From: Desulfomonilia bacterium
GTDB taxonomy: Bacteria; Desulfobacterota; Desulfomonilia; UBA1062
NCBI GenBank assembly: GCA_036567785.1
Contig: DATCTV010000023.1
Span: 1-64,000 of the forward strand
Direction: 5' to 3'
Length of the DNA stretch: 64,000 nt
Part shown: one piece after another, positions 1 to 64,000 of the stretch
Position numbering within the stretch: position 1 is the stretch's first letter
How the letters are laid out: every line of letters starts with the position of its first letter
Translations under genes and position numbers: made by a program
Notes under the pieces: model-generated
The model's input: only the letters and a program-made list of their open reading frames with translations
What the model was told of the DNA's origin: nothing
The model's database searches: none

Positions 1-77
1 TGTTTCGGGTTGAACATTTCAGACAGATCCTCCTTGAACAAACCCATCTGAACCTGCTCATCTTTCCTCGGTATCAT
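1..77 (-). CDS. Probable IS5-type transposase, N-terminus only (cut by window edge)
   Basis: The reverse strand has an ATG at 77 preceded by AGGAGG and an open frame of 25 codons running off the left edge. The peptide contains QMGLFKEDLSEMFNPK, resembling the start of IS5-group transposases, which often begin with a 'GLF ... NP(K/E)H-L' pattern just before the first conserved tryptophan block. The stretch is too short for a firm family call, and no terminal inverted repeat was identified in the non-coding stretch to its right (78-245). Confidence 0.42.
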   Translation of the reverse strand, partial: MIPRKDEQVQMGLFKEDLSEMFNPK

Positions 78-245
78 CTGCCCTCCTGAAAATCAAAATC
101 TGCAAGAAATCTATGCACATACTACCATTTTTATGCAGATAATAACATTTTAAAATGAGCTTTATGCCAATTATATCATGGGCTTAAGTGCTCCTTCAGG
201 GGGGACTAAATATTCTTCTCCGGTATCCGGTTTTAATGTTTTAAA

Positions 246-1565
246 TTAACCGCGTCCTATCCCGAAATATTCAAATCCCTTATCCTTGATCTCTTTAGGA
301 TCGAAGAGGTTTCTGCCGTCAAAGATTACAGGGGTCTTAAGGGTTTCTTTAATTCTGTCAAAGTCAGGGCTCTTGAACATGTTCCATTCCGTTATGATTG
401 CCAGTCCGTCGGCCCCTTCGAGCGCATTGTATGCATCTTTCGCATAGAATATTTTATCTTCGAATATCTTTTTTGTATTTTCAATGCCCTTGGGATCAAA
501 TGCCCTTACTTTCATCCCCTTTTCAAGAAGCATTTCTATAACATACAGGGCAGGGGATTCACGGACATCATCGGTCTTCGGCTTGAAGGTAAGCCCCCAG
601 ACAGCAAGTGTTTTTTTGGATGGGTCAGGGTAGTATGAAAGTATCTTGTCTGCAAAATATTTCATCTGGCGCTGGTTTGCACGCCATGTCGCCTCCGTTA
701 TTTCAAGAACATGGTCATAACTGCGTGATGTGGCGATAAGGGCCTGAACGTCCTTGGGGAAGCAGGAGCCGCCGAATCCCGGGCCTGCCAGCAGAAATCT
801 GGGTCCTATCCGGTCATCGGTACCCATGCCTTCCCTGACATGAGATATGTCGGCACCCATTTTATCGCAAAGTATCGAAAGCTCGTTTATGAATGACACC
901 TTTGTTGCAAGAAAGGCGTTTGCCGCATACTTGGAGAGTTCGGCGCTCTTAATATCCATTACAAGCATGGGATTGTTTGTCGTTCTGACAAACGGAATAT
1001 AAAGCTCTTTTAATATTGTCGCCGTCCTTACATTGTCGGTCCCAATCACAACACGGTCAGGCCTCATGAAATCCTGCACGGCGTTGCCTTCTTTCAGAAA
1101 CTCGGGGTTTGAAACAACGTCAAACTCGACACCACTCAAACCCCTGCTGTCAAGGCTTGTCCTGATTATGTCCCTGACCTTGTCCCCGGTACCGACTGGC
1201 ACGGTAGATTTGTCCACTATTATCTTATACTCGGTCATGATTTCACCTATCTGCTTTGCCACGCGCAGCACATAAGAAAGATCTGCCGAACCATCCTTAT
1301 CCTGCGGGGTGCCCACGCAGATAAAGCACAAAAGGCTGCTGTTGACGCCTTCAGCGAGGTCAAGAGTGAATCTAAGCCTGCCTTCATCCCTGTTCCTTAT
1401 GACCATGTCTTTAAGGCCGGGTTCATATATCGGGATTTCGCCCTTTTCCAGCAGATCTATCTTTTTCTTGTCCTCATCAACACAGATTATATCGTTTCCC
1501 ATTTCGGCAAGGCAGGCGCCTGTTACGAGACCGACATATCCTGATCCGATCATGCAGATTTTCAT
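246..1565 (-). CDS. ugd: UDP-glucose/GDP-mannose dehydrogenase family protein
   Basis: Cytosolic NAD-dependent nucleotide-sugar dehydrogenase, most likely oxidising UDP-glucose to UDP-glucuronate for surface polysaccharides. The 439-aa product opens directly with a Rossmann glycine motif (GSGYVGLVTG, residues 7-16), has STVPVGT at 120-126 and the active-site GGSCFPKD with the catalytic Cys at 268. The frame stays open for 48 codons further upstream, but the ATG at 1565 is chosen: it has a GGAGAG site just upstream and places the nucleotide fold at the N-terminus as in the family. It diverges from the CoA-ligase gene across about 87 bp. No sugar-transferase neighbours are present, so the exact substrate is inferred from family only. 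Confidence 0.93.
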   Translation of the reverse strand: MKICMIGSGYVGLVTGACLAEMGNDIICVDEDKKKIDLLEKGEIPIYEPGLKDMVIRNRDEGRLRFTLDLAEGVNSSLLCFICVGTPQDKDGSADLSYVLRVAKQIGEIMTEYKIIVDKSTVPVGTGDKVRDIIRTSLDSRGLSGVEFDVVSNPEFLKEGNAVQDFMRPDRVVIGTDNVRTATILKELYIPFVRTTNNPMLVMDIKSAELSKYAANAFLATKVSFINELSILCDKMGADISHVREGMGTDDRIGPRFLLAGPGFGGSCFPKDVQALIATSRSYDHVLEITEATWRANQRQMKYFADKILSYYPDPSKKTLAVWGLTFKPKTDDVRESPALYVIEMLLEKGMKVRAFDPKGIENTKKIFEDKIFYAKDAYNALEGADGLAIITEWNMFKSPDFDRIKETLKTPVIFDGRNLFDPKEIKDKGFEYFGIGRG

Positions 1566-1652
1566 GTTTTTCTCTCCTGCAAGGTTTGACTTGATTACCT
1601 TTTTTCTGTATCCACTTATATGGGTTTTCAAATATATTTCAAGGAGTTTAAA

Positions 1653-2945
1653 GTGTACTGGGACAAAAAAGCCGAAACCATGCCGAGAGCAGAACTTGAA
1701 GAGCTTCAACTGAAGAGACTGAAAGAAACAGTTAAGGCGGCATCAAATTCACCATTTTATCAGGACAAGGGCCTGTCGGATATAAAAATAAATACACTGG
1801 AAGACATTTCAAGGCTTCCATTTACCGTGAAGCAGGATTTGAGGGATTCCTACCCGTACAGAATGCTTTCCGTGCCTCTTGAGAAAGTGGTGAGACTCCA
1901 TTCTTCATCGGGCACCACGGGAATTCCCACAGTCGTCTATCACAGCAAGACCGACATTGATTTATGGGCGGAGCTTGTTGCTAGGTGTATGTATATGGCA
2001 GGTGTACGCAATAAAGATGTCTTTCTGAACATGATCGGATACGGCCTTTTTACAGGGGGATTGGGTTTCCATTACGGAGCGGAAAAAATAGGCTGCCTTA
2101 CAATTCCTTCGGGGCCGGGCAATACGAAGCGCCAGCTAAAATTCATGAAAGATTACGGTGTAACTGCAATTCATGTCATTCCAAGCTACGCGCTGCACCT
2201 TGCCGATACCCTTGAAAAGAATGGTGTCGATCCGAAAAAGGACTTTCCATATCTGAAATTTGCATTTGCCGGTGCGGAACCATACTCGGAAGAGACAAGA
2301 AAAAAGATCGAGGACTTTTTCGGCATAGATTGCTTCAATTCTTACGGGCTCTCTGAAATGTGCGGTCCCGGAGTCGCTTTCGAATGCCCGTATAAGAGCG
2401 GCATGCATATCTGGGAAGACTCGTTTTATGTCGAGATACTGGATCCTGTTACTCTCGAACCGGTCAAGACCGGTGAAACTGGTGAACTTGTGCTTACGCC
2501 GCTGACGCACGAGGCGATGCCTATTTTAAGATACCGTACAAAAGATCTGACAAGTATTGTTGAAGGTCAATGCGAATGCGGAAGGATACACCGCAGAATC
2601 AGTCGAATAACAGGAAGATCGGATGATATGATCATATTGAAGGGCGTCAATATCTTCCCTGTACAGATAGAAGAAGTGCTTATAGGCATCGAAGGGGTCA
2701 GGCGGAATTATCAGATTATCCTTATGAATAAAGGCCACAATGACCACATGATAGTAAAGGTTGAAGTGGATCAGGCTTTCTTTGAGGGCAACAAGGTGGT
2801 TCTGGCCTCATTAAGAAACAGGATTGTAAGGGAACTGCATGATGAGATACTGCTGACACCCGAAGTCGAACTCTGCGAACCCGACAGTCTGCCTTATAAT
2901 GAAGTTGGCAAGGCGGTCCGTGTGATTGATAACAGGAGTATATAA
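1653..2945 (+). CDS. paaK: Phenylacetate-CoA ligase family protein
   Basis: Adenylate-forming enzyme that would convert an aryl acid plus CoA and ATP to the CoA thioester. The 430-aa length matches PaaK. Visible motifs are the phosphate loop SSGTTG (85-90), YGLSEMCGPG, YRTKDL and the C-terminal hinge GRSDDMIILKG. A GTG start at 1653 is chosen because AAGGAG lies six bases upstream and the peptide then begins MYWDKKAE, as in the family; an in-frame ATG at 1620 has no such site. It stands alone, not next to other phenylacetate genes, so the substrate could be another aromatic acid. Many anaerobic proteobacteria carry several such ligases. Confidence 0.9.
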   Translation: MYWDKKAETMPRAELEELQLKRLKETVKAASNSPFYQDKGLSDIKINTLEDISRLPFTVKQDLRDSYPYRMLSVPLEKVVRLHSSSGTTGIPTVVYHSKTDIDLWAELVARCMYMAGVRNKDVFLNMIGYGLFTGGLGFHYGAEKIGCLTIPSGPGNTKRQLKFMKDYGVTAIHVIPSYALHLADTLEKNGVDPKKDFPYLKFAFAGAEPYSEETRKKIEDFFGIDCFNSYGLSEMCGPGVAFECPYKSGMHIWEDSFYVEILDPVTLEPVKTGETGELVLTPLTHEAMPILRYRTKDLTSIVEGQCECGRIHRRISRITGRSDDMIILKGVNIFPVQIEEVLIGIEGVRRNYQIILMNKGHNDHMIVKVEVDQAFFEGNKVVLASLRNRIVRELHDEILLTPEVELCEPDSLPYNEVGKAVRVIDNRSI

Positions 2946-3111
2946 TAAATAATCTCTTCCGCCGTCCGGCAGACTGAATTTGAATATGGCTTATTGAAGG
3001 GTCCATAAGAGGCCTTTTTATTGTCTCGCCGGAGGCACACCTTAACGTTTTATCACGATTCTCTTCATTTCGACGATATTGTCGCATCAACAAAAAATAT
3101 AAAAATAGGAA

Positions 3112-3140
3112 TTGACAAATAATATTATTACCAGTATGAT
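3112..3140 (+). promoter_or_regulatory. Sigma-70-type promoter for the pilus module
   Basis: TTGACA at 3112-3117 and TATGAT at 3135-3140 are separated by exactly 17 bases, in an AT-rich stretch 93 bases before the prepilin ATG. It is one of the closest matches to the housekeeping consensus in the window. The predicted start near 3147 would give a leader of about 85 bases, ending in a G-rich ribosome binding site. Confidence 0.72.
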
Positions 3141-3232
3141 ATAGAATATTAGAAATAAGTTAAGTTGTCATTTGTAGGCGTTGGTAATATCTGCCATTTG
3201 GATTTTTTTAATTATTTATGGGGGGGGTGCAA

Positions 3233-3919
3233 ATGTCCAAAGGAATGACTCTGATAGAGTTCATTATCGTTTTGCTGCTGGGATCGCTGATATTGCTTTC
3301 GGTTTCAAGCTTATATATTGCCGTGGCATGGGCTTATGGTTCACAGAGATCTGACTGGATATGCATGCAGTCATTAAGAACTGCAATGCATATACTTGAC
3401 AGGGATATTGAGGAATGCGCCTACCTGCTTCCCCGTGATCTGAAAGTTGTATTCAGCGGCGATAAATTGTTTATTGCCGGACTTACTGCAACTAATGATA
3501 ACAAGGGTCTTTCAATAAATTCATCATATGCTCCGCCATATTATTCAACCGTATCATCAGTAAATAAAGATTCAATAGTGCTGGATACATTGGATATTGA
3601 TACAGACGGTAAGCCTGATTACATTGCCGGCCAGGGAATTATAAGCGACAGCGGAGCTTATGAAATCATGAACAATTATTCAAGGGGAAACACCCCGATA
3701 CCTCTTAAAGGAGGAACTCCGAAAGCCGGCGACAGGACAGTACCTGCAGTTTTGTATCAGGTTACGGGAGAGGGTCTTTACAGGAACAATCAGCTTATAT
3801 CGGAAAATATCACAGGACTTTCAGTAGAACACTCAGGCGGTGAAATTAAAATAATTATGAGGGCAAGAAGAAATGAGACAGCAAAAGAGATCAGCTTTAA
3901 TTACAGCCTCGGAGAATGA
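3233..3919 (+). CDS. PilW-like type IV minor prepilin
   Basis: 228-aa protein beginning with a short class III leader: MSKG followed by MTLIEF and about 20 hydrophobic residues. This is the prepilin peptidase site (Gly -1, Glu +5) plus the N-terminal helix of pilins and pseudopilins. The start at 3233 is chosen over an in-frame ATG at 3218 because a seven-G run lies five bases before it. The body has no obvious enzymatic motif and resembles PilW-type minor pilins, which act in the inner membrane to prime pilus assembly and carry the tip. Its 3' end overlaps the next gene by 47 bp, suggesting translational coupling. A type II secretion pseudopilin is the main alternative. Confidence 0.75.
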   Translation: MSKGMTLIEFIIVLLLGSLILLSVSSLYIAVAWAYGSQRSDWICMQSLRTAMHILDRDIEECAYLLPRDLKVVFSGDKLFIAGLTATNDNKGLSINSSYAPPYYSTVSSVNKDSIVLDTLDIDTDGKPDYIAGQGIISDSGAYEIMNNYSRGNTPIPLKGGTPKAGDRTVPAVLYQVTGEGLYRNNQLISENITGLSVEHSGGEIKIIMRARRNETAKEISFNYSLGE

Positions 3920-6017
3920 AGGCTGGGTTCTTGTTTATACCCTTGTCTTCCTGATTCTGATCCTGTCGATATCGGCATCGGCTTATGCGGTTGCAAGGTT
4001 CAGACTGGCAACAGGGGCAGGATTTGAACATATTCTCGAAGGTTCCGGGATTGAAGACAGCGGGTGCACAATAAATCATTACAGACTGCCCGCGCCTGAA
4101 GGATGGGACCACATGGTTTTCAAGACAGATATCATTGAAAAGAAATATGGAAGCGGAAAGAATGAATATTACTGGCAATCTGAAAAGGCAAACAATAGTT
4201 GTCACATGAAAGAAGATATAAAACTTACATGCAGCAGACCCTACATTCTCTTTCTTGTACAGGACTCTGAAAGTCTTATGCAGGCCAGTGGAAGCGACTA
4301 TGATGAGAGCACGGTTTATTTTAAGAACAAGAAAGGGGAAATTTCCATTTCAGACTTCATTATTAAAGATGGAGATTATGTAAACACCGGTGATGGTACA
4401 TATTTCAAGGGTTCATATGGAAACTCACACTTTAAGGCGCCTGCCTCAGATTTGAGCGGATGCTCAGGTTCAATGCCGATTTCGACGCTTTATATGCAGG
4501 TCATGCGGGAAATTGCGGGTTCAGTAAGCATTTCAGAGGCGGCTCTTGCATCGGTTACAAAAGGGATAACCGTACCCTTCGGGGAGGAAAGAGACAAACT
4601 TATCAAGATGCTGAACAAGATCAGTTTCAATGATGACAAGGCGAGACTTGCGAAATCTCTTTACGGGATTGTCGAAAAGTTTCCTGAAGAATGCGCAACA
4701 ACAAGGCATATAGTTTTTTTAACCGACGGTCTGGCCAGGGATGACGGAGATATTCCGCTCTGGCTGAGAGATTATGACGGGGATCTGAATTCCGGTGATA
4801 CACATATTTCAGGAGCGGGTTCTCACTGTCTTGATGATGTTAGCTGTTATTCGGCATCCAAGAATATTTTCGTGCATATACTGGGGCCTCAAACCGATTT
4901 CCTTGAAGCAGTGGTTCTCAAAGGAAAAGGCAAATATATGCCCGGTGTGAATGACCTTATTACGGAAACACCTTTTACCGGTACCATGCCGCTTGAAAGA
5001 AAAGACAAAACGGTGTTTCTTGAAAACAGGTTCGGCCGTTTAAATCCGTCATGGGTTAACAGAAATGGATCAAAATATTACAGGATCAGTTCAACCGGTG
5101 AGTTAATCCAGTCCCAGGCCTTTGATTATCCCGGACCGGCGGAATCCGTATATAACGAGGGAGATAACCTCTATGTCTCAACCTCAGGAAATTCAATAAG
5201 TCTGATAGACCTGGCATCAGGCAGTCTTATATGGTCTGTCAAGGGTCCGGGAGGCCGGATAAGAAGTACCGGTGGACATGTAGTGGCAGGACCTTCTTCC
5301 GATGGCAGCCTGTTCTGCTTTAGAAACACACCGGAGTTGGCCTGGAAATCAAATGCGGATTTGTTCGACGTTTCAGAAAATATGGTATTTCTTGCAAAAA
5401 ACAATAATGTGCAAGCCTTGGAACTTTCTTCAGGCAACAAGTTGTTCAGCGTGAGCCTTGGCGAAAAGATCACAACCATCAATTATGATCCTAATGAATC
5501 ACTGGTTTATGCAGGGACATCACACGGAAAAATATTCATACTGACTCCTGAACTGATTACCAGATACGTAATAGCAGCCGGGGTAACGGATGAAATCCTT
5601 GATGTCCACTCATATACATTCAGAAAATCCCTTTTCCTATGCGGCTGTACGAAGGATACGGTTTTCTGTACGAATATGCAGAAGCCTTTATGGTCACAAA
5701 AAATCGAGAACCCTGAAATTATCCGGATGCTGATAATGGATGGCAGGGTTTATTTAGTCCATTTTTCAGAAGGAAGTCCCTGTGGAGGAATAGATACCGG
5801 ATATTCGTATCTGAGCATATATGAAGCGGGAACCGGAAAATTCATATCAAAAGAAATTATCTGCAGCGGAAGGTCGTTTGGCCCTCTTATAGACACAAAG
5901 AACAGGAAGCTGGTTTTCTCGAGCTATGACATGAAAATATATGAGCACGATTATTCAGGTTTGCATGGTGCTAAAACATGCTTCCTCGGTACAAGATTGC
6001 GCGGAAAGGAAATATAA
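3873..6017 (+). CDS. PilX-anchored VWA/PQQ-propeller protein, PilY1-like pilus tip adhesin candidate
   Basis: 714-aa exported or membrane-anchored protein. Residues about 15-45 (NEGWVLVYT followed by a hydrophobic stretch) look like the start of a PilX-type minor pilin. Residues about 115-370 resemble a von Willebrand A domain: the strand ILFLVQDSESLM sits where the metal site should be, but the DxSxS pattern is degenerate, and a later strand reads HIVFLTDG. From about 400 to 670 come repeated blade-like segments (NSISLIDLASGSLIWSVKG and similar) typical of PQQ-type beta-propellers. PilY1 adhesins combine a VWA region with a C-terminal propeller; here both appear joined to a minor-pilin anchor in one chain. 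It overlaps the PilW-like gene and ends eight bases from the convergent regulator gene. Confidence 0.68.
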   Translation: MRQQKRSALITASENEGWVLVYTLVFLILILSISASAYAVARFRLATGAGFEHILEGSGIEDSGCTINHYRLPAPEGWDHMVFKTDIIEKKYGSGKNEYYWQSEKANNSCHMKEDIKLTCSRPYILFLVQDSESLMQASGSDYDESTVYFKNKKGEISISDFIIKDGDYVNTGDGTYFKGSYGNSHFKAPASDLSGCSGSMPISTLYMQVMREIAGSVSISEAALASVTKGITVPFGEERDKLIKMLNKISFNDDKARLAKSLYGIVEKFPEECATTRHIVFLTDGLARDDGDIPLWLRDYDGDLNSGDTHISGAGSHCLDDVSCYSASKNIFVHILGPQTDFLEAVVLKGKGKYMPGVNDLITETPFTGTMPLERKDKTVFLENRFGRLNPSWVNRNGSKYYRISSTGELIQSQAFDYPGPAESVYNEGDNLYVSTSGNSISLIDLASGSLIWSVKGPGGRIRSTGGHVVAGPSSDGSLFCFRNTPELAWKSNADLFDVSENMVFLAKNNNVQALELSSGNKLFSVSLGEKITTINYDPNESLVYAGTSHGKIFILTPELITRYVIAAGVTDEILDVHSYTFRKSLFLCGCTKDTVFCTNMQKPLWSQKIENPEIIRMLIMDGRVYLVHFSEGSPCGGIDTGYSYLSIYEAGTGKFISKEIICSGRSFGPLIDTKNRKLVFSSYDMKIYEHDYSGLHGAKTCFLGTRLRGKEI

Positions 6018-6025
6018 ACGAATTC

Positions 6026-7381
6026 TCAGACTGTTTTTTCGTTTATATTAATGTTGTACTTCTTGATCTTGTAATGCATTACGCGCCTTGATATGCCCAG
6101 TGTTTTTGCCGCTTCGTTCTGAACCCATCTGGACTTTTTCAAGGCGTCAATGACCATATCCTTTTCCGTCTCCTCCAGCTTGTTAAGGCTATCGTCAAAC
6201 ACTTCTTCAGGTTCGCAGATTCCTGAAATGAGAAGGTCGTCTCTGGTGATGATGTCGTTGCTGCACAGAACAACTGCCGATTGTACCGTGTTTTTGAGCT
6301 CCCTGACGTTTCCAGGCCAGTGATGTTTTTTCATGATCTCAAGTGCGTCCTTTGATATGCCGAGGATATGTTTGCCGGTTTTCTGGGAAAACTCATTGAC
6401 AAATATCTGGACCAGACCCGGTATATCCTCAGTCCTTTCTCTTAGAGGGGGAATGTCGATATTAATGACTTTGAGTCTGTAGTAAAGATCTTCCCTGAAA
6501 GAGCCGCTTTTTACAAGCGACATCAGGTCTGCATTTGTGGCGGCGATAACCCTGATATCCGAATGTTTCTGAGTGACATCGCCTACACGGCGGAACTCTC
6601 CATACTCGATAACCCTTAGCAGCCTGTTCTGGAGTTCGGGAGATATGTTACCTATCTCGTCAAGGAACAGCGTCCCTTTGTCCGCCTCTTCGATAATTCC
6701 TGTCTTGTCTTTTATTGCGCCGGTGAAAGCACCCTTGACATAACCGAACATCTCGGATTCGATAAGCCCTGAAGGTGTCGCCCCGCAGTCCATGATTACG
6801 AAGTTTCTGGCTGCACGTTTGCTCTCGCTGTGGATAAGCCTTGCAATAAGCTCTTTGCCTGTCCCTGATTCACCTGTGATAAGCACCGTGGCATCGGTTG
6901 AACTTACCTGTTTTGCGAGGCGTACGACATGGTTCATTGAATGGCTGACCGCATATATCGGACTGTCGGACGAGAGCTCCACTTTTTTTTCCAGCGCACG
7001 AACCCTCTGTTTAAGTTCCTGTTTATCAAGAGCTCTGTTCAGTTTGGCAATAAGTTCTGCAGGGTTGAAAGGCTTGAGAATATAATCGTATGCACCCTGT
7101 TTCATTGCTTCAACCGCGCTGGAAATTGTGCCGTGGGCTGTAAGTATGATCACCTCGATGTCAGGATCCAGTTCCTTGGCCTCGTTAAGGACGGTAATAC
7201 CGTCTTTCTCCGGCATCTTCATATCAGTCAGCAGCACGCAGGCATTGCCGTTTTTAATCGCTTCGAGTGCGCTGTCCGGTTTGGTAAAACCCTTCACATT
7301 ATAACCCTTGGTCTCGAGACGGGTAATCAGTACCTCAACAATATTTGGTTCATCATCCAGTATGATGATTTCAGGGTTCAT
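6026..7381 (-). CDS. NtrC-family sigma-54-dependent response regulator (GlrR/QseF-like position)
   Basis: 451-aa activator. A receiver domain (1-120) has acidic residues D9/D10, the phosphoacceptor D53, T81 and K103. A central AAA+ domain has Walker A GESGTGKE (170-177), the sigma-54 contact loop GAFTGA and Walker B LFLDEIG. A Fis-type helix-turn-helix lies at the C-terminus (AAKTLGISRRVMHYK). It would bind enhancer sites and open sigma-54 promoters once phosphorylated. Its start overlaps the stop of the lipoprotein gene by four bases, and the kinase lies one gene further upstream, so it is the third gene of a translationally coupled operon. Confidence 0.95.
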   Translation of the reverse strand: MNPEIIILDDEPNIVEVLITRLETKGYNVKGFTKPDSALEAIKNGNACVLLTDMKMPEKDGITVLNEAKELDPDIEVIILTAHGTISSAVEAMKQGAYDYILKPFNPAELIAKLNRALDKQELKQRVRALEKKVELSSDSPIYAVSHSMNHVVRLAKQVSSTDATVLITGESGTGKELIARLIHSESKRAARNFVIMDCGATPSGLIESEMFGYVKGAFTGAIKDKTGIIEEADKGTLFLDEIGNISPELQNRLLRVIEYGEFRRVGDVTQKHSDIRVIAATNADLMSLVKSGSFREDLYYRLKVINIDIPPLRERTEDIPGLVQIFVNEFSQKTGKHILGISKDALEIMKKHHWPGNVRELKNTVQSAVVLCSNDIITRDDLLISGICEPEEVFDDSLNKLEETEKDMVIDALKKSRWVQNEAAKTLGISRRVMHYKIKKYNININEKTV

Positions 7382-7974
7382 TTTCTAAGACCTCTTTTCC
7401 TCTCAGACTTCTCAATAATCTCTTCAAGTTTATTGAGTTTGAACTTAAGTTCTTTCTTCTCCTCTGCAAGAATCGCTATAAGTTCTTCCTTCTGAGCCAA
7501 TATTCTTTCAGTTTCCTTCAATCTCTTCTCATCTTCCTTATGGGTCTTCTCCAGTTCCGCCCTGTCATTGAGGCATTTCGTATTCTTGTTCTGGAGAAAG
7601 TCGATATCCTTGTTCCTTTCGCCGATGATCTCGACAAGTGAAATGATATAGCCGGCATCGACCTTCAGATCCCTTGAAACGTCGGGGTCATTCCTGATGG
7701 CCATTAAAGCAGCCTTTGTTTCAGCTGTTGAATATTCTTCTGTTATAATCGAGTTCATAATCAAAATGATCTTTTTTCTTGCCTCGATATCAGGATGGTC
7801 AATGGGAATATCCAGTGATGCTGTCGATTTAAGCGCTTTACCTGCAGCAATACTGTCCTCGGCTGTTACTATCTCCTGCGGCAGCAGCGGAGCGCAACCG
7901 GCAAGTATCAGTTCAAGCACCGACAGGAATACTGAAATAAAACAAGCTGCCCTTTCCAACCCTGCTCTGCGCAT
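7378..7974 (-). CDS. QseG-like lipoprotein between kinase and regulator
   Basis: 198-aa protein with a signal peptide ending in the lipobox LAGC at about residues 23-26, then a helical domain and, from about 140 on, a long charged coiled coil ending in KRGLRK. The ATG at 7974 is chosen because GGAGGAA lies just upstream and the signal peptide then starts cleanly; the open frame extends 56 codons further but only antisense-free within the kinase gene. It overlaps the end of the kinase gene by 62 bp and the regulator start by 4 bp. In enterobacteria the lipoprotein QseG sits in exactly this position and activates its kinase from the membrane. Function here is inferred from gene order, since sequence similarity could not be tested. 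Confidence 0.72.
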   Translation of the reverse strand: MRRAGLERAACFISVFLSVLELILAGCAPLLPQEIVTAEDSIAAGKALKSTASLDIPIDHPDIEARKKIILIMNSIITEEYSTAETKAALMAIRNDPDVSRDLKVDAGYIISLVEIIGERNKDIDFLQNKNTKCLNDRAELEKTHKEDEKRLKETERILAQKEELIAILAEEKKELKFKLNKLEEIIEKSERKRGLRK

Positions 7975-9361
7975 GTATCTTTCCTCCGTGCGTCTCCACA
8001 ATATGTTTGGCGATTGCAAGTCCCAGGCCGATTCCGCTGTGACCTCTGGTAGTCCTGGATTGATAAAACTTTTCAAAAATGAGAGGTATGTCTTCCTCTG
8101 GAATACCCTTTCCATGATCCTGGACTTCAATGATAAAATCATTTCCCTTGCGGCTGAGTCTTATTTCAACTCTTCCACCGTCTTCCGAATATTTGATTGC
8201 ATTGTGGGTCAGATTTGTCAACACCTGCAGGATCTTATTTTTATCCACATTTGCCATACATGCTGAATCGGGATTCCTGAATATCAGGTCTATGCCTTTA
8301 TTCTGAGAATAAGGCATAATTTCTGTAACGAATTCGGATATTATAATCCTTAAATCATTCGGCTGAAGGTCAAGTCTCAATAATCCGGCTTCAAGTCTGG
8401 ACATGTCCAGCAGCTCATTTATTATCTGCAGCAGCCTGTTTATTCCCTGATCCATTATCGAGATAAGTCTTTTCTGCTTTCCGTCAAGTTCACCGCCAAT
8501 GCCGTCCATAAGAAGGCTGGCAGCTTCCTTCATCGATGTGAGAGGTGTTTTCAGCTCATGAGAAACAATTGAGATAAATTCTGATTTCATGTCATCGAGC
8601 TCTTTCAGCCGCGTAGCCATCTTGTTGAACGATTCCGCAAGTTTGCCAAGCTCGTCTTTTGAATCAATAGGAATCCTGTATGTAAAATCACCCTCTGAGA
8701 TGTGTCTTGTCCCTGTGTTAATAAGACCTATTTCTTTGGATATGCCGATATAGATTATCAAAGGGATGAACAGTCCGAGAGCAAGGGCTGTTATAAATGA
8801 CCACCATGTTATGGTCACCACCTTTTCTCCAAGTGTTTTAAGTTTGAAAATCTTTTCGTCAATCGACTTTACAGCATTCTGTCTGACAGTCTTTGCGGTC
8901 TCGACAAGTTCATCGATGATTTTATCGTTTTTTTCAAACATCTTATCTATCAGCCTGGGGTCTGATGGTATGTTCTGAGCTTCAAGATAGTAAGCCTTGA
9001 TGAAGTCATTCCATCTGGTTTCGGAAATCTTTATCAATTCAGCCTCTTTGCTGTCGTAAGCGACTTTGCTGCCTTTCAAATATGAGAAAGCATTTGAAAT
9101 CTCTGTGGCATTCTCCTTGACAGTACCCATATACGAAGGGTCCTGAAGCAGAATATACTTGCGGGATGCCTCGTCAAGGTTGATAAGGCACTGATTCAAG
9201 GTTTCGCCGGTGTCCTTTTTTTTGTAGTCAAGACTGTACACCTCGGCCGTCACGCCTCCGAGGCTTGAAGAAACATAAAGCAGTAATATACATAGGCCCA
9301 ATATTACTACCAGATAGACCATAAAGGTCATTGCAAGTTTTTCACGCAATCCAATTTTCAT
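7913..9361 (-). CDS. Membrane sensor histidine kinase (GlrK/QseE-like architecture)
   Basis: 482-aa inner-membrane kinase. TM helix 1 spans about 11-31, an all-helical periplasmic sensor about 32-180, TM helix 2 about 184-207, and a HAMP linker about 208-260. A HisKA domain has the phosphoaccepting H268 in SIVSHELKTP, and the ATPase domain has the N box NAIKYS, G1 DHGKGIP, F box FEKFYQ and G2 GIGLGLAI. The start at 9361 places the first TM near the N-terminus; the frame opens at 9400, and neither site has a strong ribosome binding site, so the start is uncertain. It is the first gene of the kinase-lipoprotein-regulator operon. Confidence 0.93.
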   Translation of the reverse strand: MKIGLREKLAMTFMVYLVVILGLCILLLYVSSSLGGVTAEVYSLDYKKKDTGETLNQCLINLDEASRKYILLQDPSYMGTVKENATEISNAFSYLKGSKVAYDSKEAELIKISETRWNDFIKAYYLEAQNIPSDPRLIDKMFEKNDKIIDELVETAKTVRQNAVKSIDEKIFKLKTLGEKVVTITWWSFITALALGLFIPLIIYIGISKEIGLINTGTRHISEGDFTYRIPIDSKDELGKLAESFNKMATRLKELDDMKSEFISIVSHELKTPLTSMKEAASLLMDGIGGELDGKQKRLISIMDQGINRLLQIINELLDMSRLEAGLLRLDLQPNDLRIIISEFVTEIMPYSQNKGIDLIFRNPDSACMANVDKNKILQVLTNLTHNAIKYSEDGGRVEIRLSRKGNDFIIEVQDHGKGIPEEDIPLIFEKFYQSRTTRGHSGIGLGLAIAKHIVETHGGKIHAQSRVGKGSLFYFSIPVGA

Positions 9362-9409
9362 AGAATGATAATAATTATATTCTTTTAGCCCTGATGGCAA
9401 GTCTGAGTT

Positions 9410-9874
9410 TTATTGCTGGGTATCCTTGATCAGGGTTTTAAGTATATCGTGTTTTCCAATTATTCCGATGAGGTTACCGTTTTCGTCCACAACAGGGAGC
9501 GTATGAAAATTCTTGTCAACCATCAGCTTTGCAACCTTCTCGATTTCCGTCTCCGGCCTTACGGTAACAGGGTCCGGCGTCATGGCCTGGGAAACCAGAG
9601 CTGCCGAAATCTTTTCAACCTCTTTTTCAAGATGTTTAACGGAAGTGAGCGGGATAAAGCCGTCAAACACTGTAAATATGGTGGGGATGGGGAAGCTTTT
9701 CTGCTGGGCTATAAGGTCGCTCTGGCATAAAATACCCACCAGTTTGCCCTGAGAATCAACTACCGGCGCACCGTTGAATCTCTTTTCCAGAAGAATTTTT
9801 GTGGCTTTTGCTATTTCGTCATCCGGGGAAAATGTCACCAGTTCGGTAGTCATGATATCTTTGACTGTTATCAT
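9410..9874 (-). CDS. Two-CBS-domain protein
   Basis: 154-aa soluble protein consisting of two CBS modules (about 1-65 and 90-150), each with the typical pattern of a short DIM/MTP motif, then an 'FNGAPVVD' or 'FHTLPVVDE' segment and a GI(L/I) strand. CBS pairs bind adenosyl ligands such as AMP, ATP or SAM and usually regulate a partner. No catalytic domain is fused. It lies upstream of the kinase gene on the same strand (about 50 bp apart), so it may be co-transcribed, but no link to that system is shown by sequence. A GAGAGG site precedes the ATG at 9874. Confidence 0.88.
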   Translation of the reverse strand: MITVKDIMTTELVTFSPDDEIAKATKILLEKRFNGAPVVDSQGKLVGILCQSDLIAQQKSFPIPTIFTVFDGFIPLTSVKHLEKEVEKISAALVSQAMTPDPVTVRPETEIEKVAKLMVDKNFHTLPVVDENGNLIGIIGKHDILKTLIKDTQQ

Positions 9875-9893
9875 CAGGGCCTCTCATGAAAAA

Positions 9894-10169
9894 TTATTTT
9901 TTAATGATTCCGAGCTTAAGCGGAACCCACCAGGTGAATCCGAATGCAAGCGTTTTTATGACAGTCCTGAGCCCTGACAGTCCAGCCTTTTTACCTATCC
10001 CGAGAGACAGGGCAAGCTCGAGCGGATGGCCGAAAACCCACGTGCAGAAAATGCTTTTCCAGATTTTTTTAATCTTTTCATCTTCAAAGGGCTTGACAAG
10101 CCCGGTTATGGCAAATGCCCATCCGAAAAGGGAACCGATCATAAGTAACAACCAGAATGCCTTTTTCAT
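9894..10169 (-). CDS. Small membrane protein of unknown function
   Basis: 91-aa protein beginning MKKAFWLLLMIGSLFGWAFA, a hydrophobic N-terminal helix, followed by an amphipathic middle and a second hydrophobic segment near FGFTWWVPLKLGI. The ATG at 10169 has a perfect GGGAGG site seven bases upstream and is preferred to an upstream in-frame start at 10211. It lies 19 bp from the CBS gene. I do not recognise the family; the conserved-looking FGHPLELALSLG segment could serve as a search handle. Confidence 0.7.
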   Translation of the reverse strand: MKKAFWLLLMIGSLFGWAFAITGLVKPFEDEKIKKIWKSIFCTWVFGHPLELALSLGIGKKAGLSGLRTVIKTLAFGFTWWVPLKLGIIKK

Positions 10170-10237
10170 TATATAACCTCCCGAAAGATTCTTATGTCTA
10201 ATAATATGCAACTTGAGCGATATTTCAAGGTATTAAG

Positions 10238-10266
10238 AAAAAAAGAAGGGGCCTCATGGCCCCTTC
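10238..10266 (-). terminator. Rho-independent terminator of the PKD-repeat gene
   Basis: A perfect 9-bp stem, GAAGGGGCC / GGCCCCTTC (10245-10253 and 10258-10266), encloses a TCAT loop. In the minus direction it is followed by a run of seven T (A7 at 10238-10244 on the given strand). It lies 21 bp past the stop of the minus-strand PKD gene. Confidence 0.88.
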
Positions 10267-10287
10267 TAGGCTGTAGTGCTTTGAGCA

Positions 10288-12687
10288 CTATACTTTTTTG
10301 AACGTGAATACTGTGCTCTTTGCCTGGCTGGAGCCTGACTGTCCGACGACATACCAGTTAATCATGGTGTTTTTCGGAATGAACCAGTACCAGAGCACAG
10401 AGTGAATGGTGTATGATGTGGAACTGCCGGAATACATCATTACATAATTCTTTCCGTCCAGCGCTATATATACTCCATAACCCGTCATATTGGCGCCGGT
10501 CCATTTAAGCGTAGGAGCGCTGGATATCTGTGCGCCGTTAAGCGGTGCGGTAAGTTTGATGCTGGTCTGGATGTTCTGGACCGTAATCGTGACGGTGTCC
10601 GCAAGGCTTGTATCTTTGCCGTCATATACCTTGAGTTCGAATACATAGGTTCCGGCGGTTCCCGGAGTAAATGACGGGGTAGCAGTGTTAGCTCCGCTCA
10701 GCGATACGCTGGGGCCAGAGATCTGAGACCATATGTAGGAGAGCGTGTTGCCGTCGGCGTCCCAACTGCCTCTGCCGTCAAGTGTAACTTTCAGTCCCAG
10801 TGTCGGAGTCAGGTTAACGGTCTGGGGTTCGCCCGCATCAGCTACAGGGACATGGTTAACGCTTTCGACTGTTACCTTGACTGTGTCTTCAGCCTTTGCC
10901 TGACCGTCGGAAACGGTTACCTTGAACTCCAGGACGCCTGATACAGTCGGGGTGAATGTCATTCTTGCGGTATTGGCACCGGTCATTTCAACTGATGCAC
11001 CGCTTATCTGGGACCATGTGAATGTTAAGGCATCAGCATCAGGGTCATAGGATGCGCCTGCATCAAGGCTCACCAATGTCCCGACCTTGGTATCCTGATC
11101 ATCACCTGCTTCGGCGACAGGGGCGGTATTCTGTTTCAACACCCTTACAGTAACTGTATCTGGTGTCGAACTAACTTTTGAATCAGACACGATCAGTTCG
11201 AATACGTACGTACCGGTTGCAGAGGCGGTAAAGCTTGCCTTTGCGCTGGTTGCATTCGTCAGCTGAACCCTGGTGCCTGAAACCTGTGTCCACGTATAGG
11301 TGAGGGTGTCGTTGTCAGGATCGCTTGATCCGCTTCCGTCGAGGGTTACTACAGTGCCGGACTGCACATCGATATCAGCTCCTGCATCAGCAGTCGGAGC
11401 ACGGTTGACTGCATTGACAGTGATCAGGACCTCATCGGCCTGGCTTGAGTTTACACCGTCGGAGCAGACGACTGCAAACCTGTACAAACCTGCATTCTGC
11501 GGTGTGATAACTATATCCTGGGTCGTCATTGACGGCAGTGCGATGCCTGGGCCTTCGAGAAGCGACCATGTGTAGACAAGTGCATCGTCATTAGGGTCTG
11601 AGCCGACTGAATGAAGCGTTATCGTGGTGCCTGAATCGACAGTCATGTCGCTGCCCGCATTTACGTTTGGAGCCACATTGTTAATTTTGATGTCGACTGT
11701 ATCGGTTGAAGAGGATCTTGCATCGGAGCAGGTCAGCATAAACCTGTAGGTGCCCGACTTGACGCCAAGAAAACTGGCCCTGCTTGAGGTGGCGTTATCG
11801 ATAGTGACCGGGACCGGGCCTGAAACAAGAGACCAAGAATATGTGATGATATCGCCGTTAGGATCTGTAGCCGAACCGTTTAAGTATATTCTTGTCGGAT
11901 CGCTCTGCTGGTTTGCACCGGCCTCTACTGTTGGTGCATAGTCATATTTGTAGTTCGGGTTTGAATTGTTTACATACTCTTCCAGATTGTTATAGCCGTC
12001 TCCGTCGCTGTCAAGGCCTGCGTCCGATGCGTTGTTCGGGTTCAGGCCGTTTGTGTTTTCCCAAACATCAGGCATGCCGTCGTTGTCCGAATCAAGCAAG
12101 AGAGTTATTGTGTCGCTTACAGGTGTCGTCATCCAGTTGCCGTTTGAATCCTTGAATTTTGCATATACGGTCTTGATTCCGTCACCCTCGGTCAGGACCC
12201 ATGCCTGTGATGCTGAAAAGGCGGCTTCGGAAGACCATGTGACGCCGTCGTTGCTTATCATCATGCCGGCGATTGTTCCTGCATTATCGGTTGCCGAAAG
12301 ACTCAGCGTTACAGTTCTTGAGGAGGCGGTTGCAGCGCCTGCGTTTATCGTTATGCTTCCTGTAGGCGGGATTGTGTCAGGGACAGGGATTGATACTGAG
12401 ACTTCTGCCGATTTCTCAGATTCGTTTGCGGATGTATCATATGCGCTCATTGCAACGTAATATGTTTTACCGGTCTCGAGATTGTCGATCGTCATGGTTG
12501 TTACTTTGCCGGTATTTACTGTTGAGGTATATGTTCCCGATTGAGTCCCGTAATATATCTTGTAACCGGCAAGATCTGGCTCCGTATTGGCGTTCCAGCT
12601 TACTTCTATGGATGCGGCTATCAGTGATATCGGGAATAAAATTGCCGTTGCCAAGGTTAATGATAATATCGTAATTTTTTTCTTCAT
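10288..12687 (-). CDS. Large secreted PKD/Ig-repeat surface protein
   Basis: 799-aa exported protein. A signal peptide (1-25, ending SLIAAS) is followed by a fibronectin type III domain (about 25-100) and an Ig-like segment. A calcium-binding thrombospondin-3-like stretch (DSDNDGMPDVWE, DSDGDGYNNLEE) follows, then five tandem PKD-like repeats of roughly 90 residues with recurring 'ADAG.D..V..G..V.LDG..S.DPD.D.L.Y.W' patterns, and a C-terminal beta domain. Such proteins act outside the cell in adhesion or matrix assembly. The start at 12687 has GGAGGAGC just upstream. It ends at a strong terminator and has a candidate sigma-54 promoter, so it is probably monocistronic. Confidence 0.85.
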   Translation of the reverse strand: MKKKITILSLTLATAILFPISLIAASIEVSWNANTEPDLAGYKIYYGTQSGTYTSTVNTGKVTTMTIDNLETGKTYYVAMSAYDTSANESEKSAEVSVSIPVPDTIPPTGSITINAGAATASSRTVTLSLSATDNAGTIAGMMISNDGVTWSSEAAFSASQAWVLTEGDGIKTVYAKFKDSNGNWMTTPVSDTITLLLDSDNDGMPDVWENTNGLNPNNASDAGLDSDGDGYNNLEEYVNNSNPNYKYDYAPTVEAGANQQSDPTRIYLNGSATDPNGDIITYSWSLVSGPVPVTIDNATSSRASFLGVKSGTYRFMLTCSDARSSSTDTVDIKINNVAPNVNAGSDMTVDSGTTITLHSVGSDPNDDALVYTWSLLEGPGIALPSMTTQDIVITPQNAGLYRFAVVCSDGVNSSQADEVLITVNAVNRAPTADAGADIDVQSGTVVTLDGSGSSDPDNDTLTYTWTQVSGTRVQLTNATSAKASFTASATGTYVFELIVSDSKVSSTPDTVTVRVLKQNTAPVAEAGDDQDTKVGTLVSLDAGASYDPDADALTFTWSQISGASVEMTGANTARMTFTPTVSGVLEFKVTVSDGQAKAEDTVKVTVESVNHVPVADAGEPQTVNLTPTLGLKVTLDGRGSWDADGNTLSYIWSQISGPSVSLSGANTATPSFTPGTAGTYVFELKVYDGKDTSLADTVTITVQNIQTSIKLTAPLNGAQISSAPTLKWTGANMTGYGVYIALDGKNYVMMYSGSSTSYTIHSVLWYWFIPKNTMINWYVVGQSGSSQAKSTVFTFKKV

Positions 12688-12725
12688 GGATGCTCCTCCA
12701 AATCTTTTATCTGTAAGAGAAGGAA

Positions 12726-12740
12726 GCAATCAGTAAGCCA
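12726..12740 (-). promoter_or_regulatory. Candidate sigma-54 promoter for the PKD-repeat gene
   Basis: On the minus strand the bases TGGCTTACTGATTGC carry TGGC and TTGC at the canonical -24/-12 spacing (15 bases in all). The -12 element lies 38 bases before the ATG at 12687, leaving room for a short leader with its GGAGGA site. A sigma-54 activator is encoded 5 kb away. The AC of the -24 consensus is TT here, so the call is moderate. Confidence 0.45.
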
Positions 12741-12904
12741 CTCCAAAAACTCAATGATTTATGGAGATTGAAAAATGCATCCGGCGAAAGATTACATATC
12801 AGGCGTAATCAGGGTTACGATAATGTAATTAATATTCTTTGCTATGGATGCCCCGGGTGTTTTAGAAAAGATGCGCTTGCAAAATAGGTTTTAAGATTGA
12901 TAAC

Positions 12905-13942
12905 ATGACTTTTATGGAAAATTCCGAATCTGTACAAAATGATGCAATGCAGGTGGTCGCACCAAGAAAGCTTGTTTATATAAGGTTTTCCAGCATGCTT
13001 ACGCCGTATATATTCAATGCGGGAGAACTTGATTTAAAGCCCGGCATGATGGCGGTTGTGGAAACAGAACAGGGGCTTGCTGCAGGCAAGGTGCTTGCGT
13101 TTACCGATGAAGAGGATGCCGCAGGACTTGATGAGATAAAACCGGTTCTGAGACTGCTCAACGACACCGATAAAAAGAAGCTTAGCGACATCAAGGCAAA
13201 GGAGAAGCTGTGCTTTAATTTCTGCAAGGAGCGTATAATCGCCAGAAATCTTCCCATGAAGCTTATCAGTGTCGAGCATGCTTTTGACGGCAACAAGATC
13301 ACGTTTTTCTTTGTTTCCGAGGGCAGGGTGGATTTCAGGGAACTGCTCAAAGACCTTGTTGAAAAATACAGGACAAGAATAGAATTGAGGCAGATCGGTT
13401 CCCGTCAGGAGACATGCATTCTCGGCGGTATAGGGAGCTGCGGGCGGGAGCTTTGCTGCGCATGCTTTCTGACGAACTTCCAGCGCATATCCGTCAAGAT
13501 GGCGAAAAACCAGAACATGACGCTCAATCCGACAAAGATATCAGGAATGTGCGGCAAGCTTAAATGCTGCCTTGCATATGAAAAAGAGGCCTACGCAAAC
13601 CTTATAGACAACCTGCCCAAGGCCGGAAAGACGGTTTTCCTTGAACAGGGTGAGGCCGTTGTAATCAGCATAAACGTCATCAACCAGACCTTTATTGCAA
13701 AACTCGCAGACAGGCGTTTTGTTAAAGCAAAGGCTTCGGACATACTTACCGAAGAGGAATTTCGGAAGCTTCCCGAACAAAAACAGCAGCCTCAGCAGAG
13801 AAAACCTCAGCAGGCACCGGCACCCGCACCGGTCAAACCCCCTCAGGCAAAAGCGGAAGGACAAAGCGAAGAGAAAAAGGACAAGGGCAGGCGCCATAAC
13901 CGGAACCGGCGCAACAGGTCCAGGAGGAAACCAGAGCAATGA
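12905..13942 (+). CDS. ricT: PSP1 domain protein, RicT (YaaT) family
   Basis: 345-aa protein with a PSP1 domain over about 20-270 and a basic, proline/glutamine-rich tail (about 275-345, ending in repeated R/N/K). Two cysteine clusters are visible: SCGRELCCACF and MCGKLKCCLAYE. Cysteines of the Bacillus RicT homologue bind an Fe-S cluster in the RicA-RicF-RicT complex, which modulates RNase Y processing. Here the gene overlaps metG by four bases (ATGA), a linkage common in many bacteria. The start may instead be the ATG at 12914; neither has a strong ribosome binding site. The basic tail suggests nucleic-acid contact, which is inference. Confidence 0.87.
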   Translation: MTFMENSESVQNDAMQVVAPRKLVYIRFSSMLTPYIFNAGELDLKPGMMAVVETEQGLAAGKVLAFTDEEDAAGLDEIKPVLRLLNDTDKKKLSDIKAKEKLCFNFCKERIIARNLPMKLISVEHAFDGNKITFFFVSEGRVDFRELLKDLVEKYRTRIELRQIGSRQETCILGGIGSCGRELCCACFLTNFQRISVKMAKNQNMTLNPTKISGMCGKLKCCLAYEKEAYANLIDNLPKAGKTVFLEQGEAVVISINVINQTFIAKLADRRFVKAKASDILTEEEFRKLPEQKQQPQQRKPQQAPAPAPVKPPQAKAEGQSEEKKDKGRRHNRNRRNRSRRKPEQ

Positions 13943-15867
13943 TGAACTATTTTTATATAACCACTCCCATATACTATGTTAATTCCAGGCCTCACCTCGG
14001 GCATGTCTATACCTCTGTAATCGCGGATGTGCTTTCGCGTTTCAACCGTATTTCAGGCAAGAATGTGTTCTTTCTGACGGGAACAGACGAACACGGCGAC
14101 AAGATTGCCCAGACCGCCCAGAAGCAGGGGAGGACGCCAAGAGAGCTTGTCGATGAAAACAGTGCGCTGTTCAGGGCGATTCTTCCAGAGATGTCGGTGG
14201 AAAACGACCGGTTCATACGAACTACCGAACCTGATCATGTGAGGGTAGTCCAGTCAATACTCCAGAAGGTTTATGATTCGGGCGACATCTATTTCGGTGA
14301 ATACGGCGGCAACTACTGCCTGGGGTGCGAACGTTTCCTGACCGACAGCGAACTTGAAAACGGCAAGTGTCCGCAGCATCAGGTTGAACCCACTCATATC
14401 AAGGAAAAGAACTATTTCTTCAAGATGGAAAAATACAGGCAGTGGCTGATAGATCATATAAACGCCAACCCGGATTTCATAAGACCCCAAAGGTACAGGA
14501 ACGAGGTGCTCGGAATGCTTCGCGAACCTCTCGATGACCTGTGTATATCACGGCCCAAGCAGCGCCTGTCATGGGGCATTGACCTGCCTTTCGACAATGA
14601 CTACGTCTGCTATGTCTGGTTTGACGCCCTAATAAACTATCTGACAGGCATCGGCTATCCCGATGGCGCGCATTTCAGCGACTATTGGGGGGCTGCGCAG
14701 CACCTTATTGCGAAAGATATCCTGAAGCCGCACGGTGTTTACTGGCCCACCATGCTCAAGGCAGCCGGGATCGAGCCTTATAAGCATCTCAATGTCCACG
14801 GCTACTGGAATGTCGATATGGCGAAGATGAGCAAAAGCCTCGGTAATGTCGTCAATCCTCTTGATCTCAAGGAAAAATACGGGCTCGACGCATTCAGGTA
14901 CTATCTCGTACGCGATATGGTATTCGGGCTTGATTCGAACTTCTCGGAAGATGCCATGATCGACCGATACAATGCAGACCTTGCCAATGACCTGGGCAAC
15001 CTTGTAAACAGAAGCCTGGGCATGCTGAAAAAATATTATGGCGGCATAATACCGGAAACGGGCGAGCCTCAGAATGAAGAGGATATCCAGATGAGGGATC
15101 TTGCGCTCAGCGCTGCAGTCCACTACCGTTCAAGGATGAAATCCGTCGAGATGCAGAACGCGCTTGCCGCCACATGGTCGCTGGTCTCGGGACTCAATAA
15201 ATACATTGATAAATCGGCGCCGTGGACTCTGGTTAAAACGGATCAGAAGCGTCTTGCTGCGGTCATGTACAATATCATGGAAGGCATCAGGTTTATTGCC
15301 GTCATGACGTATCCCGTGATGCCAGATGCATCGAGAAGGATCCTGGCGATGATCGGCACAGAGGATAATTTGGATATCGACAGTCTCAATGTATTCGGCT
15401 TTTTGAAGGCCGGCGTGAAGACTCAGGAACCCAAAGTGCTCTTCCCCAGGGTGGAAAAATTTGAGGCCATTGAAGGTGCGGCCGGAACCGAAAAAGAGGC
15501 GGAGATAAATAAAGAGAAAAAGGAAGAAAAGAAAGAGGCGCTCAATCTGATAGACATCTCCGAATTCGCCAGAGCAGAGATCAAGGTGGGCAGAATTATA
15601 AGCGCCGAGCGCGTACCGAAGAGCGACAAGCTCATACTGATGAAGGTCGATACCGGCGAGGAGCGACAGGTCGTTGCAGGCATAGGAAAGGCATATACAC
15701 CTGAAGAACTTACCGGTAAAAAGATAGCCGTTGTAACCAACCTCAAACCTGCCAAACTCATGGGCATAGAGAGCTTCGGAATGCTTCTGGCTACAGACAC
15801 TGAAGATGGCGGTCTTTCCCTGATCGGCTTCGACAGGGAAGTCAAAGTCGGCGCAAGGATAAGGTGA
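13939..15867 (+). CDS. metG: Methionyl-tRNA synthetase
   Basis: 642-aa class I synthetase charging tRNA-Met. The HIGH signature reads HLGH (19-22) and the KMSKS loop is exact (296-300). The insertion domain carries one zinc knuckle (C127, C130, C144, H147), so it is the single-knuckle type. After the helical anticodon domain, a lysine/glutamate-rich linker (about 508-535) leads to a C-terminal EMAP/Arc1p-type tRNA-binding OB domain (about 540-642), which dimerises the enzyme. It starts within the last codons of ricT and ends four bases before purB, so ricT-metG-purB form a tight operon. Confidence 0.97.
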   Translation: MMNYFYITTPIYYVNSRPHLGHVYTSVIADVLSRFNRISGKNVFFLTGTDEHGDKIAQTAQKQGRTPRELVDENSALFRAILPEMSVENDRFIRTTEPDHVRVVQSILQKVYDSGDIYFGEYGGNYCLGCERFLTDSELENGKCPQHQVEPTHIKEKNYFFKMEKYRQWLIDHINANPDFIRPQRYRNEVLGMLREPLDDLCISRPKQRLSWGIDLPFDNDYVCYVWFDALINYLTGIGYPDGAHFSDYWGAAQHLIAKDILKPHGVYWPTMLKAAGIEPYKHLNVHGYWNVDMAKMSKSLGNVVNPLDLKEKYGLDAFRYYLVRDMVFGLDSNFSEDAMIDRYNADLANDLGNLVNRSLGMLKKYYGGIIPETGEPQNEEDIQMRDLALSAAVHYRSRMKSVEMQNALAATWSLVSGLNKYIDKSAPWTLVKTDQKRLAAVMYNIMEGIRFIAVMTYPVMPDASRRILAMIGTEDNLDIDSLNVFGFLKAGVKTQEPKVLFPRVEKFEAIEGAAGTEKEAEINKEKKEEKKEALNLIDISEFARAEIKVGRIISAERVPKSDKLILMKVDTGEERQVVAGIGKAYTPEELTGKKIAVVTNLKPAKLMGIESFGMLLATDTEDGGLSLIGFDREVKVGARIR

Positions 15868-15871
15868 AATT

Positions 15872-17170
15872 ATGATTCCCCGATACTCCACAAAGGTGAT
15901 GAATGAAATCTGGTCGGATCAGAACAGATACCGGAAGTGGCTGGATGTGGAAATTGCAGCCTGCGAGGCCTGGGCGAAGCTGGGTAAAATCCCGCAGGCA
16001 AGTCTTGAGAATATCCGGAAGAATTCCAGGTTCGATGTTGCGCGGATCGAAGAAATCGAGAACATCACAAAACACGATGTAATCGCATTCGTAAGCTGTG
16101 TGGCCGAATATATAGGTGAGGACGCGCGTTACGTGCACATGGGACTCACGAGCTCAGACGTGCTGGATACCGCCTATGCGCTTCAGTGCAAGGAGGCGGG
16201 AGCTGTAATAATCGAAGACATGAGGATGCTGATGGAGGCCCTTAAGAAAAGGGCCTATGAATATAAAGACCTGCCCGCAATGGGACGTTCCCACGGTATT
16301 CACGCAGAACCCGTTTCTTTCGGTTCAAAGTTCGCTCTGTGGTATGCGGAAATGGGGCGAAACCTTAAACGCATGAACGAGGCCATCGATGTGATCGCAT
16401 GCGGCAAGATATCGGGCGCGGTCGGCACGTTCGCAAATGTCCCGCCCGAGGTCGAAGAATATGTATGCGCAAAGCTCGGGCTTACGGCAGAGCCGCTCAG
16501 CACGCAGATCGTCCAGCGCGACAGGCATGCCCAGTTCTTCACCACGATTGCGCTCATCGGCTGCACAATCGAAAAGATTGCCATAGAGATAAGGCACCTG
16601 CAGCGCACCGAGGTGCTCGAGGCAATGGAGCCTTTCGGCAAGGGGCAGAAGGGTTCGTCTGCAATGCCTCACAAAAAGAATCCTATACTCTCCGAAAATC
16701 TGACAGGTATGGCAAGGCTTCTGCGCGGCTATGCACTCTCGGCCATGGAAAACGTGGCGCTCTGGCATGAGCGCGATATAAGCCATTCCAGCGTCGAGCG
16801 CGTTATCGGCCCGGATGCCACGACCCTGCTTGACTTTGCACTCAAGAGACTGAAAGGTTTGATAGAAGGCCTTGTCGTGTTCCCGGAAAATGTGAAGAAG
16901 AACCTCGAACTCACAAAGGGGTTATGGCATTCGCAGAATGTCCTGCTTGCGCTTGTCGATGCGGGCATGCTGCGAGACGACGCCTATGCCGTCGTGCAGA
17001 GAAATGCACTTCCCGTATGGGAAGGCAAGGGTGATTTCAAGGAAGCGCTCCTGAACGACCCCGAGGTCACGGCAAAACTCAGCAGGGAAAAAATCGACGA
17101 CCTGTTCGATCTGTCGCATCATATGAAGTACATAGACACGATATTCAAACGTGTCTTTGACATGGCGTGA
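15872..17170 (+). CDS. purB: Adenylosuccinate lyase
   Basis: 432-aa fumarase-superfamily enzyme that cleaves SAICAR to AICAR and adenylosuccinate to AMP in purine synthesis. The superfamily signature GSSAMPHKKNP is intact, and the MGRSHGIHAEP and TSSDVLDT blocks are present. It follows metG by four bases. The 3' end is unusual: the last codons GAC-ATG-GCG-TGA coincide base for base with the first bases of an inverted-repeat element, so the terminal Asp-Met-Ala and the stop codon are supplied by the repeat. Enzyme function should not be affected because only the tail beyond RVF changes. Confidence 0.97.
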   Translation: MIPRYSTKVMNEIWSDQNRYRKWLDVEIAACEAWAKLGKIPQASLENIRKNSRFDVARIEEIENITKHDVIAFVSCVAEYIGEDARYVHMGLTSSDVLDTAYALQCKEAGAVIIEDMRMLMEALKKRAYEYKDLPAMGRSHGIHAEPVSFGSKFALWYAEMGRNLKRMNEAIDVIACGKISGAVGTFANVPPEVEEYVCAKLGLTAEPLSTQIVQRDRHAQFFTTIALIGCTIEKIAIEIRHLQRTEVLEAMEPFGKGQKGSSAMPHKKNPILSENLTGMARLLRGYALSAMENVALWHERDISHSSVERVIGPDATTLLDFALKRLKGLIEGLVVFPENVKKNLELTKGLWHSQNVLLALVDAGMLRDDAYAVVQRNALPVWEGKGDFKEALLNDPEVTAKLSREKIDDLFDLSHHMKYIDTIFKRVFDMA

Positions 17171-17415
17171 TAACTTCGCATCTCTGCGTCACTTCCTTGT
17201 CTCAAAGTTGCGAAATTGGGATCATGAGCATCCTGTTACGCTCCTCAAGCCGAGCGTAGCAAAGGCGAAGAGACATACGCCAAAAGTATGCCTCACTTTT
17301 CGACATCGTCGCTCCTTGACCTGCCTTGATTCGGGCTATTGTCGGCCCTCACCCTTCGGGCGCATCTTCGATGCGTCAATTTTCGTGAAGCGAAAATTTG
17401 TTCTGACGCCATGTC
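17159..17415 (+). repeat. Dispersed inverted-repeat element, copy 1 (expanded)
   Basis: The element is bounded by perfect 10-bp inverted ends, GACATGGCGT at 17159-17168 and ACGCCATGTC at 17406-17415. It shares the blocks TGATAACTTCGCATCTCTG, CTTCCTTGTCT, GTATGCCTCAC and CTCCTTGACCTGC with copies 2 and 3. At 257 bp it is twice their length. The extra DNA lies in both arms and contains small hairpins, such as AATTTTCG/CGAAAATT around 17380-17400 and CGCATC/GATGCG near 17360. It begins inside purB and fills most of the gap to the next gene. An ORF crossing it is a by-product. Confidence 0.85.
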
Positions 17416-17433
17416 GTAATCGAGGTAGTTATT

Positions 17434-17472
17434 TCTGCCTGTGTCGTTTCCTTGTCTCGTCACAGCGGCATG
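17434..17472 (+). repeat. Truncated fragment of the same repeat family
   Basis: Bases around 17440-17470 (CTGTGTCG-TTTCCTTGTCTCGTCA-CAGCGGC) match the left arm of copy 2 at about 19314-19345 nearly base for base but lack both terminal repeats. It appears to be a remnant of a further copy next to copy 1. Confidence 0.6.
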
Positions 17473-17519
17473 GTTAAGAGCTGTTAAGCTGTTAAGAAAT
17501 TCAGTTGTTAAGCAAAACC
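17473..17519 (+). repeat. TTAAGCTG-type tandem mini-repeat, copy A
   Basis: Several imperfect units of the type AGCTGTTAAG occur in a row and end in TTAAGCAAAACC. A related run ending in TTAAGTAAAACC lies at 45081-45116, also a short distance after a repeat-element copy. The role is unknown. Confidence 0.55.
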
Positions 17520-17571
17520 ATCAAAACACCGATTCTATAAGTAACAATATTAAAAAAGGATGATATTTCTC

Positions 17572-19284
17572 ATGAAAAAATCAGTCTGCTTATTAGTATG
17601 CGTCTCAGCCGTTCTTTTCTATGCGGGTTGTTCCACTAGTTCTGATAATGCCAGCAGCGCCCCGTTTTCGGTAACGGCGTTTGTCGGTGAAACGTCTGCT
17701 TCTTCCTATGCGGATAATCCAGCGATATTCGAAAAGACGAATTATATTGACCTCATATTCAGCGAAGAATTTGATTTCAGTTCAATAAGCGGGAACACAT
17801 ATCTTTATCTTATTGGTGGCACCGGCGAACCTGTGCCCCTGGATGCTGAATTTACAAGCCTCTCACCAGCCATCGTTCGAGTCTCGCTTTCAAGCGGTGA
17901 TAATTTCATAGCAGGGAATGAATATGAAATCATAGTCAAGTCCGGCGCCTCATCCTCCTCGGGAAAAACACTGTTTAAGGAGTATAAGGGCTATTTTACG
18001 GTCGGGATTTCTTTCGGTGTTCATTCAGGCTGTCAGGAACTGGGGGGAGAGAGGAAGCAGATTGTCGTTATAAGCGATATGCATCTCGGGGATTTGAGAG
18101 CGCAGGATGAGAATTACGGCTGGCAGATCGCGAACAGAATCCACCTGGAGAATTTCCTTCTTCAGTTGAGGGTCAACCCGACGGTAAAGGAACTGGTCAT
18201 AGCCGGAGACATGTTTGACGAATGGGTATGCCCGATGGAATATGAGACATTCAATGGCAAAGACGAGAACGATTTCTTCAATGATATCTGCGACGCTAAC
18301 GAGGGCATAGTAGACGCCCTCAACGGCATAATCGAGGATGGAGACATAAAGGTTACATATGTTCCCGGAAACCATGACATGCTTGTGACAAGGGCCGATA
18401 TGGATGAGAGGTTCCCGGGAATCAACAATGCCAGGGATGATGTGGGCGGCGTCAACTCTGGGCTGGGTTCGTACATTCCGGACGGCCGTTCCGAGATCGT
18501 TATAGAGCACAGCCACAGGTATGACTTCTTCAATTCCCCTGATTCGGTTTCGAATGCAGGTGTTACCGGACAGCATACGATTCTTGCGCCGGGCTTTTTT
18601 GTAACGAAGGATTCGGTAACATCTTTGAGGCAGCATCCTCAGGAAGAGTTTGTTCCCAATGAACTGTTCGGGAACGGGTTGTCCGGGGGAACCGGCAGCG
18701 GCATTCCGATAGACCTCTATCAGGCAGCATGGATACCCATACTTATAAAATACCCGACGAATTTCGGCTGGGAAGAAAAATCATTCAATACCGGCATTGA
18801 CGGCTTCACGGAAACCTACAGCTACAAGGATGTGATAGGTAGCAATACAACCGACGACCGGATTATTTACAAGGACAACGCAAAGGCCGCGAACTGGGAT
18901 AATCTTCAGACAATCAACAATGTCCCTGAACATATTGCCGTATTGATCGCCATTTTAAACGGTGTGTACGATCCGCTGATGGATCTCATGAGTGAAGAGT
19001 ATTTTTCTCACGATGGCTGCACGAAAAGGATAGTGGTGTTCGGACATACGCATAAGGGTATGTTGTCTCTCATGACCAACAGCTATCTGAAAAAGATCGG
19101 TAAGAATTCGCATTCGATCTATGCCAATACCGGGACATGGGTTGATAAGGTCGCATCCGGCTACCCTGAGCAGAGCTTCGTTGTAATAACGCCTTTTGAC
19201 AATATCGAATTTGTGGATCTTTATTCGTATAACAACGGGAGTCCGATAAGAAAGGAGGGACGCTGCATATCTCTGTCGAGATAA
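17572..19284 (+). CDS. Lipoprotein with calcineurin-like metallophosphoesterase domain
   Basis: 570-aa exported lipoprotein. The signal peptide starts at the ATG at 17572 and ends in the lipobox YAGC (about residue 20). A Big_5-like Ig domain follows (about 30-145). The phosphoesterase domain has all the metal motifs: SDMHLGD, AGDMFDEW, PGNHDM and FGHTHKG. It would hydrolyse phosphate esters at the cell surface or periplasm; the natural substrate cannot be read from sequence. An in-frame ATG at 17560 sits directly on AAGGA, so the later start is preferred. It is flanked on both sides by copies of the inverted-repeat element. Confidence 0.88.
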   Translation: MKKSVCLLVCVSAVLFYAGCSTSSDNASSAPFSVTAFVGETSASSYADNPAIFEKTNYIDLIFSEEFDFSSISGNTYLYLIGGTGEPVPLDAEFTSLSPAIVRVSLSSGDNFIAGNEYEIIVKSGASSSSGKTLFKEYKGYFTVGISFGVHSGCQELGGERKQIVVISDMHLGDLRAQDENYGWQIANRIHLENFLLQLRVNPTVKELVIAGDMFDEWVCPMEYETFNGKDENDFFNDICDANEGIVDALNGIIEDGDIKVTYVPGNHDMLVTRADMDERFPGINNARDDVGGVNSGLGSYIPDGRSEIVIEHSHRYDFFNSPDSVSNAGVTGQHTILAPGFFVTKDSVTSLRQHPQEEFVPNELFGNGLSGGTGSGIPIDLYQAAWIPILIKYPTNFGWEEKSFNTGIDGFTETYSYKDVIGSNTTDDRIIYKDNAKAANWDNLQTINNVPEHIAVLIAILNGVYDPLMDLMSEEYFSHDGCTKRIVVFGHTHKGMLSLMTNSYLKKIGKNSHSIYANTGTWVDKVASGYPEQSFVVITPFDNIEFVDLYSYNNGSPIRKEGRCISLSR

Positions 19285-19289
19285 AGACC

Positions 19290-19413
19290 GACATGGCGTG
19301 ATAACTTCGCATCTCTGTGTCACTTCCTTGTCTCGTCACTGCGGCGTACAGCAATGTACGCCTCATTCCTCGACTGCGTCGCTTCTTGACCTGCATCGTT
19401 CTGACGCCATGTC
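19290..19413 (+). repeat. Dispersed inverted-repeat element, copy 2
   Basis: 124 bp with the same perfect ends as copy 1, GACATGGCGT (19290-19299) and ACGCCATGTC (19404-19413). It has an inner hairpin with stem GGCGTACA / TGTACGCC (19343-19350, 19355-19362) closed by a GCAA tetraloop. It begins five bases after the phosphoesterase stop codon. Size and structure recall ERIC-type elements, though the sequence differs from enterobacterial ERIC as far as I can recall it. Confidence 0.88.
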
Positions 19414-19518
19414 ATTTCATTTATCATTATTATTGTAACCTTACTGCTATAGCTTTTTCTTGCATGAAGAGGTGCCTTACACCTATACTTTTCTCAATAA
19501 AAAGCGACTGACACTTTA

Positions 19519-20739
19519 CTAATTTATGTTGAAATCTTTTGCACAAAAATTGTGTATATTGTTTTTTACATCAATGTTTTTTTTTCGATTTATTAGCCAT
19601 CGCTCTTTCCAATGATTAACTAGCTCATCTAATGTGTAGTTTAAATAATGAGGTTTTTTTTGGTTACCGTTCAGGAACTCTTTAAAGTTATCTGCCAGAG
19701 GTATAGCGTATATTTGTCTTTTAAAAGAGTGATTAAGTAAAAGATCGGAATTAAATCCAAGAATGTCAGCAGCAGTACGAATTACACGCATTCTCCATAT
19801 TGGGCCATCGCCGAATTTATTAGTAACATCGATATTGTTATTTCGAAGCAACTCGCGCATTGCTTCGAAAGTTTCGTCTGTTAAATGCAAGGTTCCGAAA
19901 CCTTTAGTTTGTCCAATTGGTATATATAACAAGTTATTATCTATTTTGATGCGATTATATTGAGAGCTTTTCCCGTACAGACTAGTTGTAAAAAGACAAG
20001 CAAGATCATTTGCTTTACGTTTGGAGATATTAGTAATCGTATCTTTATATTTTCGCTTATAAATGTTTCTGACCTCGTTCGATGCAATTATGTAAGAAAT
20101 GAGCTTACCACCCAAAAGATGATTATAAGGTGGCAAGGCCCCTAATACATAGGCATCCATTGTATAAACCAAGTTTTTTGTGCGAGTTTCCTTGTTCCAA
20201 CCAATCCAGTTATCACGGTCCGGAATATGAACAATTGAACTCCCAAGAGCAGCAATTCCTATTAAAGGTTTATTTGGTAATGCATTATCACGGATTAAAA
20301 GTTTAATTCTTCTTCCTACATAGTCGCTGTAAGGCGAAGACCAGTAATAACGAAAGATACGAAATAGGTCGAATTGTTTTTGTTCTTCACATACCTCAAT
20401 CATTGGCTCAATCTTAGATTCCCACACCAAATGACCATCTGCTAAATTATGCCTTGCTAATAAAATATTTTCAGTTATCCACTTTTTATTTTTTTGTATG
20501 GATTCTTGTCTTTTAATCTGCATCGAATCCTTAACGATTTGCTTGTTATAAAAAGATGGAGGGGTAAAGGAAATCCGATTAGTATTTGTTTTCATTTCCC
20601 ATCCCAATCTTAAAAGATCACGAACTATTAGAAGTTTAACCCTATCTTCAGAAGATTCTGTAAATATTGGAACATCAGGTTTATGTTCTGAAATAAGCCT
20701 GTGTAATTGACTATTATGTTTTAACTTTAAGTCTAGCAT
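19519..20739 (-). CDS. DUF4338 protein, DruA-like (Druantia-type defence)
   Basis: 406-aa protein whose core (about 120-300) matches the DUF4338 family: FRIFRYYWSSPYSDYVGRR, then IGIAALGSS, RDNWIGWN (175-182), TMDAYVLGALPPYNHLLGGK (193-212), ASNEVRNIYKRKY, TTSLYGKSSQYNR and GQTKGFGTLHL. DruA of the type I Druantia anti-phage system belongs to this family; its biochemical role is unknown to me. It is the last gene of an operon, starting three bases after the herA stop. No druE-type giant helicase or druBCD gene is adjacent. Base composition is clearly more AT-rich than the housekeeping genes around it, as in the two partner genes, suggesting transfer. Family call firm; function inferred. Confidence 0.82.
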   Translation of the reverse strand: MLDLKLKHNSQLHRLISEHKPDVPIFTESSEDRVKLLIVRDLLRLGWEMKTNTNRISFTPPSFYNKQIVKDSMQIKRQESIQKNKKWITENILLARHNLADGHLVWESKIEPMIEVCEEQKQFDLFRIFRYYWSSPYSDYVGRRIKLLIRDNALPNKPLIGIAALGSSIVHIPDRDNWIGWNKETRTKNLVYTMDAYVLGALPPYNHLLGGKLISYIIASNEVRNIYKRKYKDTITNISKRKANDLACLFTTSLYGKSSQYNRIKIDNNLLYIPIGQTKGFGTLHLTDETFEAMRELLRNNNIDVTNKFGDGPIWRMRVIRTAADILGFNSDLLLNHSFKRQIYAIPLADNFKEFLNGNQKKPHYLNYTLDELVNHWKERWLINRKKNIDVKNNIHNFCAKDFNIN

Positions 20740-20742
20740 ATC

Positions 20743-22413
20743 CTACTTAACGAACTTGGATTCTTTGTAAACTATGTTCTCAATAAGCTTTTCGAATTCG
20801 GTGACTCTTACAGGCAAAGCAAAAGCTTGATCGGAAGATACCATGTAAAGGTTTCCAGGAATTGTTTCTCGTTGGATAAAATTTGCAATTACTCCATCGT
20901 AGTTTATATTCGACTTAATCAAAGCTCGAATATCATCTGAATTTCCCATATGAAAAGTAAAGAAGTTCTCTGCTTGTGTTCTTATTTCTTCGGAGATCGC
21001 TGATGGACGCTGGGTAATGGCAACCACACCTAATCCAAACTTTCTACCTTCTTTTGCTACTCTGACAAACGGATTTGCATTAGATTTGACAAATTCCTCA
21101 GATAATACATTCTGTGCTTCTTCAACAAAAATAACTGTATTGATAACCTTTTCAGGGTTGTCAGATGTGAAATTTTCCTTGTTATTATCAAACAGTTTGC
21201 GAACAAATATTGTAGAAATTATGCTCGCATCCATATTGTCTTTAAGTGATAAATCAATAATAATGGTTTTCCCCTGTTTTAAATATTCAAAGACTTTTTC
21301 TACAAGGTCTGAAGAATTTGAATGTATACCTTTGCCTTCATCAATGAGGTGTCTAATTCGTTTTCTAATGGCCATGATGGTTTTCCTGGCACTAACATCC
21401 TCTTTAGGCATACCTTTACTGTCAAGTTTTACTTCACCAAAAAAGTCGGCAAAATCTGTATGAAGTCTTCCTGGGTTTGAAACATACTGGTCGATATTTT
21501 TTATAAAATCGCCAACACCTTCTTCATCCAAATATAACAAAAATGATTTCATAACTTCGGAAAAACCCGCTCCAAAATTCAGGATATCCCCAACTGTGAG
21601 GTTGTTATGCATGTTCAATAGTACTTTGCCACCAAATATAAAACGTTTATTGTTTTTGTACTCATTCGGAAGTTCCTTATCTGTATAAACAACAACATTG
21701 TTTCTTATGGCCGGGTCATCAATATCCCCAAGCCCATATGTTGACAGACCCCTCAGGAAATATTCACCATTTAAATCAAAGATAAGCTTTCCGTAATGGG
21801 TATCTTCTGTCATATTGCGTAGGAGTACTTTAACCAAATTTGTTTTACCGAAACCAGATTGTGCAAATATCATAGTTCTTTTGTTACGTAATTTATCTAT
21901 CTTGAACAGTATATGCCCTTTATCTTTGAATACATTTTCCCCTATGCAAAGGTGCCCTATTGGCGCACCATTTTCATTTGCCTTGTTCAGGATTGACTCT
22001 ATTTCACGTTTGTTCAAATGCCTTGCAATATATGAAACTGTAGGTAATTTACGAACAGCTGTTGTAAAGTTTATTGATGTTCCAGTATCAGTGTAAGTTC
22101 CAAGAATTCTAACTTTATAAGTATAACTGAACATCTTTTGTTTATCACGTTCAGAAAGTTCCCTTTCAGCAATTCGGGCATAATGAACGGCAATTAGCGT
22201 TTTGTCTTGAGATTTAAAAATGGGATCTTCATCATAAATTTCAGCCTCAACGCGAGCGAGGAATTTAGTGCTTCCTTCGTCTTTGGGTGTCAAGACAATA
22301 AAATCACCTGTTTGGGGACTAGCTTTGGCATCTTCATAAGAAGAGTAAATAAGTAAAGCATCTTCCGTGGTCTTCTGGCCATACAGAACACCAAAATCAG
22401 CTTGCTTACTCAA
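20743..22413 (-). CDS. herA: HerA-type hexameric DNA translocase/ATPase
   Basis: 556-aa FtsK/HerA-superfamily ATPase. An N-terminal HAS-barrel-like beta domain spans about 1-130. The ATPase core follows, with Walker A AQSGFGKTN (184-192), Walker B VIFVEEAQN (427-435), a sensor segment VVAITQRPS, and the RTQAENFF region typical of HerA. In archaea HerA forms a ring that drives the NurA nuclease during DNA end resection; in bacteria HerA-nuclease pairs are found in defence loci. The gene lies 14 bp after nurA and 3 bp before the DUF4338 gene. AT-rich composition matches its partners. Confidence 0.92.
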   Translation of the reverse strand: MSKQADFGVLYGQKTTEDALLIYSSYEDAKASPQTGDFIVLTPKDEGSTKFLARVEAEIYDEDPIFKSQDKTLIAVHYARIAERELSERDKQKMFSYTYKVRILGTYTDTGTSINFTTAVRKLPTVSYIARHLNKREIESILNKANENGAPIGHLCIGENVFKDKGHILFKIDKLRNKRTMIFAQSGFGKTNLVKVLLRNMTEDTHYGKLIFDLNGEYFLRGLSTYGLGDIDDPAIRNNVVVYTDKELPNEYKNNKRFIFGGKVLLNMHNNLTVGDILNFGAGFSEVMKSFLLYLDEEGVGDFIKNIDQYVSNPGRLHTDFADFFGEVKLDSKGMPKEDVSARKTIMAIRKRIRHLIDEGKGIHSNSSDLVEKVFEYLKQGKTIIIDLSLKDNMDASIISTIFVRKLFDNNKENFTSDNPEKVINTVIFVEEAQNVLSEEFVKSNANPFVRVAKEGRKFGLGVVAITQRPSAISEEIRTQAENFFTFHMGNSDDIRALIKSNINYDGVIANFIQRETIPGNLYMVSSDQAFALPVRVTEFEKLIENIVYKESKFVK

Positions 22414-22427
22414 GTTTTGCCTCCTAT

Positions 22428-23672
22428 TTAGAATCTGTCATGTGTGTCTAAGAATAAGTTTTCAATATCAATATGATCCATTCTTTGATCTTTATACAGT
22501 GAATATTTCAATCTATTAATAATTTCTTCTTTGAAGTTTTTTTTAAGAGAGATGAAGTTGTGGACTTCAGCTAAGGGGTAAGGATATCCTAAAATGTAAT
22601 GTTCTTGAGTCAGTCGTGTCAGCTCTTTGAATATCAATGCAAGCTCTGTTTTGTCGCGATCCAATACAGAACCTTCAATTCCAGGAATTGCGTCAAAGAT
22701 ATTTACATCAATTATGACCCAGTCAAAATTTTGAAGTTTTTCAACATAATCTAAACGAGCAGCTACAAATAGACCGAAACCACGTCCGCCATGTATTCCT
22801 TTTTTAACAAACATCTCACCTTGGTATGAAGCTTTTAAGACTGGTGTTGGCACTTCAAACCAGCAACACAGTTTTTTTCTCTTTGGATCTTTCTCAGTAA
22901 ATGGATATTTATATTTAAGCTGGTCTTGAAGGTAGTCATCTATCTGTTTGAATGTATAAGATAGCTCCATCTTTATAGGAGATTGTTTTGTTATAGAAAT
23001 GGTCTTAATTCCTTTTTCATGAAGATATTTTCCCAACCGAACCAAATATTCTTGTTTAATTTGAAGCGGACGAAGTGTTCCATCTCGGAGTATAAAATCA
23101 CCTGGTTTTGTATGGTTGAGTTCTGCGACTTCAAGGATAAGAGAGATTTCAAGAATTTCCTGACAAAATGAAAGGAGTGTCGATAAGTTAACGCAAATCT
23201 TTTCTTTGTCATATGCAAAAATATTTTCAGGGGTATCTCCTGGTTTTTCTGCCCAAAATTCGAGTAATCGTTTAACCGGCTTTATGTTTAGCAATTCATC
23301 ATATATTGCACAAAGATGATCTTGGCTGGTTACAAGTATATTTTCAGGATAATATGCTTGTCCCAGGATTATAGGATCATCAAGCGAATTCATACGAACT
23401 TGCTTACCATATTGGTAGCAGATATATCCAGCAGTATACATAACAATAGCCAAACCATTATAAAACTGTTCACTATTGAAACTTCCATCAATTGCATAAA
23501 AGCTTCTATCTGTATTGTCGATCTCGTTGAATGGGGTAATTTCAAATATTTGTGGCGTTTCAATATTATCTTCAACGCCTATGGGATTGATGTTGTAATT
23601 TTTATTGCTTCTACTGTTTATATGTTTTGCAACCGCTTCTATTGCATTATCTGGAATTTCTTTTCGTGACAT
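22428..23672 (-). CDS. nurA: NurA-type nuclease partner of HerA
   Basis: 414-aa NurA-domain protein. The first metal-binding motif YAIDGSF has its Asp at 62; a second, ILRDGTLRPL, lies near 195; the C-terminal block GYPYPLAEVHNFISL is typical of the family. NurA is an Mn-dependent 5'-3' exonuclease and single-strand endonuclease that works as a dimer on the HerA ring. It is the first gene of the three-gene operon, with AAAAGG upstream of the ATG at 23672. The catalytic residues look intact, so an active nuclease is expected. Confidence 0.88.
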   Translation of the reverse strand: MSRKEIPDNAIEAVAKHINSRSNKNYNINPIGVEDNIETPQIFEITPFNEIDNTDRSFYAIDGSFNSEQFYNGLAIVMYTAGYICYQYGKQVRMNSLDDPIILGQAYYPENILVTSQDHLCAIYDELLNIKPVKRLLEFWAEKPGDTPENIFAYDKEKICVNLSTLLSFCQEILEISLILEVAELNHTKPGDFILRDGTLRPLQIKQEYLVRLGKYLHEKGIKTISITKQSPIKMELSYTFKQIDDYLQDQLKYKYPFTEKDPKRKKLCCWFEVPTPVLKASYQGEMFVKKGIHGGRGFGLFVAARLDYVEKLQNFDWVIIDVNIFDAIPGIEGSVLDRDKTELALIFKELTRLTQEHYILGYPYPLAEVHNFISLKKNFKEEIINRLKYSLYKDQRMDHIDIENLFLDTHDRF

Positions 23673-23977
23673 GATTAATTACCTTTTTAATCATAGTTAT
23701 TTGTTGAGACAAATATGAAAAATCAAATATAATAATTTAAAATAGTACCATATTATCTTAATATTCGATATTATATTTCGATTCATTATTAATAAATTTT
23801 ATATTGTGGGCATTTTGGTTCTCCAAATACTACTCACCCTCAATATTAAAATCCAAACTTCAATTTCACAAGATTTTCAGCAACGAACATTTGACTTAAG
23901 GCCTTGAGAAGGGTAAATTGCTTGAGTCATTTGGTAATACCACCTGCCACAAAATAGGATATCAGAAAGGAGAATTT
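23673..23977. other. AT-rich intergenic region between the defence operon and the FAD oxidoreductase
   Basis: About 300 bp without a gene. The left two thirds are very AT-rich, like the defence operon, and presumably hold its promoter; no clear -35/-10 pair stands out. A small hairpin ATTTGT-TGAG-ACAAAT (23699-23714) lies 27 bp before nurA and could be an operator. On the plus strand, TTGACT (23891-23896) and TAAATT (23914-23919) are 17 bases apart and could drive the oxidoreductase gene. The change in base composition at about 23.8 kb may mark the island boundary. Confidence 0.5.
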
Positions 23978-25480
23978 ATGAGTGACTATGATGTGATTGT
24001 CATCGGCGCAGGATGCGGCGGGCTCAGTGCAGGGGCGCTGCTTGCAAAAAAGGGATGTAAGACGCTTGTGCTTGAGCAGAGTTCCCTTGTGGGCGGATGC
24101 TGCTCCACGTTCGAGCAGGAAGGTTTCAGTTTCGACCTCGGTGCATCCATTCTCGAGGACGTGGAAGTGATCAACTGGTGCTTCGAGAGGCTTGGAACTT
24201 CCGTCTTCAAGGAAACGGAAATGATAAAATGCGATCCCATATACACGGTCATACTGAAGGACGGGACCAAGATCACATATCCCCTGTCCAGCGAAGAGAC
24301 CGCAAAACTGATCGGAACGATCAGCCCCGAAGATGAAGACGGCTGGAGGAGATACGCCGACTACATGAAGGCATTCCTCGATGCGGCGTTCAAGGGCTTC
24401 TTCCTCTCACCCGGCAACACGCTGACAGACATGGCCATGATGTTCGTAAGGACGCCAGCACTGCTCAAGTTTTTCCCGCTGTTTGCCACGAACTATCAGT
24501 CGGTTCTGGAGAAGTTCTTCAAGAGCGACAAGATTATGGAATCGATCGCATACCAGAGCTATTTCTTCGGGCTTCCGCCCGAACTCGGCCCGGGCCACAG
24601 CGCCATGATCCCCTATTCAGAACATGAAGGGGTCTACTATACGAAAGGCGGGATGAAGGGCATACCCGAGGCGCTCGTAAAATGCGGACAGAGGCTCGGC
24701 ATGGAGCTGAGGCTTAATACACTTGTAAAGAAAGTGATTGTAAAGAACGGTCGTGCGGTGGGTGTCCAGCTTGGTGACGGGACTGAGATTACCGCCAGGC
24801 TCATAGTCTCCAACATCAACGCCAGGCAGCTCTATACCGACCTGATCGGCCTTGAGCATCTGCCGTGGCTGGCCCAGGTGGGCGTGAAAAGCTATCGATA
24901 TGCAATGGCCACACCCATGATATATCTTGGCGTGGATTATGAGCCGCCGCTCGACAGCCACCATACGATAATCACGCTGCCTGTCGCTGAAACCAACAAG
25001 TTCTGGAACGATTACTATCTGAAGGGACTCTTCCCGACCGAGCAGTATGCGATAATAAGCTATACGTCCAAGACCGACCCCGGGCTCGCACCCAAAGGCT
25101 GCAACATTATCGTGCTCACGCTTTCGCCCGGCCCGTATAAGCTTCAGGGCAAGGACTGGGACGAGGCAAAGCCCGAGATAATGGACCGCGTAATAAGATT
25201 CATGGAGAAGAAGTGCATCCCGGGTCTTGAAGAGCACATAAAGGTGGCCAGCTTTTCAACACCCAGGGATTTCGAGAGAAGGCTCTTATCACCCGAAGGA
25301 GCCATATATGCGCTCAGGCAGGACCTGATGTCCTCCATGGTGTTCAGACCTGCTGCGAAGTCGAAGAACATAAAAGGTCTTTATCTGACAGGTGCATCCA
25401 CACATCCCGGAGGCGGCGTTCCAACGGTTATAGCTTCAGGTATGATAGCCGCAGACCTTATTGAAAAATATGAAAACTGA
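23978..25480 (+). CDS. Phytoene desaturase/RetSat-like FAD-dependent oxidoreductase
   Basis: 500-aa flavoprotein. The dinucleotide-binding motif is at the N-terminus (VIGAGCGGLSAGALLAKKG), followed by the LVGGCCSTFEQEGFSFDLGA segment of CrtI-like enzymes. The C-terminal FAD contact reads GLYLTGASTHPGGGVP. Members desaturate, isomerise or saturate polyene and prenyl chains; with no carotenoid genes nearby, the substrate is unknown. The ATG at 23978 has AGGAG five bases upstream and is preferred to an in-frame start at 23918, which would add a 20-residue tail unlike the family. Confidence 0.9.
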   Translation: MSDYDVIVIGAGCGGLSAGALLAKKGCKTLVLEQSSLVGGCCSTFEQEGFSFDLGASILEDVEVINWCFERLGTSVFKETEMIKCDPIYTVILKDGTKITYPLSSEETAKLIGTISPEDEDGWRRYADYMKAFLDAAFKGFFLSPGNTLTDMAMMFVRTPALLKFFPLFATNYQSVLEKFFKSDKIMESIAYQSYFFGLPPELGPGHSAMIPYSEHEGVYYTKGGMKGIPEALVKCGQRLGMELRLNTLVKKVIVKNGRAVGVQLGDGTEITARLIVSNINARQLYTDLIGLEHLPWLAQVGVKSYRYAMATPMIYLGVDYEPPLDSHHTIITLPVAETNKFWNDYYLKGLFPTEQYAIISYTSKTDPGLAPKGCNIIVLTLSPGPYKLQGKDWDEAKPEIMDRVIRFMEKKCIPGLEEHIKVASFSTPRDFERRLLSPEGAIYALRQDLMSSMVFRPAAKSKNIKGLYLTGASTHPGGGVPTVIASGMIAADLIEKYEN

Positions 25481-25492
25481 GCGAGGTGAAAT

Positions 25493-25630
25493 ATGAAATG
25501 CAAACTGCTTTCTATTGCGGTTCTGGCTGCCGGCTTCGTCTGCTGGTCAAGACTTTCTGATTCCAAGAAGAGATTTTACAAAGACCTGATAAGGCAGGTT
25601 CCTTATATTATTCCAAGATATTTTGTCTGA
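25493..25630 (+). CDS. Short membrane-anchored peptide downstream of the oxidoreductase
   Basis: 45-aa frame beginning MKCKLLSIAVLAAGFVCWSR, with GAGGTG four bases before its ATG. It starts 12 bp after the oxidoreductase stop. It has one hydrophobic helix (about 5-18) followed by a basic, tyrosine-containing tail ending IIPRYFV. I do not recognise it. Coupling to the upstream gene and a good ribosome binding site argue that it is translated, perhaps as a small membrane partner of the flavoenzyme. Confidence 0.55.
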   Translation: MKCKLLSIAVLAAGFVCWSRLSDSKKRFYKDLIRQVPYIIPRYFV

Positions 25631-25696
25631 AAATCCATGCGGGCCGGGGCGATATCCCGGCCCTCGGTTAAAATTCCACTGAAGCTATGCGGCGGC

Positions 25697-26185
25697 CTAC
25701 GCCGATTTTATCTGGATTTTTTTCTGCTGCTCTACAGGCTTTGCGACCTTGGGCAGCGTGATGTTGAGGACGCCTTTTTTGAATGTCGCGTCGATCTTGT
25801 CGTGCTCGACTTCGGAAGGTATCTGGATCGTCCTGCTGAAGCTGCCGTAGCTCCTTTCGGAATAGTAGGTTTCCTTTCCTTTTTCTTCCTTTTCCTGGGT
25901 CTTCTCTCCTTTAATGGTGAGGATGTCCTTGGAAAGGTTGACCTCGATGTCTTTTTCCTCGAGTCCGGGTAGTTCGGCCGTAACCTTGATCTCTTTCTCG
26001 TCTTCAGTCATGTCGATTTTCGGGTTGAACGCTCCGAATTTTTCGTCAAACGGTGTGACCTCGAAGCCGCTGAAGAAATCGTCAAAGAGGTTGTTGAGCG
26101 CCCTCTGGAAGGTTACCGCCGGGTTCTCTCCGGTTTTTGCCAAATTGCCTGATCTTCCGAATCTAAATGGTGACAGATATCTCAT
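25697..26185 (-). CDS. Hsp20/alpha-crystallin small heat-shock protein (1)
   Basis: 162-aa chaperone that holds unfolding proteins in a refoldable state as part of large oligomers. The alpha-crystallin domain covers about 55-148, with LPGLEEKDIEVNL near its start and the GVLNITLP motif near its end. The C-terminal IQI provides the I-x-I oligomer contact. The longer N-terminal arm (FDDFFSGFEV) is typical of the standard bacterial Hsp20 class. An AAGGAGG site precedes the ATG. It is the last of three tandem hsp20 genes on the minus strand, 31 bp beyond the second. Confidence 0.95.
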   Translation of the reverse strand: MRYLSPFRFGRSGNLAKTGENPAVTFQRALNNLFDDFFSGFEVTPFDEKFGAFNPKIDMTEDEKEIKVTAELPGLEEKDIEVNLSKDILTIKGEKTQEKEEKGKETYYSERSYGSFSRTIQIPSEVEHDKIDATFKKGVLNITLPKVAKPVEQQKKIQIKSA

Positions 26186-26216
26186 GATTTTTACCTCCTT
26201 TTCTTAAAGATATTTC

Positions 26217-26612
26217 TTAGCCTGCCTGTATGGCGATTTTTCTTGTCTTGACAGGTTCGGCCTTCGGGAGAACGACCTTAAGGACGCCATCCTTCATGCT
26301 GGCCTCGATCTTTTCCCTGTCGATCTCGTCGCTAAGGGTGAACTGCCTGTAATAATCGCCGATTCCGTATTCGATATATGTCGCCTTCCTCTGGCCGTAG
26401 ATGCTTTCATCGACGCCTGCCTCAATCGTCAGAATGTCCTTCTCCAATGTTATATTTACCCTGGATTCGTCAGTGCCGGGCATATCGGCCAGAAGGTAGA
26501 GGCTATCGTTCGTTTCATAGATATCCACCCTGGGCATGTATGTACGCGAATCTTTGGTCCTTTCCGCACCTGCCGTTTTCGTTTCGGTTTTTGCAGTTAT
26601 TTCTTCAGCCAT
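26217..26612 (-). CDS. Hsp20/alpha-crystallin small heat-shock protein (2)
   Basis: 131-aa small heat-shock protein. The alpha-crystallin domain spans about 30-120 (LADMPGTDESRVNITL to GVLKVVLP) and the C-terminal anchor is IAI. The N-terminal arm is short and charged. The start at 26612 (MAEE) is chosen since GGAGGT lies eight bases upstream; the in-frame ATG at 26618 is only two bases from that site. It begins 16 bp after the third gene's stop. The sequence differs strongly from its neighbours, so the trio is not a recent duplication and may form mixed oligomers. Confidence 0.94.
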   Translation of the reverse strand: MAEEITAKTETKTAGAERTKDSRTYMPRVDIYETNDSLYLLADMPGTDESRVNITLEKDILTIEAGVDESIYGQRKATYIEYGIGDYYRQFTLSDEIDREKIEASMKDGVLKVVLPKAEPVKTRKIAIQAG

Positions 26613-26628
26613 ACTCATTCACCTCCGT

Positions 26629-27039
26629 TTATTCGGTTGTCCTTACATTTATTTTTCTGGGTTTGTCCGATTCCGCCCTGGGCAGCGTCAGCTTGAGTAT
26701 TCCCTTGTCATACAGTGCTTCGATTTTACTGCTGTCAACATTGTATGGCAGCTTTACGGTTCTGTTGAAGCTTCCGTATGCGCGTTCGTTTCTGTGCCAT
26801 TTCTCTCCTTCCTTCAGGTCAACGGGTTTTTTCTCCGCCTTAAGAGTAAGCATGTCCCCCGCGACGGTAAGGTCGATCTGGCTTGCTTCAATCCCGGGAA
26901 CTTCAGAAGTTACGACTACATCGTCTCCCGTCACATAAACATTGACAGGAGGGTAGGCCTGTCTTCCTCTTGAGAAAATCCTTCCCATATCCTGATCAAA
27001 ATCCTGAAATTCTCTAAATGGATTTAGTATTGTAAACAT
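26629..27039 (-). CDS. Hsp20/alpha-crystallin small heat-shock protein (3)
   Basis: 136-aa small heat-shock protein and first gene of the hsp20 operon. The N-terminal arm reads NPFREFQDFDQDMGRIF, the alpha-crystallin domain runs from about 30 to 128 with SEVPGIEASQIDLTV and GILKLTLP, and the C-terminus has INV in the I-x-I position. GGAGGTG precedes the ATG. A sigma-32-like promoter lies 34-62 bases upstream, so heat induction of all three genes is likely. Confidence 0.94.
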   Translation of the reverse strand: MFTILNPFREFQDFDQDMGRIFSRGRQAYPPVNVYVTGDDVVVTSEVPGIEASQIDLTVAGDMLTLKAEKKPVDLKEGEKWHRNERAYGSFNRTVKLPYNVDSSKIEALYDKGILKLTLPRAESDKPRKINVRTTE

Positions 27040-27072
27040 CTTCTACACCTCCGTGATTTTTTTCTGGGATAT

Positions 27073-27101
27073 ATTTAGGGTCGTAATTTATCGATTTCAA
27101 G
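27073..27101 (-). promoter_or_regulatory. Sigma-32-type heat-shock promoter of the hsp20 operon
   Basis: On the minus strand CTTGAAA (27101-27095) is followed after 14 bases by CCCTAAAT (27080-27073). This matches the RpoH consensus CTTGAAA / CCCCATNT with a permitted spacer. The position, 34 bases before the first hsp20 ATG, fits, and the three downstream genes are classical RpoH targets. Confidence 0.72.
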
Positions 27102-27154
27102 AGATACACGGATGTAGTAGTATGCCGGAAAATAAAATTTCAGGAGGCATTTAA

Positions 27155-27751
27155 ATGAAAGAATTAAAACTGATTTCAAGGGTTTCTTTTGGACTGGCGA
27201 TACTTCTCGTGTTTGTTTTTTCGGGTTGTGCAACCACATCAAAACCGGGAGCGGTTGTTGTTGAACAGATAACTCATACGGCAACCGTAGTGAATATCGA
27301 CACTGCAAAAAGGGTTGTTACGCTTAAAAGGGAAGACGGAAGCGTACAGAGCTATGTGCTGGGCGATAATGTAAAGAACTTTGACCAGATAAAAGTGGGA
27401 GACATCGTCAAATCATCCGTGATCGAGTCAGTTGCAGTTGCTGTAAGAAAATCTGATGAAAACCCAGATGCGACAGTCAGCAAATCGGTGAGCGTGGCTG
27501 CAAGGGGTGAAAAGCCGAGCATGACCCTTACAGACACATTCGAAGTGGTGGCAAGGGTAACATCAATCGACATGGATAAAGGAACGATTACGATCAGTAC
27601 GGTGAGCGGCGAAACCAAGACATTCCCGTTTGATAAAAGTGTGGGCAAATTCAGGAATATCAAAGCAGGCGACGATGTAATCCTCAACATAAGCGTTGCG
27701 GTCATGATTGCAGTCGAAGCCCCGGCACCTGTCGGGCCTCCTGCTCTTTAG
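27155..27751 (+). CDS. Lipoprotein with two internal beta repeats, function unknown
   Basis: 198-aa lipoprotein. The signal peptide (1-24) ends in the lipobox FSGC. The mature part consists of two similar segments of about 55 residues, each with the order 'V-IDxxK-xVTI/L ... G-V/E-xx-F/YxL ... F-xxIKxGDxV' (about 42-95 and 125-180). They look like small OB- or SH3-like beta barrels. CAGGAGG precedes the ATG. It is divergent from the hsp20 operon, with a 115-bp gap. The family is not recognised; a periplasmic structural or binding role is a guess. Confidence 0.75.
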   Translation: MKELKLISRVSFGLAILLVFVFSGCATTSKPGAVVVEQITHTATVVNIDTAKRVVTLKREDGSVQSYVLGDNVKNFDQIKVGDIVKSSVIESVAVAVRKSDENPDATVSKSVSVAARGEKPSMTLTDTFEVVARVTSIDMDKGTITISTVSGETKTFPFDKSVGKFRNIKAGDDVILNISVAVMIAVEAPAPVGPPAL

Positions 27752-27763
27752 AACAAAAATTCA

Positions 27764-27787
27764 GGATGCGGCACATGTGCCGCATCC
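27764..27787. terminator. Palindromic terminator hairpin after the lipoprotein gene
   Basis: A perfect 24-bp palindrome (half-site GGATGCGGCACA) starts 12 bp after the stop codon and is preceded by CAAAAAT. The trailing bases TTATAT are only weakly U-rich, so efficiency is uncertain, but its position suits transcription termination. Confidence 0.55.
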
Positions 27788-27907
27788 TTATATCCATCTT
27801 GAGAAATCCATCTTAATAAAGCCTTGATTATTAAGCATGAGACCTTTATTAAATAATGAGTCAGGGTTTTATGATTCTTTTAAAAAAATTCAGAGAGGTC
27901 CTTATCA

Positions 27908-28870
27908 GTGGAGAAAAGTATACATGACATGATCATTATCGGCGGGGGACCGGCAGGGCTTACAGCTGGCATATATGCGGCAAGGGCCAGCATGGATGTC
28001 ATCCTTATAGAAAGCACATTTTCTCCAAGCCTTATAACCATAACCGACTGGGTGGAAAACTATCCCGGGTTTCCCGAAGGCATAGGAGGGTTTGATATCG
28101 TTGAAAAGTTCAGACAACAGGCTGTTAACTGCGGTTTGAAATCGGCTTTCGGTGATGTGAGCGGAATTGTCCGGGAATCCGTTGACGGTTATCCTGTCTG
28201 GAAGGTCATTGCGGATGAAGACTATTTTGCCCATGCAGTCATATTTGCAACAGGGGCGAACCATGCAAAACTCGGCTGCCCGGGAGAGGTGGAATTTACA
28301 GGGAAAGGCGTTTCATACTGTGCAACCTGCGACGGACCTTTTTACCGGGACAGGGAGGTCGTCGTTGTCGGCGGAGGTGATACCGCAGTCCAGGAGGCTA
28401 TTTTCCTGACAAAATTTGCATCGAAGGTTACACTTGTCCACCGCAGGGACAGCCTCAGGGCGACAGCCGTACTGAGGGAAAGGGCCATGGCAAATGAAAA
28501 AATAGTGTTTGAACTCGATTCTATCGTCGAATCTGTTTACGGGGACAAACTTGTAGAAGGCATTGTTCTCAAAAACAAGAAAACCGGGACAAATAAGAAT
28601 CTCCGTACGGATGGCGTGTTCATATTTACCGGCCTTATTCCGAACACACAGCTGCTCAAAGGCATAGCGGAACTTGATGCAAACGGTTATATTATAGTTG
28701 ACGGCGACATGAGGACAACCGCTCCCGGCATCTTTTCATGCGGTGACTGCAATAAAAAACTGCTCAGACAGGTTGTAACTGCATGCGGGGACGGCGCAAC
28801 GGCCGCTTTTTCGGCCCAGCACTACGTTGAAGATATTCATGGAACCGCCTATGAGGGAAGAAAGAAATAA
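27908..28870 (+). CDS. trxB: Thioredoxin reductase
   Basis: 320-aa FAD/NADPH disulfide reductase. The FAD motif GGGPAGLTAGIYAARA is at 12-27, the redox-active CATC at 138-141, the NADPH-binding GGGDTAVQEA near 155, and GIFSCGDCNKKLLRQVVTA forms the C-terminal FAD contact. It passes electrons from NADPH to thioredoxin. The start is a GTG at 27908 with GAGAGGT upstream. A thioredoxin gene follows 18 bp downstream, its natural partner. Confidence 0.95.
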   Translation: MEKSIHDMIIIGGGPAGLTAGIYAARASMDVILIESTFSPSLITITDWVENYPGFPEGIGGFDIVEKFRQQAVNCGLKSAFGDVSGIVRESVDGYPVWKVIADEDYFAHAVIFATGANHAKLGCPGEVEFTGKGVSYCATCDGPFYRDREVVVVGGGDTAVQEAIFLTKFASKVTLVHRRDSLRATAVLRERAMANEKIVFELDSIVESVYGDKLVEGIVLKNKKTGTNKNLRTDGVFIFTGLIPNTQLLKGIAELDANGYIIVDGDMRTTAPGIFSCGDCNKKLLRQVVTACGDGATAAFSAQHYVEDIHGTAYEGRKK

Positions 28871-28888
28871 ACTTTTTTGGAGGAAGGT

Positions 28889-29230
28889 ATGGACAGTACA
28901 AATGAAATGCCAGATACCCCGCTTGTTTTAACGGATTCGAACATTGATGAAACGATTAAAAAATATCCCTTTCTGGTTGTAGACTGCTGGGCTCAATGGT
29001 GCGGTCCGTGCCGGATGCTCGGCCCGATCATTGAAAGCCTTGCAAAGAAACATCAGGGTGATATCGTATTCGGTAAGCTCGACGTCGATACTAATCCGGC
29101 AACTGCCGGAAAATACGGGATCCGCACGATACCTAACCTGATCGTTTTTAAAGACGGCGCAAAGATGGGCGACATTGTCGGGGCCATGCCGGAAGGAATG
29201 CTCATAAACGAGATAAATAAATACAGATAG
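28889..29230 (+). CDS. trxA: Thioredoxin
   Basis: 113-aa thioredoxin with the WCGPC active site at 37-41, the cis-proline segment IRTIPNL and typical fold length. The ATG at 28889 has GGAGGAAGG directly upstream; an in-frame TTG at 28877 lies before that site and is not used. It reduces protein disulfides and is recycled by the reductase encoded just upstream. The first ten residues form an unusual acidic leader without a signal sequence, so it is cytosolic. Confidence 0.95.
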   Translation: MDSTNEMPDTPLVLTDSNIDETIKKYPFLVVDCWAQWCGPCRMLGPIIESLAKKHQGDIVFGKLDVDTNPATAGKYGIRTIPNLIVFKDGAKMGDIVGAMPEGMLINEINKYR

Positions 29231-29256
29231 GTTTCAATTATTCGAAAAAGGAACAT

Positions 29257-30942
29257 ATGATCACTCATTCATCATCATGGCGAATCAGGGGAAGAGTTGA
29301 AGACAATGCCATCCCCGGACTCGATTTTTCGCCGGTCTTTACATCCCTTTTGAAAATGAGGGGAATAAGAACTTATGATGATGCTATGAGGTTCATATCT
29401 CCGAAACTGAACGATATGAAAGATCCCGTTTCAATGTCAGGGATCGAAATCGCCTGCGAGAGATTGGCCAGCGCCATCATCAATAAGGAAAAAATCGGGG
29501 TTTTTACTGATTATGATGTCGATGGCGTATGTAGCGCCGCACTTCTTCACAGATTTTTCATAAAGCTGGGCATTCCGGCGCCGATAGTATTTATTCCCGA
29601 CAGGACCATTGACGGTTACGGGCTTAATATCAGGGGGATAGACATCCTTCATGGCCAGGGTGCAACGCTTATCATAACTTCTGACTGCGGCATTAACTCA
29701 TCTGCCGAGGTTAATTATGCAAAGAAGCTGGGCATAGATGTTATTGTAACCGATCACCATGAACCCGAAGGAATATTGCCAGAGGCATTGAGCATAATAA
29801 ATCCGAAACAGGAAAGCTGCCCGTTCTATGGTGAAGACCTTTGCGGGGCAGGTGTTGTGTTTCACCTGATAATCGCGCTCAGGGCCCATCTCAGAAAAAT
29901 GGGTTTTGAAAATCTGCCGAATTTGCGTGAAGACCTCGATCTTGTCGCAATGGCTACAGTAGCTGATGTGGTATCGCTCTCGGGTGTCAACCGCATATTG
30001 ATAAAAGAGGGTCTTGTGGTGCTGAATTCCCATGAACGCGCAGGGATAGCCGCTCTGGCGAAGGTCTCCGGAATCAACCGTGAGGTTTATGCCCATGACC
30101 TCGGGTATATACTCGGCCCCCGTATCAATGCGGCCGGCAGGATTTCGGACGCAAGGAAGGCATTCGAACTTCTCACAACCGATGATGAGGTTACTGCGAA
30201 CCGGATTGCATCCGAACTGCACCTATTAAACCAGAGAAGGCAGTCCGAGGAGCAGAAGGTTCTGAAAGAAGCCATATCAATGGTTGAAGTCAGGCCTCAT
30301 CTTCCAAAGGTTATCGTTGTTGCAGGGACAAGCTGGCATACCGGTGTTGTGGGCATCGTGGCGTCCAGGCTTTCAGAGCGCTATCAGAGACCCGCGGTGG
30401 TGATTTCCATCATTGACAATATTGGCAAAGGTTCAGGAAGATCGGTTGAAGGCGTCGATCTTCATGCCGCCATTAATGAATGCTCCCATCTACTGCTCGG
30501 GTGCGGCGGTCATAAGATGGCGGTTGGCCTTACCATCGACGCAGACAAGATAATTCATTTCGCAGGCTCGCTCGAGGCAGTAGTATCCAAAATAAGGCCC
30601 TCTGAATCGAAAATCGAAGTCGATATGAGAATATCACCTTCAGATATAACCCCGGGGCTTCTTAAGGAGCTTGAGATGCTTTCTCCATACGGGGACGGCA
30701 ATCCCGAACCGGTCTTCATGATGTCGGGCATGGAGGTGCTCAGTTCCAAGAAGCTTGAAGGTTCACAGGTAAAGTTCATGCTTCAGCATTCAGGCAGGGT
30801 ATTTCATACGCTCGGGTACACGGTAAACGGCAATGGAAACAGCCTGTCAAAAAAACTCGATATTGCTTTTTCGCCGGTGCAGAGACGCATTAACGGTCAT
30901 AGTTATCTTTATCTGGCTTTGAAGGCGCTTTCACCTGCTTAG
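29257..30942 (+). CDS. recJ: Single-stranded-DNA exonuclease RecJ
   Basis: 561-aa DHH-family 5'-3' exonuclease acting in recombination and mismatch repair. Motifs: TDYDVDGVCSAAL (I), SDCGINS (II), TDHHEPE (III, the DHH), GVVGIVASRL, and the DHHA1 motif GCGGHKMAVGLT. The C-terminal OB domain is present and the length matches RecJ. It follows thioredoxin by 26 bp. Its last 53 bp overlap the end of the convergent PATAN-domain gene, an uncommon 3' overlap. Confidence 0.95.
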   Translation: MITHSSSWRIRGRVEDNAIPGLDFSPVFTSLLKMRGIRTYDDAMRFISPKLNDMKDPVSMSGIEIACERLASAIINKEKIGVFTDYDVDGVCSAALLHRFFIKLGIPAPIVFIPDRTIDGYGLNIRGIDILHGQGATLIITSDCGINSSAEVNYAKKLGIDVIVTDHHEPEGILPEALSIINPKQESCPFYGEDLCGAGVVFHLIIALRAHLRKMGFENLPNLREDLDLVAMATVADVVSLSGVNRILIKEGLVVLNSHERAGIAALAKVSGINREVYAHDLGYILGPRINAAGRISDARKAFELLTTDDEVTANRIASELHLLNQRRQSEEQKVLKEAISMVEVRPHLPKVIVVAGTSWHTGVVGIVASRLSERYQRPAVVISIIDNIGKGSGRSVEGVDLHAAINECSHLLLGCGGHKMAVGLTIDADKIIHFAGSLEAVVSKIRPSESKIEVDMRISPSDITPGLLKELEMLSPYGDGNPEPVFMMSGMEVLSSKKLEGSQVKFMLQHSGRVFHTLGYTVNGNGNSLSKKLDIAFSPVQRRINGHSYLYLALKALSPA

Positions 30943-31861
30943 CGATCCTTTCGGCAAGCGATTTCTGTTCCTTAATCTGTGAGGATACTACCGGGCCTAT
31001 TTCAAGCGGATTTTCAAGAAGCCTCGGCTTTCCTAAAATGATGAGCAGTATGATGCAAATCAGGAGGCTCAAATAAACGGCAGCCACTTTTATCCTGCGG
31101 ATGGCCTCCTCCTTTGCAATAGTCTTGTCCCGTTTATCCATCGAACCTCTCGGGAAGACCTCTACGATTCCCGCTTCGATCAGTTTTACGATGGAAGCGA
31201 GCGCTTCAAAGGGCAGTTCAAGCGACTGATTTATTATGTCCTGTACGGTTTTTTCACCGTCAATCAGGTTGTATATGACAACATCGATACTGTTTAGATC
31301 ATATCTTATGCTTATCTCCTGGGTAAGGGGTGTTATGGCTATAGGGCAGTAATCCAGAGGTGGCGTTTTGGGTCTTATGATAGGGAGCTCGTCTATGATC
31401 CTCAATGTATCCAGCACCACCCCTTCTGTAGGCAGGCTGCATGCCATCATGCTCTCTGTGTTTATATCACGGTCTTCAAACCTGTAATTTCCATCCTCCC
31501 ACTGGAAAACATCCAGCATCGTATTCCTGAAAATGATAATGGAAGCCTTATCTAAAATATTCTCTTTAATGATGCCCTTTGAAATAAGGTAATCATACCA
31601 GGCGCCCTTGTTTCTTTTCTGGTTTTCAATCGAATCTCTCAGTTCTTTTTCATTTATAAATCTTGCTTTCAAAAGGATATCCATCCTCGGATCGAATTCC
31701 CATTTATCCGAAGAAACACCCTGTATGATCCCGTCCCTGAAAGCTACTGTTATGGTCTCTTTTGTGGACGTAAGGACCAGGAGACCTGTTTTTATCTGCT
31801 GGGATATAAGCTGGAATATGTCGGTTATACCAAAACCCTTTAATGTGCCGATCAGTGCCAT
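30890..31861 (-). CDS. PATAN/DUF4388 domain protein with C-terminal membrane helix
   Basis: 323-aa protein beginning MALIGTLKGFGITDIFQLIS, the hallmark of DUF4388 (PATAN) domains, which occur in gliding-motility and signalling proteins of deltaproteobacteria and cyanobacteria. A second helical domain follows (about 90-235), then a hydrophobic helix near 255-275 (VYLSLLICIILLIILG) and a basic tail. The ATG at 31861 is chosen because AAAGGA lies upstream and the domain starts at residue 1. It is the last gene of the TPR-MglA operon, one base after the previous stop, and overlaps recJ at its 3' end. Confidence 0.82.
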   Translation of the reverse strand: MALIGTLKGFGITDIFQLISQQIKTGLLVLTSTKETITVAFRDGIIQGVSSDKWEFDPRMDILLKARFINEKELRDSIENQKRNKGAWYDYLISKGIIKENILDKASIIIFRNTMLDVFQWEDGNYRFEDRDINTESMMACSLPTEGVVLDTLRIIDELPIIRPKTPPLDYCPIAITPLTQEISIRYDLNSIDVVIYNLIDGEKTVQDIINQSLELPFEALASIVKLIEAGIVEVFPRGSMDKRDKTIAKEEAIRRIKVAAVYLSLLICIILLIILGKPRLLENPLEIGPVVSSQIKEQKSLAERIAKQVKAPSKPDKDNYDR

Positions 31862-31862
31862 T

Positions 31863-33350
31863 TTATATTCCTTTCTTGACAGGTGGGTATCTGAAGGCAA
31901 TCAGGTACAGTAATATTAAAGCCGCGATACCGGTCAAACGGAAGTAAAGGATATAATGAGAGCCTGAAGGCATGAATGAATACATGAACATTCCGCCTGA
32001 TATTGCCAGTATTATCCCGAAACTGAAAATGAACAGCATCACCAGGGACCTAATTGTCCTGTTTGCAATGAGCGAGCCAAGACCGGGCAATATCATCTCG
32101 AATCTGGTGGTTTTACGTCTGTTGAGAATACCGAAATTTCTTATCTCCTGCAGCTTGTGATGGACAACGATATTGTGCTGTTTCCTGCTCCGGGTTTCAA
32201 TCAGATTGCACTGCAGGCATATGGGGTAACCCTTTGATGTAACGGCCCCCATGTAGAAATGATTGCCGCATTTTGAACATTTTTTAGTAAATCTGTCCCT
32301 GGGAATATATCCGAGGAACAGAAAGCAGACGAGCATTATTATACCGGCCCATGGCGCCCAGGAAGGCTTCAGCAGACCGATTGCCGATTTCCAGAGTTCA
32401 TCAGCCGCCAATGAAGCTTCGGTTGAAGATCTCATCTGTCTTCTGAACATGTCTTTAAGGGGTGTCTTCTTGTAGACGTACATCGGATATGTGTTCCGCG
32501 AAAGGAGTCTGCTGGCCTCTCTCGGATCGATCGCCGTCATTTTTTCAACCTGCCTGTCGGCTTCAAACAGATTGAAGATATCAAGATAGGCCCTGCTCAG
32601 ATTGAAATAATAGACAACTTCCCCTGGGTCTAGCTTGGATGCATTATCAAATGCGGTTACAGCCTCATTTATTTTCTGTTGCGCGGCGAGGACAATGCCC
32701 ATTGTATTGTAGTAAATGGAATCATTGGGGCTATTTGCTATACAGCGGCTCAAAAGCGCGATGGCTTCATCATATTCCCCGATCCTGATTTTCGAAATGG
32801 CCAGTGCATTGGCCGGATCCGAGTCGTTCTTGTTTTTGTTCACCCAGTTTGACAGATATGCGATGTCATCCTGATTTTCCATGCTCTCTTCAACAAGAAA
32901 TATCTCTTTGTCGGCCTGAGTTGATGCATATGTAATCAGTTTTCCTCCGATGCCGGAAAGCAGGCCCGAAATCATGAAAAACATGAACAGGATGACGATA
33001 ACCTTTTTTTCAGCCCTGTTTATATAACCGCTGAATATGACCGCCCACCATATCGTGAACCATAGAGGTCCCGCATCCAGGAATAAAGGCAGAGACAGTA
33101 TCATTGCAAACCACAGCTTTATCGCTATGTCGGGCACATTACTGTCTGAAATTGTTTTGAAGTCATTCAGAAGATATGAGGCATATTTTATGGTTATGCA
33201 TAATCCGAAGAGGAAGAACATAAGCACCGCACTTGTCAGAAATAGAAAATACAGGTTTCCTGAAAGTGCTGCTGCATCGGGCCATAAAATCCAGGACGGG
33301 TCGCTGAAAGACAGGGCCTTGAAAGTTGATATAATAGGGCCCTGCGGCAT
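31863..33350 (-). CDS. Polytopic membrane protein with TPR repeats and a zinc ribbon
   Basis: 495-aa inner-membrane protein. Four TM helices lie within about 30-150. A TPR block follows (about 165-275: ALAISKIRIGEYDEAIALL, YYNTMGIVLAAQQKINEAV). Another TM lies near 330-350, then a zinc ribbon (CSKCGNHFYMG ... CLQC), and two or three TM helices finish the chain. The ATG at 33350 has GGAAGG six bases upstream. It begins just after the MglA-like stop codon and precedes the PATAN gene, so it may be the membrane platform for that GTPase module. I know no characterised homologue. Confidence 0.75.
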   Translation of the reverse strand: MPQGPIISTFKALSFSDPSWILWPDAAALSGNLYFLFLTSAVLMFFLFGLCITIKYASYLLNDFKTISDSNVPDIAIKLWFAMILSLPLFLDAGPLWFTIWWAVIFSGYINRAEKKVIVILFMFFMISGLLSGIGGKLITYASTQADKEIFLVEESMENQDDIAYLSNWVNKNKNDSDPANALAISKIRIGEYDEAIALLSRCIANSPNDSIYYNTMGIVLAAQQKINEAVTAFDNASKLDPGEVVYYFNLSRAYLDIFNLFEADRQVEKMTAIDPREASRLLSRNTYPMYVYKKTPLKDMFRRQMRSSTEASLAADELWKSAIGLLKPSWAPWAGIIMLVCFLFLGYIPRDRFTKKCSKCGNHFYMGAVTSKGYPICLQCNLIETRSRKQHNIVVHHKLQEIRNFGILNRRKTTRFEMILPGLGSLIANRTIRSLVMLFIFSFGIILAISGGMFMYSFMPSGSHYILYFRLTGIAALILLYLIAFRYPPVKKGI

Positions 33351-33352
33351 GT

Positions 33353-34291
33353 TCAACCTTCCGGTACAATCTTATCCAGTTTGATTGCCATATCCATGAT
33401 ATATATCTTATCGTCATTTTCTATTTTTATTTTAACGGGGAGATTGAATGCATTGGCGGAAATGATGCTCGGCGTGCCTGTACTTACAATCCTGATTCTC
33501 CCGCCGGTGAATCCGGAAGATGCCTGAACAGGTTCTTCAGCCGCAAGGTCGACAAGGTCTTCAGGGATCACTCTGCCCGAGGCTGTGTCGCCTTCTTCGG
33601 CTCCGGCATGCGAAACTTTTGGAGCTGCCGGGGGTTCCTTATCCGGTTCTGCGGTTGAGGGCCGGACAGCCTGGAAGCCTGACTGAAATTTCTTCTGCTG
33701 CGGGCCTGCCCCTTTTTCAATATGCTGCAGCACCATCTTTGTAATCAGGGTGAGCGTTTCAAGAACGCCTATGCCCGATGTCGCCACCGCCTCGGTTGAA
33801 GGATAGCCATCGGGGTTCATTATCTGGTTCATTTCCGCAACCGATATCACGTCCTGAAGGTCTCTCTTGTTGTATTGAATGACAAGCGGTAACGTTTTAA
33901 TGCTCTTTCCGTAATAGTTCAGGTTCTCTTCAAGATTATTGAGGCTTTCGATATTCTCCTCCATCTTGTCTCTCTGGGAGTCCGCCACGAACACTAGCCC
34001 GTCGACGCCTGTCAGAACAGCCCTTCTTGTCGAATTGTAATAAACCTGTCCGGGAACCGTATAGAAATGGAGCCTGGTCTTGAAACCTCTGACATTTGCA
34101 ATTTCTATTGGAAGGAAATCGAAAAAGAGTGTCCTGTCGGCTTCAGTTGCAAGAGATACCAGCTTTCCTTTCTGCTCAGGCTTTATTCCTGTGTATATGG
34201 ATTGGATATTGGTTGTTTTTCCGCAAAGCGATGGACCGTAATAAACAATTTTAGCCGAGATCTCCTTCTTGAGGTAATTGATTACAGCCAT
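33353..34291 (-). CDS. mglA: MglA-like small GTPase with C-terminal extension
   Basis: 312-aa Ras-like GTPase. The P-loop is GPSLCGKT (19-26); the G3 region reads TVPGQVYY, as in MglA rather than DxxG; the base-recognition motif is NKRD. In Myxococcus, MglA controls cell polarity, gliding and type IV pilus switching. The typical protein is about 195 residues; this one adds roughly 110, a Pro/Ala/Glu-rich linker and a terminal beta segment. No separate MglB activator is seen next to it. It lies in a four-gene operon with two TPR proteins and a PATAN protein. Confidence 0.88.
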   Translation of the reverse strand: MAVINYLKKEISAKIVYYGPSLCGKTTNIQSIYTGIKPEQKGKLVSLATEADRTLFFDFLPIEIANVRGFKTRLHFYTVPGQVYYNSTRRAVLTGVDGLVFVADSQRDKMEENIESLNNLEENLNYYGKSIKTLPLVIQYNKRDLQDVISVAEMNQIMNPDGYPSTEAVATSGIGVLETLTLITKMVLQHIEKGAGPQQKKFQSGFQAVRPSTAEPDKEPPAAPKVSHAGAEEGDTASGRVIPEDLVDLAAEEPVQASSGFTGGRIRIVSTGTPSIISANAFNLPVKIKIENDDKIYIMDMAIKLDKIVPEG

Positions 34292-34294
34292 AAA

Positions 34295-35314
34295 TCAGCC
34301 TCCATCGGACAGTTTCTTGATTTCACTTTCCACATTCTTGAAATCCTGCCGCTCTTTATGGATTTCCTTGAATATCGCGAGAGCCTTCTTTGAATCACCC
34401 ATGGCTTTGTATGTCTGGGCCACCTCGTAAAGGACACCTATCTTCATCGACATTGTCAGATTTTCAATTATACCGCCGTCATGAAGCGATTTGAGGGATT
34501 CTTCAAAGCGTCCGGCATCCCTTAAGCAGATGCCGAGCATCACGTAGGAATCAAAGAGTTTTTCTCCGGTATTTATAACTTTCCGAAAGGCTTCGATTGC
34601 TTCGTCGATAAGCCCTGTCTCCCTGTAGGCCAGTCCCATGTTGTAAAGAAAAAGCGCATCACCCTTGCTTTCATCCGGGGCATTTTCTTTGATTGCGTTC
34701 AGGACGGTACCGATATCGATGTCTCCCTGGACCTGTGTGTTTTCATCTATGTTGAGCTCTTCGATCTCCTTGTCCAGTTCCTTGTTGAGGTCGAAGAAAT
34801 CGGCCTTTGGTTTAATTTCCGGTGCATTGGAGGCAGGCATGGGTTCATTCATTGCTGCTTCCTTGACATTAAAAGTCTCGACTTTCTTGAGCATATCGGC
34901 ATGGGCCGGCGAGATTTCGGCTGCACTCTGAAGGCATGCCATTGCCCTGTCGCTGTCGCCTTTCTTTTCATAATATTCGGAAAGCTTGACATACTGGGCG
35001 GCGGCTTCCCTGGGGAACCCCTGAACCTTGTAGAGTTCCGCCAGTCTTTCCAGCGGCTTTTCCCAGTTGGGATGTATTTTCTCCGCCTGCTTGTAGAGGG
35101 CGATCGATTTGGGATAAAAACCTTTGGACTTGTAGAAGTCCCCCAGCTTTATATAGATATCCGAGGCGTTGGTCGTATCATTCGCTTTAAGATACAAGTC
35201 GCCGAGCTTCTTCAGCAGGTTCGGATCGTTAGGACGGCTTTCGAGAGCCGCCTGACAGTCGTCGATTTCCTTTGAAGGCTTCTTCTTTCCAAGAAGAGAA
35301 TCAAAAAAACCCAT
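34295..35314 (-). CDS. TPR-repeat protein heading the MglA operon
   Basis: 339-aa cytosolic helical-repeat protein made of TPR units: LKKLGDLYLKANDTTNASDIY, IKLGDFYKSKGFYPKSIALY, LAELYKVQGFPREAAAQY and further copies up to about residue 320, with a low-complexity linker near 165-195. Such repeats serve as protein-binding scaffolds. AGAAAGG lies before the ATG. It is the first gene of the operon and three bases from the MglA-like gene, suggesting that it binds the GTPase or its regulators. Confidence 0.85.
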   Translation of the reverse strand: MGFFDSLLGKKKPSKEIDDCQAALESRPNDPNLLKKLGDLYLKANDTTNASDIYIKLGDFYKSKGFYPKSIALYKQAEKIHPNWEKPLERLAELYKVQGFPREAAAQYVKLSEYYEKKGDSDRAMACLQSAAEISPAHADMLKKVETFNVKEAAMNEPMPASNAPEIKPKADFFDLNKELDKEIEELNIDENTQVQGDIDIGTVLNAIKENAPDESKGDALFLYNMGLAYRETGLIDEAIEAFRKVINTGEKLFDSYVMLGICLRDAGRFEESLKSLHDGGIIENLTMSMKIGVLYEVAQTYKAMGDSKKALAIFKEIHKERQDFKNVESEIKKLSDGG

Positions 35315-35500
35315 CTTTTTGCACCTTTCTTATAAATAACATCTCTGTATTAGGGTTAATCGGTGAAGAAAAGCGTAAACTTTAGAAATATTTTATATTT
35401 GGATTCTTTTATATCTATATAATATGGCGGATAAATTGTTGTCTGCCGAATCAAATCAACTGCTTGCATGAACATGTAAAAATCATTAACATGGCTGCAA

Positions 35501-35854
35501 ATGAGATATGTCCATCCCGTACTTTTCGAAGAGGTTAATGCCATAGGCGGACATTATACATTTGTAAAAGAAGGGACCCTTCTTATAAAAAACCGTAAAG
35601 TTTTATATTATGTCGGGCTTGGCTCGATTGATACTTCCTGCTGCGGTGTCGGCGGGTGCATATATGCATATGTCCCGGGTTATATTATTGAATCCGGTGT
35701 CAGTGAAAATGAGGCAGATGGAAGAAGTATCTCCGAAATATCGGCTGTCGAAAGAGAAGGGCGTGCTGGCATTGCCGATATCCTGAAACTTTCCGAAAAC
35801 GTCACCCAGGTTATCTTTATGACGGACAAGGGGTCATCCGAGGCCCTTTTCTGA
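35501..35854 (+). CDS. Small conserved protein of unknown function upstream of recD2
   Basis: 117-aa protein with the memorable segment LGSIDTSCCGVGGCIYAYVPGYI (written here as DTSCCGVGG and YVPGYI cores), containing a CC-x3-C cysteine cluster that could bind metal. I recall similar short proteins in deltaproteobacterial genomes but no assigned function. Its stop lies three bases before recD2, so the two are translationally linked. The ATG at 35501 lacks a clear ribosome binding site, so the start is uncertain. Confidence 0.65.
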   Translation: MRYVHPVLFEEVNAIGGHYTFVKEGTLLIKNRKVLYYVGLGSIDTSCCGVGGCIYAYVPGYIIESGVSENEADGRSISEISAVEREGRAGIADILKLSENVTQVIFMTDKGSSEALF

Positions 35855-35857
35855 AAC

Positions 35858-38026
35858 ATGAACGAAGAAGTCAATAAGCCCGTTTATGATATCGAGGGAA
35901 TGCTGGAGAGGTTTGTCTACCATAATGAAGAGAGCGGATGGAGTGTAATAAGGCTTACGGCAAAAAAGAGGAAGACTGTGACCGCCGTGGGCATACTGAC
36001 CGCGGTGCAGCCCGGTGAAAGCCTCAAACTGAGCGGAAGGTGGGTTCAGAACAAGCAGTACGGCCCGGAATTTCATTTCGATACATGTATCAATATACTG
36101 CCCGATACATTGACGGGGATAGAAAAGTACCTGGGTTCGGGCATGATTCACGGCATCGGCAAGGAAATGGCGAAAAGGATGGTAAAGGCCTTCGGCATCA
36201 ATGTTATCGATGTCATTGAAAATCACCCCAAAAGCCTTATGCGGGTCAACGGGATCGGCGAACACAGGCTTAACTGCATTACTGAAGGCTGGCGCAGGCA
36301 CAGGGACATCAAGGAGGTCATGATATTTCTGCAATCACTCGGCATCTCACCTGCCTATGCTGCAAGGATTTACAAAAATTACGGAAATGATTCCATAAGG
36401 GTGGTCAGGGAGGAACCATACAGAATAGCCACCGATGTCTGGGGCATTGGCTTCAAGACCGCAGACAGGATTGCTGAAAAGCTGGGCATCGGACATGATT
36501 CGCCCGAGAGGGCCATGGCGGGCGTTCTTTATGTGCTCGGACAGTTCTCTGAAAAAGGCAATGTATGCTGCCGGGTCAACACCCTTATTGAAATGGCGCA
36601 GGAAGAGCTGCAGATAAATCAGGATGTGCTGAAGAAGGCCATTGATAATCTGGTGAGGGAAGGGCAACTTGTAGTTGAAAGGAGGAGCAGTGATAGCTAC
36701 GCCTATCTGAAATCACTTTTCGTTTCCGAGACAGGCGTCAAAAGGCTTATAGAGTCATTCATCGGACAGCCACAGAAGAAGTTTCCCATCGATATTGCCA
36801 GGGCTGTCGCATGGTTTGAAGCGGGTCACAAAATGGAGCTTGCACCTGAACAGCGCGATGCGATTGCGGCTGCCGTTAATGAAAAGATCATGATAATCAC
36901 AGGCGGTCCGGGGACAGGCAAGACCACTATAATAAGGGCTATAATAGAAATACTTGAGAAAAAGAATCTCGCTATCCAGCTTGCAGCACCGACAGGCAGG
37001 GCCGCCAAGAGGATGTTCGAGGCCACGAGAAGGACTTCAAAGACAATCCATCGTCTGCTCGAGTTCAATCCTGCAACCATGCAGTTCGAAAGGAATCAGG
37101 AAAAGCCTCTCAAGACCGACCTCCTGATCCTGGATGAGGTCTCGATGGTGGACATCGTTCTTTTCTATCATATCATGAAGGCATTGCCCGCCCCGGCAAA
37201 ACTCATACTTGTGGGTGATGCGGACCAGCTTCCCTCGGTTGGTCCCGGAAATGTACTGAATGACCTGATCGAATCAAATAGGATCAGGACCATCCATCTG
37301 ACAAGGATTTTCCGTCAGGCCCGGCAAAGCCTTATAGTCGTGAACGCACACAGGGTAAACAACGGCGAGATGCCTTATCCGAGTTCAAGCTATGGCAGGA
37401 ATGATTATGAGTTTATAAAAATAGAGGATGCGGAAGAGGCTCTCAATGATATCAGAACGCTTGTAACGGAAAAGATTCCCTCAAGGTTCGGATTCGATCC
37501 CGTAAACGACATACAGGTGCTGACCCCCATGCACAAGGGAGTATTGGGGGTTTTCAGCCTCAACCTGATGCTTCAGGCAGTTCTGAATCCTCCGGGTGAA
37601 GGCATTTTCAGGGGCGGATACAGGTTCTGCCTGGGAGATAAAATCATGCAGGTCCGCAATAATTATGATCTGGGAATATTCAACGGGGATATAGGAAGGA
37701 TTACTGCAATCGAAACCGAAACCGGTGAAATCGAAGCGGATTTCGACGGCCGGATTGTGCCTCTCATGTCCGCTGATCTCGATGACATCACGCTTGCCTA
37801 TGCATGTTCCATCCATAAAGCCCAGGGCAGCGAGTACCCTGCCGTGGTAATAGCCATGCATACCCAGCACTATGTGATGCTTCAGAGAAATCTCCTGTAT
37901 ACAGCGATAACCAGAGGCAGGAAATATGTGGCCGTGGTCGGCAGTTCAAGGGCCGTAGCGCTTGCGATTAAGAATGCCAACACAGCCGTCAGATTGAGCC
38001 TTCTTAAAGACAGGCTCAAGATTTAG
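35858..38026 (+). CDS. recD2: RecD2-type DNA helicase
   Basis: 722-aa superfamily 1B 5'-3' helicase. The N-terminal OB region and tandem helix-hairpin-helix motifs (about 80-200: GSGMIHGIGKEMAKRM, LMRVNGIGEHRL, VWGIGFKTAD) distinguish RecD2 from RecBCD-bound RecD. Helicase motif I is GGPGTGKTT (from about 349), II is LILDEVSMVD, III GDADQLPSVG, and motif VI lies in LLYTAITRGRKYV. It helps remodel replication forks and repair DNA independently of RecBC. The length fits the family. Confidence 0.95.
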   Translation: MNEEVNKPVYDIEGMLERFVYHNEESGWSVIRLTAKKRKTVTAVGILTAVQPGESLKLSGRWVQNKQYGPEFHFDTCINILPDTLTGIEKYLGSGMIHGIGKEMAKRMVKAFGINVIDVIENHPKSLMRVNGIGEHRLNCITEGWRRHRDIKEVMIFLQSLGISPAYAARIYKNYGNDSIRVVREEPYRIATDVWGIGFKTADRIAEKLGIGHDSPERAMAGVLYVLGQFSEKGNVCCRVNTLIEMAQEELQINQDVLKKAIDNLVREGQLVVERRSSDSYAYLKSLFVSETGVKRLIESFIGQPQKKFPIDIARAVAWFEAGHKMELAPEQRDAIAAAVNEKIMIITGGPGTGKTTIIRAIIEILEKKNLAIQLAAPTGRAAKRMFEATRRTSKTIHRLLEFNPATMQFERNQEKPLKTDLLILDEVSMVDIVLFYHIMKALPAPAKLILVGDADQLPSVGPGNVLNDLIESNRIRTIHLTRIFRQARQSLIVVNAHRVNNGEMPYPSSSYGRNDYEFIKIEDAEEALNDIRTLVTEKIPSRFGFDPVNDIQVLTPMHKGVLGVFSLNLMLQAVLNPPGEGIFRGGYRFCLGDKIMQVRNNYDLGIFNGDIGRITAIETETGEIEADFDGRIVPLMSADLDDITLAYACSIHKAQGSEYPAVVIAMHTQHYVMLQRNLLYTAITRGRKYVAVVGSSRAVALAIKNANTAVRLSLLKDRLKI

Positions 38027-38168
38027 ACCGTTTGATATGGCTTGACTGGTACCGGGTATATGAAATACAACCCAATTTCGTGTGTTTTCAAACTGACTGC
38101 AAAATTAATCACTTGATGATTTTTTGGCATCAGTGTTTTCCAGTTAAGAAAGTATTGGAGAAGGTTAT

Positions 38169-39263
38169 ATGGTCCAGAAGAAAATGAGGCCTTCAAGGCT
38201 GCGTTTTGAGTCCGGCAATTCGCTCAATGGAAAAGGCCATCTGTTGAGTTTGAACAGGATCATGACCGGGTTACTTATTATAGCTGTTTTTCTCGGCTGC
38301 TGCACGGAATCTGTCAATGCACAGAATACAATCCTGGCACAAACGCTCGACTTGAGCAAAGGCATGAATCTGTTCGAAGGCGGTTTGTTTAACAGGACAG
38401 GTTTTCAGGATGTTCTTAAAAGCACGGACATGCCGAGGTTCACTTTTAAACCTTCTGAACCTGCCCGGGATATACCGTTCGACACTGATGAACCCAGTTT
38501 TTTCAGTAAAATGTCCCTGTCTTCAATCGATTCTGAACCTGTGGAACCCATGGCGATGTACTCGAAGATTTCAAATCACTGGCGCAAGTGCTTTCTGTTC
38601 AGGACTGAAGATGCCGACCTAGCAAGGCTTCAGTCGCAAACAGGCCTTATGTTCGGAATGGGCCTTGTCGCCGCAGGGATTCTCTGGGCCATGCCGGAAA
38701 GTGTATCCAAATGGGACATGGAAGGTGTGACAGCCGGGACCATGCTTCAGAAATGGTGGGACAACGTATCAAGCGGGCCGGTATGGGACAATGACGAATG
38801 GTACCTCAATTATATTGCACACCCGTACGATGGGGGTGTTTATTACCAGATTGCGCGAAACTCGGGATACTCTCAGTGGGACAGCTTTGTTTACACCGCT
38901 CTGATGTCCACCTTTTTCTGGGAATACGGCTTTGAGGCATTTGCCGAGGTACCCTCGATACAGGACCTCATAGTTACACCTGTCGGGGGATGGTTATATG
39001 GAGAGTGGGCATATAGGACGGAAAACACAATTAAATCCAACGATTACAGGATACTGGGTAGCAAGTGGCTGGGATATACCTCTGTGTTCCTGCTTGACCC
39101 TGTCAACTGCATCGCCAAGGGTATTAACAGTGTGGCAGGCCATGAGTGGATCATTACCGGTTCCTTCGCATTTATCGGGCCGTCTTATGCAGACAGTCCG
39201 AACGTCATAGGCCCGGTATCCATAAACCCTCAGATGCGAATGTCCTTTCATCGTGACTTCTAG
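38169..39263 (+). CDS. DUF3943 exported protein
   Basis: 364-aa protein with an N-terminal basic stretch, a hydrophobic segment (about 32-45) and a probable signal-peptidase site after VNA. The second half carries the DUF3943 pattern: NDEWYLNYIAHPYDGGVYYQ, then WEYGFEAFAEVPSIQDLIVTP and GGWLYGEWAY. The family is found in Gram-negative bacteria and is predicted to be envelope-associated; no biochemical role is known to me. GGAGAAGG precedes the ATG. The long pre-signal leader makes a later start at the Met near residue 32 possible. Confidence 0.8.
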   Translation: MVQKKMRPSRLRFESGNSLNGKGHLLSLNRIMTGLLIIAVFLGCCTESVNAQNTILAQTLDLSKGMNLFEGGLFNRTGFQDVLKSTDMPRFTFKPSEPARDIPFDTDEPSFFSKMSLSSIDSEPVEPMAMYSKISNHWRKCFLFRTEDADLARLQSQTGLMFGMGLVAAGILWAMPESVSKWDMEGVTAGTMLQKWWDNVSSGPVWDNDEWYLNYIAHPYDGGVYYQIARNSGYSQWDSFVYTALMSTFFWEYGFEAFAEVPSIQDLIVTPVGGWLYGEWAYRTENTIKSNDYRILGSKWLGYTSVFLLDPVNCIAKGINSVAGHEWIITGSFAFIGPSYADSPNVIGPVSINPQMRMSFHRDF

Positions 39264-39380
39264 CAATACCGGTCCGGCAACACCATTGGGGTATGGTATT
39301 ATTTCAGCACTTGTATCCGGTAATTCATCCTGAAAGGGAACTGATCCTGTTTGTCCGGGAAATAATAACGTCAGCAGGTC

Positions 39381-41078
39381 TCATCTGTCTGTTCCGGCAA
39401 AAGGTTTGAGATCTATTTTCGCCCACGGTTCATCGGGGTGATAATAACCGTAAAGGCATTCCATGGTGAGATTTGTATTGTCAAATATGTCGTGATGGCC
39501 TCCAACCTGGCCGTCAACTTTGTAATAGCCGTTCCACGGATCGCTTTGTCCGGTGTTCCTGTTCGGGTTCATGAAATCGATCAGGTTTTTTGCGGTATCA
39601 TAGTCTATATGTCCGTAAACGCCATCAGCGGTGAGCCTGCCCAGGAGATCGTCATAGCGCTCAACACTTTTCGATGTCTTCTTTTCCGCCCCTGCCATGA
39701 AAAGCATAAGCGGGGTAAGTGTTGTAAAGGCCATGTTGGGGATTATGTAATGGTTTGTGGCCACTACAAGGTCATCGATGTTTTCTTTCTGCCCGTCGAA
39801 ATTCTGAACACCTTCAAATGATTCAGGGTAAACCCAGTTCTGATCACGTACCATCACACCGTCTTCGGCTTTCGGCAGCTTTTCGAGCTTCCTGATCAAG
39901 CCTGCATAGAGCAGCTTTTCCAAGGGTTTGAAAAGATCCGGGGCATAGGTGAACTCGTTGCCGTCAATATCTTCCTTCATGCCTGTCTCACAAACTATCC
40001 CGTTTGTGTATTTCGTACTCCTGTTTCCGTCGGCAAGGACATATAGCCATGATACGCCCCTGTTGAGCTTTTTCATACGGCTGACTGCGTCATCCAGGCT
40101 TGCACTGTTCTGGATAATATCCCTTACGACCAGCAGGCAGCCTGTCCCCGGGGTCGCCCTTGTTGCGGCGCCGAAAACCACGTCAACACCCATGGAAACG
40201 CCTTCGGCGTTAAGACCGGTCGTAAGACCTACAAATCCGGGCGCGGCGAGCGTTACGAACGGCAAGCCGTCATCAGGGAGGTAAACGGCCATCAGGGCGA
40301 GTTTGTGATAATATCCGCCTGTCGGAAACATGAAATCGCGGCCGTGATACACATTGCCTCCCACTGTCGCTTTGCCTGATACAACAAAACCGTTGCATCC
40401 CATGGCGCTCAGATTTGCCTTTGGAAAAAATACCCTGCCGTCCTCGATTTTCACAAGGCCTGCCGATTCACTGTTCTTTAAAATAACGTTAGCCTCATTA
40501 AGCGCAGGTACTATGCCTGAAAGTATGATTGAGTAAAGTGCATCGATACCCTCATTTACGAGCAGCACATCCTCATATTTGACTTTGAAACCGCCGTCTG
40601 TAGCACCTGCCGCCATTCCTTTCATTTCCTCAAGAAGGTATGAGGGTATGGACCTGTCCTTAACCGCACCTTCGCACAATGCATTGGCTGTCTTGAAAAT
40701 GAGGTCAAAGAGTCCGGGGGCCGATTCCTTGCTGAATCCGATAAAATCGGCAACCATGTTAAAAGGATATTCCGTTGTCATTCTGTATGTTGCTTCCGGC
40801 ATGAGTCTGCCAAACTGATAGCCCATGTTGAATGCGCTGCCTTTCAGGACGACACACTTTTTGCCGGCCTTGTTCTCTGCAAGATAGCCGGTGTCATCCC
40901 CTGTCGTCACCGAATCGATGATCTTGTAGCCCTGAGCGTCGAGTACCGATTGATAATCAATCACGGAAGAAGAAAGGGAACTGGCCGAACCGCCGTTATC
41001 GCCGCTGTCGGATGAGGAACAGCCTGCCGCACAAAGAATCAATATAACCGCGATAGCCAGAAAAATACGTGTCTGCAT
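39381..41078 (-). CDS. Lipoprotein of the C45 acyltransferase/peptidase-like (Ntn hydrolase) family
   Basis: 565-aa lipoprotein: signal peptide ending in CAAGC with lipid Cys at 20, a serine-rich spacer, then an Ntn-hydrolase-type domain. The MGYQFGRLMPEA segment near 85-95 and MGCNGFVVSG with candidate nucleophile Cys 228 match the C45 family, which includes penicillin acyltransferases and phospholipase-B-like and amide hydrolases. Self-cleavage before Cys 228 is expected if it follows the family. Export to the envelope suggests hydrolysis of an external amide or ester. Substrate unknown; the gene stands alone. Confidence 0.8.
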   Translation of the reverse strand: MQTRIFLAIAVILILCAAGCSSSDSGDNGGSASSLSSSVIDYQSVLDAQGYKIIDSVTTGDDTGYLAENKAGKKCVVLKGSAFNMGYQFGRLMPEATYRMTTEYPFNMVADFIGFSKESAPGLFDLIFKTANALCEGAVKDRSIPSYLLEEMKGMAAGATDGGFKVKYEDVLLVNEGIDALYSIILSGIVPALNEANVILKNSESAGLVKIEDGRVFFPKANLSAMGCNGFVVSGKATVGGNVYHGRDFMFPTGGYYHKLALMAVYLPDDGLPFVTLAAPGFVGLTTGLNAEGVSMGVDVVFGAATRATPGTGCLLVVRDIIQNSASLDDAVSRMKKLNRGVSWLYVLADGNRSTKYTNGIVCETGMKEDIDGNEFTYAPDLFKPLEKLLYAGLIRKLEKLPKAEDGVMVRDQNWVYPESFEGVQNFDGQKENIDDLVVATNHYIIPNMAFTTLTPLMLFMAGAEKKTSKSVERYDDLLGRLTADGVYGHIDYDTAKNLIDFMNPNRNTGQSDPWNGYYKVDGQVGGHHDIFDNTNLTMECLYGYYHPDEPWAKIDLKPFAGTDR

Positions 41079-41217
41079 GATGACCTCCTAAAACAATTCA
41101 TGTAAATTCTAATAAGTTTGTATGACTTTAAAGCAAGAGGCCTAATTTTTTTTATAAAAATCAGAAATAATTCCGAACAGTATTACCAAATAAAATTAAG
41201 TAATCCAGGAGGTACAT

Positions 41218-42933
41218 ATGCATACCATTGCAATGGGGGCGGTTGACTATATACTGCTTGTTGTATATTTCCTCTTTGTCCTGGGAATCGGCTGGATGCT
41301 CAAGCGTAACATGAAATCAAGCGAGGATTTCTTCCTTTCGGGCCGTTCCATTCCTGCGTGGATAACGGGTATCGCATTCCTTTCCGCCAACCTGGGCGCC
41401 CAGGAACTTCTCGGCATGGCTGCCTCAGGCGCAAAATACGGGATCATGACCAGCCATTTCTACTGGGTTGGCGCCATTCCTGCCATGGTATTCGTCGGGA
41501 TATTCATGATGCCTTTCTATTACGGGTCAAAGGCTCGGTCGGTCCCTGAATACCTGAAGCTGAGATACGACGAGAAGACCCGGGGGTTTAATGCTTTCAG
41601 CTTCGCCATCATGACGCTGTTTTCGTCCGGAATATCCATGTATGCGCTGGCCTCACTTTTCGAGCTGCTGCTCGGCTGGAACTTCAATATGAGCATATTC
41701 GTCTCAGCGATAATAGTCCTTGCCTATATATTCCTGGGCGGGCTCACTTCTGCAATATACAACGAAGTGCTTCAGTTTTTCCTCATAGTGCTGGGCTTTC
41801 TGCCGCTTGTCTTTCTTGGACTCATTGATGTAGGCGGCTGGAGCGGGCTCGTGGCTAAGCTAAATGGCGTTGCAACCGCCAACGGCTTTGCGCCCGGCAC
41901 ATGGACAAACTCATGGAGCCATATGCAATCGGCATCCGCGAACCCCATGGGTGTGGAATGGTTCGGCATGGTCATGGGGCTGGGTTTTGTCCTTTCATTC
42001 GGGTACTGGTGCACCGACTTCCTTGTTATACAGAGGGCGATGGCTGCAAACTCCATGACTGCCGCACGCAAGACGCCCATCATAGCAGCATTTCCCAAGA
42101 TGCTTTATCCGGCACTTGTCATCCTTCCGGGCATGATAGCGATTTCGCTTCAATATACCCTGCCCGGAGGTTTTCTGCCCAAGGCGCTGGACGGGTCTCT
42201 CAACTACAACATGACGATACCGGTAATGCTGGCGCACTACTTTCCCACTGGACTTCTCGGCCTGGGCATGACCGCGCTCATCGCATCATTCATGTCGGGC
42301 ATGGCGGGTAATGTCACTGCCTTCAATACGGTGTTCACATACGACATATATCAGAGCTATATCCGCCCGGGGAAGCCTGATACGCACTATCTCAATGTTG
42401 GCAGGGCCACCACGGTAGTAGGCATTGCTCTGAGCATCGGAACCGCATACCTTGCCACGCGATTCAACAACATCATGGACATGCTGCAGCTCGTGTTCGC
42501 ATTCGTGAACGCGCCCTTGTTCGCGACATTCATGCTGGGCATGTTCTGGAAGAGGACGACAGGCCATGGCGCATTTTTCGGCCTCCTGACGGGAACCCTT
42601 GCCGCTGCAATTCATCACGGGCTCACGCTTCCTGCGGACGCTCTCAGGGCAGGTATTCACGGAGGATGGCTGGGTGTGATCGCGCACCATTACCCGAGCG
42701 AGATGGCGCAGAACTTCTGGACCGCCATTTATGCATGGACCACCTGTTTTGTCGTGACAGGGATAATATCGCTACTTACGACGAGAAAGAAATCGGACGA
42801 TGAGCTGAAGGGGCTTGTATATTCACTTACAGGCCGCGTGGTTGAGGAAGGCATACCCTGGTACAGAAGGCCCGCGCTGCTGGGAATAATCGTACTCGGC
42901 TGTGCAGTGGCCCTCAATATAATCTTCTGGTGA
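41218..42933 (+). CDS. Sodium:solute symporter family transporter (1)
   Basis: 571-aa inner-membrane transporter with about 13 TM helices of the SSS (LeuT-fold) family. The family stretch 'SEDFFLSGRSIPAWITG' followed by 'FLSANLGAQELLG' lies in the first third, and GLGMTALIASFMSGMAGNVTAFNTVFTYDIYQ carries the conserved sodium-site helix. It imports an organic solute with sodium; the solute cannot be named from sequence. CAGGAGG precedes the ATG. It is closely similar to the second symporter two genes downstream, so the pair arose by duplication. Confidence 0.92.
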   Translation: MHTIAMGAVDYILLVVYFLFVLGIGWMLKRNMKSSEDFFLSGRSIPAWITGIAFLSANLGAQELLGMAASGAKYGIMTSHFYWVGAIPAMVFVGIFMMPFYYGSKARSVPEYLKLRYDEKTRGFNAFSFAIMTLFSSGISMYALASLFELLLGWNFNMSIFVSAIIVLAYIFLGGLTSAIYNEVLQFFLIVLGFLPLVFLGLIDVGGWSGLVAKLNGVATANGFAPGTWTNSWSHMQSASANPMGVEWFGMVMGLGFVLSFGYWCTDFLVIQRAMAANSMTAARKTPIIAAFPKMLYPALVILPGMIAISLQYTLPGGFLPKALDGSLNYNMTIPVMLAHYFPTGLLGLGMTALIASFMSGMAGNVTAFNTVFTYDIYQSYIRPGKPDTHYLNVGRATTVVGIALSIGTAYLATRFNNIMDMLQLVFAFVNAPLFATFMLGMFWKRTTGHGAFFGLLTGTLAAAIHHGLTLPADALRAGIHGGWLGVIAHHYPSEMAQNFWTAIYAWTTCFVVTGIISLLTTRKKSDDELKGLVYSLTGRVVEEGIPWYRRPALLGIIVLGCAVALNIIFW

Positions 42934-42945
42934 TGGAGGCTTGCC

Positions 42946-43146
42946 ATGATGGATATTAGAACACCTATCGGTCTGATGTTTTTGATAATGGGGCTTATAC
43001 TTGTGGCATGGGGTTTTATCTCTAACCCCGAGATTTATTTCCGCTCGCTCGACATAAACGTGAACCTCCTGTGGGGCTTCGTACTGGTCGCATTCGGTGC
43101 GGTAATGTCCGGCATGGCCTGGAAGGCTTCGAAAAAGAAGGAGTAG
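42946..43146 (+). CDS. 66-aa two-helix membrane protein between symporters
   Basis: Small protein with two hydrophobic helices (about 9-26 and 40-58) and a lysine-rich end (KASKKKE). It lies 12 bp after the first symporter and 3 bp before the second, with a GGAGG upstream. Its position suggests an accessory subunit of one or both SSS transporters; small partner proteins are known next to several SSS and related carriers. A start at the second Met (42949) is equally possible. Confidence 0.72.
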   Translation: MMDIRTPIGLMFLIMGLILVAWGFISNPEIYFRSLDINVNLLWGFVLVAFGAVMSGMAWKASKKKE

Positions 43147-43149
43147 CCC

Positions 43150-44904
43150 ATGCGGTTTATCGAGCTTGCCCCTGTAGATTACATCCTGCTCTGCACCTAT
43201 TTCGCGTTCGTCCTGGGTATAGGTTGGATGCTCAAGAGGAACATGAAGACGAGTGAAGACTTCTTCCTCTCGGGACGCTCCATACCGGCCTGGATTACGG
43301 GACTTGCCTTCATATCTGCCAATCTGGGCGCGCAGGAGCTTCTGGGCATGGCCGCATCCGGCGCAAAATACGGCCTCATGACGAGCCAGTTCTACTGGGT
43401 GGGCGCGATACCGGCCATGGTGTTCATGGGCGTGTTCATGATGCCCTTCTACTACGGCTCGAAGGTGAGGTCGGTACCGGAATACCTCAAGATGAGGTTC
43501 GACGAGAAGACGAGGGGCTTCAATGCGATATCATTCGCGTTCATGACCATATTCTCATCCGGGATATCCATGTATGCCCTGTCCGTTCTTCTCGAACTGC
43601 TGCTCGGCTGGAATTTTCACTTCAGCATCATTGTCTCCGGTCTCTTCGTGCTTGCATACATATTCCTGGGCGGGTTGACATCCGCCATCTACAACGAGGT
43701 CCTGCAGTTCTTTCTCATAGTGCTGGGATTCCTGCCGCTTGTCGTAATCGGCCTGATCGATATAGGCGGCTGGCACGGGCTTGTGGAGAGGCTGAATACC
43801 GTAAGCCTGCTGCACGGATTCGCCCCTGGAACATGGTCTGAGTCGTGGAGACCCATGGCCTCGTCCGAGAACAACCCCATGGGCGTCGAGTGGTTCGGCA
43901 TGGTGTTCGGGCTGGGATTCGTGCTTTCTTTCGGATACTGGTGCACGGACTTTCTCGTCGTGCAGAGGGCGCTTGCCGCCAACTCAATGAATGCTGCCAG
44001 AAGGACGCCACTCATTGCTGCATTTCCCAAGATGCTCTTTCCCTTCATAGTCATATTGCCGGGTATGATTGCTATAGCGCTTCACTATACTGCCGGTATG
44101 CACAGGTTCATTCCCACGCATGAAGCTGTGGCGATCGGGAAGAACTTTCTGCCGGTGCTCGAGGACGGCACGCTCAACTACAACATGGTTATCCCTGTTA
44201 TGATAGGCCACTATTTCCCGCCCGGACTTCTGGGCCTAGGTCTTACAGCTCTGATGGCCTCATTCATGTCGGGCATGGCCGGCAATGTCACAGCCTTCAA
44301 CACCGTCTGGACCTATGATATCTACCAGAGCTATATAAATCCCGGGAAATCTGACAGGCACTATTTCCTTATGGGCAGGGCCGCGACCGTAGCAGGTATA
44401 CTGCTGAGCGTCGTCGCAGCATATGTGGCGGCGAGCTTCAACAACATAAACGACATGCTCCAGCTCGTCTGCGCATTCGTAAATGCCCCTCTCTTTGCTA
44501 CATTCATGCTGGGCATGTTCTGGAAGAGGACGACGGGTCACGGTGCCTTTTTCGGACTGCTGTCGGGCACGCTGGCCGCTGCCGTAAACCACGGACTGTC
44601 TCTGCCCATGGGCTCGCATCCAGGCATAAAGGGCGGCTGGCTCGGGACTGTCGTTACAAAATACCACAGCGAGATGGCCCAGAATTTCTGGACCGCGATC
44701 TATGCATTCCTTGTCTGCATGAGTGTGACGATAATAATCTCGCTTCTCACCAAGCGAAGAAAAACCGATGAAGACCTCAAGGGGCTCGTATATTCGCTTA
44801 CCGAGAAGGTCAAGGAGACCGGGATTGCCTGGTACAACAGGCCCGCTGTGCTGGCTGTGATAGTGCTTATTTGCGCAGTGGCGCTTAATATCATCTTCTG
44901 GTAA
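43150..44904 (+). CDS. Sodium:solute symporter family transporter (2)
   Basis: 584-aa SSS transporter, near-identical to the first in its core (DFFLSGRSIPAWITG, NLGAQELLGMAASGAKYG, SFMSGMAGNVTAFNT). The clearest difference is an insertion of about 15 residues after a TM helix (HRFIPTHEAVAIGKNF) and changes in loops, which could alter substrate choice. AAGGAG precedes the ATG. It ends two bases before the third copy of the inverted-repeat element. Together with the 66-aa gene it forms a three-gene transport operon. Confidence 0.92.
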   Translation: MRFIELAPVDYILLCTYFAFVLGIGWMLKRNMKTSEDFFLSGRSIPAWITGLAFISANLGAQELLGMAASGAKYGLMTSQFYWVGAIPAMVFMGVFMMPFYYGSKVRSVPEYLKMRFDEKTRGFNAISFAFMTIFSSGISMYALSVLLELLLGWNFHFSIIVSGLFVLAYIFLGGLTSAIYNEVLQFFLIVLGFLPLVVIGLIDIGGWHGLVERLNTVSLLHGFAPGTWSESWRPMASSENNPMGVEWFGMVFGLGFVLSFGYWCTDFLVVQRALAANSMNAARRTPLIAAFPKMLFPFIVILPGMIAIALHYTAGMHRFIPTHEAVAIGKNFLPVLEDGTLNYNMVIPVMIGHYFPPGLLGLGLTALMASFMSGMAGNVTAFNTVWTYDIYQSYINPGKSDRHYFLMGRAATVAGILLSVVAAYVAASFNNINDMLQLVCAFVNAPLFATFMLGMFWKRTTGHGAFFGLLSGTLAAAVNHGLSLPMGSHPGIKGGWLGTVVTKYHSEMAQNFWTAIYAFLVCMSVTIIISLLTKRRKTDEDLKGLVYSLTEKVKETGIAWYNRPAVLAVIVLICAVALNIIFW

Positions 44905-44906
44905 AT

Positions 44907-45029
44907 TACATGGCATCATAACTTTGCATCTCTGCGTCGCTCCTCATTTCGTCGTTGCGGCATACGTTTAAGTATGCCTCACTCCTCGATTTCGTCACTC
45001 CTTGACCTGCTTTGTTCTGATGCCATGTA
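44907..45029 (+). repeat. Dispersed inverted-repeat element, copy 3
   Basis: 123 bp with ends TACATGGCATCATAAC (from 44907) and GTTCTGATGCCATGTA (to 45029), 15 of 16 positions pairing. Compared with copies 1 and 2, two base pairs of the outer stem have changed on both sides at once. The inner hairpin GGCATAC / GTATGCC (44959-44965, 44972-44978) also shows a paired change. It begins two bases after the symporter stop codon. Confidence 0.88.
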
Positions 45030-45080
45030 TCTATAAGGCGCTATAACTTCCATACCGTTGTCGTATTATAAAAAAAGTAT

Positions 45081-45116
45081 TTAAGCTGATAAGCTGTTGA
45101 GCTGTTAAGTAAAACC
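45081..45116 (+). repeat. TTAAGCTG-type tandem mini-repeat, copy B
   Basis: A run of TTAAGCTG / TAAGCTGTTG / AGCTGTTAAG units ends in TAAAACC. It matches the run at 17473-17519 in motif and in position downstream of a repeat-element copy. The rest of the gap to the promoter at 45162 shows nothing further. Confidence 0.5.
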
Positions 45117-45161
45117 CCAGTTACAAATCTGTCTCGTTCTTGATTCATGTACACAAAAAGA

Positions 45162-45191
45162 TTGATAATCAGCCATTTATTTAGTTATAAT
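45162..45191 (+). promoter_or_regulatory. Sigma-70-type promoter of the CocE-like hydrolase gene
   Basis: TTGATA (45162-45167) and an exact TATAAT (45186-45191) are 18 bases apart. They lie 37 bases before the ATG at 45228, which has its own GAGGAGG site. Confidence 0.7.
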
Positions 45192-45227
45192 AAAGTATTG
45201 TTTTAGAATTAACATGAGGAGGAATAC

Positions 45228-46820
45228 ATGGAAATCAGAAAGATATTCATCATGCTGTTGTTTTGTATTGTCTTGCTTTTGCCTGTTTCTAGCGTTCACG
45301 CCGCACAATATCCTATAAAGGTGACACAGCACTGGATAACCACGTATGACGGCTACAAGCTGGACTGTGATGTTTATGCACCCAAGAGCGGCAGCAATCT
45401 TCCTGTAATAATCTTTTCGCCAAGCTGGGGGCTGCCCAAGATAGAATATCTTTTCCCGTCAAGAAAGATGGCAGGTGAAGGCTATATCGCGGTTTCATAT
45501 TCGGCAAGGGGATGGTTCAATTCCACCGGAAAGATAAATGTCGGTGAGGAAAACGACATGCGCGATATCTCGACCATCATTGATTTCGTGCTCAAAAATT
45601 ATCCTGCCGATGCACGTAATATAGGGGTAGCCGGTATATCAATGGGCGCCTGCCGGTCGCTTCAGATCGGTATATATGACAGCCGGGTAAAGGCTGTCGC
45701 TTCCCTCAGTGGTACTGCCGTCATGCGTGACGCCCTGTACCATCAGGATACACCAAACAAGTCCTGGTCTTCGACACAGACCGGAGGAGATACGAACATG
45801 ATCGGAGACAGGGTCATCGACCTGGAGCAGGGACGTAATGTCGATGACATATTGAAATGGCTTGATGACATCTCACCTTTCAGACTTATCGACGACTATG
45901 CCAGGACAAACGGCAGGCTCAGTGTCTACATTTCCAACTATTATGCGGACCCGCTCTTTTCCCCTAACAGCGTCATGGATTTCTATTCGCTCCTTGATAT
46001 ACCGGACAAGATATTGGATCTGAACGACGGAATGCATGCATTCCCTGTCGGGTACGGATGCCTGTCGCTGCCCGAGGTCACATGGGATACGGTTTACAAG
46101 TGGTTCGACTATTATCTCAAGGGTATTGACAGGGGCATTTCGGACAGGCTCGCAAGAACACCGGTAAGCTTCGGACTCAAGGACGAAAAGACAAGGCTCT
46201 ATTTTGCATCGTGGCCCACTGATCAGATTAAATACAGAAATTATTACCTTAACCTCGATGGTATCAAAAGCCTTTCGACAGGCAGGGGCAGCCTGGACAG
46301 TTCACCTCAGTTCTCCCTGCTTTTTACTCAGATAAAAAGCGGTGAAGGTTCCAAGGCGTCTCTGGGGCCTGATGATACAGTCTCACAGATGCTCAATGTG
46401 GATACAAAGATCAATATTTTCAAGCTCGACAAAGATTATGCGATGACCCATATCTCTGACGCAGCTGCTGACGAGACCATAATTGCAGGAATTCCGCTGC
46501 TGGATATCTCGGTTACGCCGTCGCGTAAAGACGCCCAGGTGATTGCATACCTGTACGACGTCAATATGTTCGGACAGGGCGAACTTATAAGCCACAGCGC
46601 ATGGACACTCTGGAACGTGCAGCCTTGTGTAAAGAAAAGGCTTTCCTTTGAATTTCAGGCGATTGCCTTCAGGCTCAAGAAAGGTCACAGGCTGGCGGTT
46701 GTCTTCGATACCTATGATAAACGCTGCGGATTCCCTGACAGACCGGATTACAGGGTGAGTTTCAATTACTGTGACAAGCCGGTGCTCAGGATTCCGGTTA
46801 CTTCGGTAAAGCCTCTTTGA
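45228..46820 (+). CDS. Exported CocE/NonD-family serine hydrolase (X-Pro dipeptidyl-peptidase-like)
   Basis: 530-aa protein with a signal peptide (1-26, cleavage after HAA). It is an alpha/beta-hydrolase of the CocE/S15 type: the oxyanion-side segment ARGWFNSTG near 93-101, nucleophile Ser 138 in AGISMGA, a likely acidic residue in the ADPLF region and His in DGMHAF. The C-terminal jelly-roll (about 320-530, ending SFNYCDKPVLRIP) is typical. Members cleave X-Pro peptides, cocaine-like esters or beta-lactam esters. It would act in the periplasm; the substrate is unknown. Upstream lies a strong promoter, downstream a shared hairpin. Confidence 0.87.
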   Translation: MEIRKIFIMLLFCIVLLLPVSSVHAAQYPIKVTQHWITTYDGYKLDCDVYAPKSGSNLPVIIFSPSWGLPKIEYLFPSRKMAGEGYIAVSYSARGWFNSTGKINVGEENDMRDISTIIDFVLKNYPADARNIGVAGISMGACRSLQIGIYDSRVKAVASLSGTAVMRDALYHQDTPNKSWSSTQTGGDTNMIGDRVIDLEQGRNVDDILKWLDDISPFRLIDDYARTNGRLSVYISNYYADPLFSPNSVMDFYSLLDIPDKILDLNDGMHAFPVGYGCLSLPEVTWDTVYKWFDYYLKGIDRGISDRLARTPVSFGLKDEKTRLYFASWPTDQIKYRNYYLNLDGIKSLSTGRGSLDSSPQFSLLFTQIKSGEGSKASLGPDDTVSQMLNVDTKINIFKLDKDYAMTHISDAAADETIIAGIPLLDISVTPSRKDAQVIAYLYDVNMFGQGELISHSAWTLWNVQPCVKKRLSFEFQAIAFRLKKGHRLAVVFDTYDKRCGFPDRPDYRVSFNYCDKPVLRIPVTSVKPL

Positions 46821-46845
46821 GCTGAAGTGTCTATACGATTTTCAG

Positions 46846-46882
46846 AACATGGCGCAAAGGTTTTGAAACCTTGCGCCATGTT
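46846..46882. terminator. Bidirectional terminator hairpin between convergent genes
   Basis: A perfect 12-bp stem AACATGGCGCAA / TTGCGCCATGTT (46846-46857, 46871-46882) continues inward as GGTT/AACC with one bulge and a four-base loop. It lies between the hydrolase stop (46820) and the MarC stop (46887). U-tracts are short in both directions, so it may act as a mixed terminator and mRNA stabiliser. Confidence 0.68.
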
Positions 46883-46886
46883 ATCT

Positions 46887-47516
46887 TTATACCTGTATCT
46901 GCATCCCTGCTGAAATGAGCCCCCTGATGCCGGCCACGATGTTCTCGACCGACAGCGCCGCAAGGATGAGCCCCATTATCCGGCTCAATATGTCGGTCCC
47001 GTCGCGCTTTAAAAGCCTGATTATGGGTTCGGACAGCCTCAGGCACAGCCATGTGACGGTCAGCATGACTATGACCAGGAAACCTGTCGCCATAAGGTCG
47101 GGTATGCTGTTTCTGTTGCTGTCGGAAAGCACCATGACCGCCATTATGGACGCCGGACCCGCTATCATGGGCATGGCGAGAGGGAAAATGGCCATGTCGC
47201 CTTCTGTTCCGCCGTCTTCTTTCCCCCATCCGGTGTGCGTATCGTAGAGCACCATCCTCAGTGCAATTATAAAAAGTATTATGCCGCCTGCAATCTTGAA
47301 CGAATCCATGCCGATTCCCAGCGAGTTGAGTAGTATCTGTCCGAGCACCATGAAGCCTAGAAGGAGAACTCCGCTTACTAGCACCGCCTTTACCGAGATA
47401 CGCATCCTCTGTTTGTCGTCGAGCCTTCCTGCCAGGGCCAGGAAAACCGGGATAAGCCCCACAGGGTCTATTACCACGAACAAGGTTATGAACTGCTGCA
47501 AAAGAGTCTGTCTCAT
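46887..47516 (-). CDS. MarC-family integral membrane protein
   Basis: 209-aa protein with six predicted TM helices. The N-terminus QFITLFVVIDPVGLIPVFLAL is the MarC family mark, and FPLAMPMIAGPASI is the matching internal repeat, showing the two-fold architecture. Family members are inner-membrane proteins whose transport role is unsettled; the older link to antibiotic resistance was not confirmed. AAAGGA precedes the ATG. It is monocistronic and divergent from the radical SAM gene. Confidence 0.9.
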   Translation of the reverse strand: MRQTLLQQFITLFVVIDPVGLIPVFLALAGRLDDKQRMRISVKAVLVSGVLLLGFMVLGQILLNSLGIGMDSFKIAGGIILFIIALRMVLYDTHTGWGKEDGGTEGDMAIFPLAMPMIAGPASIMAVMVLSDSNRNSIPDLMATGFLVIVMLTVTWLCLRLSEPIIRLLKRDGTDILSRIMGLILAALSVENIVAGIRGLISAGMQIQV

Positions 47517-47583
47517 AAAAAATCCTTTCGGTACGTTAAACCTTTAAGTTGACGGATAAATACACTGTTCCTATATTATACCC

Positions 47584-48477
47584 ATGCACGAACCCGAACA
47601 ACTGGTAATAAGACCGCCCAGTGAAGCGCGGAGCCTTCTAGTCAGGCTTACGCGAGGCTGCAACTGGAACAGATGCCTCTTCTGCGGCATATATGATCTG
47701 TTCGGAACGCCATATTCGACACGGACTGCTGAAGAGGTCAAGCTCGATATAGACGCGCTTGCAAAAAGACATTCAGACCGGTTCAAGACCGCCTTCCTGG
47801 GAGACGCCAATCCGCTCGACATGCCTGCCGGAGACCTTGTTGACATACTTAGACATCTGAAGATGAGGTTTCCCAATCTTGAGAGGGTTACCGCCTATGG
47901 CAGGGCCTCAAGCATCTGGAAAAAAACCGACGAGGAACTTAATGCAATAAGGGCGGCAGGGCTCGACAGGCTGCACATAGGAATGGAAAGCGGCTCGGAT
48001 GATGTCCTCAAACTGCAGAAGAAGGGAACGAGTTCGAAGCAGCTGATCGAGGCGGGCCGGCGCGCCAGGGCGGCCGGTTTCGAGGTGAGTTTCTACCTGC
48101 TGCTGGGGTTGGGCGGTCAGGCTCTGAGCAGAGAACATATTGACGGTTCGGTCAGGGTGATCAACGAGGCTGGGCCCGATTTCGTGAGGGTGCGCAGACT
48201 CTGGGTTCATCCCGCATCGCGCCTGAACGCTCTGATCGAGTCGGGTGAATTCAAAGAGCAGACGCCGGAGGGAACTGTTGTCGAGTTAAGGGAAATTCTT
48301 TCCGGACTTGCCTGCAGCGGCACCTATTTCACATGCGATCATGCAAACAATTATATCCAGGTACATGGCGAGCTTATGAAGGACAAACCTGCCATGATGG
48401 GTGTTATTGAAAATTTTCTCAGACTGCCGGAAGCTCAAAGAAAACGGCATTACGAGAGCATGCCTTCAGTGATCTGA
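47584..48477 (+). CDS. Radical SAM protein with CX4CX2C cluster motif
   Basis: 297-aa radical SAM enzyme. The cluster cysteines are 26, 31 and 34 in RGCNWNRCLFC, a spacing of CX4CX2C, as in one COG1032-type subgroup, instead of the usual CX3CX2C. The SAM-binding features FLGDANPLD and HIGMESGSDDVLK follow. No B12-binding or accessory domain is fused and the C-terminus is short. The reaction is unknown. The start lacks a clear ribosome binding site. Divergent from the MarC-like gene and convergent with the catabolic cluster. Confidence 0.85.
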   Translation: MHEPEQLVIRPPSEARSLLVRLTRGCNWNRCLFCGIYDLFGTPYSTRTAEEVKLDIDALAKRHSDRFKTAFLGDANPLDMPAGDLVDILRHLKMRFPNLERVTAYGRASSIWKKTDEELNAIRAAGLDRLHIGMESGSDDVLKLQKKGTSSKQLIEAGRRARAAGFEVSFYLLLGLGGQALSREHIDGSVRVINEAGPDFVRVRRLWVHPASRLNALIESGEFKEQTPEGTVVELREILSGLACSGTYFTCDHANNYIQVHGELMKDKPAMMGVIENFLRLPEAQRKRHYESMPSVI

Positions 48478-48578
48478 AGACTTTACAGAACAGTTAATCC
48501 GCAGTTCTTTACAGCACTATCCAGGGTTTATGACAGAAAACATTTAGATATGCTGAATATCCTGCTTATATTTCCGGC

Positions 48579-49412
48579 TCAAAGGATGAGCATGTCGATA
48601 CCGCCTGTCACCGGGATTACCGCTCCTGTGATGTAGGAAGCGGCATCCGAGGCCAGGAAGGCAACAACTTGTGCAACTTCCTCAGGTCGACCCATACGTT
48701 TTAATGCGGTTTTTTTCTCGATCCGTTCCTTCATCCGGGCGTCATAGAGTTGAACCGCCTCTGTGGCTATAAAGCCTGGACAGACTGTATTGACCGTAAT
48801 CCCATGCCGACCTGCCTCAATTGCCAGCGACTTGCTCAAACCTATAAGCCCTGACTTGGTAGCTCCATAGGACGGCTGAAGTGAAGCCCCCATGAGCGCG
48901 GCAACTGAAGAGATGTTGATTATACGGCCCCAGCTTTTCTTTACCATGCCCGACCAGACCGCCTTGCAGCAATTATACGCACCGGTGAGGTTGACATTGA
49001 GGTCCCGCTGCCAGCGCGCAGGCTGCTGCTCTTCGAATTTGCCCAGATTGTCCATGACCGCGGCATTGTTGACTAGTATGTCCACTGTCCCAATCTCTTC
49101 TGCGACAGTTTCCATAACCCGCCGTACTTCGTCATAGTCTGAAACATCCATTTTAAAGGCGCGGCTCCTTGAGCCCATGTCCTGGATCTGTTTCGCCCCG
49201 GAAAGGGTATTGACATCGCCTGACTTTGCAAAGTGTCCTGCGAGCATACTGTATCCGCTAAGTCTTTCAGGGTCATTCTCCTCGTTCTCCAGGAGGATGT
49301 CAGTCAGAACCACATCTGCACCGGCCCGGCCCAGTGACAGTGCTATGGCATGGCCAAGCCCCCTCGATGCGCCGGTCACCAGAGCCACCCTTCCTCTCAA
49401 ATCCATCTGCAT
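48579..49412 (-). CDS. Short-chain dehydrogenase/reductase (SDR) 1
   Basis: 277-aa NAD(P)-dependent oxidoreductase. TGASRGLGHA forms the cofactor site, NNAAV follows, catalytic Ser lies in INISSVAAL and Tyr/Lys in SYGATKSGL; the end VIPVTGGIDM is typical of the classical FabG-like group. An insertion near 45-75 (between the second and third strands) is longer than usual. The start at 49412 has GGAAGGAAATT upstream; the frame remains open further. It is the last gene of the 15-kb cluster, 13 bp after the methyltransferase gene, and would oxidise or reduce a hydroxy/keto intermediate. Confidence 0.9.
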   Translation of the reverse strand: MQMDLRGRVALVTGASRGLGHAIALSLGRAGADVVLTDILLENEENDPERLSGYSMLAGHFAKSGDVNTLSGAKQIQDMGSRSRAFKMDVSDYDEVRRVMETVAEEIGTVDILVNNAAVMDNLGKFEEQQPARWQRDLNVNLTGAYNCCKAVWSGMVKKSWGRIINISSVAALMGASLQPSYGATKSGLIGLSKSLAIEAGRHGITVNTVCPGFIATEAVQLYDARMKERIEKKTALKRMGRPEEVAQVVAFLASDAASYITGAVIPVTGGIDMLIL

Positions 49413-49425
49413 AATTTCCTTCCTA

Positions 49426-50544
49426 TCAATACCGGCCCCACTTCTGGGCAGCCTCGTACAGTGCGCGGACATTCTCCTTTTTAGCATTGGCGGGCAGCGA
49501 GCATCCGGACGAAAGGATGAACCCGCCGCCTTTGCCGACTTCTTCGATCAGTCTTCGACAATAGTCCATGACCTCTTCCTTTGAACCAAGTACCAGAAGT
49601 TCCGCAGGGACATCGCCCATAATGCACATATGCCTGCCGAGCATCTCCTTCGCTTTGAATATATCGGATTTACCGTCCAGTTCAAGGATGCATTTCCGCG
49701 CTGGGAAACGCAGGAAAAGCTCGAAGAACCTGGTCCAGTTCGTATCGCAGTGCAGGACCGGGGTGATGTCTGCAGCAACAAACCTGTTTACTGTGTATTC
49801 CAGGTCGGGCAGCACCAGCTCTTCAAAATTACGGCGTGATATGAAATCCGGTGATGCACGTGACATGCCTATGAAGACACGGGGGACTCCCGTGAAGCGT
49901 GCTGACATGATCGCCATATCCGCCATGCCCTTTGCCCATACCCTGCCTGCTGCGAGGATGTCATCCTTGCGTTTGAAGGTATCGGCGCTCATGGCAGTGA
50001 TCCCGCGGCCAAGGGAAAAGTATTCGTAAACTACCCCGGGGTGGATAAAGCCGACCGCCGCCTCCATGCCCCTGGCCCGAACCATCCTGACATGTTTCCG
50101 GTATTCAAGCAGGGTCCTCACTAGAGGCATAAAACCCCGCAATCCCTTCCATGCTGGGTTCAGCCTTCCCATGACCTCCATCAGAAAAGGAACGGTTCCT
50201 TTGTGCGCAAGGAGTGAATAATCGTCAGGGGTAAGGAACTCTGTCTCTTCAAATTGATGAACCGCGTTTTCCGGAAGATCCCGGCCGGGGATCTTTATCT
50301 TTGCTGCCACACCCATCTGCAGCAGGACGGCATTGGCTGTATCGGCCAGAAATGTCATGTCCCATGGCCCCAGTTCTGTAGCGGTTTTGATAATCGCCGT
50401 GATGCGTTTATCCCCTTGAGTCATTATTTCGGCATTTGTATAGCCTGAATAGGTCGCGGCATAATGGTCCAATAAGGGGGCCACAGGTACCCGGTCAGGT
50501 TTCTGAAGTGCCAGAACCGCATCAATACGCTGCCTCGCATTCAT
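49426..50544 (-). CDS. UroD-family corrinoid methyltransferase
   Basis: 372-aa TIM-barrel protein of the uroporphyrinogen decarboxylase superfamily, in the MtaA/MtbA-like group that moves methyl groups to or from corrinoid proteins or tetrahydrofolate/CoM. A zinc site of H-x-C ... C type is visible (LHCD near 255 and SSGCSLP near 345). It overlaps the corrinoid protein gene by four bases, so the pair is co-translated. No MtvB-type substrate methyltransferase is adjacent, so this protein may itself demethylate the substrate. Function inferred from family and pairing. Confidence 0.85.
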   Translation of the reverse strand: MNARQRIDAVLALQKPDRVPVAPLLDHYAATYSGYTNAEIMTQGDKRITAIIKTATELGPWDMTFLADTANAVLLQMGVAAKIKIPGRDLPENAVHQFEETEFLTPDDYSLLAHKGTVPFLMEVMGRLNPAWKGLRGFMPLVRTLLEYRKHVRMVRARGMEAAVGFIHPGVVYEYFSLGRGITAMSADTFKRKDDILAAGRVWAKGMADMAIMSARFTGVPRVFIGMSRASPDFISRRNFEELVLPDLEYTVNRFVAADITPVLHCDTNWTRFFELFLRFPARKCILELDGKSDIFKAKEMLGRHMCIMGDVPAELLVLGSKEEVMDYCRRLIEEVGKGGGFILSSGCSLPANAKKENVRALYEAAQKWGRY

Positions 50545-51179
50545 TGGTATACCATCCTGGCGATATCAACAGCTGCCGTAGCGTCCCTTCCCCAGAAGTC
50601 GGCGCCCAGGTGCTGCCGTACGCTCTCATCTGTCACACTTCCGCCGATCATTATCTTCACCTTATTACGCATATCAGCCTTCGTAAATGCGGCAATGGTT
50701 TCCTGTGCCGCATCAAAAGCTGTCGTCAGCAACATGCTCATCCCAAGAAGTTCAGCCCCGGATTCTTTCACGGCATCCACAAAACGCTGAGGAGATACAT
50801 CAACACCTACATCAACCACCCTGAAGCCAGAGCACTCCAGCAGAGATGCGACAATGTTCTTGCCGAGGTCATGGATGTCTCCCTGAACAGTGCCAATGAC
50901 GACCACGGCACTGTCATTATTTACCGATGAGATTTTGCAGAATGGTTGCAGGATGGCCATGGCTTTCTTGAATATCTCCCCGGAATAGATCAGTTCTGTC
51001 AGAAAGTATTCCTCCAGCCGAAAAAGTTCACCGACCCTGGTCATACCGTCTGAAAGCCCGGTGATAATATCTTCAGCCGCAATCCCTGCATCGAGTGACC
51101 TCCGTATAATTATCTCCACCTTGTCTTCATTCAAGTCTGACAAAGCCATGCCCAGTTCACTCAGATTGGAATAAGCCAT
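50541..51179 (-). CDS. Corrinoid (B12-binding) methyl carrier protein
   Basis: 212-aa protein of the MtaC/MtbC/MtvC type. The N-terminal helical cap (1-85) is followed by a B12-binding domain with the cobalt-ligating motif D101-x-H103-x-x-G106 in GDIHDLGKN, then GMSMLLTT and IGGSVT contacts. It carries the methyl group on cobalt between two methyltransferases. GGAGG precedes the ATG. No reductive activase (RamA-like) gene lies in the window. Confidence 0.94.
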   Translation of the reverse strand: MAYSNLSELGMALSDLNEDKVEIIIRRSLDAGIAAEDIITGLSDGMTRVGELFRLEEYFLTELIYSGEIFKKAMAILQPFCKISSVNNDSAVVVIGTVQGDIHDLGKNIVASLLECSGFRVVDVGVDVSPQRFVDAVKESGAELLGMSMLLTTAFDAAQETIAAFTKADMRNKVKIMIGGSVTDESVRQHLGADFWGRDATAAVDIARMVYQ

Positions 51180-51239
51180 TCAACTTCCTCCATTTTCATG
51201 TAAATCTATTTGAATCGATCCAATGCCTGAGAAAAAAAT

Positions 51240-52082
51240 CTAATAGTAAAAGTCCGGTGCCAGATCATATCGGCCCGGTATCCTGTGGTCGTGGCTGCCC
51301 ACTATCTCCAGACCGGGTTCTGAGCACATGAGTCTGTATACCTGTTCGATGCTGGCACCTGCTTCAGGGCCTTCACTCACCAGCGAGGCCATAATTTTTG
51401 ATTTGGGGATCCTCTGTTCCAGCCCCTCTGGAAAATAGAAGGTGTCGGCGCTGAAAAAGAACCGCCTGCCGGACGGCAAGGTGAGATACATGCCCATGAG
51501 GCCCGGGCTGTGGCCGGGCAGATCCACCAGCACCATGGAGCCGTCGTTGAAGAGGTCGCATGATGCAGGAAAGTTTTTAAAAGGTTTGTGTGAATCGGTT
51601 TCGATTAATTCAATATCCAGGCCTGCCCCGCAGAACTGCTCCTTTATGAAGGCGTTCTTGAACAGAGAGGCCCCCGAGAGGTTGGAGGCAAAATCCCACT
51701 CTCTGCGGCCAACATAAAAGTGGGCATCTGGAAAATCGCGCATACCGCCGGCATGGTCCCAGTGCAGGTGCGAGATGATCACGTGTTTTACATCTGAAGG
51801 CTTAAACCCGAGCTGCGGCAGTTGATTCACCAGAGCGTCGAGCCGCGGATTAAACTGTGTTCGCATCACACAGCGAAGGAAAAAGAAGTTGCCCCAATAG
51901 ATAGGAGGCCGCATCTCGGCTTCGATTCGCGTTCCTATCCCGGTATCGAAGAGCACCAGGTCATTATCACGCTCGATAAGAACGCTGAGGATTGGGAACT
52001 GGATATTCTTAAGACCCGCGCCCTGCACGAAAAGACCTTTGACCACACTTCCGAAACCTGTAGCGAGAAAATATATCTTCAT
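51240..52082 (-). CDS. MBL-fold metallohydrolase (lactonase-like)
   Basis: 280-aa cytosolic metallo-beta-lactamase-fold enzyme. The metal motif ISHLHWDHAGG is complete, and further ligands fall in VDLPGHSPG, FSADT and GSHDH. The layout (start KIYFLATG, a binuclear zinc site) recalls N-acyl-homoserine lactonases and other lactone or thioester hydrolases. It lies 9 bp downstream of SDR 2, so it may open a ring or release CoA from a pathway intermediate. Not a classical beta-lactamase, as no signal peptide is present. Confidence 0.88.
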   Translation of the reverse strand: MKIYFLATGFGSVVKGLFVQGAGLKNIQFPILSVLIERDNDLVLFDTGIGTRIEAEMRPPIYWGNFFFLRCVMRTQFNPRLDALVNQLPQLGFKPSDVKHVIISHLHWDHAGGMRDFPDAHFYVGRREWDFASNLSGASLFKNAFIKEQFCGAGLDIELIETDSHKPFKNFPASCDLFNDGSMVLVDLPGHSPGLMGMYLTLPSGRRFFFSADTFYFPEGLEQRIPKSKIMASLVSEGPEAGASIEQVYRLMCSEPGLEIVGSHDHRIPGRYDLAPDFYY

Positions 52083-52091
52083 TGTTTCACC

Positions 52092-52889
52092 TCAATGGAA
52101 TACGGCCCCGCCGCAGACGTTGACGGTCTGACCGGTGATACCCTGCGCATCATTCGAGGCCAGGAACACCGCCATGGCTGCAATCTCATTCACTTCAAGG
52201 AACCGGTTCTGAAGACACTTGGACTTTGCAATGGCAATCACCTGTTCCTTGGGCATGTGGTACTGATCGGCTATCTGTTCCAAAGCCCCTTCCGGCCCCA
52301 GAACCAGATCAGTGGCAACTATGCCGGGACAGATCGCATTGACGGTTATCTGCGGGTATCCGGCCATGGCCACCTCATGGGCCGCAGTCCTAGTAATTCC
52401 CAGTATCGCATGCTTGGCTGCGGTATAGGAGCTGTTCTGAGGGCTGGCCTGCTTTGCCTGAATGGAGGCCATGTTGATTATCCTTCCCCATCCCTGCTCC
52501 ATGATCCTTGGGAGAAAGGCTTTTGTGCAGTTATAATTGCCGAAGAGGTGCACCTCGATAGTTCTGCGCCAATCCTGATCGCCGGCCTCCCAGATATTGG
52601 CTCGATGGCCCTCGACGCCGGCATTGTTAACGAGGATGTGAACCTTGCCGAATTTCTGTATGGTCTGCGCAACACATTTATTCACTTCCTGAGGATTCGT
52701 GACATCCATCTTAACCGCAAGGGCATGTCCGCCTTTTCTAGTAATCTCTCCAGCCACGATGCCGGCGGATTTATCATCAATATCCGCTACCACGACAGAG
52801 GCCCCTTCATCCGCAAAGGCAAGGCATATGGCCCGTCCGATGCCGTTTCCACCGCCGGTAATAACTGCCACTTTATCTTTTAGTCTCAT
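52092..52889 (-). CDS. Short-chain dehydrogenase/reductase (SDR) 2
   Basis: 265-aa classical SDR: TGGGNGIGRA cofactor loop, VVADID (Asp after the second strand indicates NAD preference), NNAGV, Ser in INMASIQAK (position occupied by Ser of MASIQ), Tyr/Lys in SYTAAKHAI, and VNVCGGAVFH at the end. It lies between SDR 3 and the MBL hydrolase on the same strand. Likely a 3-hydroxyacyl-CoA or alcohol dehydrogenase of the pathway. Confidence 0.92.
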   Translation of the reverse strand: MRLKDKVAVITGGGNGIGRAICLAFADEGASVVVADIDDKSAGIVAGEITRKGGHALAVKMDVTNPQEVNKCVAQTIQKFGKVHILVNNAGVEGHRANIWEAGDQDWRRTIEVHLFGNYNCTKAFLPRIMEQGWGRIINMASIQAKQASPQNSSYTAAKHAILGITRTAAHEVAMAGYPQITVNAICPGIVATDLVLGPEGALEQIADQYHMPKEQVIAIAKSKCLQNRFLEVNEIAAMAVFLASNDAQGITGQTVNVCGGAVFH

Positions 52890-52929
52890 TCAACCCCTCT
52901 CTCATCCGGCCATGCCAGCTGGTAAGAAA

Positions 52930-53790
52930 CTAGAATTCCTTCGTCACCAGCTTATCCAGCAGTGCATCCGGCAAAAACCTGACCAGCCTGTGCAGCACCG
53001 GATTGTTGCTCACCAGATAGCGGGTCTTGGGATTCGGCATGGTCAAGGCCATGTAAACAGCCTCGGCCACCACATCTGGATCCACACCATGCGCCTTGGC
53101 TTCGGACGTCTCATGCTCGATCTTGCGTCTGTTGACCTCGTAAAAGATCGTATCCCTGTATTGTTCAAACCTTCCCTCTGAATCCTTATCCCATAATGGC
53201 GTGTTGATCAGGGCCGGTTCCATCACGATCACCTTGATATCAAACGGCATGAGTTCCCTCCGCAGCGCATCCGACCATCCTTCGATGGCATGTTTGGATG
53301 ATGCGTAAGGACCGGAAAAAGGCGTAGCAACATACCCGGCAACGCTTGACATATTGACAATCCTCCCACGTGATTTCAGAAGAAATGGGAAGAGAGCCTT
53401 TGTGATTCTCTGCGTCCCGAATACGTTTACCGAGAATTGTTTCTCAAATCTCTCCATGGGAAGCACCATCAGGGGCCCCGGGCTGAAGATTCCAGCATTA
53501 TTTATCAGGGCGAAAAGGCCGGTTGCCTTTGCACCGATAAAGTCAAATGCATTGCAGACATCGGCATCATCGGTGATATCGAGTTTGAAGGTCTCAATGC
53601 CGTTTATCCGGTTCAGGTCATCCAATTCTCCCAGCGCCATATCTGTTGCATACACTCCAAAACCCTTCTGGACGAGCAAGAGCGCCGTTGCCCTGCCTAT
53701 ACCCGAAGCCGCTCCGGTAACCAGTACCCATTGTTTTCGTTCATTGTAATTCCCCGATATCTCGAATATCCTGGATTTTTTGTTTATCAT
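52930..53790 (-). CDS. Short-chain dehydrogenase/reductase (SDR) 3
   Basis: 286-aa SDR with TGAASGIGRA, NNAGIFS, Ser in VNMSSVAGY and Tyr/Lys in PYASSKHAI; the C-terminal part (PVLHRLVRFLPDALLDKL) is typical of the group acting on retinoid- or steroid-like and other large substrates. The only in-frame ATG before the cofactor motif is at 53790, giving a 50-bp overlap with the DUF2889 gene and a 20-residue leader. The overlap implies coupled translation with that gene. Confidence 0.88.
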   Translation of the reverse strand: MINKKSRIFEISGNYNERKQWVLVTGAASGIGRATALLLVQKGFGVYATDMALGELDDLNRINGIETFKLDITDDADVCNAFDFIGAKATGLFALINNAGIFSPGPLMVLPMERFEKQFSVNVFGTQRITKALFPFLLKSRGRIVNMSSVAGYVATPFSGPYASSKHAIEGWSDALRRELMPFDIKVIVMEPALINTPLWDKDSEGRFEQYRDTIFYEVNRRKIEHETSEAKAHGVDPDVVAEAVYMALTMPNPKTRYLVSNNPVLHRLVRFLPDALLDKLVTKEF

Positions 53791-54352
53791 CGAGCAAACC
53801 CAGTATCTTTTTCAGCTCAGTACCGTCTTCCCTCCATACACGGCAGGAATTGACAACAGAATCTGCAAAGTACCTTCTCATCTGAGGGGTTTCTGCAAGC
53901 GCCTTCAGATTCGACTCGTTTTCCGCCATGATGCAATACATGCCCTGTATTGCGGACGGCCCCATCGCCTCCACAAGTTCCCGAAGATGGGAACAGCTCT
54001 GGACCCCTCCCAGAAGAGATTTTACTTTTTTTGTGAACCCTTTGGATATCCGCACGCCCTTAATTACGGAAAGGCTGTCATTAAGACCTGAGCACTCCTG
54101 CCTGGGAACCTTCACGAGTTCCACCTCGACATCTTCAATCATCATGCAGGCTGCATCGACAAGCAACCTCACAATCATGTCATGAAACTCACCGGCAGGT
54201 TTTTTCTCCCCGGTCAGGAGGAAATTTTCCCTGAACCGCTTATCCACCAGCCTGCCCTCAACTACTGCCTTGCCTGGACCAGCCTTGTATGTCGCTACCG
54301 TAATCGTCCTTTTGTTGGCTTTTTCATCAACCATCTTCATAAGCCTGCTCAT
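53741..54352 (-). CDS. DUF2889 domain protein
   Basis: 203-aa protein matching DUF2889: a KAVVEGRLVDKRF strand pair, EFHDMIVRLLVDAACMMIEDVEVEL, a Pro-x-x-x-Cys segment, IKGVRISKGF and the terminal GGVQSCSHLRELVEAMGPSAIQG with a conserved Cys-x-His. The invariant His and Cys could be catalytic or bind metal, but no function is known to me. AAGGAG precedes the ATG. It overlaps SDR 3 by 50 bp, tying it to the catabolic cluster. Confidence 0.82.
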   Translation of the reverse strand: MSRLMKMVDEKANKRTITVATYKAGPGKAVVEGRLVDKRFRENFLLTGEKKPAGEFHDMIVRLLVDAACMMIEDVEVELVKVPRQECSGLNDSLSVIKGVRISKGFTKKVKSLLGGVQSCSHLRELVEAMGPSAIQGMYCIMAENESNLKALAETPQMRRYFADSVVNSCRVWREDGTELKKILGLLDDKQKIQDIRDIGELQ

Positions 54353-54444
54353 GGTATGGCTCCTTATGGCCGGAATGGAATGTTAAAGCAGCCTGTACAA
54401 GTACCAGGCGTTCTCCGGGAATATCTGATCTTCATGACTTCCGC

Positions 54445-54519
54445 TCAATCCCGGATCCTTGAAAACGCCGGTATGCTCCTGATGAAATTCCTGCAAGCAA
54501 GTAAACCATCAGCCTCCAG
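54445..54519 (-). pseudogene. Remnant of a second copy of the adjacent MBL gene's 3' end
   Basis: Directly after the TGA of the MBL lipoprotein gene, the same frame continues and reads LEADGLLACRNFIRSIPAF before a stop at 54445. This matches PEADGFLARRNFVRGMKDF from that gene's own C-terminus at about 54587-54650. The bases also align (for example AAACCATC-GCCTCC segments). It is best explained as a decayed partial tandem duplication. No start or other domain remains. Confidence 0.6.
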
Positions 54520-54528
54520 GTAGCTGAA

Positions 54529-55599
54529 TCAACCCGCGGGTATGTCAATAACCATATAATCCCTTCCAAGAGTAAGGTTTCCCCGATAAAAATCCTTCAT
54601 TCCCCTGACAAAATTTCTGCGCGCCAGAAAACCATCGGCCTCCGGTGTGATGTGGGTGAGCGCCAGGTGTTTGACTCCCAGGTTTTGCGCTGTCTTTGCC
54701 AGCTCCAGCGTGTCCGTGTGATATTCCAGGATTCGCTCGGCCTGATTGGCTTCGCTGTCCCTTCCACAAGACCGCATGATGGCTGCGGCCTTCCTGATAA
54801 TGGTGCTGTTTACTGCCTCATGCACTACGAGGTCAGCGTCTTTCATTGCCGGCAGATAAGAGGGAACAATCCTGGTATCACCGCTGATAAAGACCTTTCT
54901 GCCGCGAAAGGTTATAAGGTATCCCACTGCATTTTCCACCGGCTGATGGTCGACACGCCATGCATCTATGTGCACATCATCTTTGTCGTACACGGCGGTT
55001 GAATCGGCACCCTCGGGGATCTCTACTTTGATCGCCAGTGACGGAGCGAGTTCAGGGTGCGGCACGAAATGGGCGGCCCGGTACTTCACATCCAGCCGGT
55101 ACACATCTGCCAGTCCGTTGACGATTTCATCCACACCCTCGGGTCCGTACACGCTCAGCCGTTCATCTCTGCCCTCGTTCCAGCTGTTGTAAATGACCCC
55201 GCCGAGCCCGAAATAGTGATCGGAGTGCCAGTGGGTGATGAACACGTTCGTGACATTCCGTATGGGAACACCGCTTCCCTGGATGGCTTTAATGGCGTTT
55301 TCCCCTGTATCGAAGACAAAGACCTTGCCCTGAATCACAACGAGGGTGCACGGCTGGTTGCTCTTAGTATTCGGCTGAGGGGAACCAGTTCCTGCAAGTA
55401 TTATCCGTATTACCCCAGCATCATTCAAAGCGTCGCTCCTGTTGTGATTGGCCAGCCTGTGCTCGATCAATCTGTCCTGCATGTAATCCTGCAGGCCTGA
55501 GCACGAGGATATCAACATTGCAAATATTGACAGAACAGCAACCGGAATCCCGTTCAGGCATTTCAGTCTTTCTGCTGAATAACGGTTATTTCCCATCAT
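54529..55599 (-). CDS. Exported MBL-fold hydrolase, RNase Z/arylsulfatase-like
   Basis: About 356 aa, with a hydrophobic N-terminal segment ending SSCSGL (possible lipobox ISSC) followed by an MBL domain of the RNase Z/AtsA type: GTGSPQPNTKSNQPC, FDTGENAIKA, the zinc motif THWHSDHYFGLGG, SGDTRIVP, VVHEA and LTHITP. Export excludes tRNA processing; an esterase, sulfatase or lactonase in the periplasm is more likely. The frame opens with a GTG at 55629; the ATG at 55599 (or 55596) follows a GGGGGCG site. A decayed repeat of its 3' end follows the stop codon. Confidence 0.8.
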   Translation of the reverse strand: MMGNNRYSAERLKCLNGIPVAVLSIFAMLISSCSGLQDYMQDRLIEHRLANHNRSDALNDAGVIRIILAGTGSPQPNTKSNQPCTLVVIQGKVFVFDTGENAIKAIQGSGVPIRNVTNVFITHWHSDHYFGLGGVIYNSWNEGRDERLSVYGPEGVDEIVNGLADVYRLDVKYRAAHFVPHPELAPSLAIKVEIPEGADSTAVYDKDDVHIDAWRVDHQPVENAVGYLITFRGRKVFISGDTRIVPSYLPAMKDADLVVHEAVNSTIIRKAAAIMRSCGRDSEANQAERILEYHTDTLELAKTAQNLGVKHLALTHITPEADGFLARRNFVRGMKDFYRGNLTLGRDYMVIDIPAG

Positions 55600-55720
55600 A
55601 TTCGCCCCCATTGCCTGTTCTGGTTTCACTCATGACGGCATGCCGAATTCAAAATGCCGCATCCAGTCAGCACCCCGGTAAGCAAGCTGATCTGATTGAT
55701 TCCTGCCGGGCATCGTGCAA

Positions 55721-56746
55721 TTAAGTTTTGATCCTCCGCTTTGTTGTGTCGATACCAAGGAGCCGGCCGAGGTTGCCGCCGAAGATTTTGGCCTTATCCT
55801 CGTCAGTGATTGGCTGATAACCATACTGAGTTTGCAGGTCCTCGGGTATCTGGAAATCAATGAACCCCTTGACGGCGCCCCGGATCTGCACAGCATAACC
55901 TGCGTAGTCGGTGCCCCATGTGATCTTGTCAGGGCCGACCCACCTCATGGCCTCGCCCAGCAGTTTGCCGAATTTGCGCGGCGCCGATAAAGACCAGGGT
56001 ATCAGCAGGCTCAGGCAGATATAAACATTGGGGTGCTGCATGGCGATCATGTTGAGGTCGTCGCTGTATGGGTAGCCCATGTGGAAGGCATTGATCTTGA
56101 GTTCCGGGAAATCCCGCGCCACATCGTCGAGCTGCACCGGCAGGGCATATTTGCTCTTGCCCGGCGGCACCCAGCAGAATCCGGTATGGATATCGAGCAC
56201 TATCCCGAGTTCCTGCGCCTTTTCATAGAACGGCCATATCTCGGGGTCGTTCATGTAGGTGTCTTCCGGCGGATAGAACTTGAAGATTTTGGCCCCTCGT
56301 TCCTTGACCCAGTAGGTCATTTCCTTGATGGTATTCTGCACACCCTTGAACTTGATGGGCGAAACATTGGGCTGATACATGAAACGCTCAGGATTCGTCT
56401 CCACGATTTTAGCCATCTGGCCATTTGTAACCCAGCGTGTCGTGTAGTTGGTAGAGTCCATCATGGACTCTGGCAGAAGACATGCGATGTCCACGCCATA
56501 CCTGTCCATTGCCCAGATGATGTTATCCGGACTGGGATCTTTTAGCATCTCTCGCTCTTCCATGCCCTCAGCCATCGGTGCTAGCAATTCCCATGGCGCA
56601 CCGGTCAAGAGAGGACGCTTGATATTGTCGATTGCCCGCCACCACATCTGCACCCCCGGGAAATAATTCACATGCTCCATGTCGCCGACAAGGTGGCATT
56701 CCGGGTCTATCTTGAAATAATTGTCCTTGGATACTTTTGCTGCCAT
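55721..56746 (-). CDS. Amidohydrolase-2 (ACMSD-like) family protein
   Basis: 341-aa TIM-barrel metal enzyme of the amidohydrolase superfamily. Likely ligands are E/H in IDPECHLVG (residues about 13-20), H in LDIHTGF, H in NAFHMGYPYS and D in TWGTDYAG. The family includes decarboxylases of aromatic acids (ACMSD, gamma-resorcylate decarboxylase) and C-C hydrolases. AAGGAGG precedes the ATG. It lies 17 bp after the OYE-type gene, so it is part of the same transcript and may decarboxylate or cleave the reduced product. Confidence 0.87.
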   Translation of the reverse strand: MAAKVSKDNYFKIDPECHLVGDMEHVNYFPGVQMWWRAIDNIKRPLLTGAPWELLAPMAEGMEEREMLKDPSPDNIIWAMDRYGVDIACLLPESMMDSTNYTTRWVTNGQMAKIVETNPERFMYQPNVSPIKFKGVQNTIKEMTYWVKERGAKIFKFYPPEDTYMNDPEIWPFYEKAQELGIVLDIHTGFCWVPPGKSKYALPVQLDDVARDFPELKINAFHMGYPYSDDLNMIAMQHPNVYICLSLLIPWSLSAPRKFGKLLGEAMRWVGPDKITWGTDYAGYAVQIRGAVKGFIDFQIPEDLQTQYGYQPITDEDKAKIFGGNLGRLLGIDTTKRRIKT

Positions 56747-56763
56747 GGTCTTCCTCCTTTTGT

Positions 56764-58122
56764 TTACCTGGGCGTACGGCCTTGAAGCTGCCGCCAGCTC
56801 TTTTCGATATAACCCAGTTCATTTTTCCACCAGGGCCTATCAAGTGACGGCATTGGCGCCATCATCATGCCCTCTGGGATAATGGACTCATGTTTCTGCC
56901 ACGGCCCGATCCTGTATTCATCCATGACGTATTCCCGTCCGAGGTTAGGGTTGTTTGGACAGGCCGGCGTAGTTCCGGCCAGACAGCGCATGAGGCATGT
57001 ATTGCAGCGCGAGCATCGGACGATCTCCTTGGGTTTCCCTGCAGCGAGCTTGTTGGGATATTCAGGGTCGCAGAAAAGCTGTCTTCCGAGCGCCTGTATG
57101 TCATATTTGCCATCGGCGATGTTCTTGTCGATCTTGACCGGATCATGCTGTGAGGCCACGATAACCGGTATCTTGAGCGCCTTCTTGAAGGCCTCACCAT
57201 GCTCCGGTATATGCCTGGAGCGGTCCATGTCGGTGATGAGGTGCCCGCTTTCCTCATAGCCGGCGCCGTCTGACAGGCTTATATAATCCAGACCCCTGGC
57301 CTCCAGGTCTTTAGCCACATCAATCATTTCCTCTTCGGTGAGCCCGCCCTGCATGTGCTCTTCCGCGCTGATGCGGCATCCGACCGCAACGCCCGGGCAG
57401 GCAAAACGTATCTGCTCGGCGATTTCCAGCAGGAAGCGCTTACGATTGCGCCACTCCCCGCCGTACAGGTCAGTGCGCTTATTGGAAAGCGGGGATAGAA
57501 ACTCATGCTCGAGATAACCGTGCGGGGCATGGATCTCAATCACATCGAAACCGGCAATCACGGCCAGCTGGCAGCTCTGTGCGAATTCTTTCTGCTCGCT
57601 GCGTATCTCCTCTATGGTCATCTCGCGTGTCATTTGCCCTGTCATGAAGTAGCGTGAATATTCAATGACGGCATACAGATCCGCGCAGTGGTTAGGTGAT
57701 TTTTCGGCTGCTATCTCGTAGGGCAGCCCTGCGGTGGGGGCGGGTGCAAGTTTATGATGATCATAGGAATGTCCCTGCCGGCCGAAACCGATGGTCATCT
57801 GGATGGCGGCCTTTGACCCGAAATAATGGATCCTCTCGGATAACATTCCCAATCCCTGCAGATGTCCGGGGTGAAAGAGGTACAGGTTGCGGCCCCACAC
57901 GAATTCCGAGGCCAGGCGCGTTCCCATGACAGCCCCTGTACTCACGAGACCTGCTCCGCCCTTGGCCCTTGCAGCGAAATAGGCCAGCATCTGTTCCGTT
58001 GCTTCACCGTTGACCCCGGACATGGTTTCGTTCATAGGCGCCAGGGCAATCCTGTTTTTCAATTCGACCGGTCCAATTTTTATCTTTGATAATACGTGTG
58101 CAAACTCCTTTCTGTCAGACAT
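56764..58122 (-). CDS. OYE-type NADH:flavin oxidoreductase with Fe-S motif
   Basis: 452-aa FMN TIM-barrel enzyme of the old yellow enzyme family (IGPVELKNRIALAPMNE, EIHAPHGYLEHEFLSPLSNKR). A cysteine cluster follows the barrel, CX2CX2CX11C from the segment CSRCNTC (near 372) to ACPNNP, expected to bind a 4Fe-4S cluster as in 2,4-dienoyl-CoA and 2-enoate reductases. Those enzymes have another 200 residues with FAD and NAD(P) domains; here the chain stops, so another protein must deliver electrons. It could reduce an enoate or enoyl-CoA double bond. GGGAGGG precedes the ATG. Confidence 0.88.
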   Translation of the reverse strand: MSDRKEFAHVLSKIKIGPVELKNRIALAPMNETMSGVNGEATEQMLAYFAARAKGGAGLVSTGAVMGTRLASEFVWGRNLYLFHPGHLQGLGMLSERIHYFGSKAAIQMTIGFGRQGHSYDHHKLAPAPTAGLPYEIAAEKSPNHCADLYAVIEYSRYFMTGQMTREMTIEEIRSEQKEFAQSCQLAVIAGFDVIEIHAPHGYLEHEFLSPLSNKRTDLYGGEWRNRKRFLLEIAEQIRFACPGVAVGCRISAEEHMQGGLTEEEMIDVAKDLEARGLDYISLSDGAGYEESGHLITDMDRSRHIPEHGEAFKKALKIPVIVASQHDPVKIDKNIADGKYDIQALGRQLFCDPEYPNKLAAGKPKEIVRCSRCNTCLMRCLAGTTPACPNNPNLGREYVMDEYRIGPWQKHESIIPEGMMMAPMPSLDRPWWKNELGYIEKSWRQLQGRTPR

Positions 58123-58211
58123 TTATATCCCTCCCATTTTTTAATAGTGAAATCCGACATTTCCGCCCTGCATGAATCAAAAAGGAACAGATAACATCGT
58201 TTTATATATGA

Positions 58212-59774
58212 TCAATTGACCTTCCGCGCTCTGCCCTGCCAGAAGCTTTCCTTTATCTTCTTTTTCTCGATTTTCCCCACGATGGTCTTGGGGATGGAAT
58301 CCCAGAATGCAACAGCCTTGGGGCATTTGTAGCCTGCAAGCCTTGTCTTGCAGTGCTCGATAATGTCCTCTTCAGTGGCCTTCATCCCGGGCTTGAGAAC
58401 AACCACGGCCTGCACTATCTCACCCCATTTGGGATCGGGTGCGGACACCACGGTACATTCGCTGACAGCCTGATGCTGATAGATGATATCCTCGACCTCC
58501 TTGGGATATACGTTTTCGCCGCCGGAGATGATCATGTCGGCCTTGCGGTCTGTCATGTAGACATAGCCCTCCTTGTCCATGAACCCCATATCACCCATAT
58601 GCAGCCAGCCGCCGCGCAAGACCTCGGCCGTAAGCCTGGGATTCTTCCAGTAGCCCAGCATGACATGCTTGCCCTTTACGCATATCTCGCCGATTTCACC
58701 GGTCGGAACGGGATTGTCGTTCTCATCCATGATTTTGACGCGTGAACAGGGGGCTTCCTTTCCTGCACTGGTAAGGTATCTGGTTTTGGGCCCCTCCAGG
58801 TGGTGGTCATCCCAGCTCAACATGGTCACCGGCGCACCTGCGGTTTCGGTGGAACCATAACCCTGAGCGAATATATTGCCGAATTTTTTGATGCAGCGTA
58901 CAAGAATCTCGGTAGGAAACGGGCTGCCGGCATAAGAGAGGATGCGCAGACTGGAAAGATCATATTTCTCGACATTGGGATAGTCCACAATCCATCCGTA
59001 GATGGTGGGCACCAGATTCATGTGCGTGCACTTCTCATCCTGGATGAGCTGAAAGATCATATCGAGATTGGGCCTTCGGTTGATGCAGACCTTGCCGCAC
59101 ACAACCATTATTGCCAGAATAGGCCACCAGGAGACATGGAAAATAGGGAGCACATAGCAGGTGGAGTCATCACGGTTCAGATTCATGCTCAGGGCGGCCA
59201 TGATTCCTGAGAGCACGCAGTTGCGGTGTGAGAGCATTACACCTTTGGGCAGGCCTGTTGTGCCGCCGGTGTACATCAGGATGGCAAGATCATCCTCCTG
59301 TACGTCATATTCATCGAGATCGGGTTCGGCATTAGAAGCCTCTTTCAGAAGGCTGTCATAATCGAGGAATCCGTCAGTCGGGTTGTCGAAGCTGATCCAT
59401 GTCTTGATATTGCCAAGCTTCGGCTTTAGCCCACACACCTTTTCCTCATATCCGTCTCCCGCAATCAGGAGGGTCGCCTCGCTGTCATTTATAATATAGA
59501 TGATTTCATCATCACCCAGACGAGTATTCAGAGGGGTCACGCTCATTCCCAGCTTGGCGGCTGCAAAATAGGCCTCGAGATATTTTGAGCAGTTGTCGGC
59601 CATCACTGTGATTCGGCCGCCCTTCCTGCAGCCAAGCACGACAAGTGCATTAGCTAATCGGTTTATGCGATTGTTGAATTCTTTGTATGTCCATCGTAAG
59701 CCTTCAAACACGACCGCTACTCGCTCGGGATAATTGATAGCCGAGGTGCGCGGAATATCTCCAAGTGTATACAT
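58212..59774 (-). CDS. Acyl-CoA synthetase (AMP-forming)
   Basis: 520-aa adenylate-forming ligase. The phosphate loop is YTGGTTGLPKG (near 172-182), the adenine contact GYGSTETAG, the ribose contact HMGDMGF and the hinge/catalytic DRKADMIISGGENVYPKE; the catalytic Lys lies in PKTIVGKIEKKK. It activates a carboxylic acid to its CoA ester, probably the entry step of the cluster. The chain-length or aromatic preference cannot be told from sequence. AAGGAGG precedes the ATG and the gene lies 26 bp after the acyl-CoA dehydrogenase. Confidence 0.93.
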   Translation of the reverse strand: MYTLGDIPRTSAINYPERVAVVFEGLRWTYKEFNNRINRLANALVVLGCRKGGRITVMADNCSKYLEAYFAAAKLGMSVTPLNTRLGDDEIIYIINDSEATLLIAGDGYEEKVCGLKPKLGNIKTWISFDNPTDGFLDYDSLLKEASNAEPDLDEYDVQEDDLAILMYTGGTTGLPKGVMLSHRNCVLSGIMAALSMNLNRDDSTCYVLPIFHVSWWPILAIMVVCGKVCINRRPNLDMIFQLIQDEKCTHMNLVPTIYGWIVDYPNVEKYDLSSLRILSYAGSPFPTEILVRCIKKFGNIFAQGYGSTETAGAPVTMLSWDDHHLEGPKTRYLTSAGKEAPCSRVKIMDENDNPVPTGEIGEICVKGKHVMLGYWKNPRLTAEVLRGGWLHMGDMGFMDKEGYVYMTDRKADMIISGGENVYPKEVEDIIYQHQAVSECTVVSAPDPKWGEIVQAVVVLKPGMKATEEDIIEHCKTRLAGYKCPKAVAFWDSIPKTIVGKIEKKKIKESFWQGRARKVN

Positions 59775-59800
59775 ATTTCAACCTCCTTAAGTTATTGGGC

Positions 59801-60964
59801 TCATGACCATGACTTCGGAAGGCCCTGGAACTGCATGAGCATGTTGCGGCTCATCTCGTTCGATATTGGCGAAAACTGGATCTGGTAGGCGTCACGCAGG
59901 AACATGGAGACCGGATATTCATTGCATATGCCATAACCGCCGAATATTTCTGACCCGTAGGTGCCTGCATGGCGCGCACCCTCGGCAGCAACGAGCTTGG
60001 CCATTGTGGCCTCAAGATGATATGGTTTGCCGTGATCGCAGAGCCATGCGGCCTTATAGGTAAGGTTGCGGGAGTTTTCCAGGTTGATGTACATGTCGGC
60101 CAGGTAGTTCTGCAGTATCTGGAAGCGGCTGATGGGACCGCCAAAGGCGTTGCGTTCCTGGACATACTTGAAACAGTAATCATATATGGCGGCGATGATA
60201 CCCACTCCCATCATTGCCACGCCGATACGCTCGGGGTTAAGCACGGTCATGATCTCATAGAAGGCATTGCCTCGTGTGCCTATGAGATTAGACTTGGGCA
60301 CGACCACGTCCTCATAGAAAATCTCAACACTCTCGCAATGGTGACAGCTTATCTTGCCGACCTTGCGGATAGTCACACCCGGGGTTTCCCGCGGCACCAT
60401 GATGGTGCTCCAGGACATGCTTTTTTTAACGTCACGCTCAGTCTTGCACACCGTGAAGAGCGAGTCTGCAACATGCGCGCCGGTTATGAAGACCTTCTGG
60501 CCGTTGATCACCCATGTGTCGCCCTTGTCCTCTGCAAAGGTGGACAACGCTCCCAGGATGTCAGTGCCGCCACCGGGTTCCGTGAGGGCCATGGCGGTCT
60601 TGAATTTTCCTTCCGCCAGCAGCGGCAGATATGTGTCTTTCTGCTCTTTGGTGCCGAGTTCGTTCAGAAATCTGAGACCAAAGCCCATGGTTACGCCGAC
60701 CGCCAGAGCCACAGACATGGATGCCTTGCAGATCTGCTCGTACCCGATCATCGTGTCGACCATTCCCAGGCCTTGTCCTCCGTATTCCACCGGTACCGGC
60801 CCGGATAGGATTCCGATATCGATAAACTTCTTCCAGAGCTCATCTGGCGGAAAGTCTACGTTTTCATCCATCCACCTGACATATTCATAATTGAGTTCCT
60901 TCTCGCAGAATTTCTTCATGGTCTGTTGCATGAGTATCTGGTCTTCGTTTAGGCAGAAATCCAT
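59801..60964 (-). CDS. Acyl-CoA dehydrogenase with non-canonical catalytic site
   Basis: 387-aa FAD enzyme that would introduce the alpha,beta double bond into an acyl-CoA. The ACAD signatures are present: ALTEPGGGTD, VFITGAH, RNAFGGPISRFQ and GGYGICNEYPV. In short- and medium-chain enzymes the catalytic Glu lies in the C-terminal YEGT motif; here that segment reads QFSPISNEM with Pro 366 at the equivalent place. A Glu at 245 in LNPERIG sits where isovaleryl- and long-chain-CoA dehydrogenases keep their base, so activity through that residue is plausible. It lies between the ligase and hydratase genes. Confidence 0.92.
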   Translation of the reverse strand: MDFCLNEDQILMQQTMKKFCEKELNYEYVRWMDENVDFPPDELWKKFIDIGILSGPVPVEYGGQGLGMVDTMIGYEQICKASMSVALAVGVTMGFGLRFLNELGTKEQKDTYLPLLAEGKFKTAMALTEPGGGTDILGALSTFAEDKGDTWVINGQKVFITGAHVADSLFTVCKTERDVKKSMSWSTIMVPRETPGVTIRKVGKISCHHCESVEIFYEDVVVPKSNLIGTRGNAFYEIMTVLNPERIGVAMMGVGIIAAIYDYCFKYVQERNAFGGPISRFQILQNYLADMYINLENSRNLTYKAAWLCDHGKPYHLEATMAKLVAAEGARHAGTYGSEIFGGYGICNEYPVSMFLRDAYQIQFSPISNEMSRNMLMQFQGLPKSWS

Positions 60965-60975
60965 ATAAGACCTCC

Positions 60976-61803
60976 TTATTTTTTCTCGTCAGTGGCGATG
61001 TTTGCCTGCTTCTGTGCGGCAACCAGGTCATCGGGTTTTTTTCTGAACGTATCCATCACGGCCTGAATGTCAGGTGCATATGTCAGCCATTGGATGGCGC
61101 CGCGCTCAAGGGCCAGAGCCGCATCCATGCTACCGCACTCCAGCGAGCGTCCCATGACCTCCTTGGCCATGCGCAGTGCGATGACCTTCTTCGAGCTGAT
61201 ATTTGCGAGCACTTCGCTGAACCTGGCTTCGAACTCCTCGTCCTTGAACACTCTCGTCAGAAAACCCATCTCGTACATGTCCTTGGCAAGGAAATCCTTG
61301 CGGCCGCTGTAGATAATCTCGCGCGCCCGGTAGATGGGCATTGAGCGGGCGATGCGAACCGTGCCTCCCCAGCCGGGCAGGATTCCCATGTTGATTTCGG
61401 TGGTGCCGAATTTGGCGGACTCCCTGGCGTAGATGAGGTCGCACATGAGAGCCAGCTCAAGTCCGCCGGCAAGACAGTGTCCGGTAACTTTTGCGATCAC
61501 CACCTTTTCGCAGAGCTCGATCGCCTTACCGATTCCATAGCCCTGGTGAGCAAGCCAGTTCATCGACTCCATGTGTTCTGCAAGTGACGGGAATATGCTC
61601 AGGTCGCCGCCAGTGCAGAAGGCCTTTCCGTTTCCGGCCAGAACCACCACAGCCACGGCGGTTTCATCTCTGACTTTGCGAAAGGCATCGAGAAGCTCTG
61701 CAGCCATTTCTCGGTTGATGGCGTTGTACTTGTCAGGCCGGTTGAGCGTTATGGTGCAAACGGGGCCGTTGATCTCATAAAGTATGGTTGTATAATCAAC
61801 CAT
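60976..61803 (-). CDS. Enoyl-CoA hydratase/isomerase family protein
   Basis: 275-aa crotonase-fold enzyme. Both acidic residues of true hydratases are present: E116 in AGGLELAL and E136 in TTEINMGILPGWGGT, and the oxyanion-hole segments GKAFCTGGDL and GHCLAGG are intact. It would hydrate the enoyl-CoA made by the adjacent dehydrogenase; a hydratase-lyase like the feruloyl-CoA enzyme is an alternative. The start at 61803 has GAGGTG upstream; 38 further codons of open frame lie before it, extending into the DUF35 gene and not resembling the family. Confidence 0.93.
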   Translation of the reverse strand: MVDYTTILYEINGPVCTITLNRPDKYNAINREMAAELLDAFRKVRDETAVAVVVLAGNGKAFCTGGDLSIFPSLAEHMESMNWLAHQGYGIGKAIELCEKVVIAKVTGHCLAGGLELALMCDLIYARESAKFGTTEINMGILPGWGGTVRIARSMPIYRAREIIYSGRKDFLAKDMYEMGFLTRVFKDEEFEARFSEVLANISSKKVIALRMAKEVMGRSLECGSMDAALALERGAIQWLTYAPDIQAVMDTFRKKPDDLVAAQKQANIATDEKK

Positions 61804-61813
61804 GATGAACACC

Positions 61814-62227
61814 TCACTTTTTGACCGGCCGGAAATACGGCAGGTAGAATCCTTCGCGCTCGTGGAACACGACCTCGACTTCCATATCGAACTTGATGTC
61901 CTTGGGGTCGCATTCAACGATGCGGGTCATCATGCGGATGCCTTCGTCAAGATCAACATAGGCGATGGTGTAGGGCAGCTCGTCCATGAACTTGGGCTCG
62001 ACCATGCTGTAGGCAGTGGAAAAAGTTAATATCCTGGCCTTGCCGCTGGCCTCGATCCAGCCAAGGTTGCCCGACCAGCATTCCGGGCAGAATTTCCGGG
62101 GGTAGAATATATGAGATTTGCAGTCATTGCAGAACTGGATAAGAAGCTTGCCCTGTTTTGTTCCTTCCCAGAATTTCTCCGACCAGGGCTGTGTTTCGGG
62201 AACCGGTTTTTTCATTTCGAATTCCAT
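61814..62227 (-). CDS. DUF35 OB-fold/zinc-ribbon protein, thiolase partner
   Basis: 137-aa protein with an N-terminal helix, a rubredoxin-like zinc ribbon (C33, C36, C47, C50) and an OB fold (about 60-125). DUF35 proteins form complexes with thiolase-like enzymes, where they channel CoA substrates (acetoacetyl-CoA thiolase/HMG-CoA synthase in archaea; Ltp2 aldolase with ChsH-DUF35 in steroid degradation). Here it begins one base after the stop of the thiolase-like gene. AAGGAGG lies before the ATG. Confidence 0.93.
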   Translation of the reverse strand: MEFEMKKPVPETQPWSEKFWEGTKQGKLLIQFCNDCKSHIFYPRKFCPECWSGNLGWIEASGKARILTFSTAYSMVEPKFMDELPYTIAYVDLDEGIRMMTRIVECDPKDIKFDMEVEVVFHEREGFYLPYFRPVKK

Positions 62228-62228
62228 G

Positions 62229-63410
62229 TCAGGCCTCCTTTCCCCAAATGGTAGCTATATTGTTGAATCCTGATCCTCCACCTGCATTCTGATAGACATA
62301 TCTGCAGTTCTTGACCTGGCGCTCGCCTGCTTTGCCCATGAGCTGGCGGGCGGTCTCGACATAAGTTGCCGCGCTCACGCCCGAGCCTGTATGGCCGCGT
62401 CCGGGAGCATCACCGATAGTCGACCACGGGATATCACCCCCAAAGGACATGTGGCCTTCAAGGAAGTATTTGCCGCCCTGTCCCGGAGGGGCCACCTCGA
62501 GCCACTCGCATACCAGCGGATGAGCCAGAGGGTAGGCCAGATAACAGTTCCAGAGGCTGACATCATCCTTGGAAATGCCGGCCTGGGCCATGGCCTCCTT
62601 GGCGGTTACACGGAAGCCTTCTTCCACCTTCTTGAAATCCCGCATAACGCAGGTACCGCTGAAATAGCGCACCGAGTCGCCCAGCTTATAGGCGGCCGGA
62701 CGCTTCATCTTTTTTGCATCCTTGGCAGAAACGATGACCATTGCGCAGCCGCCGTCACCCAGAACATTACTCTCACGTTTGTGCAGAGGTGTATTGAGCA
62801 GATCTGAAGACAGGACCTTCTCAACGGACGGCACTTCCTTGCCAAAGAAGAACGAATTGGGGTCTTTGGATGCCCAGCTCCTGAGGGCGGTCACCACCGA
62901 GGCCATCTGCTCGGGCGTGCAGCCCGACTCATACATGAAGCGGTTGGCCATCAGGCCCATGATGATATTGTAGGTGGTGCCATAGGGGTATTCCCATTGC
63001 AGGTCAACACCGGCCTTGGCGAAGAAGTTGATCTGATCGATAAGCGGAATGGTGGAATGAATCGTGACATGCTGCACTATTACAGCCTTTGCCACGCCGC
63101 TAGTTATCCACTGCTCGGCCAGCCGGATGGCGTTCGAAGTTGAAGCCCCGCCGGCATTAACACTGACCGCATCCTTACAGCCCTTGAGGCCGAGTTCTTC
63201 CGGAAGCTTGCCGAAAGAAAGTTCAGCCGCGATCTTGGGCTGGGCCTGAGGGGTTACACTGATGACGCCCTCAATGTCATTTTTGTGAAGCCCTGAGTCC
63301 CTTACCGCCTCCATGCAGGTGTCATAGATGATATCCCAATGCGTGCGCTCAGGCCGGTTGGCAGTCGGAACCTCGCCAATGCCGATGATTGCGATTTTCC
63401 CTTTACTCAT
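62229..63410 (-). CDS. Thiolase-like (SCP-x/Ltp2-type) protein lacking the catalytic Cys
   Basis: 393-aa thiolase-fold protein. The N-terminal IGIGEVPTANRPERT and the C-terminal GHTGSG ... NAGGGSGFNN segments mark the SCP-x/lipid-transfer subgroup. At the nucleophile position a thiolase has Cys; here residues 84-90 read VNAGGAS with none, so normal Claisen thiolysis is unlikely. Ltp2-type members use a DUF35 partner and act as retro-aldolases on beta-hydroxyacyl-CoA, and the next gene encodes such a partner. First gene of the cluster, behind a strong promoter with an operator. Confidence 0.9.
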   Translation of the reverse strand: MSKGKIAIIGIGEVPTANRPERTHWDIIYDTCMEAVRDSGLHKNDIEGVISVTPQAQPKIAAELSFGKLPEELGLKGCKDAVSVNAGGASTSNAIRLAEQWITSGVAKAVIVQHVTIHSTIPLIDQINFFAKAGVDLQWEYPYGTTYNIIMGLMANRFMYESGCTPEQMASVVTALRSWASKDPNSFFFGKEVPSVEKVLSSDLLNTPLHKRESNVLGDGGCAMVIVSAKDAKKMKRPAAYKLGDSVRYFSGTCVMRDFKKVEEGFRVTAKEAMAQAGISKDDVSLWNCYLAYPLAHPLVCEWLEVAPPGQGGKYFLEGHMSFGGDIPWSTIGDAPGRGHTGSGVSAATYVETARQLMGKAGERQVKNCRYVYQNAGGGSGFNNIATIWGKEA

Positions 63411-63462
63411 AAGCTCTCCTTTATCGATGAAATGAGTGTTAATTATTTATAACTTGATAAAC

Positions 63463-63478
63463 AGTACCGTTCGGTACT
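63463..63478. promoter_or_regulatory. Palindromic operator AGTACCG-TT-CGGTACT
   Basis: Seven-base inverted half-sites flank a 2-base centre. The sequence resembles operators of TetR-family repressors. It begins eight bases downstream of the -10 of the thiolase-operon promoter, covering the predicted start site, so binding would block transcription. The regulator gene starting at 63627 is the obvious candidate to bind it. Confidence 0.68.
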
Positions 63479-63485
63479 ATAGTTA

Positions 63486-63514
63486 ATAGTAATCTCATTA
63501 TTCATGTATGTCAA
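63486..63514 (-). promoter_or_regulatory. Sigma-70-type promoter of the catabolic cluster
   Basis: On the minus strand TTGACA (63514-63509) is followed after 17 bases by TACTAT (63491-63486). The -35 is exact and the -10 matches four of six, including both flanking T's. It lies 76 bases before the first ATG of the cluster (63410). Confidence 0.75.
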
Positions 63515-63626
63515 TCGTGTTTTAAAAAATAATTTTTGAATAAGGGATGCAGGCCATATTCCTTGGTAACAGGGCTTTATCGATGATATGGTTTATGAGA
63601 TATTAGAACCAAAAGGAGATGAATTT

Positions 63627-64000
63627 ATGCCGCGACATCCACGGCGCTTGAAAATATCAGAAATAAGCGAACAGACAGGGACAAGTCCCGCCACTATCAG
63701 ATATTACGTCAGAAAGGGTTTGCTGCCCAGGCCTTTGAAGACCGGCAGGACAATGGCTTACTATGACGACATTCATATACAGAGGCTTGAATCCATCAAG
63801 CGGCTGAAAAACGAGGGACACGGCCTGCAATCGATAAAAGAGAACCTCATGTCCAGCACCCAGATAATGCCTGCAGCCAGGAACGAGGTTTTTCATACGC
63901 GAACGCGTGAAACAATTATCACTGCCGCCGTCGAACTATTTCGCGAAAAGGGATATGAGTCCACAAGCATAATGGATATCGCCGGAAGGGCTCATACCGG
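63627..64000 (+). CDS. MerR-TetR fusion transcriptional regulator (cut by window edge)
   Basis: 124 codons are visible. Residues 7-75 form a MerR-type winged helix (LKISEISEQTGTSPATIRYY, then GLLPRP, and RLESIKRLKNEGHGLQSIKE). From about residue 93 a TetR-type helix-turn-helix begins (RETIITAAVELFREKGYEST, then SIMDIAGRAHTG). AAAAGGAG lies upstream of the ATG at 63627. Two DNA-binding domains of different families in one chain are unusual. It is divergent from the catabolic cluster, whose promoter holds a TetR-like palindrome, so it probably controls that cluster in response to a CoA ester or aromatic ligand. The ligand domain lies beyond the window. Confidence 0.85.
   Translation, partial: MPRHPRRLKISEISEQTGTSPATIRYYVRKGLLPRPLKTGRTMAYYDDIHIQRLESIKRLKNEGHGLQSIKENLMSSTQIMPAARNEVFHTRTRETIITAAVELFREKGYESTSIMDIAGRAHT

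What the first reader, a model, noticed from the sequence alone, without database searches (positions are those of the whole stretch)
19519..23672. Three-gene nurA-herA-DUF4338 (DruA-like) operon: candidate uncharacterised anti-phage system
Seen: one tight minus-strand operon (gaps of 14 and 3 bp) encoding a NurA nuclease with intact acidic motifs, a HerA ATPase with Walker A/B, and a DUF4338 protein with the family core. All three genes are much more AT-rich than their neighbours. Known: NurA-HerA resects DNA ends in archaea and HerA-nuclease pairs occur in defence; DUF4338 is the DruA family of Druantia. Inferred: the DUF4338 protein is the specificity or effector part added to a NurA-HerA motor-nuclease. 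Canonical Druantia needs the DruE helicase, which is absent here, so this would be a different system.
Basis: partly seen in the sequence, partly recalled or inferred. Interest (0 to 1): 0.85.

Follow-up and report, generated by a model that had tools for sequence, protein, structure and literature searches.

The report
NurA-HerA-DruA mobile DNA-defence operon
A three-gene cassette found in more than a dozen bacterial phyla joins a DNA-shredding motor-nuclease (HerA-NurA) to DruA, a protein of unknown function from the Druantia phage-defence system, and the evidence suggests that DruA chemically marks the cell's own DNA so that the motor-nuclease destroys only unmarked foreign DNA.

Summary
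In detail: nurA (22428-23672), herA (20743-22413) and druA (19519-20739) form one tight minus-strand operon, GC about 0.34 against 0.45-0.54 around it. It is not a one-genome oddity. DruA beside NurA-HerA recurs in 42 of 85 full-length DruA loci examined, in 13 named phyla, in cultured isolates and on viral contigs. The window's own DruA clade (29 rows) shows no other partner. Operon GC is below its flanks in 30 of 31 loci, as for a mobile system. The genome has no DruE, so this is not Druantia. The closest solved relatives of this HerA and NurA are TdpA and TdpB, the degrading half of the TdpABC phosphorothioation-restriction system (mechanism recalled from memory). DruA models as a GNAT acyltransferase and links, through short IS66-transposon relatives, to phage Mu's Mom DNA modifier. 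In three unbiased NurA-HerA loci lacking DruA, the adjacent gene is a DNA methylase. I therefore favour a compact restriction-modification system: DruA marks self DNA, HerA-NurA degrades unmarked DNA. Marking is inferred, not shown; no assay was run. DruA as sensor is the main rival. Neither the literature library nor PADLOC-DB describes the triad.

The parts
22428..23672 (-). nurA: 414-aa NurA-type nuclease (RNase H-like fold)
   Evidence: PF09376 E 8.5e-10; AF2 model pLDDT 80, best Foldseek hit TdpB 8wfd_G E 1.8e-10, then NurA TM1739
23487..23489 (-). NurA Asp62 codon (motif I, AIDGS)
   Evidence: invariant in 19 relatives
23082..23084 (-). NurA Asp197 codon (motif II, RDGTLR)
   Evidence: invariant in 19 relatives
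20743..22413 (-). herA: 556-aa HerA/FtsK-type hexameric translocase, TTG start
   Evidence: PF01935 E 1.3e-15; best solved relative TdpA 8wet_A E 2.4e-28
21841..21855 (-). HerA Walker A GFGKT (Lys190)
   Evidence: invariant in 20 relatives
21118..21123 (-). HerA Walker B Glu431-Glu432
   Evidence: invariant in 20 relatives
19519..20739 (-). druA: 406-aa DUF4338/DruA protein, GNAT-like fold; proposed self-DNA marking enzyme
   Evidence: PF14236 E 2e-64, PADLOC DruA1 E 7.6e-90; AF2 pLDDT 92; top PDB Foldseek hits are almost all GNAT acyltransferases
20101..20160 (-). DruA core motif MDAYVLGALPPYNHLLGGKL (residues 194-213)
   Evidence: D195, G200, P204, Y205, K212 invariant in 74 DruA proteins; position
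19891..19971 (-). DruA motif KSSQYNR...IGQTKGFGT (residues 257-283), apparent counterpart of G-x-x-Y-x-A-x-N...G in Mom
   Evidence: S258, Y261, G280, G282 invariant; profile links

Best explanation
A compact, horizontally moving restriction-modification-like system. HerA forms a hexamer that encircles and pumps duplex DNA into a NurA dimer, which degrades it, as shown for other HerA-NurA complexes. DruA, a GNAT/Mom-superfamily protein, chemically modifies host DNA (most likely acylation of a base), and the mark blocks loading, translocation or cleavage, so only unmarked invading DNA is destroyed. Shown here: the conserved operon, its repeated re-assembly, the folds, and replacement of DruA by a DNA methylase in sister operons. 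Inferred: that DruA modifies DNA, the nature of the mark, that the mark inhibits HerA-NurA, and that the target is phage or plasmid DNA.
For: 1) Operon recurs in 42 of 85 full-length DruA loci, 13 named phyla, with median gaps from -10 to +7 bp. 2) Unbiased reciprocal test: NurA (PF09376) in 297 phylum genomes, 4 of 4 beside DruA. 3) The third slot is swappable with a DNA modifier: all three NurA-BD loci found without using DruA carry an N6/N4 DNA methylase instead. 4) Closest solved relatives of HerA and NurA are TdpA and TdpB. 5) DruA is GNAT-like (DUF4338 also called GNAT in PMC10853773); profile chain DruA to short DUF4338 (prob 97.9, E 3e-13) to Mom (prob 95.5, E 1.5e-8). 6) GC below flanks in 30 of 31 loci; triad on 3 of 9 DruA-bearing viral contigs. 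7) HerA-NurA of Thermococcus degrades both strands of dsDNA and an antiviral role is proposed (PMC12977600).
Against: Direct Mom-DruA comparison is not significant (E 0.14). Mom's conserved His48-Tyr49 and Glu98...Arg101 are not evidently kept in DruA. Foldseek E-values to solved GNATs are weak (best 0.017). No cofactor or modified base is known. Other NurA-HerA pairs have neither DruA nor an adjacent methylase. Some triads also have a methylase close by (L014, L016). Known defence genes were not clearly enriched beside the operons. The own genome holds another N6/N4 methylase about 48 kb away.
Confidence: 0.52

Rival explanations
1. Sensor or recruiter model (the reader's, refined): DruA recognises a feature of invading DNA (sequence, replication structure, or missing modification) and loads HerA-NurA on it; it makes no mark.
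For: DruA pairs interchangeably with two unrelated motors, DruE-type helicases (37 rows) and NurA-HerA (42 rows), with repeated switching, as an adaptor would. Mom's catalytic residues are not evidently conserved in DruA. No DruA-dependent modification is known to me in Druantia.
Against: A DNA methylase holds the same slot in sister operons. GNAT fold and link to a DNA modifier. About 25 invariant columns across 74 DruAs suggest an enzyme rather than a fast-evolving sensor.
Confidence: 0.27
2. DruA is an effector acyltransferase acting on protein or RNA of phage or host, alongside DNA degradation by HerA-NurA.
For: GNATs act on many substrates; top fold hits include tRNA and rRNA cytidine acetyltransferases. 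GNAT domains fused to DndF were proposed to act on self molecules (PMC10853773).
Against: Link to Mom and replacement by a DNA methylase point to DNA as substrate.
Confidence: 0.1
3. Horizontally spread DNA-repair (end-resection) operon with an accessory DruA.
For: Archaeal and Deinococcus NurA-HerA act in end resection; a NurA-HerA pair next to metallophosphoesterase and SMC-type ATPase genes (Mre11-Rad50-like) sits on a Pontibacillus plasmid.
Against: Patchy distribution (1 of 395 phylum genomes for the window type), low GC in 30 of 31 loci, repeated pairing with a Druantia gene, presence on viral contigs, no Mre11-Rad50 genes beside the window operon.
Confidence: 0.08

Closest known systems
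TdpABC DNA phosphorothioation-restriction system of extreme thermophiles (An et al. 2025, Nat Chem Biol 21:1160, cited in PMC13251355; content recalled from memory, paper not held)
   Same: HerA and NurA of the window are closest, among solved structures, to TdpA (E 2.4e-28) and TdpB (Foldseek E 1.8e-10); three-gene layout of motor, nuclease and third protein
   Different: Identity is low (12% for NurA). TdpC is recalled to sulfurate DNA through ATP; DruA has no PP-loop motif and a GNAT fold. TdpC's sequence could not be compared, so kinship of TdpC and DruA is unproven either way
Druantia type I (DruABCDE)
   Same: shares DruA (PADLOC DruA1 E 7.6e-90)
   Different: no DruE in the genome and no other dru gene in the operon; motor is HerA-NurA; DruA of the window clade is separated by a long, supported branch from the DruE-linked DruAs
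HerA-DUF4297 and Sir2-HerA anti-phage systems
   Same: HerA hexamer with an associated effector enzyme
   Different: effector is NurA (RNase H-like), not DUF4297 or SIR2; a third gene, DruA; HerA far below the NCBI cut-off for anti-phage HerA (80 of 800 bits)
Archaeal and Deinococcus NurA-HerA end-resection complex
   Same: same two protein families and probably the same feed-through mechanism
   Different: linked to DruA rather than Mre11-Rad50; patchy, low-GC, mobile
Phage Mu Mom and Mom-like DNA modifiers
   Same: GNAT-type fold; linked to DruA through short IS66-associated DUF4338 proteins
   Different: direct DruA-Mom similarity not significant; key Mom residues not evidently conserved
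BREX-related capture systems with HerA/FtsK and GNAT (PMC12839542)
   Same: HerA motor with a GNAT proposed to mark host DNA
   Different: PglZ/BrxC-based; neither NurA nor DUF4338 is mentioned

Membership tests
Druantia (any type) | DruE (YprA-type) helicase in the operon | tested here: not met
   none adjacent; whole genome best match E 1.4e-4 over 95 residues
Druantia (any type) | DruA family protein (type I) | tested here: met
   PF14236 E 2e-64; PADLOC DruA1 E 7.6e-90
NurA-HerA nuclease-translocase pair | adjacent nurA and herA with intact catalytic motifs | tested here: met
NurA-HerA nuclease-translocase pair | assembly of a HerA hexamer with a NurA dimer | not testable with these tools
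   no complex prediction available; inferred from homology (PMC12977600)
TdpABC | TdpA-like motor and TdpB-like nuclease | tested here: met
   best PDB matches by profile and by fold
TdpABC | TdpC phosphorothioation enzyme | tested here: inconclusive
   TdpC sequence not found in the collections; no PP-loop in DruA; paper not held
Mom/GNAT DNA modifiers | GNAT fold | tested here: met
   top PDB fold hits are almost all GNATs, best E 0.017, prob 0.87; weak but consistent
Mom/GNAT DNA modifiers | direct sequence kinship with Mom | tested here: not met
   E 0.14 direct; only transitive through short DUF4338
Restriction-modification | modification enzyme in the operon | tested here: inconclusive
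   DruA proposed; its slot is held by an N6/N4 methylase in three sister operons
Anti-phage defence system | protection against phage | not testable with these tools
   needs plating assays
Anti-phage defence system | clustering with known defence genes | tested here: inconclusive
   PADLOC hits near (113 proteins) and far (90 proteins) are similar; individual neighbours are R-M, SIR2-HerA and TOTE genes

The most novel reading that the evidence does not exclude
DruA/DUF4338 is a class of Mom-like DNA acyltransferase that installs an undescribed self-mark, used by a whole family of minimal restriction systems with HerA-NurA as restrictor, and by Druantia type I; NurA-HerA is a general read-out module that accepts different marking enzymes (methylase, DruA, TdpC).
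Probability: 0.42. Interest if true: 0.92.

Novelty: new variant of a known kind. Interest (0 to 1): 0.8.

Why it matters
As far as the held literature shows, DruA's function has no published explanation. This operon reduces the problem to three genes, shows DruA's slot exchanged for a DNA methylase, and offers a direct test: nucleoside mass spectrometry of DNA from a cultured carrier. It would also explain what bacterial NurA-HerA pairs do outside repair, in line with the recent finding that archaeal HerA-NurA degrades both strands (PMC12977600).

Tried and rejected
Single-sequence scans of viral contigs with NurA and HerA found no relative, nor did the HerA profile; NurA tblastn in plasmids found none. 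Empty-site comparison failed: the upstream neighbour has no close counterpart in the family and the downstream oxidoreductase is a multi-copy family. No flanking direct repeats, tRNA or above-chance promoter or terminator sites. Defence-island enrichment was tested against distal ORFs and not demonstrated. TdpC could not be retrieved. Canonical Druantia rejected. A NurA self-comparison is uninformative because both alignments hold the window sequence. Automatic typing missed L014 (its DruA is separated from NurA by a 1043-aa gene) and shows no HerA ORF of 120 aa or more for L059, so 42 of 85 is correct to about two loci.
Full report
OBSERVATION. Three minus-strand ORFs, nurA 22428-23672 (414 aa), herA 20743-22413 (556 aa, TTG start) and druA 19519-20739 (406 aa), lie 14 and 3 bp apart. 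Pfam: NurA E 8.5e-10, DUF87/HerA E 1.3e-15, DruA E 2e-64. The stretch has GC 0.32-0.35, against roughly 0.45-0.54 on either side. Flanks are a metallophosphoesterase-domain protein and an amine-oxidase-type oxidoreductase, not obvious defence genes.

RECURRENCE. In 297 genomes of the window's phylum PF09376 rings in four, all with DruA beside NurA-HerA: G125 DruA-1043aa-NurA-HerA, G128 NurA-HerA-DruA, G228 DruA-NurA-HerA behind type III restriction genes, and the window. A scan of one genome per species for 84,980 species with a DruA profile gave 431 relatives; the best 80 were read with up to 10-kb flanks. Adding plasmid and phylum loci, 85 full-length DruA genes were typed: 42 beside NurA-HerA, 37 with DruE-type helicase genes or their usual companions, 6 without informative neighbours. 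The NurA-HerA group spans 13 named phyla. Many are metagenome bins, but Mucilaginibacter roseus (L074) and Thermovorax subterraneus (L116) are cultured. Median gaps between consecutive genes run from -10 to +7 bp, and operon GC is below its flanks in 30 of 31 loci.

VARIANTS. Several arrangements occur: window type NurA-HerA-DruA; a second NurA-HerA lineage (BD) either before or after DruA; and lineage C, mostly DruA-NurA-HerA. In the DruA tree the window clade of 29 rows has NurA-HerA wherever neighbours can be seen, lineages A and BD are interleaved inside it, and further NurA-HerA pairings are scattered among DruE-linked DruAs. Partners have therefore been exchanged repeatedly, which argues for a functional bond. 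IMG/VR contigs L170, L172 and L173 carry the triad.

WHAT NURA AND HERA ARE LIKE. Profiles of window-type HerA and NurA find TdpA (E 2.4e-28) and TdpB (E 4.2e-4) as best solved relatives; lineage-BD NurA finds only TdpB (E 1.2e-7). The window NurA model (pLDDT 80) has TdpB as best fold match (E 1.8e-10), then Thermotoga NurA TM1739, endonuclease V and Argonautes. TdpAB is, from memory, the part of TdpABC that degrades DNA lacking phosphorothioate.

WHAT DRUA IS LIKE. The DruA model is confident (pLDDT 92, pTM 0.89). The listed PDB matches are almost all GNAT acyltransferases, led by tRNA(Met) cytidine acetyltransferase TmcA and NAT10/Kre33, though weakly (best E 0.017). A published analysis also assigns DUF4338 to GNAT (PMC10853773). 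Short DUF4338 proteins (about 300 aa), some of them adjacent to IS66 transposases, match DruA (prob 97.9, E 3e-13) and the Mom family of phage Mu (prob 95.5, E 1.5e-8); one also hits the Mom-like PHROG (E 9e-4). Direct Mom-DruA similarity is not significant, so kinship is transitive.

THE SLOT TEST. A lineage-BD NurA profile, which knows nothing of DruA's sequence, found three loci in 395 phylum genomes. None has DruA. Each has, directly beside nurA-herA on the same strand, an N6/N4 DNA methylase (PF01555 E 2.8e-14, 1.1e-13, 7.4e-12). Two of the three methylases are 81% identical, the third 46-47%, so this is two or three independent samples of one association. One locus also carries a SIR2-HerA pair. 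Replacement by a DNA modifier, with the GNAT/Mom link and the TdpAB resemblance, is why I favour self-marking over sensing. Counter-examples exist: NurA-HerA pairs of Rhizobium, Natribaculum and Euzebya plasmids show neither DruA nor an adjacent methylase.

MECHANISM. Inferred: HerA pumps duplex DNA into NurA, which degrades both strands (shown for Thermococcus HerA-NurA, PMC12977600); DruA's mark on host DNA stops this. The low conservation of Mom's residues means the chemistry may differ from Mom's.

WHAT IS NOT SHOWN. No defence phenotype, no modified base, no complex. Enrichment of known defence families near the operons is not evident against distal genes. If TdpC proved to be a DUF4338 protein, the novelty would shrink to a widespread TdpABC family.

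NOVELTY. Text searches for NurA, HerA, DUF4338, DruA, Druantia and Tdp found no description of the triad, and PADLOC-DB 2.0.0 has no model matching this NurA. Works like: TdpAB-type restriction with a marking partner. Member of: not Druantia (DruE absent); TdpABC membership unresolved. Filed as a new variant of a known kind.

Noticed in passing
L133:4872-7384, L139:4993-7228: Short (about 300 aa) DUF4338/DruA proteins lie directly beside IS66 transposases (PF03050); three further loci (L128, L129, L141) have a homologous protein nearby. The family occurs in 47 of 297 phylum genomes, often multi-copy or broken. It may be an IS66 accessory gene and hint at the origin of DruA.
   Followed up: partly
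window 19286-19416, 17159-17203, 17439-17469: A roughly 125-bp interspersed repeat with inverted ends beside the operon; 21 matches in the genome at 73-100% identity.
   Followed up: partly
L153:4554-5852: Pelagibacter phage Mosig carries a DUF4338 gene in a cluster with three 2OG-Fe(II)/phytanoyl-type dioxygenases and a peptide deformylase, which looks like a DNA hypermodification cluster.
   Followed up: no
L012:5473-13527: In a haloarchaeal plasmid DruA is followed by two unknown proteins and an FtsK-annotated translocase, another possible motor partner for DruA.
   Followed up: no
L181:1336-8302: NurA-HerA-methylase next to a SIR2-HerA pair and a helicase that looks SNF2-type by eye: a possible defence island.
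   Followed up: partly
L014:4257-7388: A 1043-aa protein with a sacsin domain and a NO VEIN C-terminal domain is inserted between druA and nurA-herA; an ATPase-like protein also follows nurA-herA in Rhizobium L182.
   Followed up: no
window 25697-27039: Three ORFs that look like Hsp20 small heat-shock proteins, in tandem on the minus strand (by eye, not searched).
   Followed up: no
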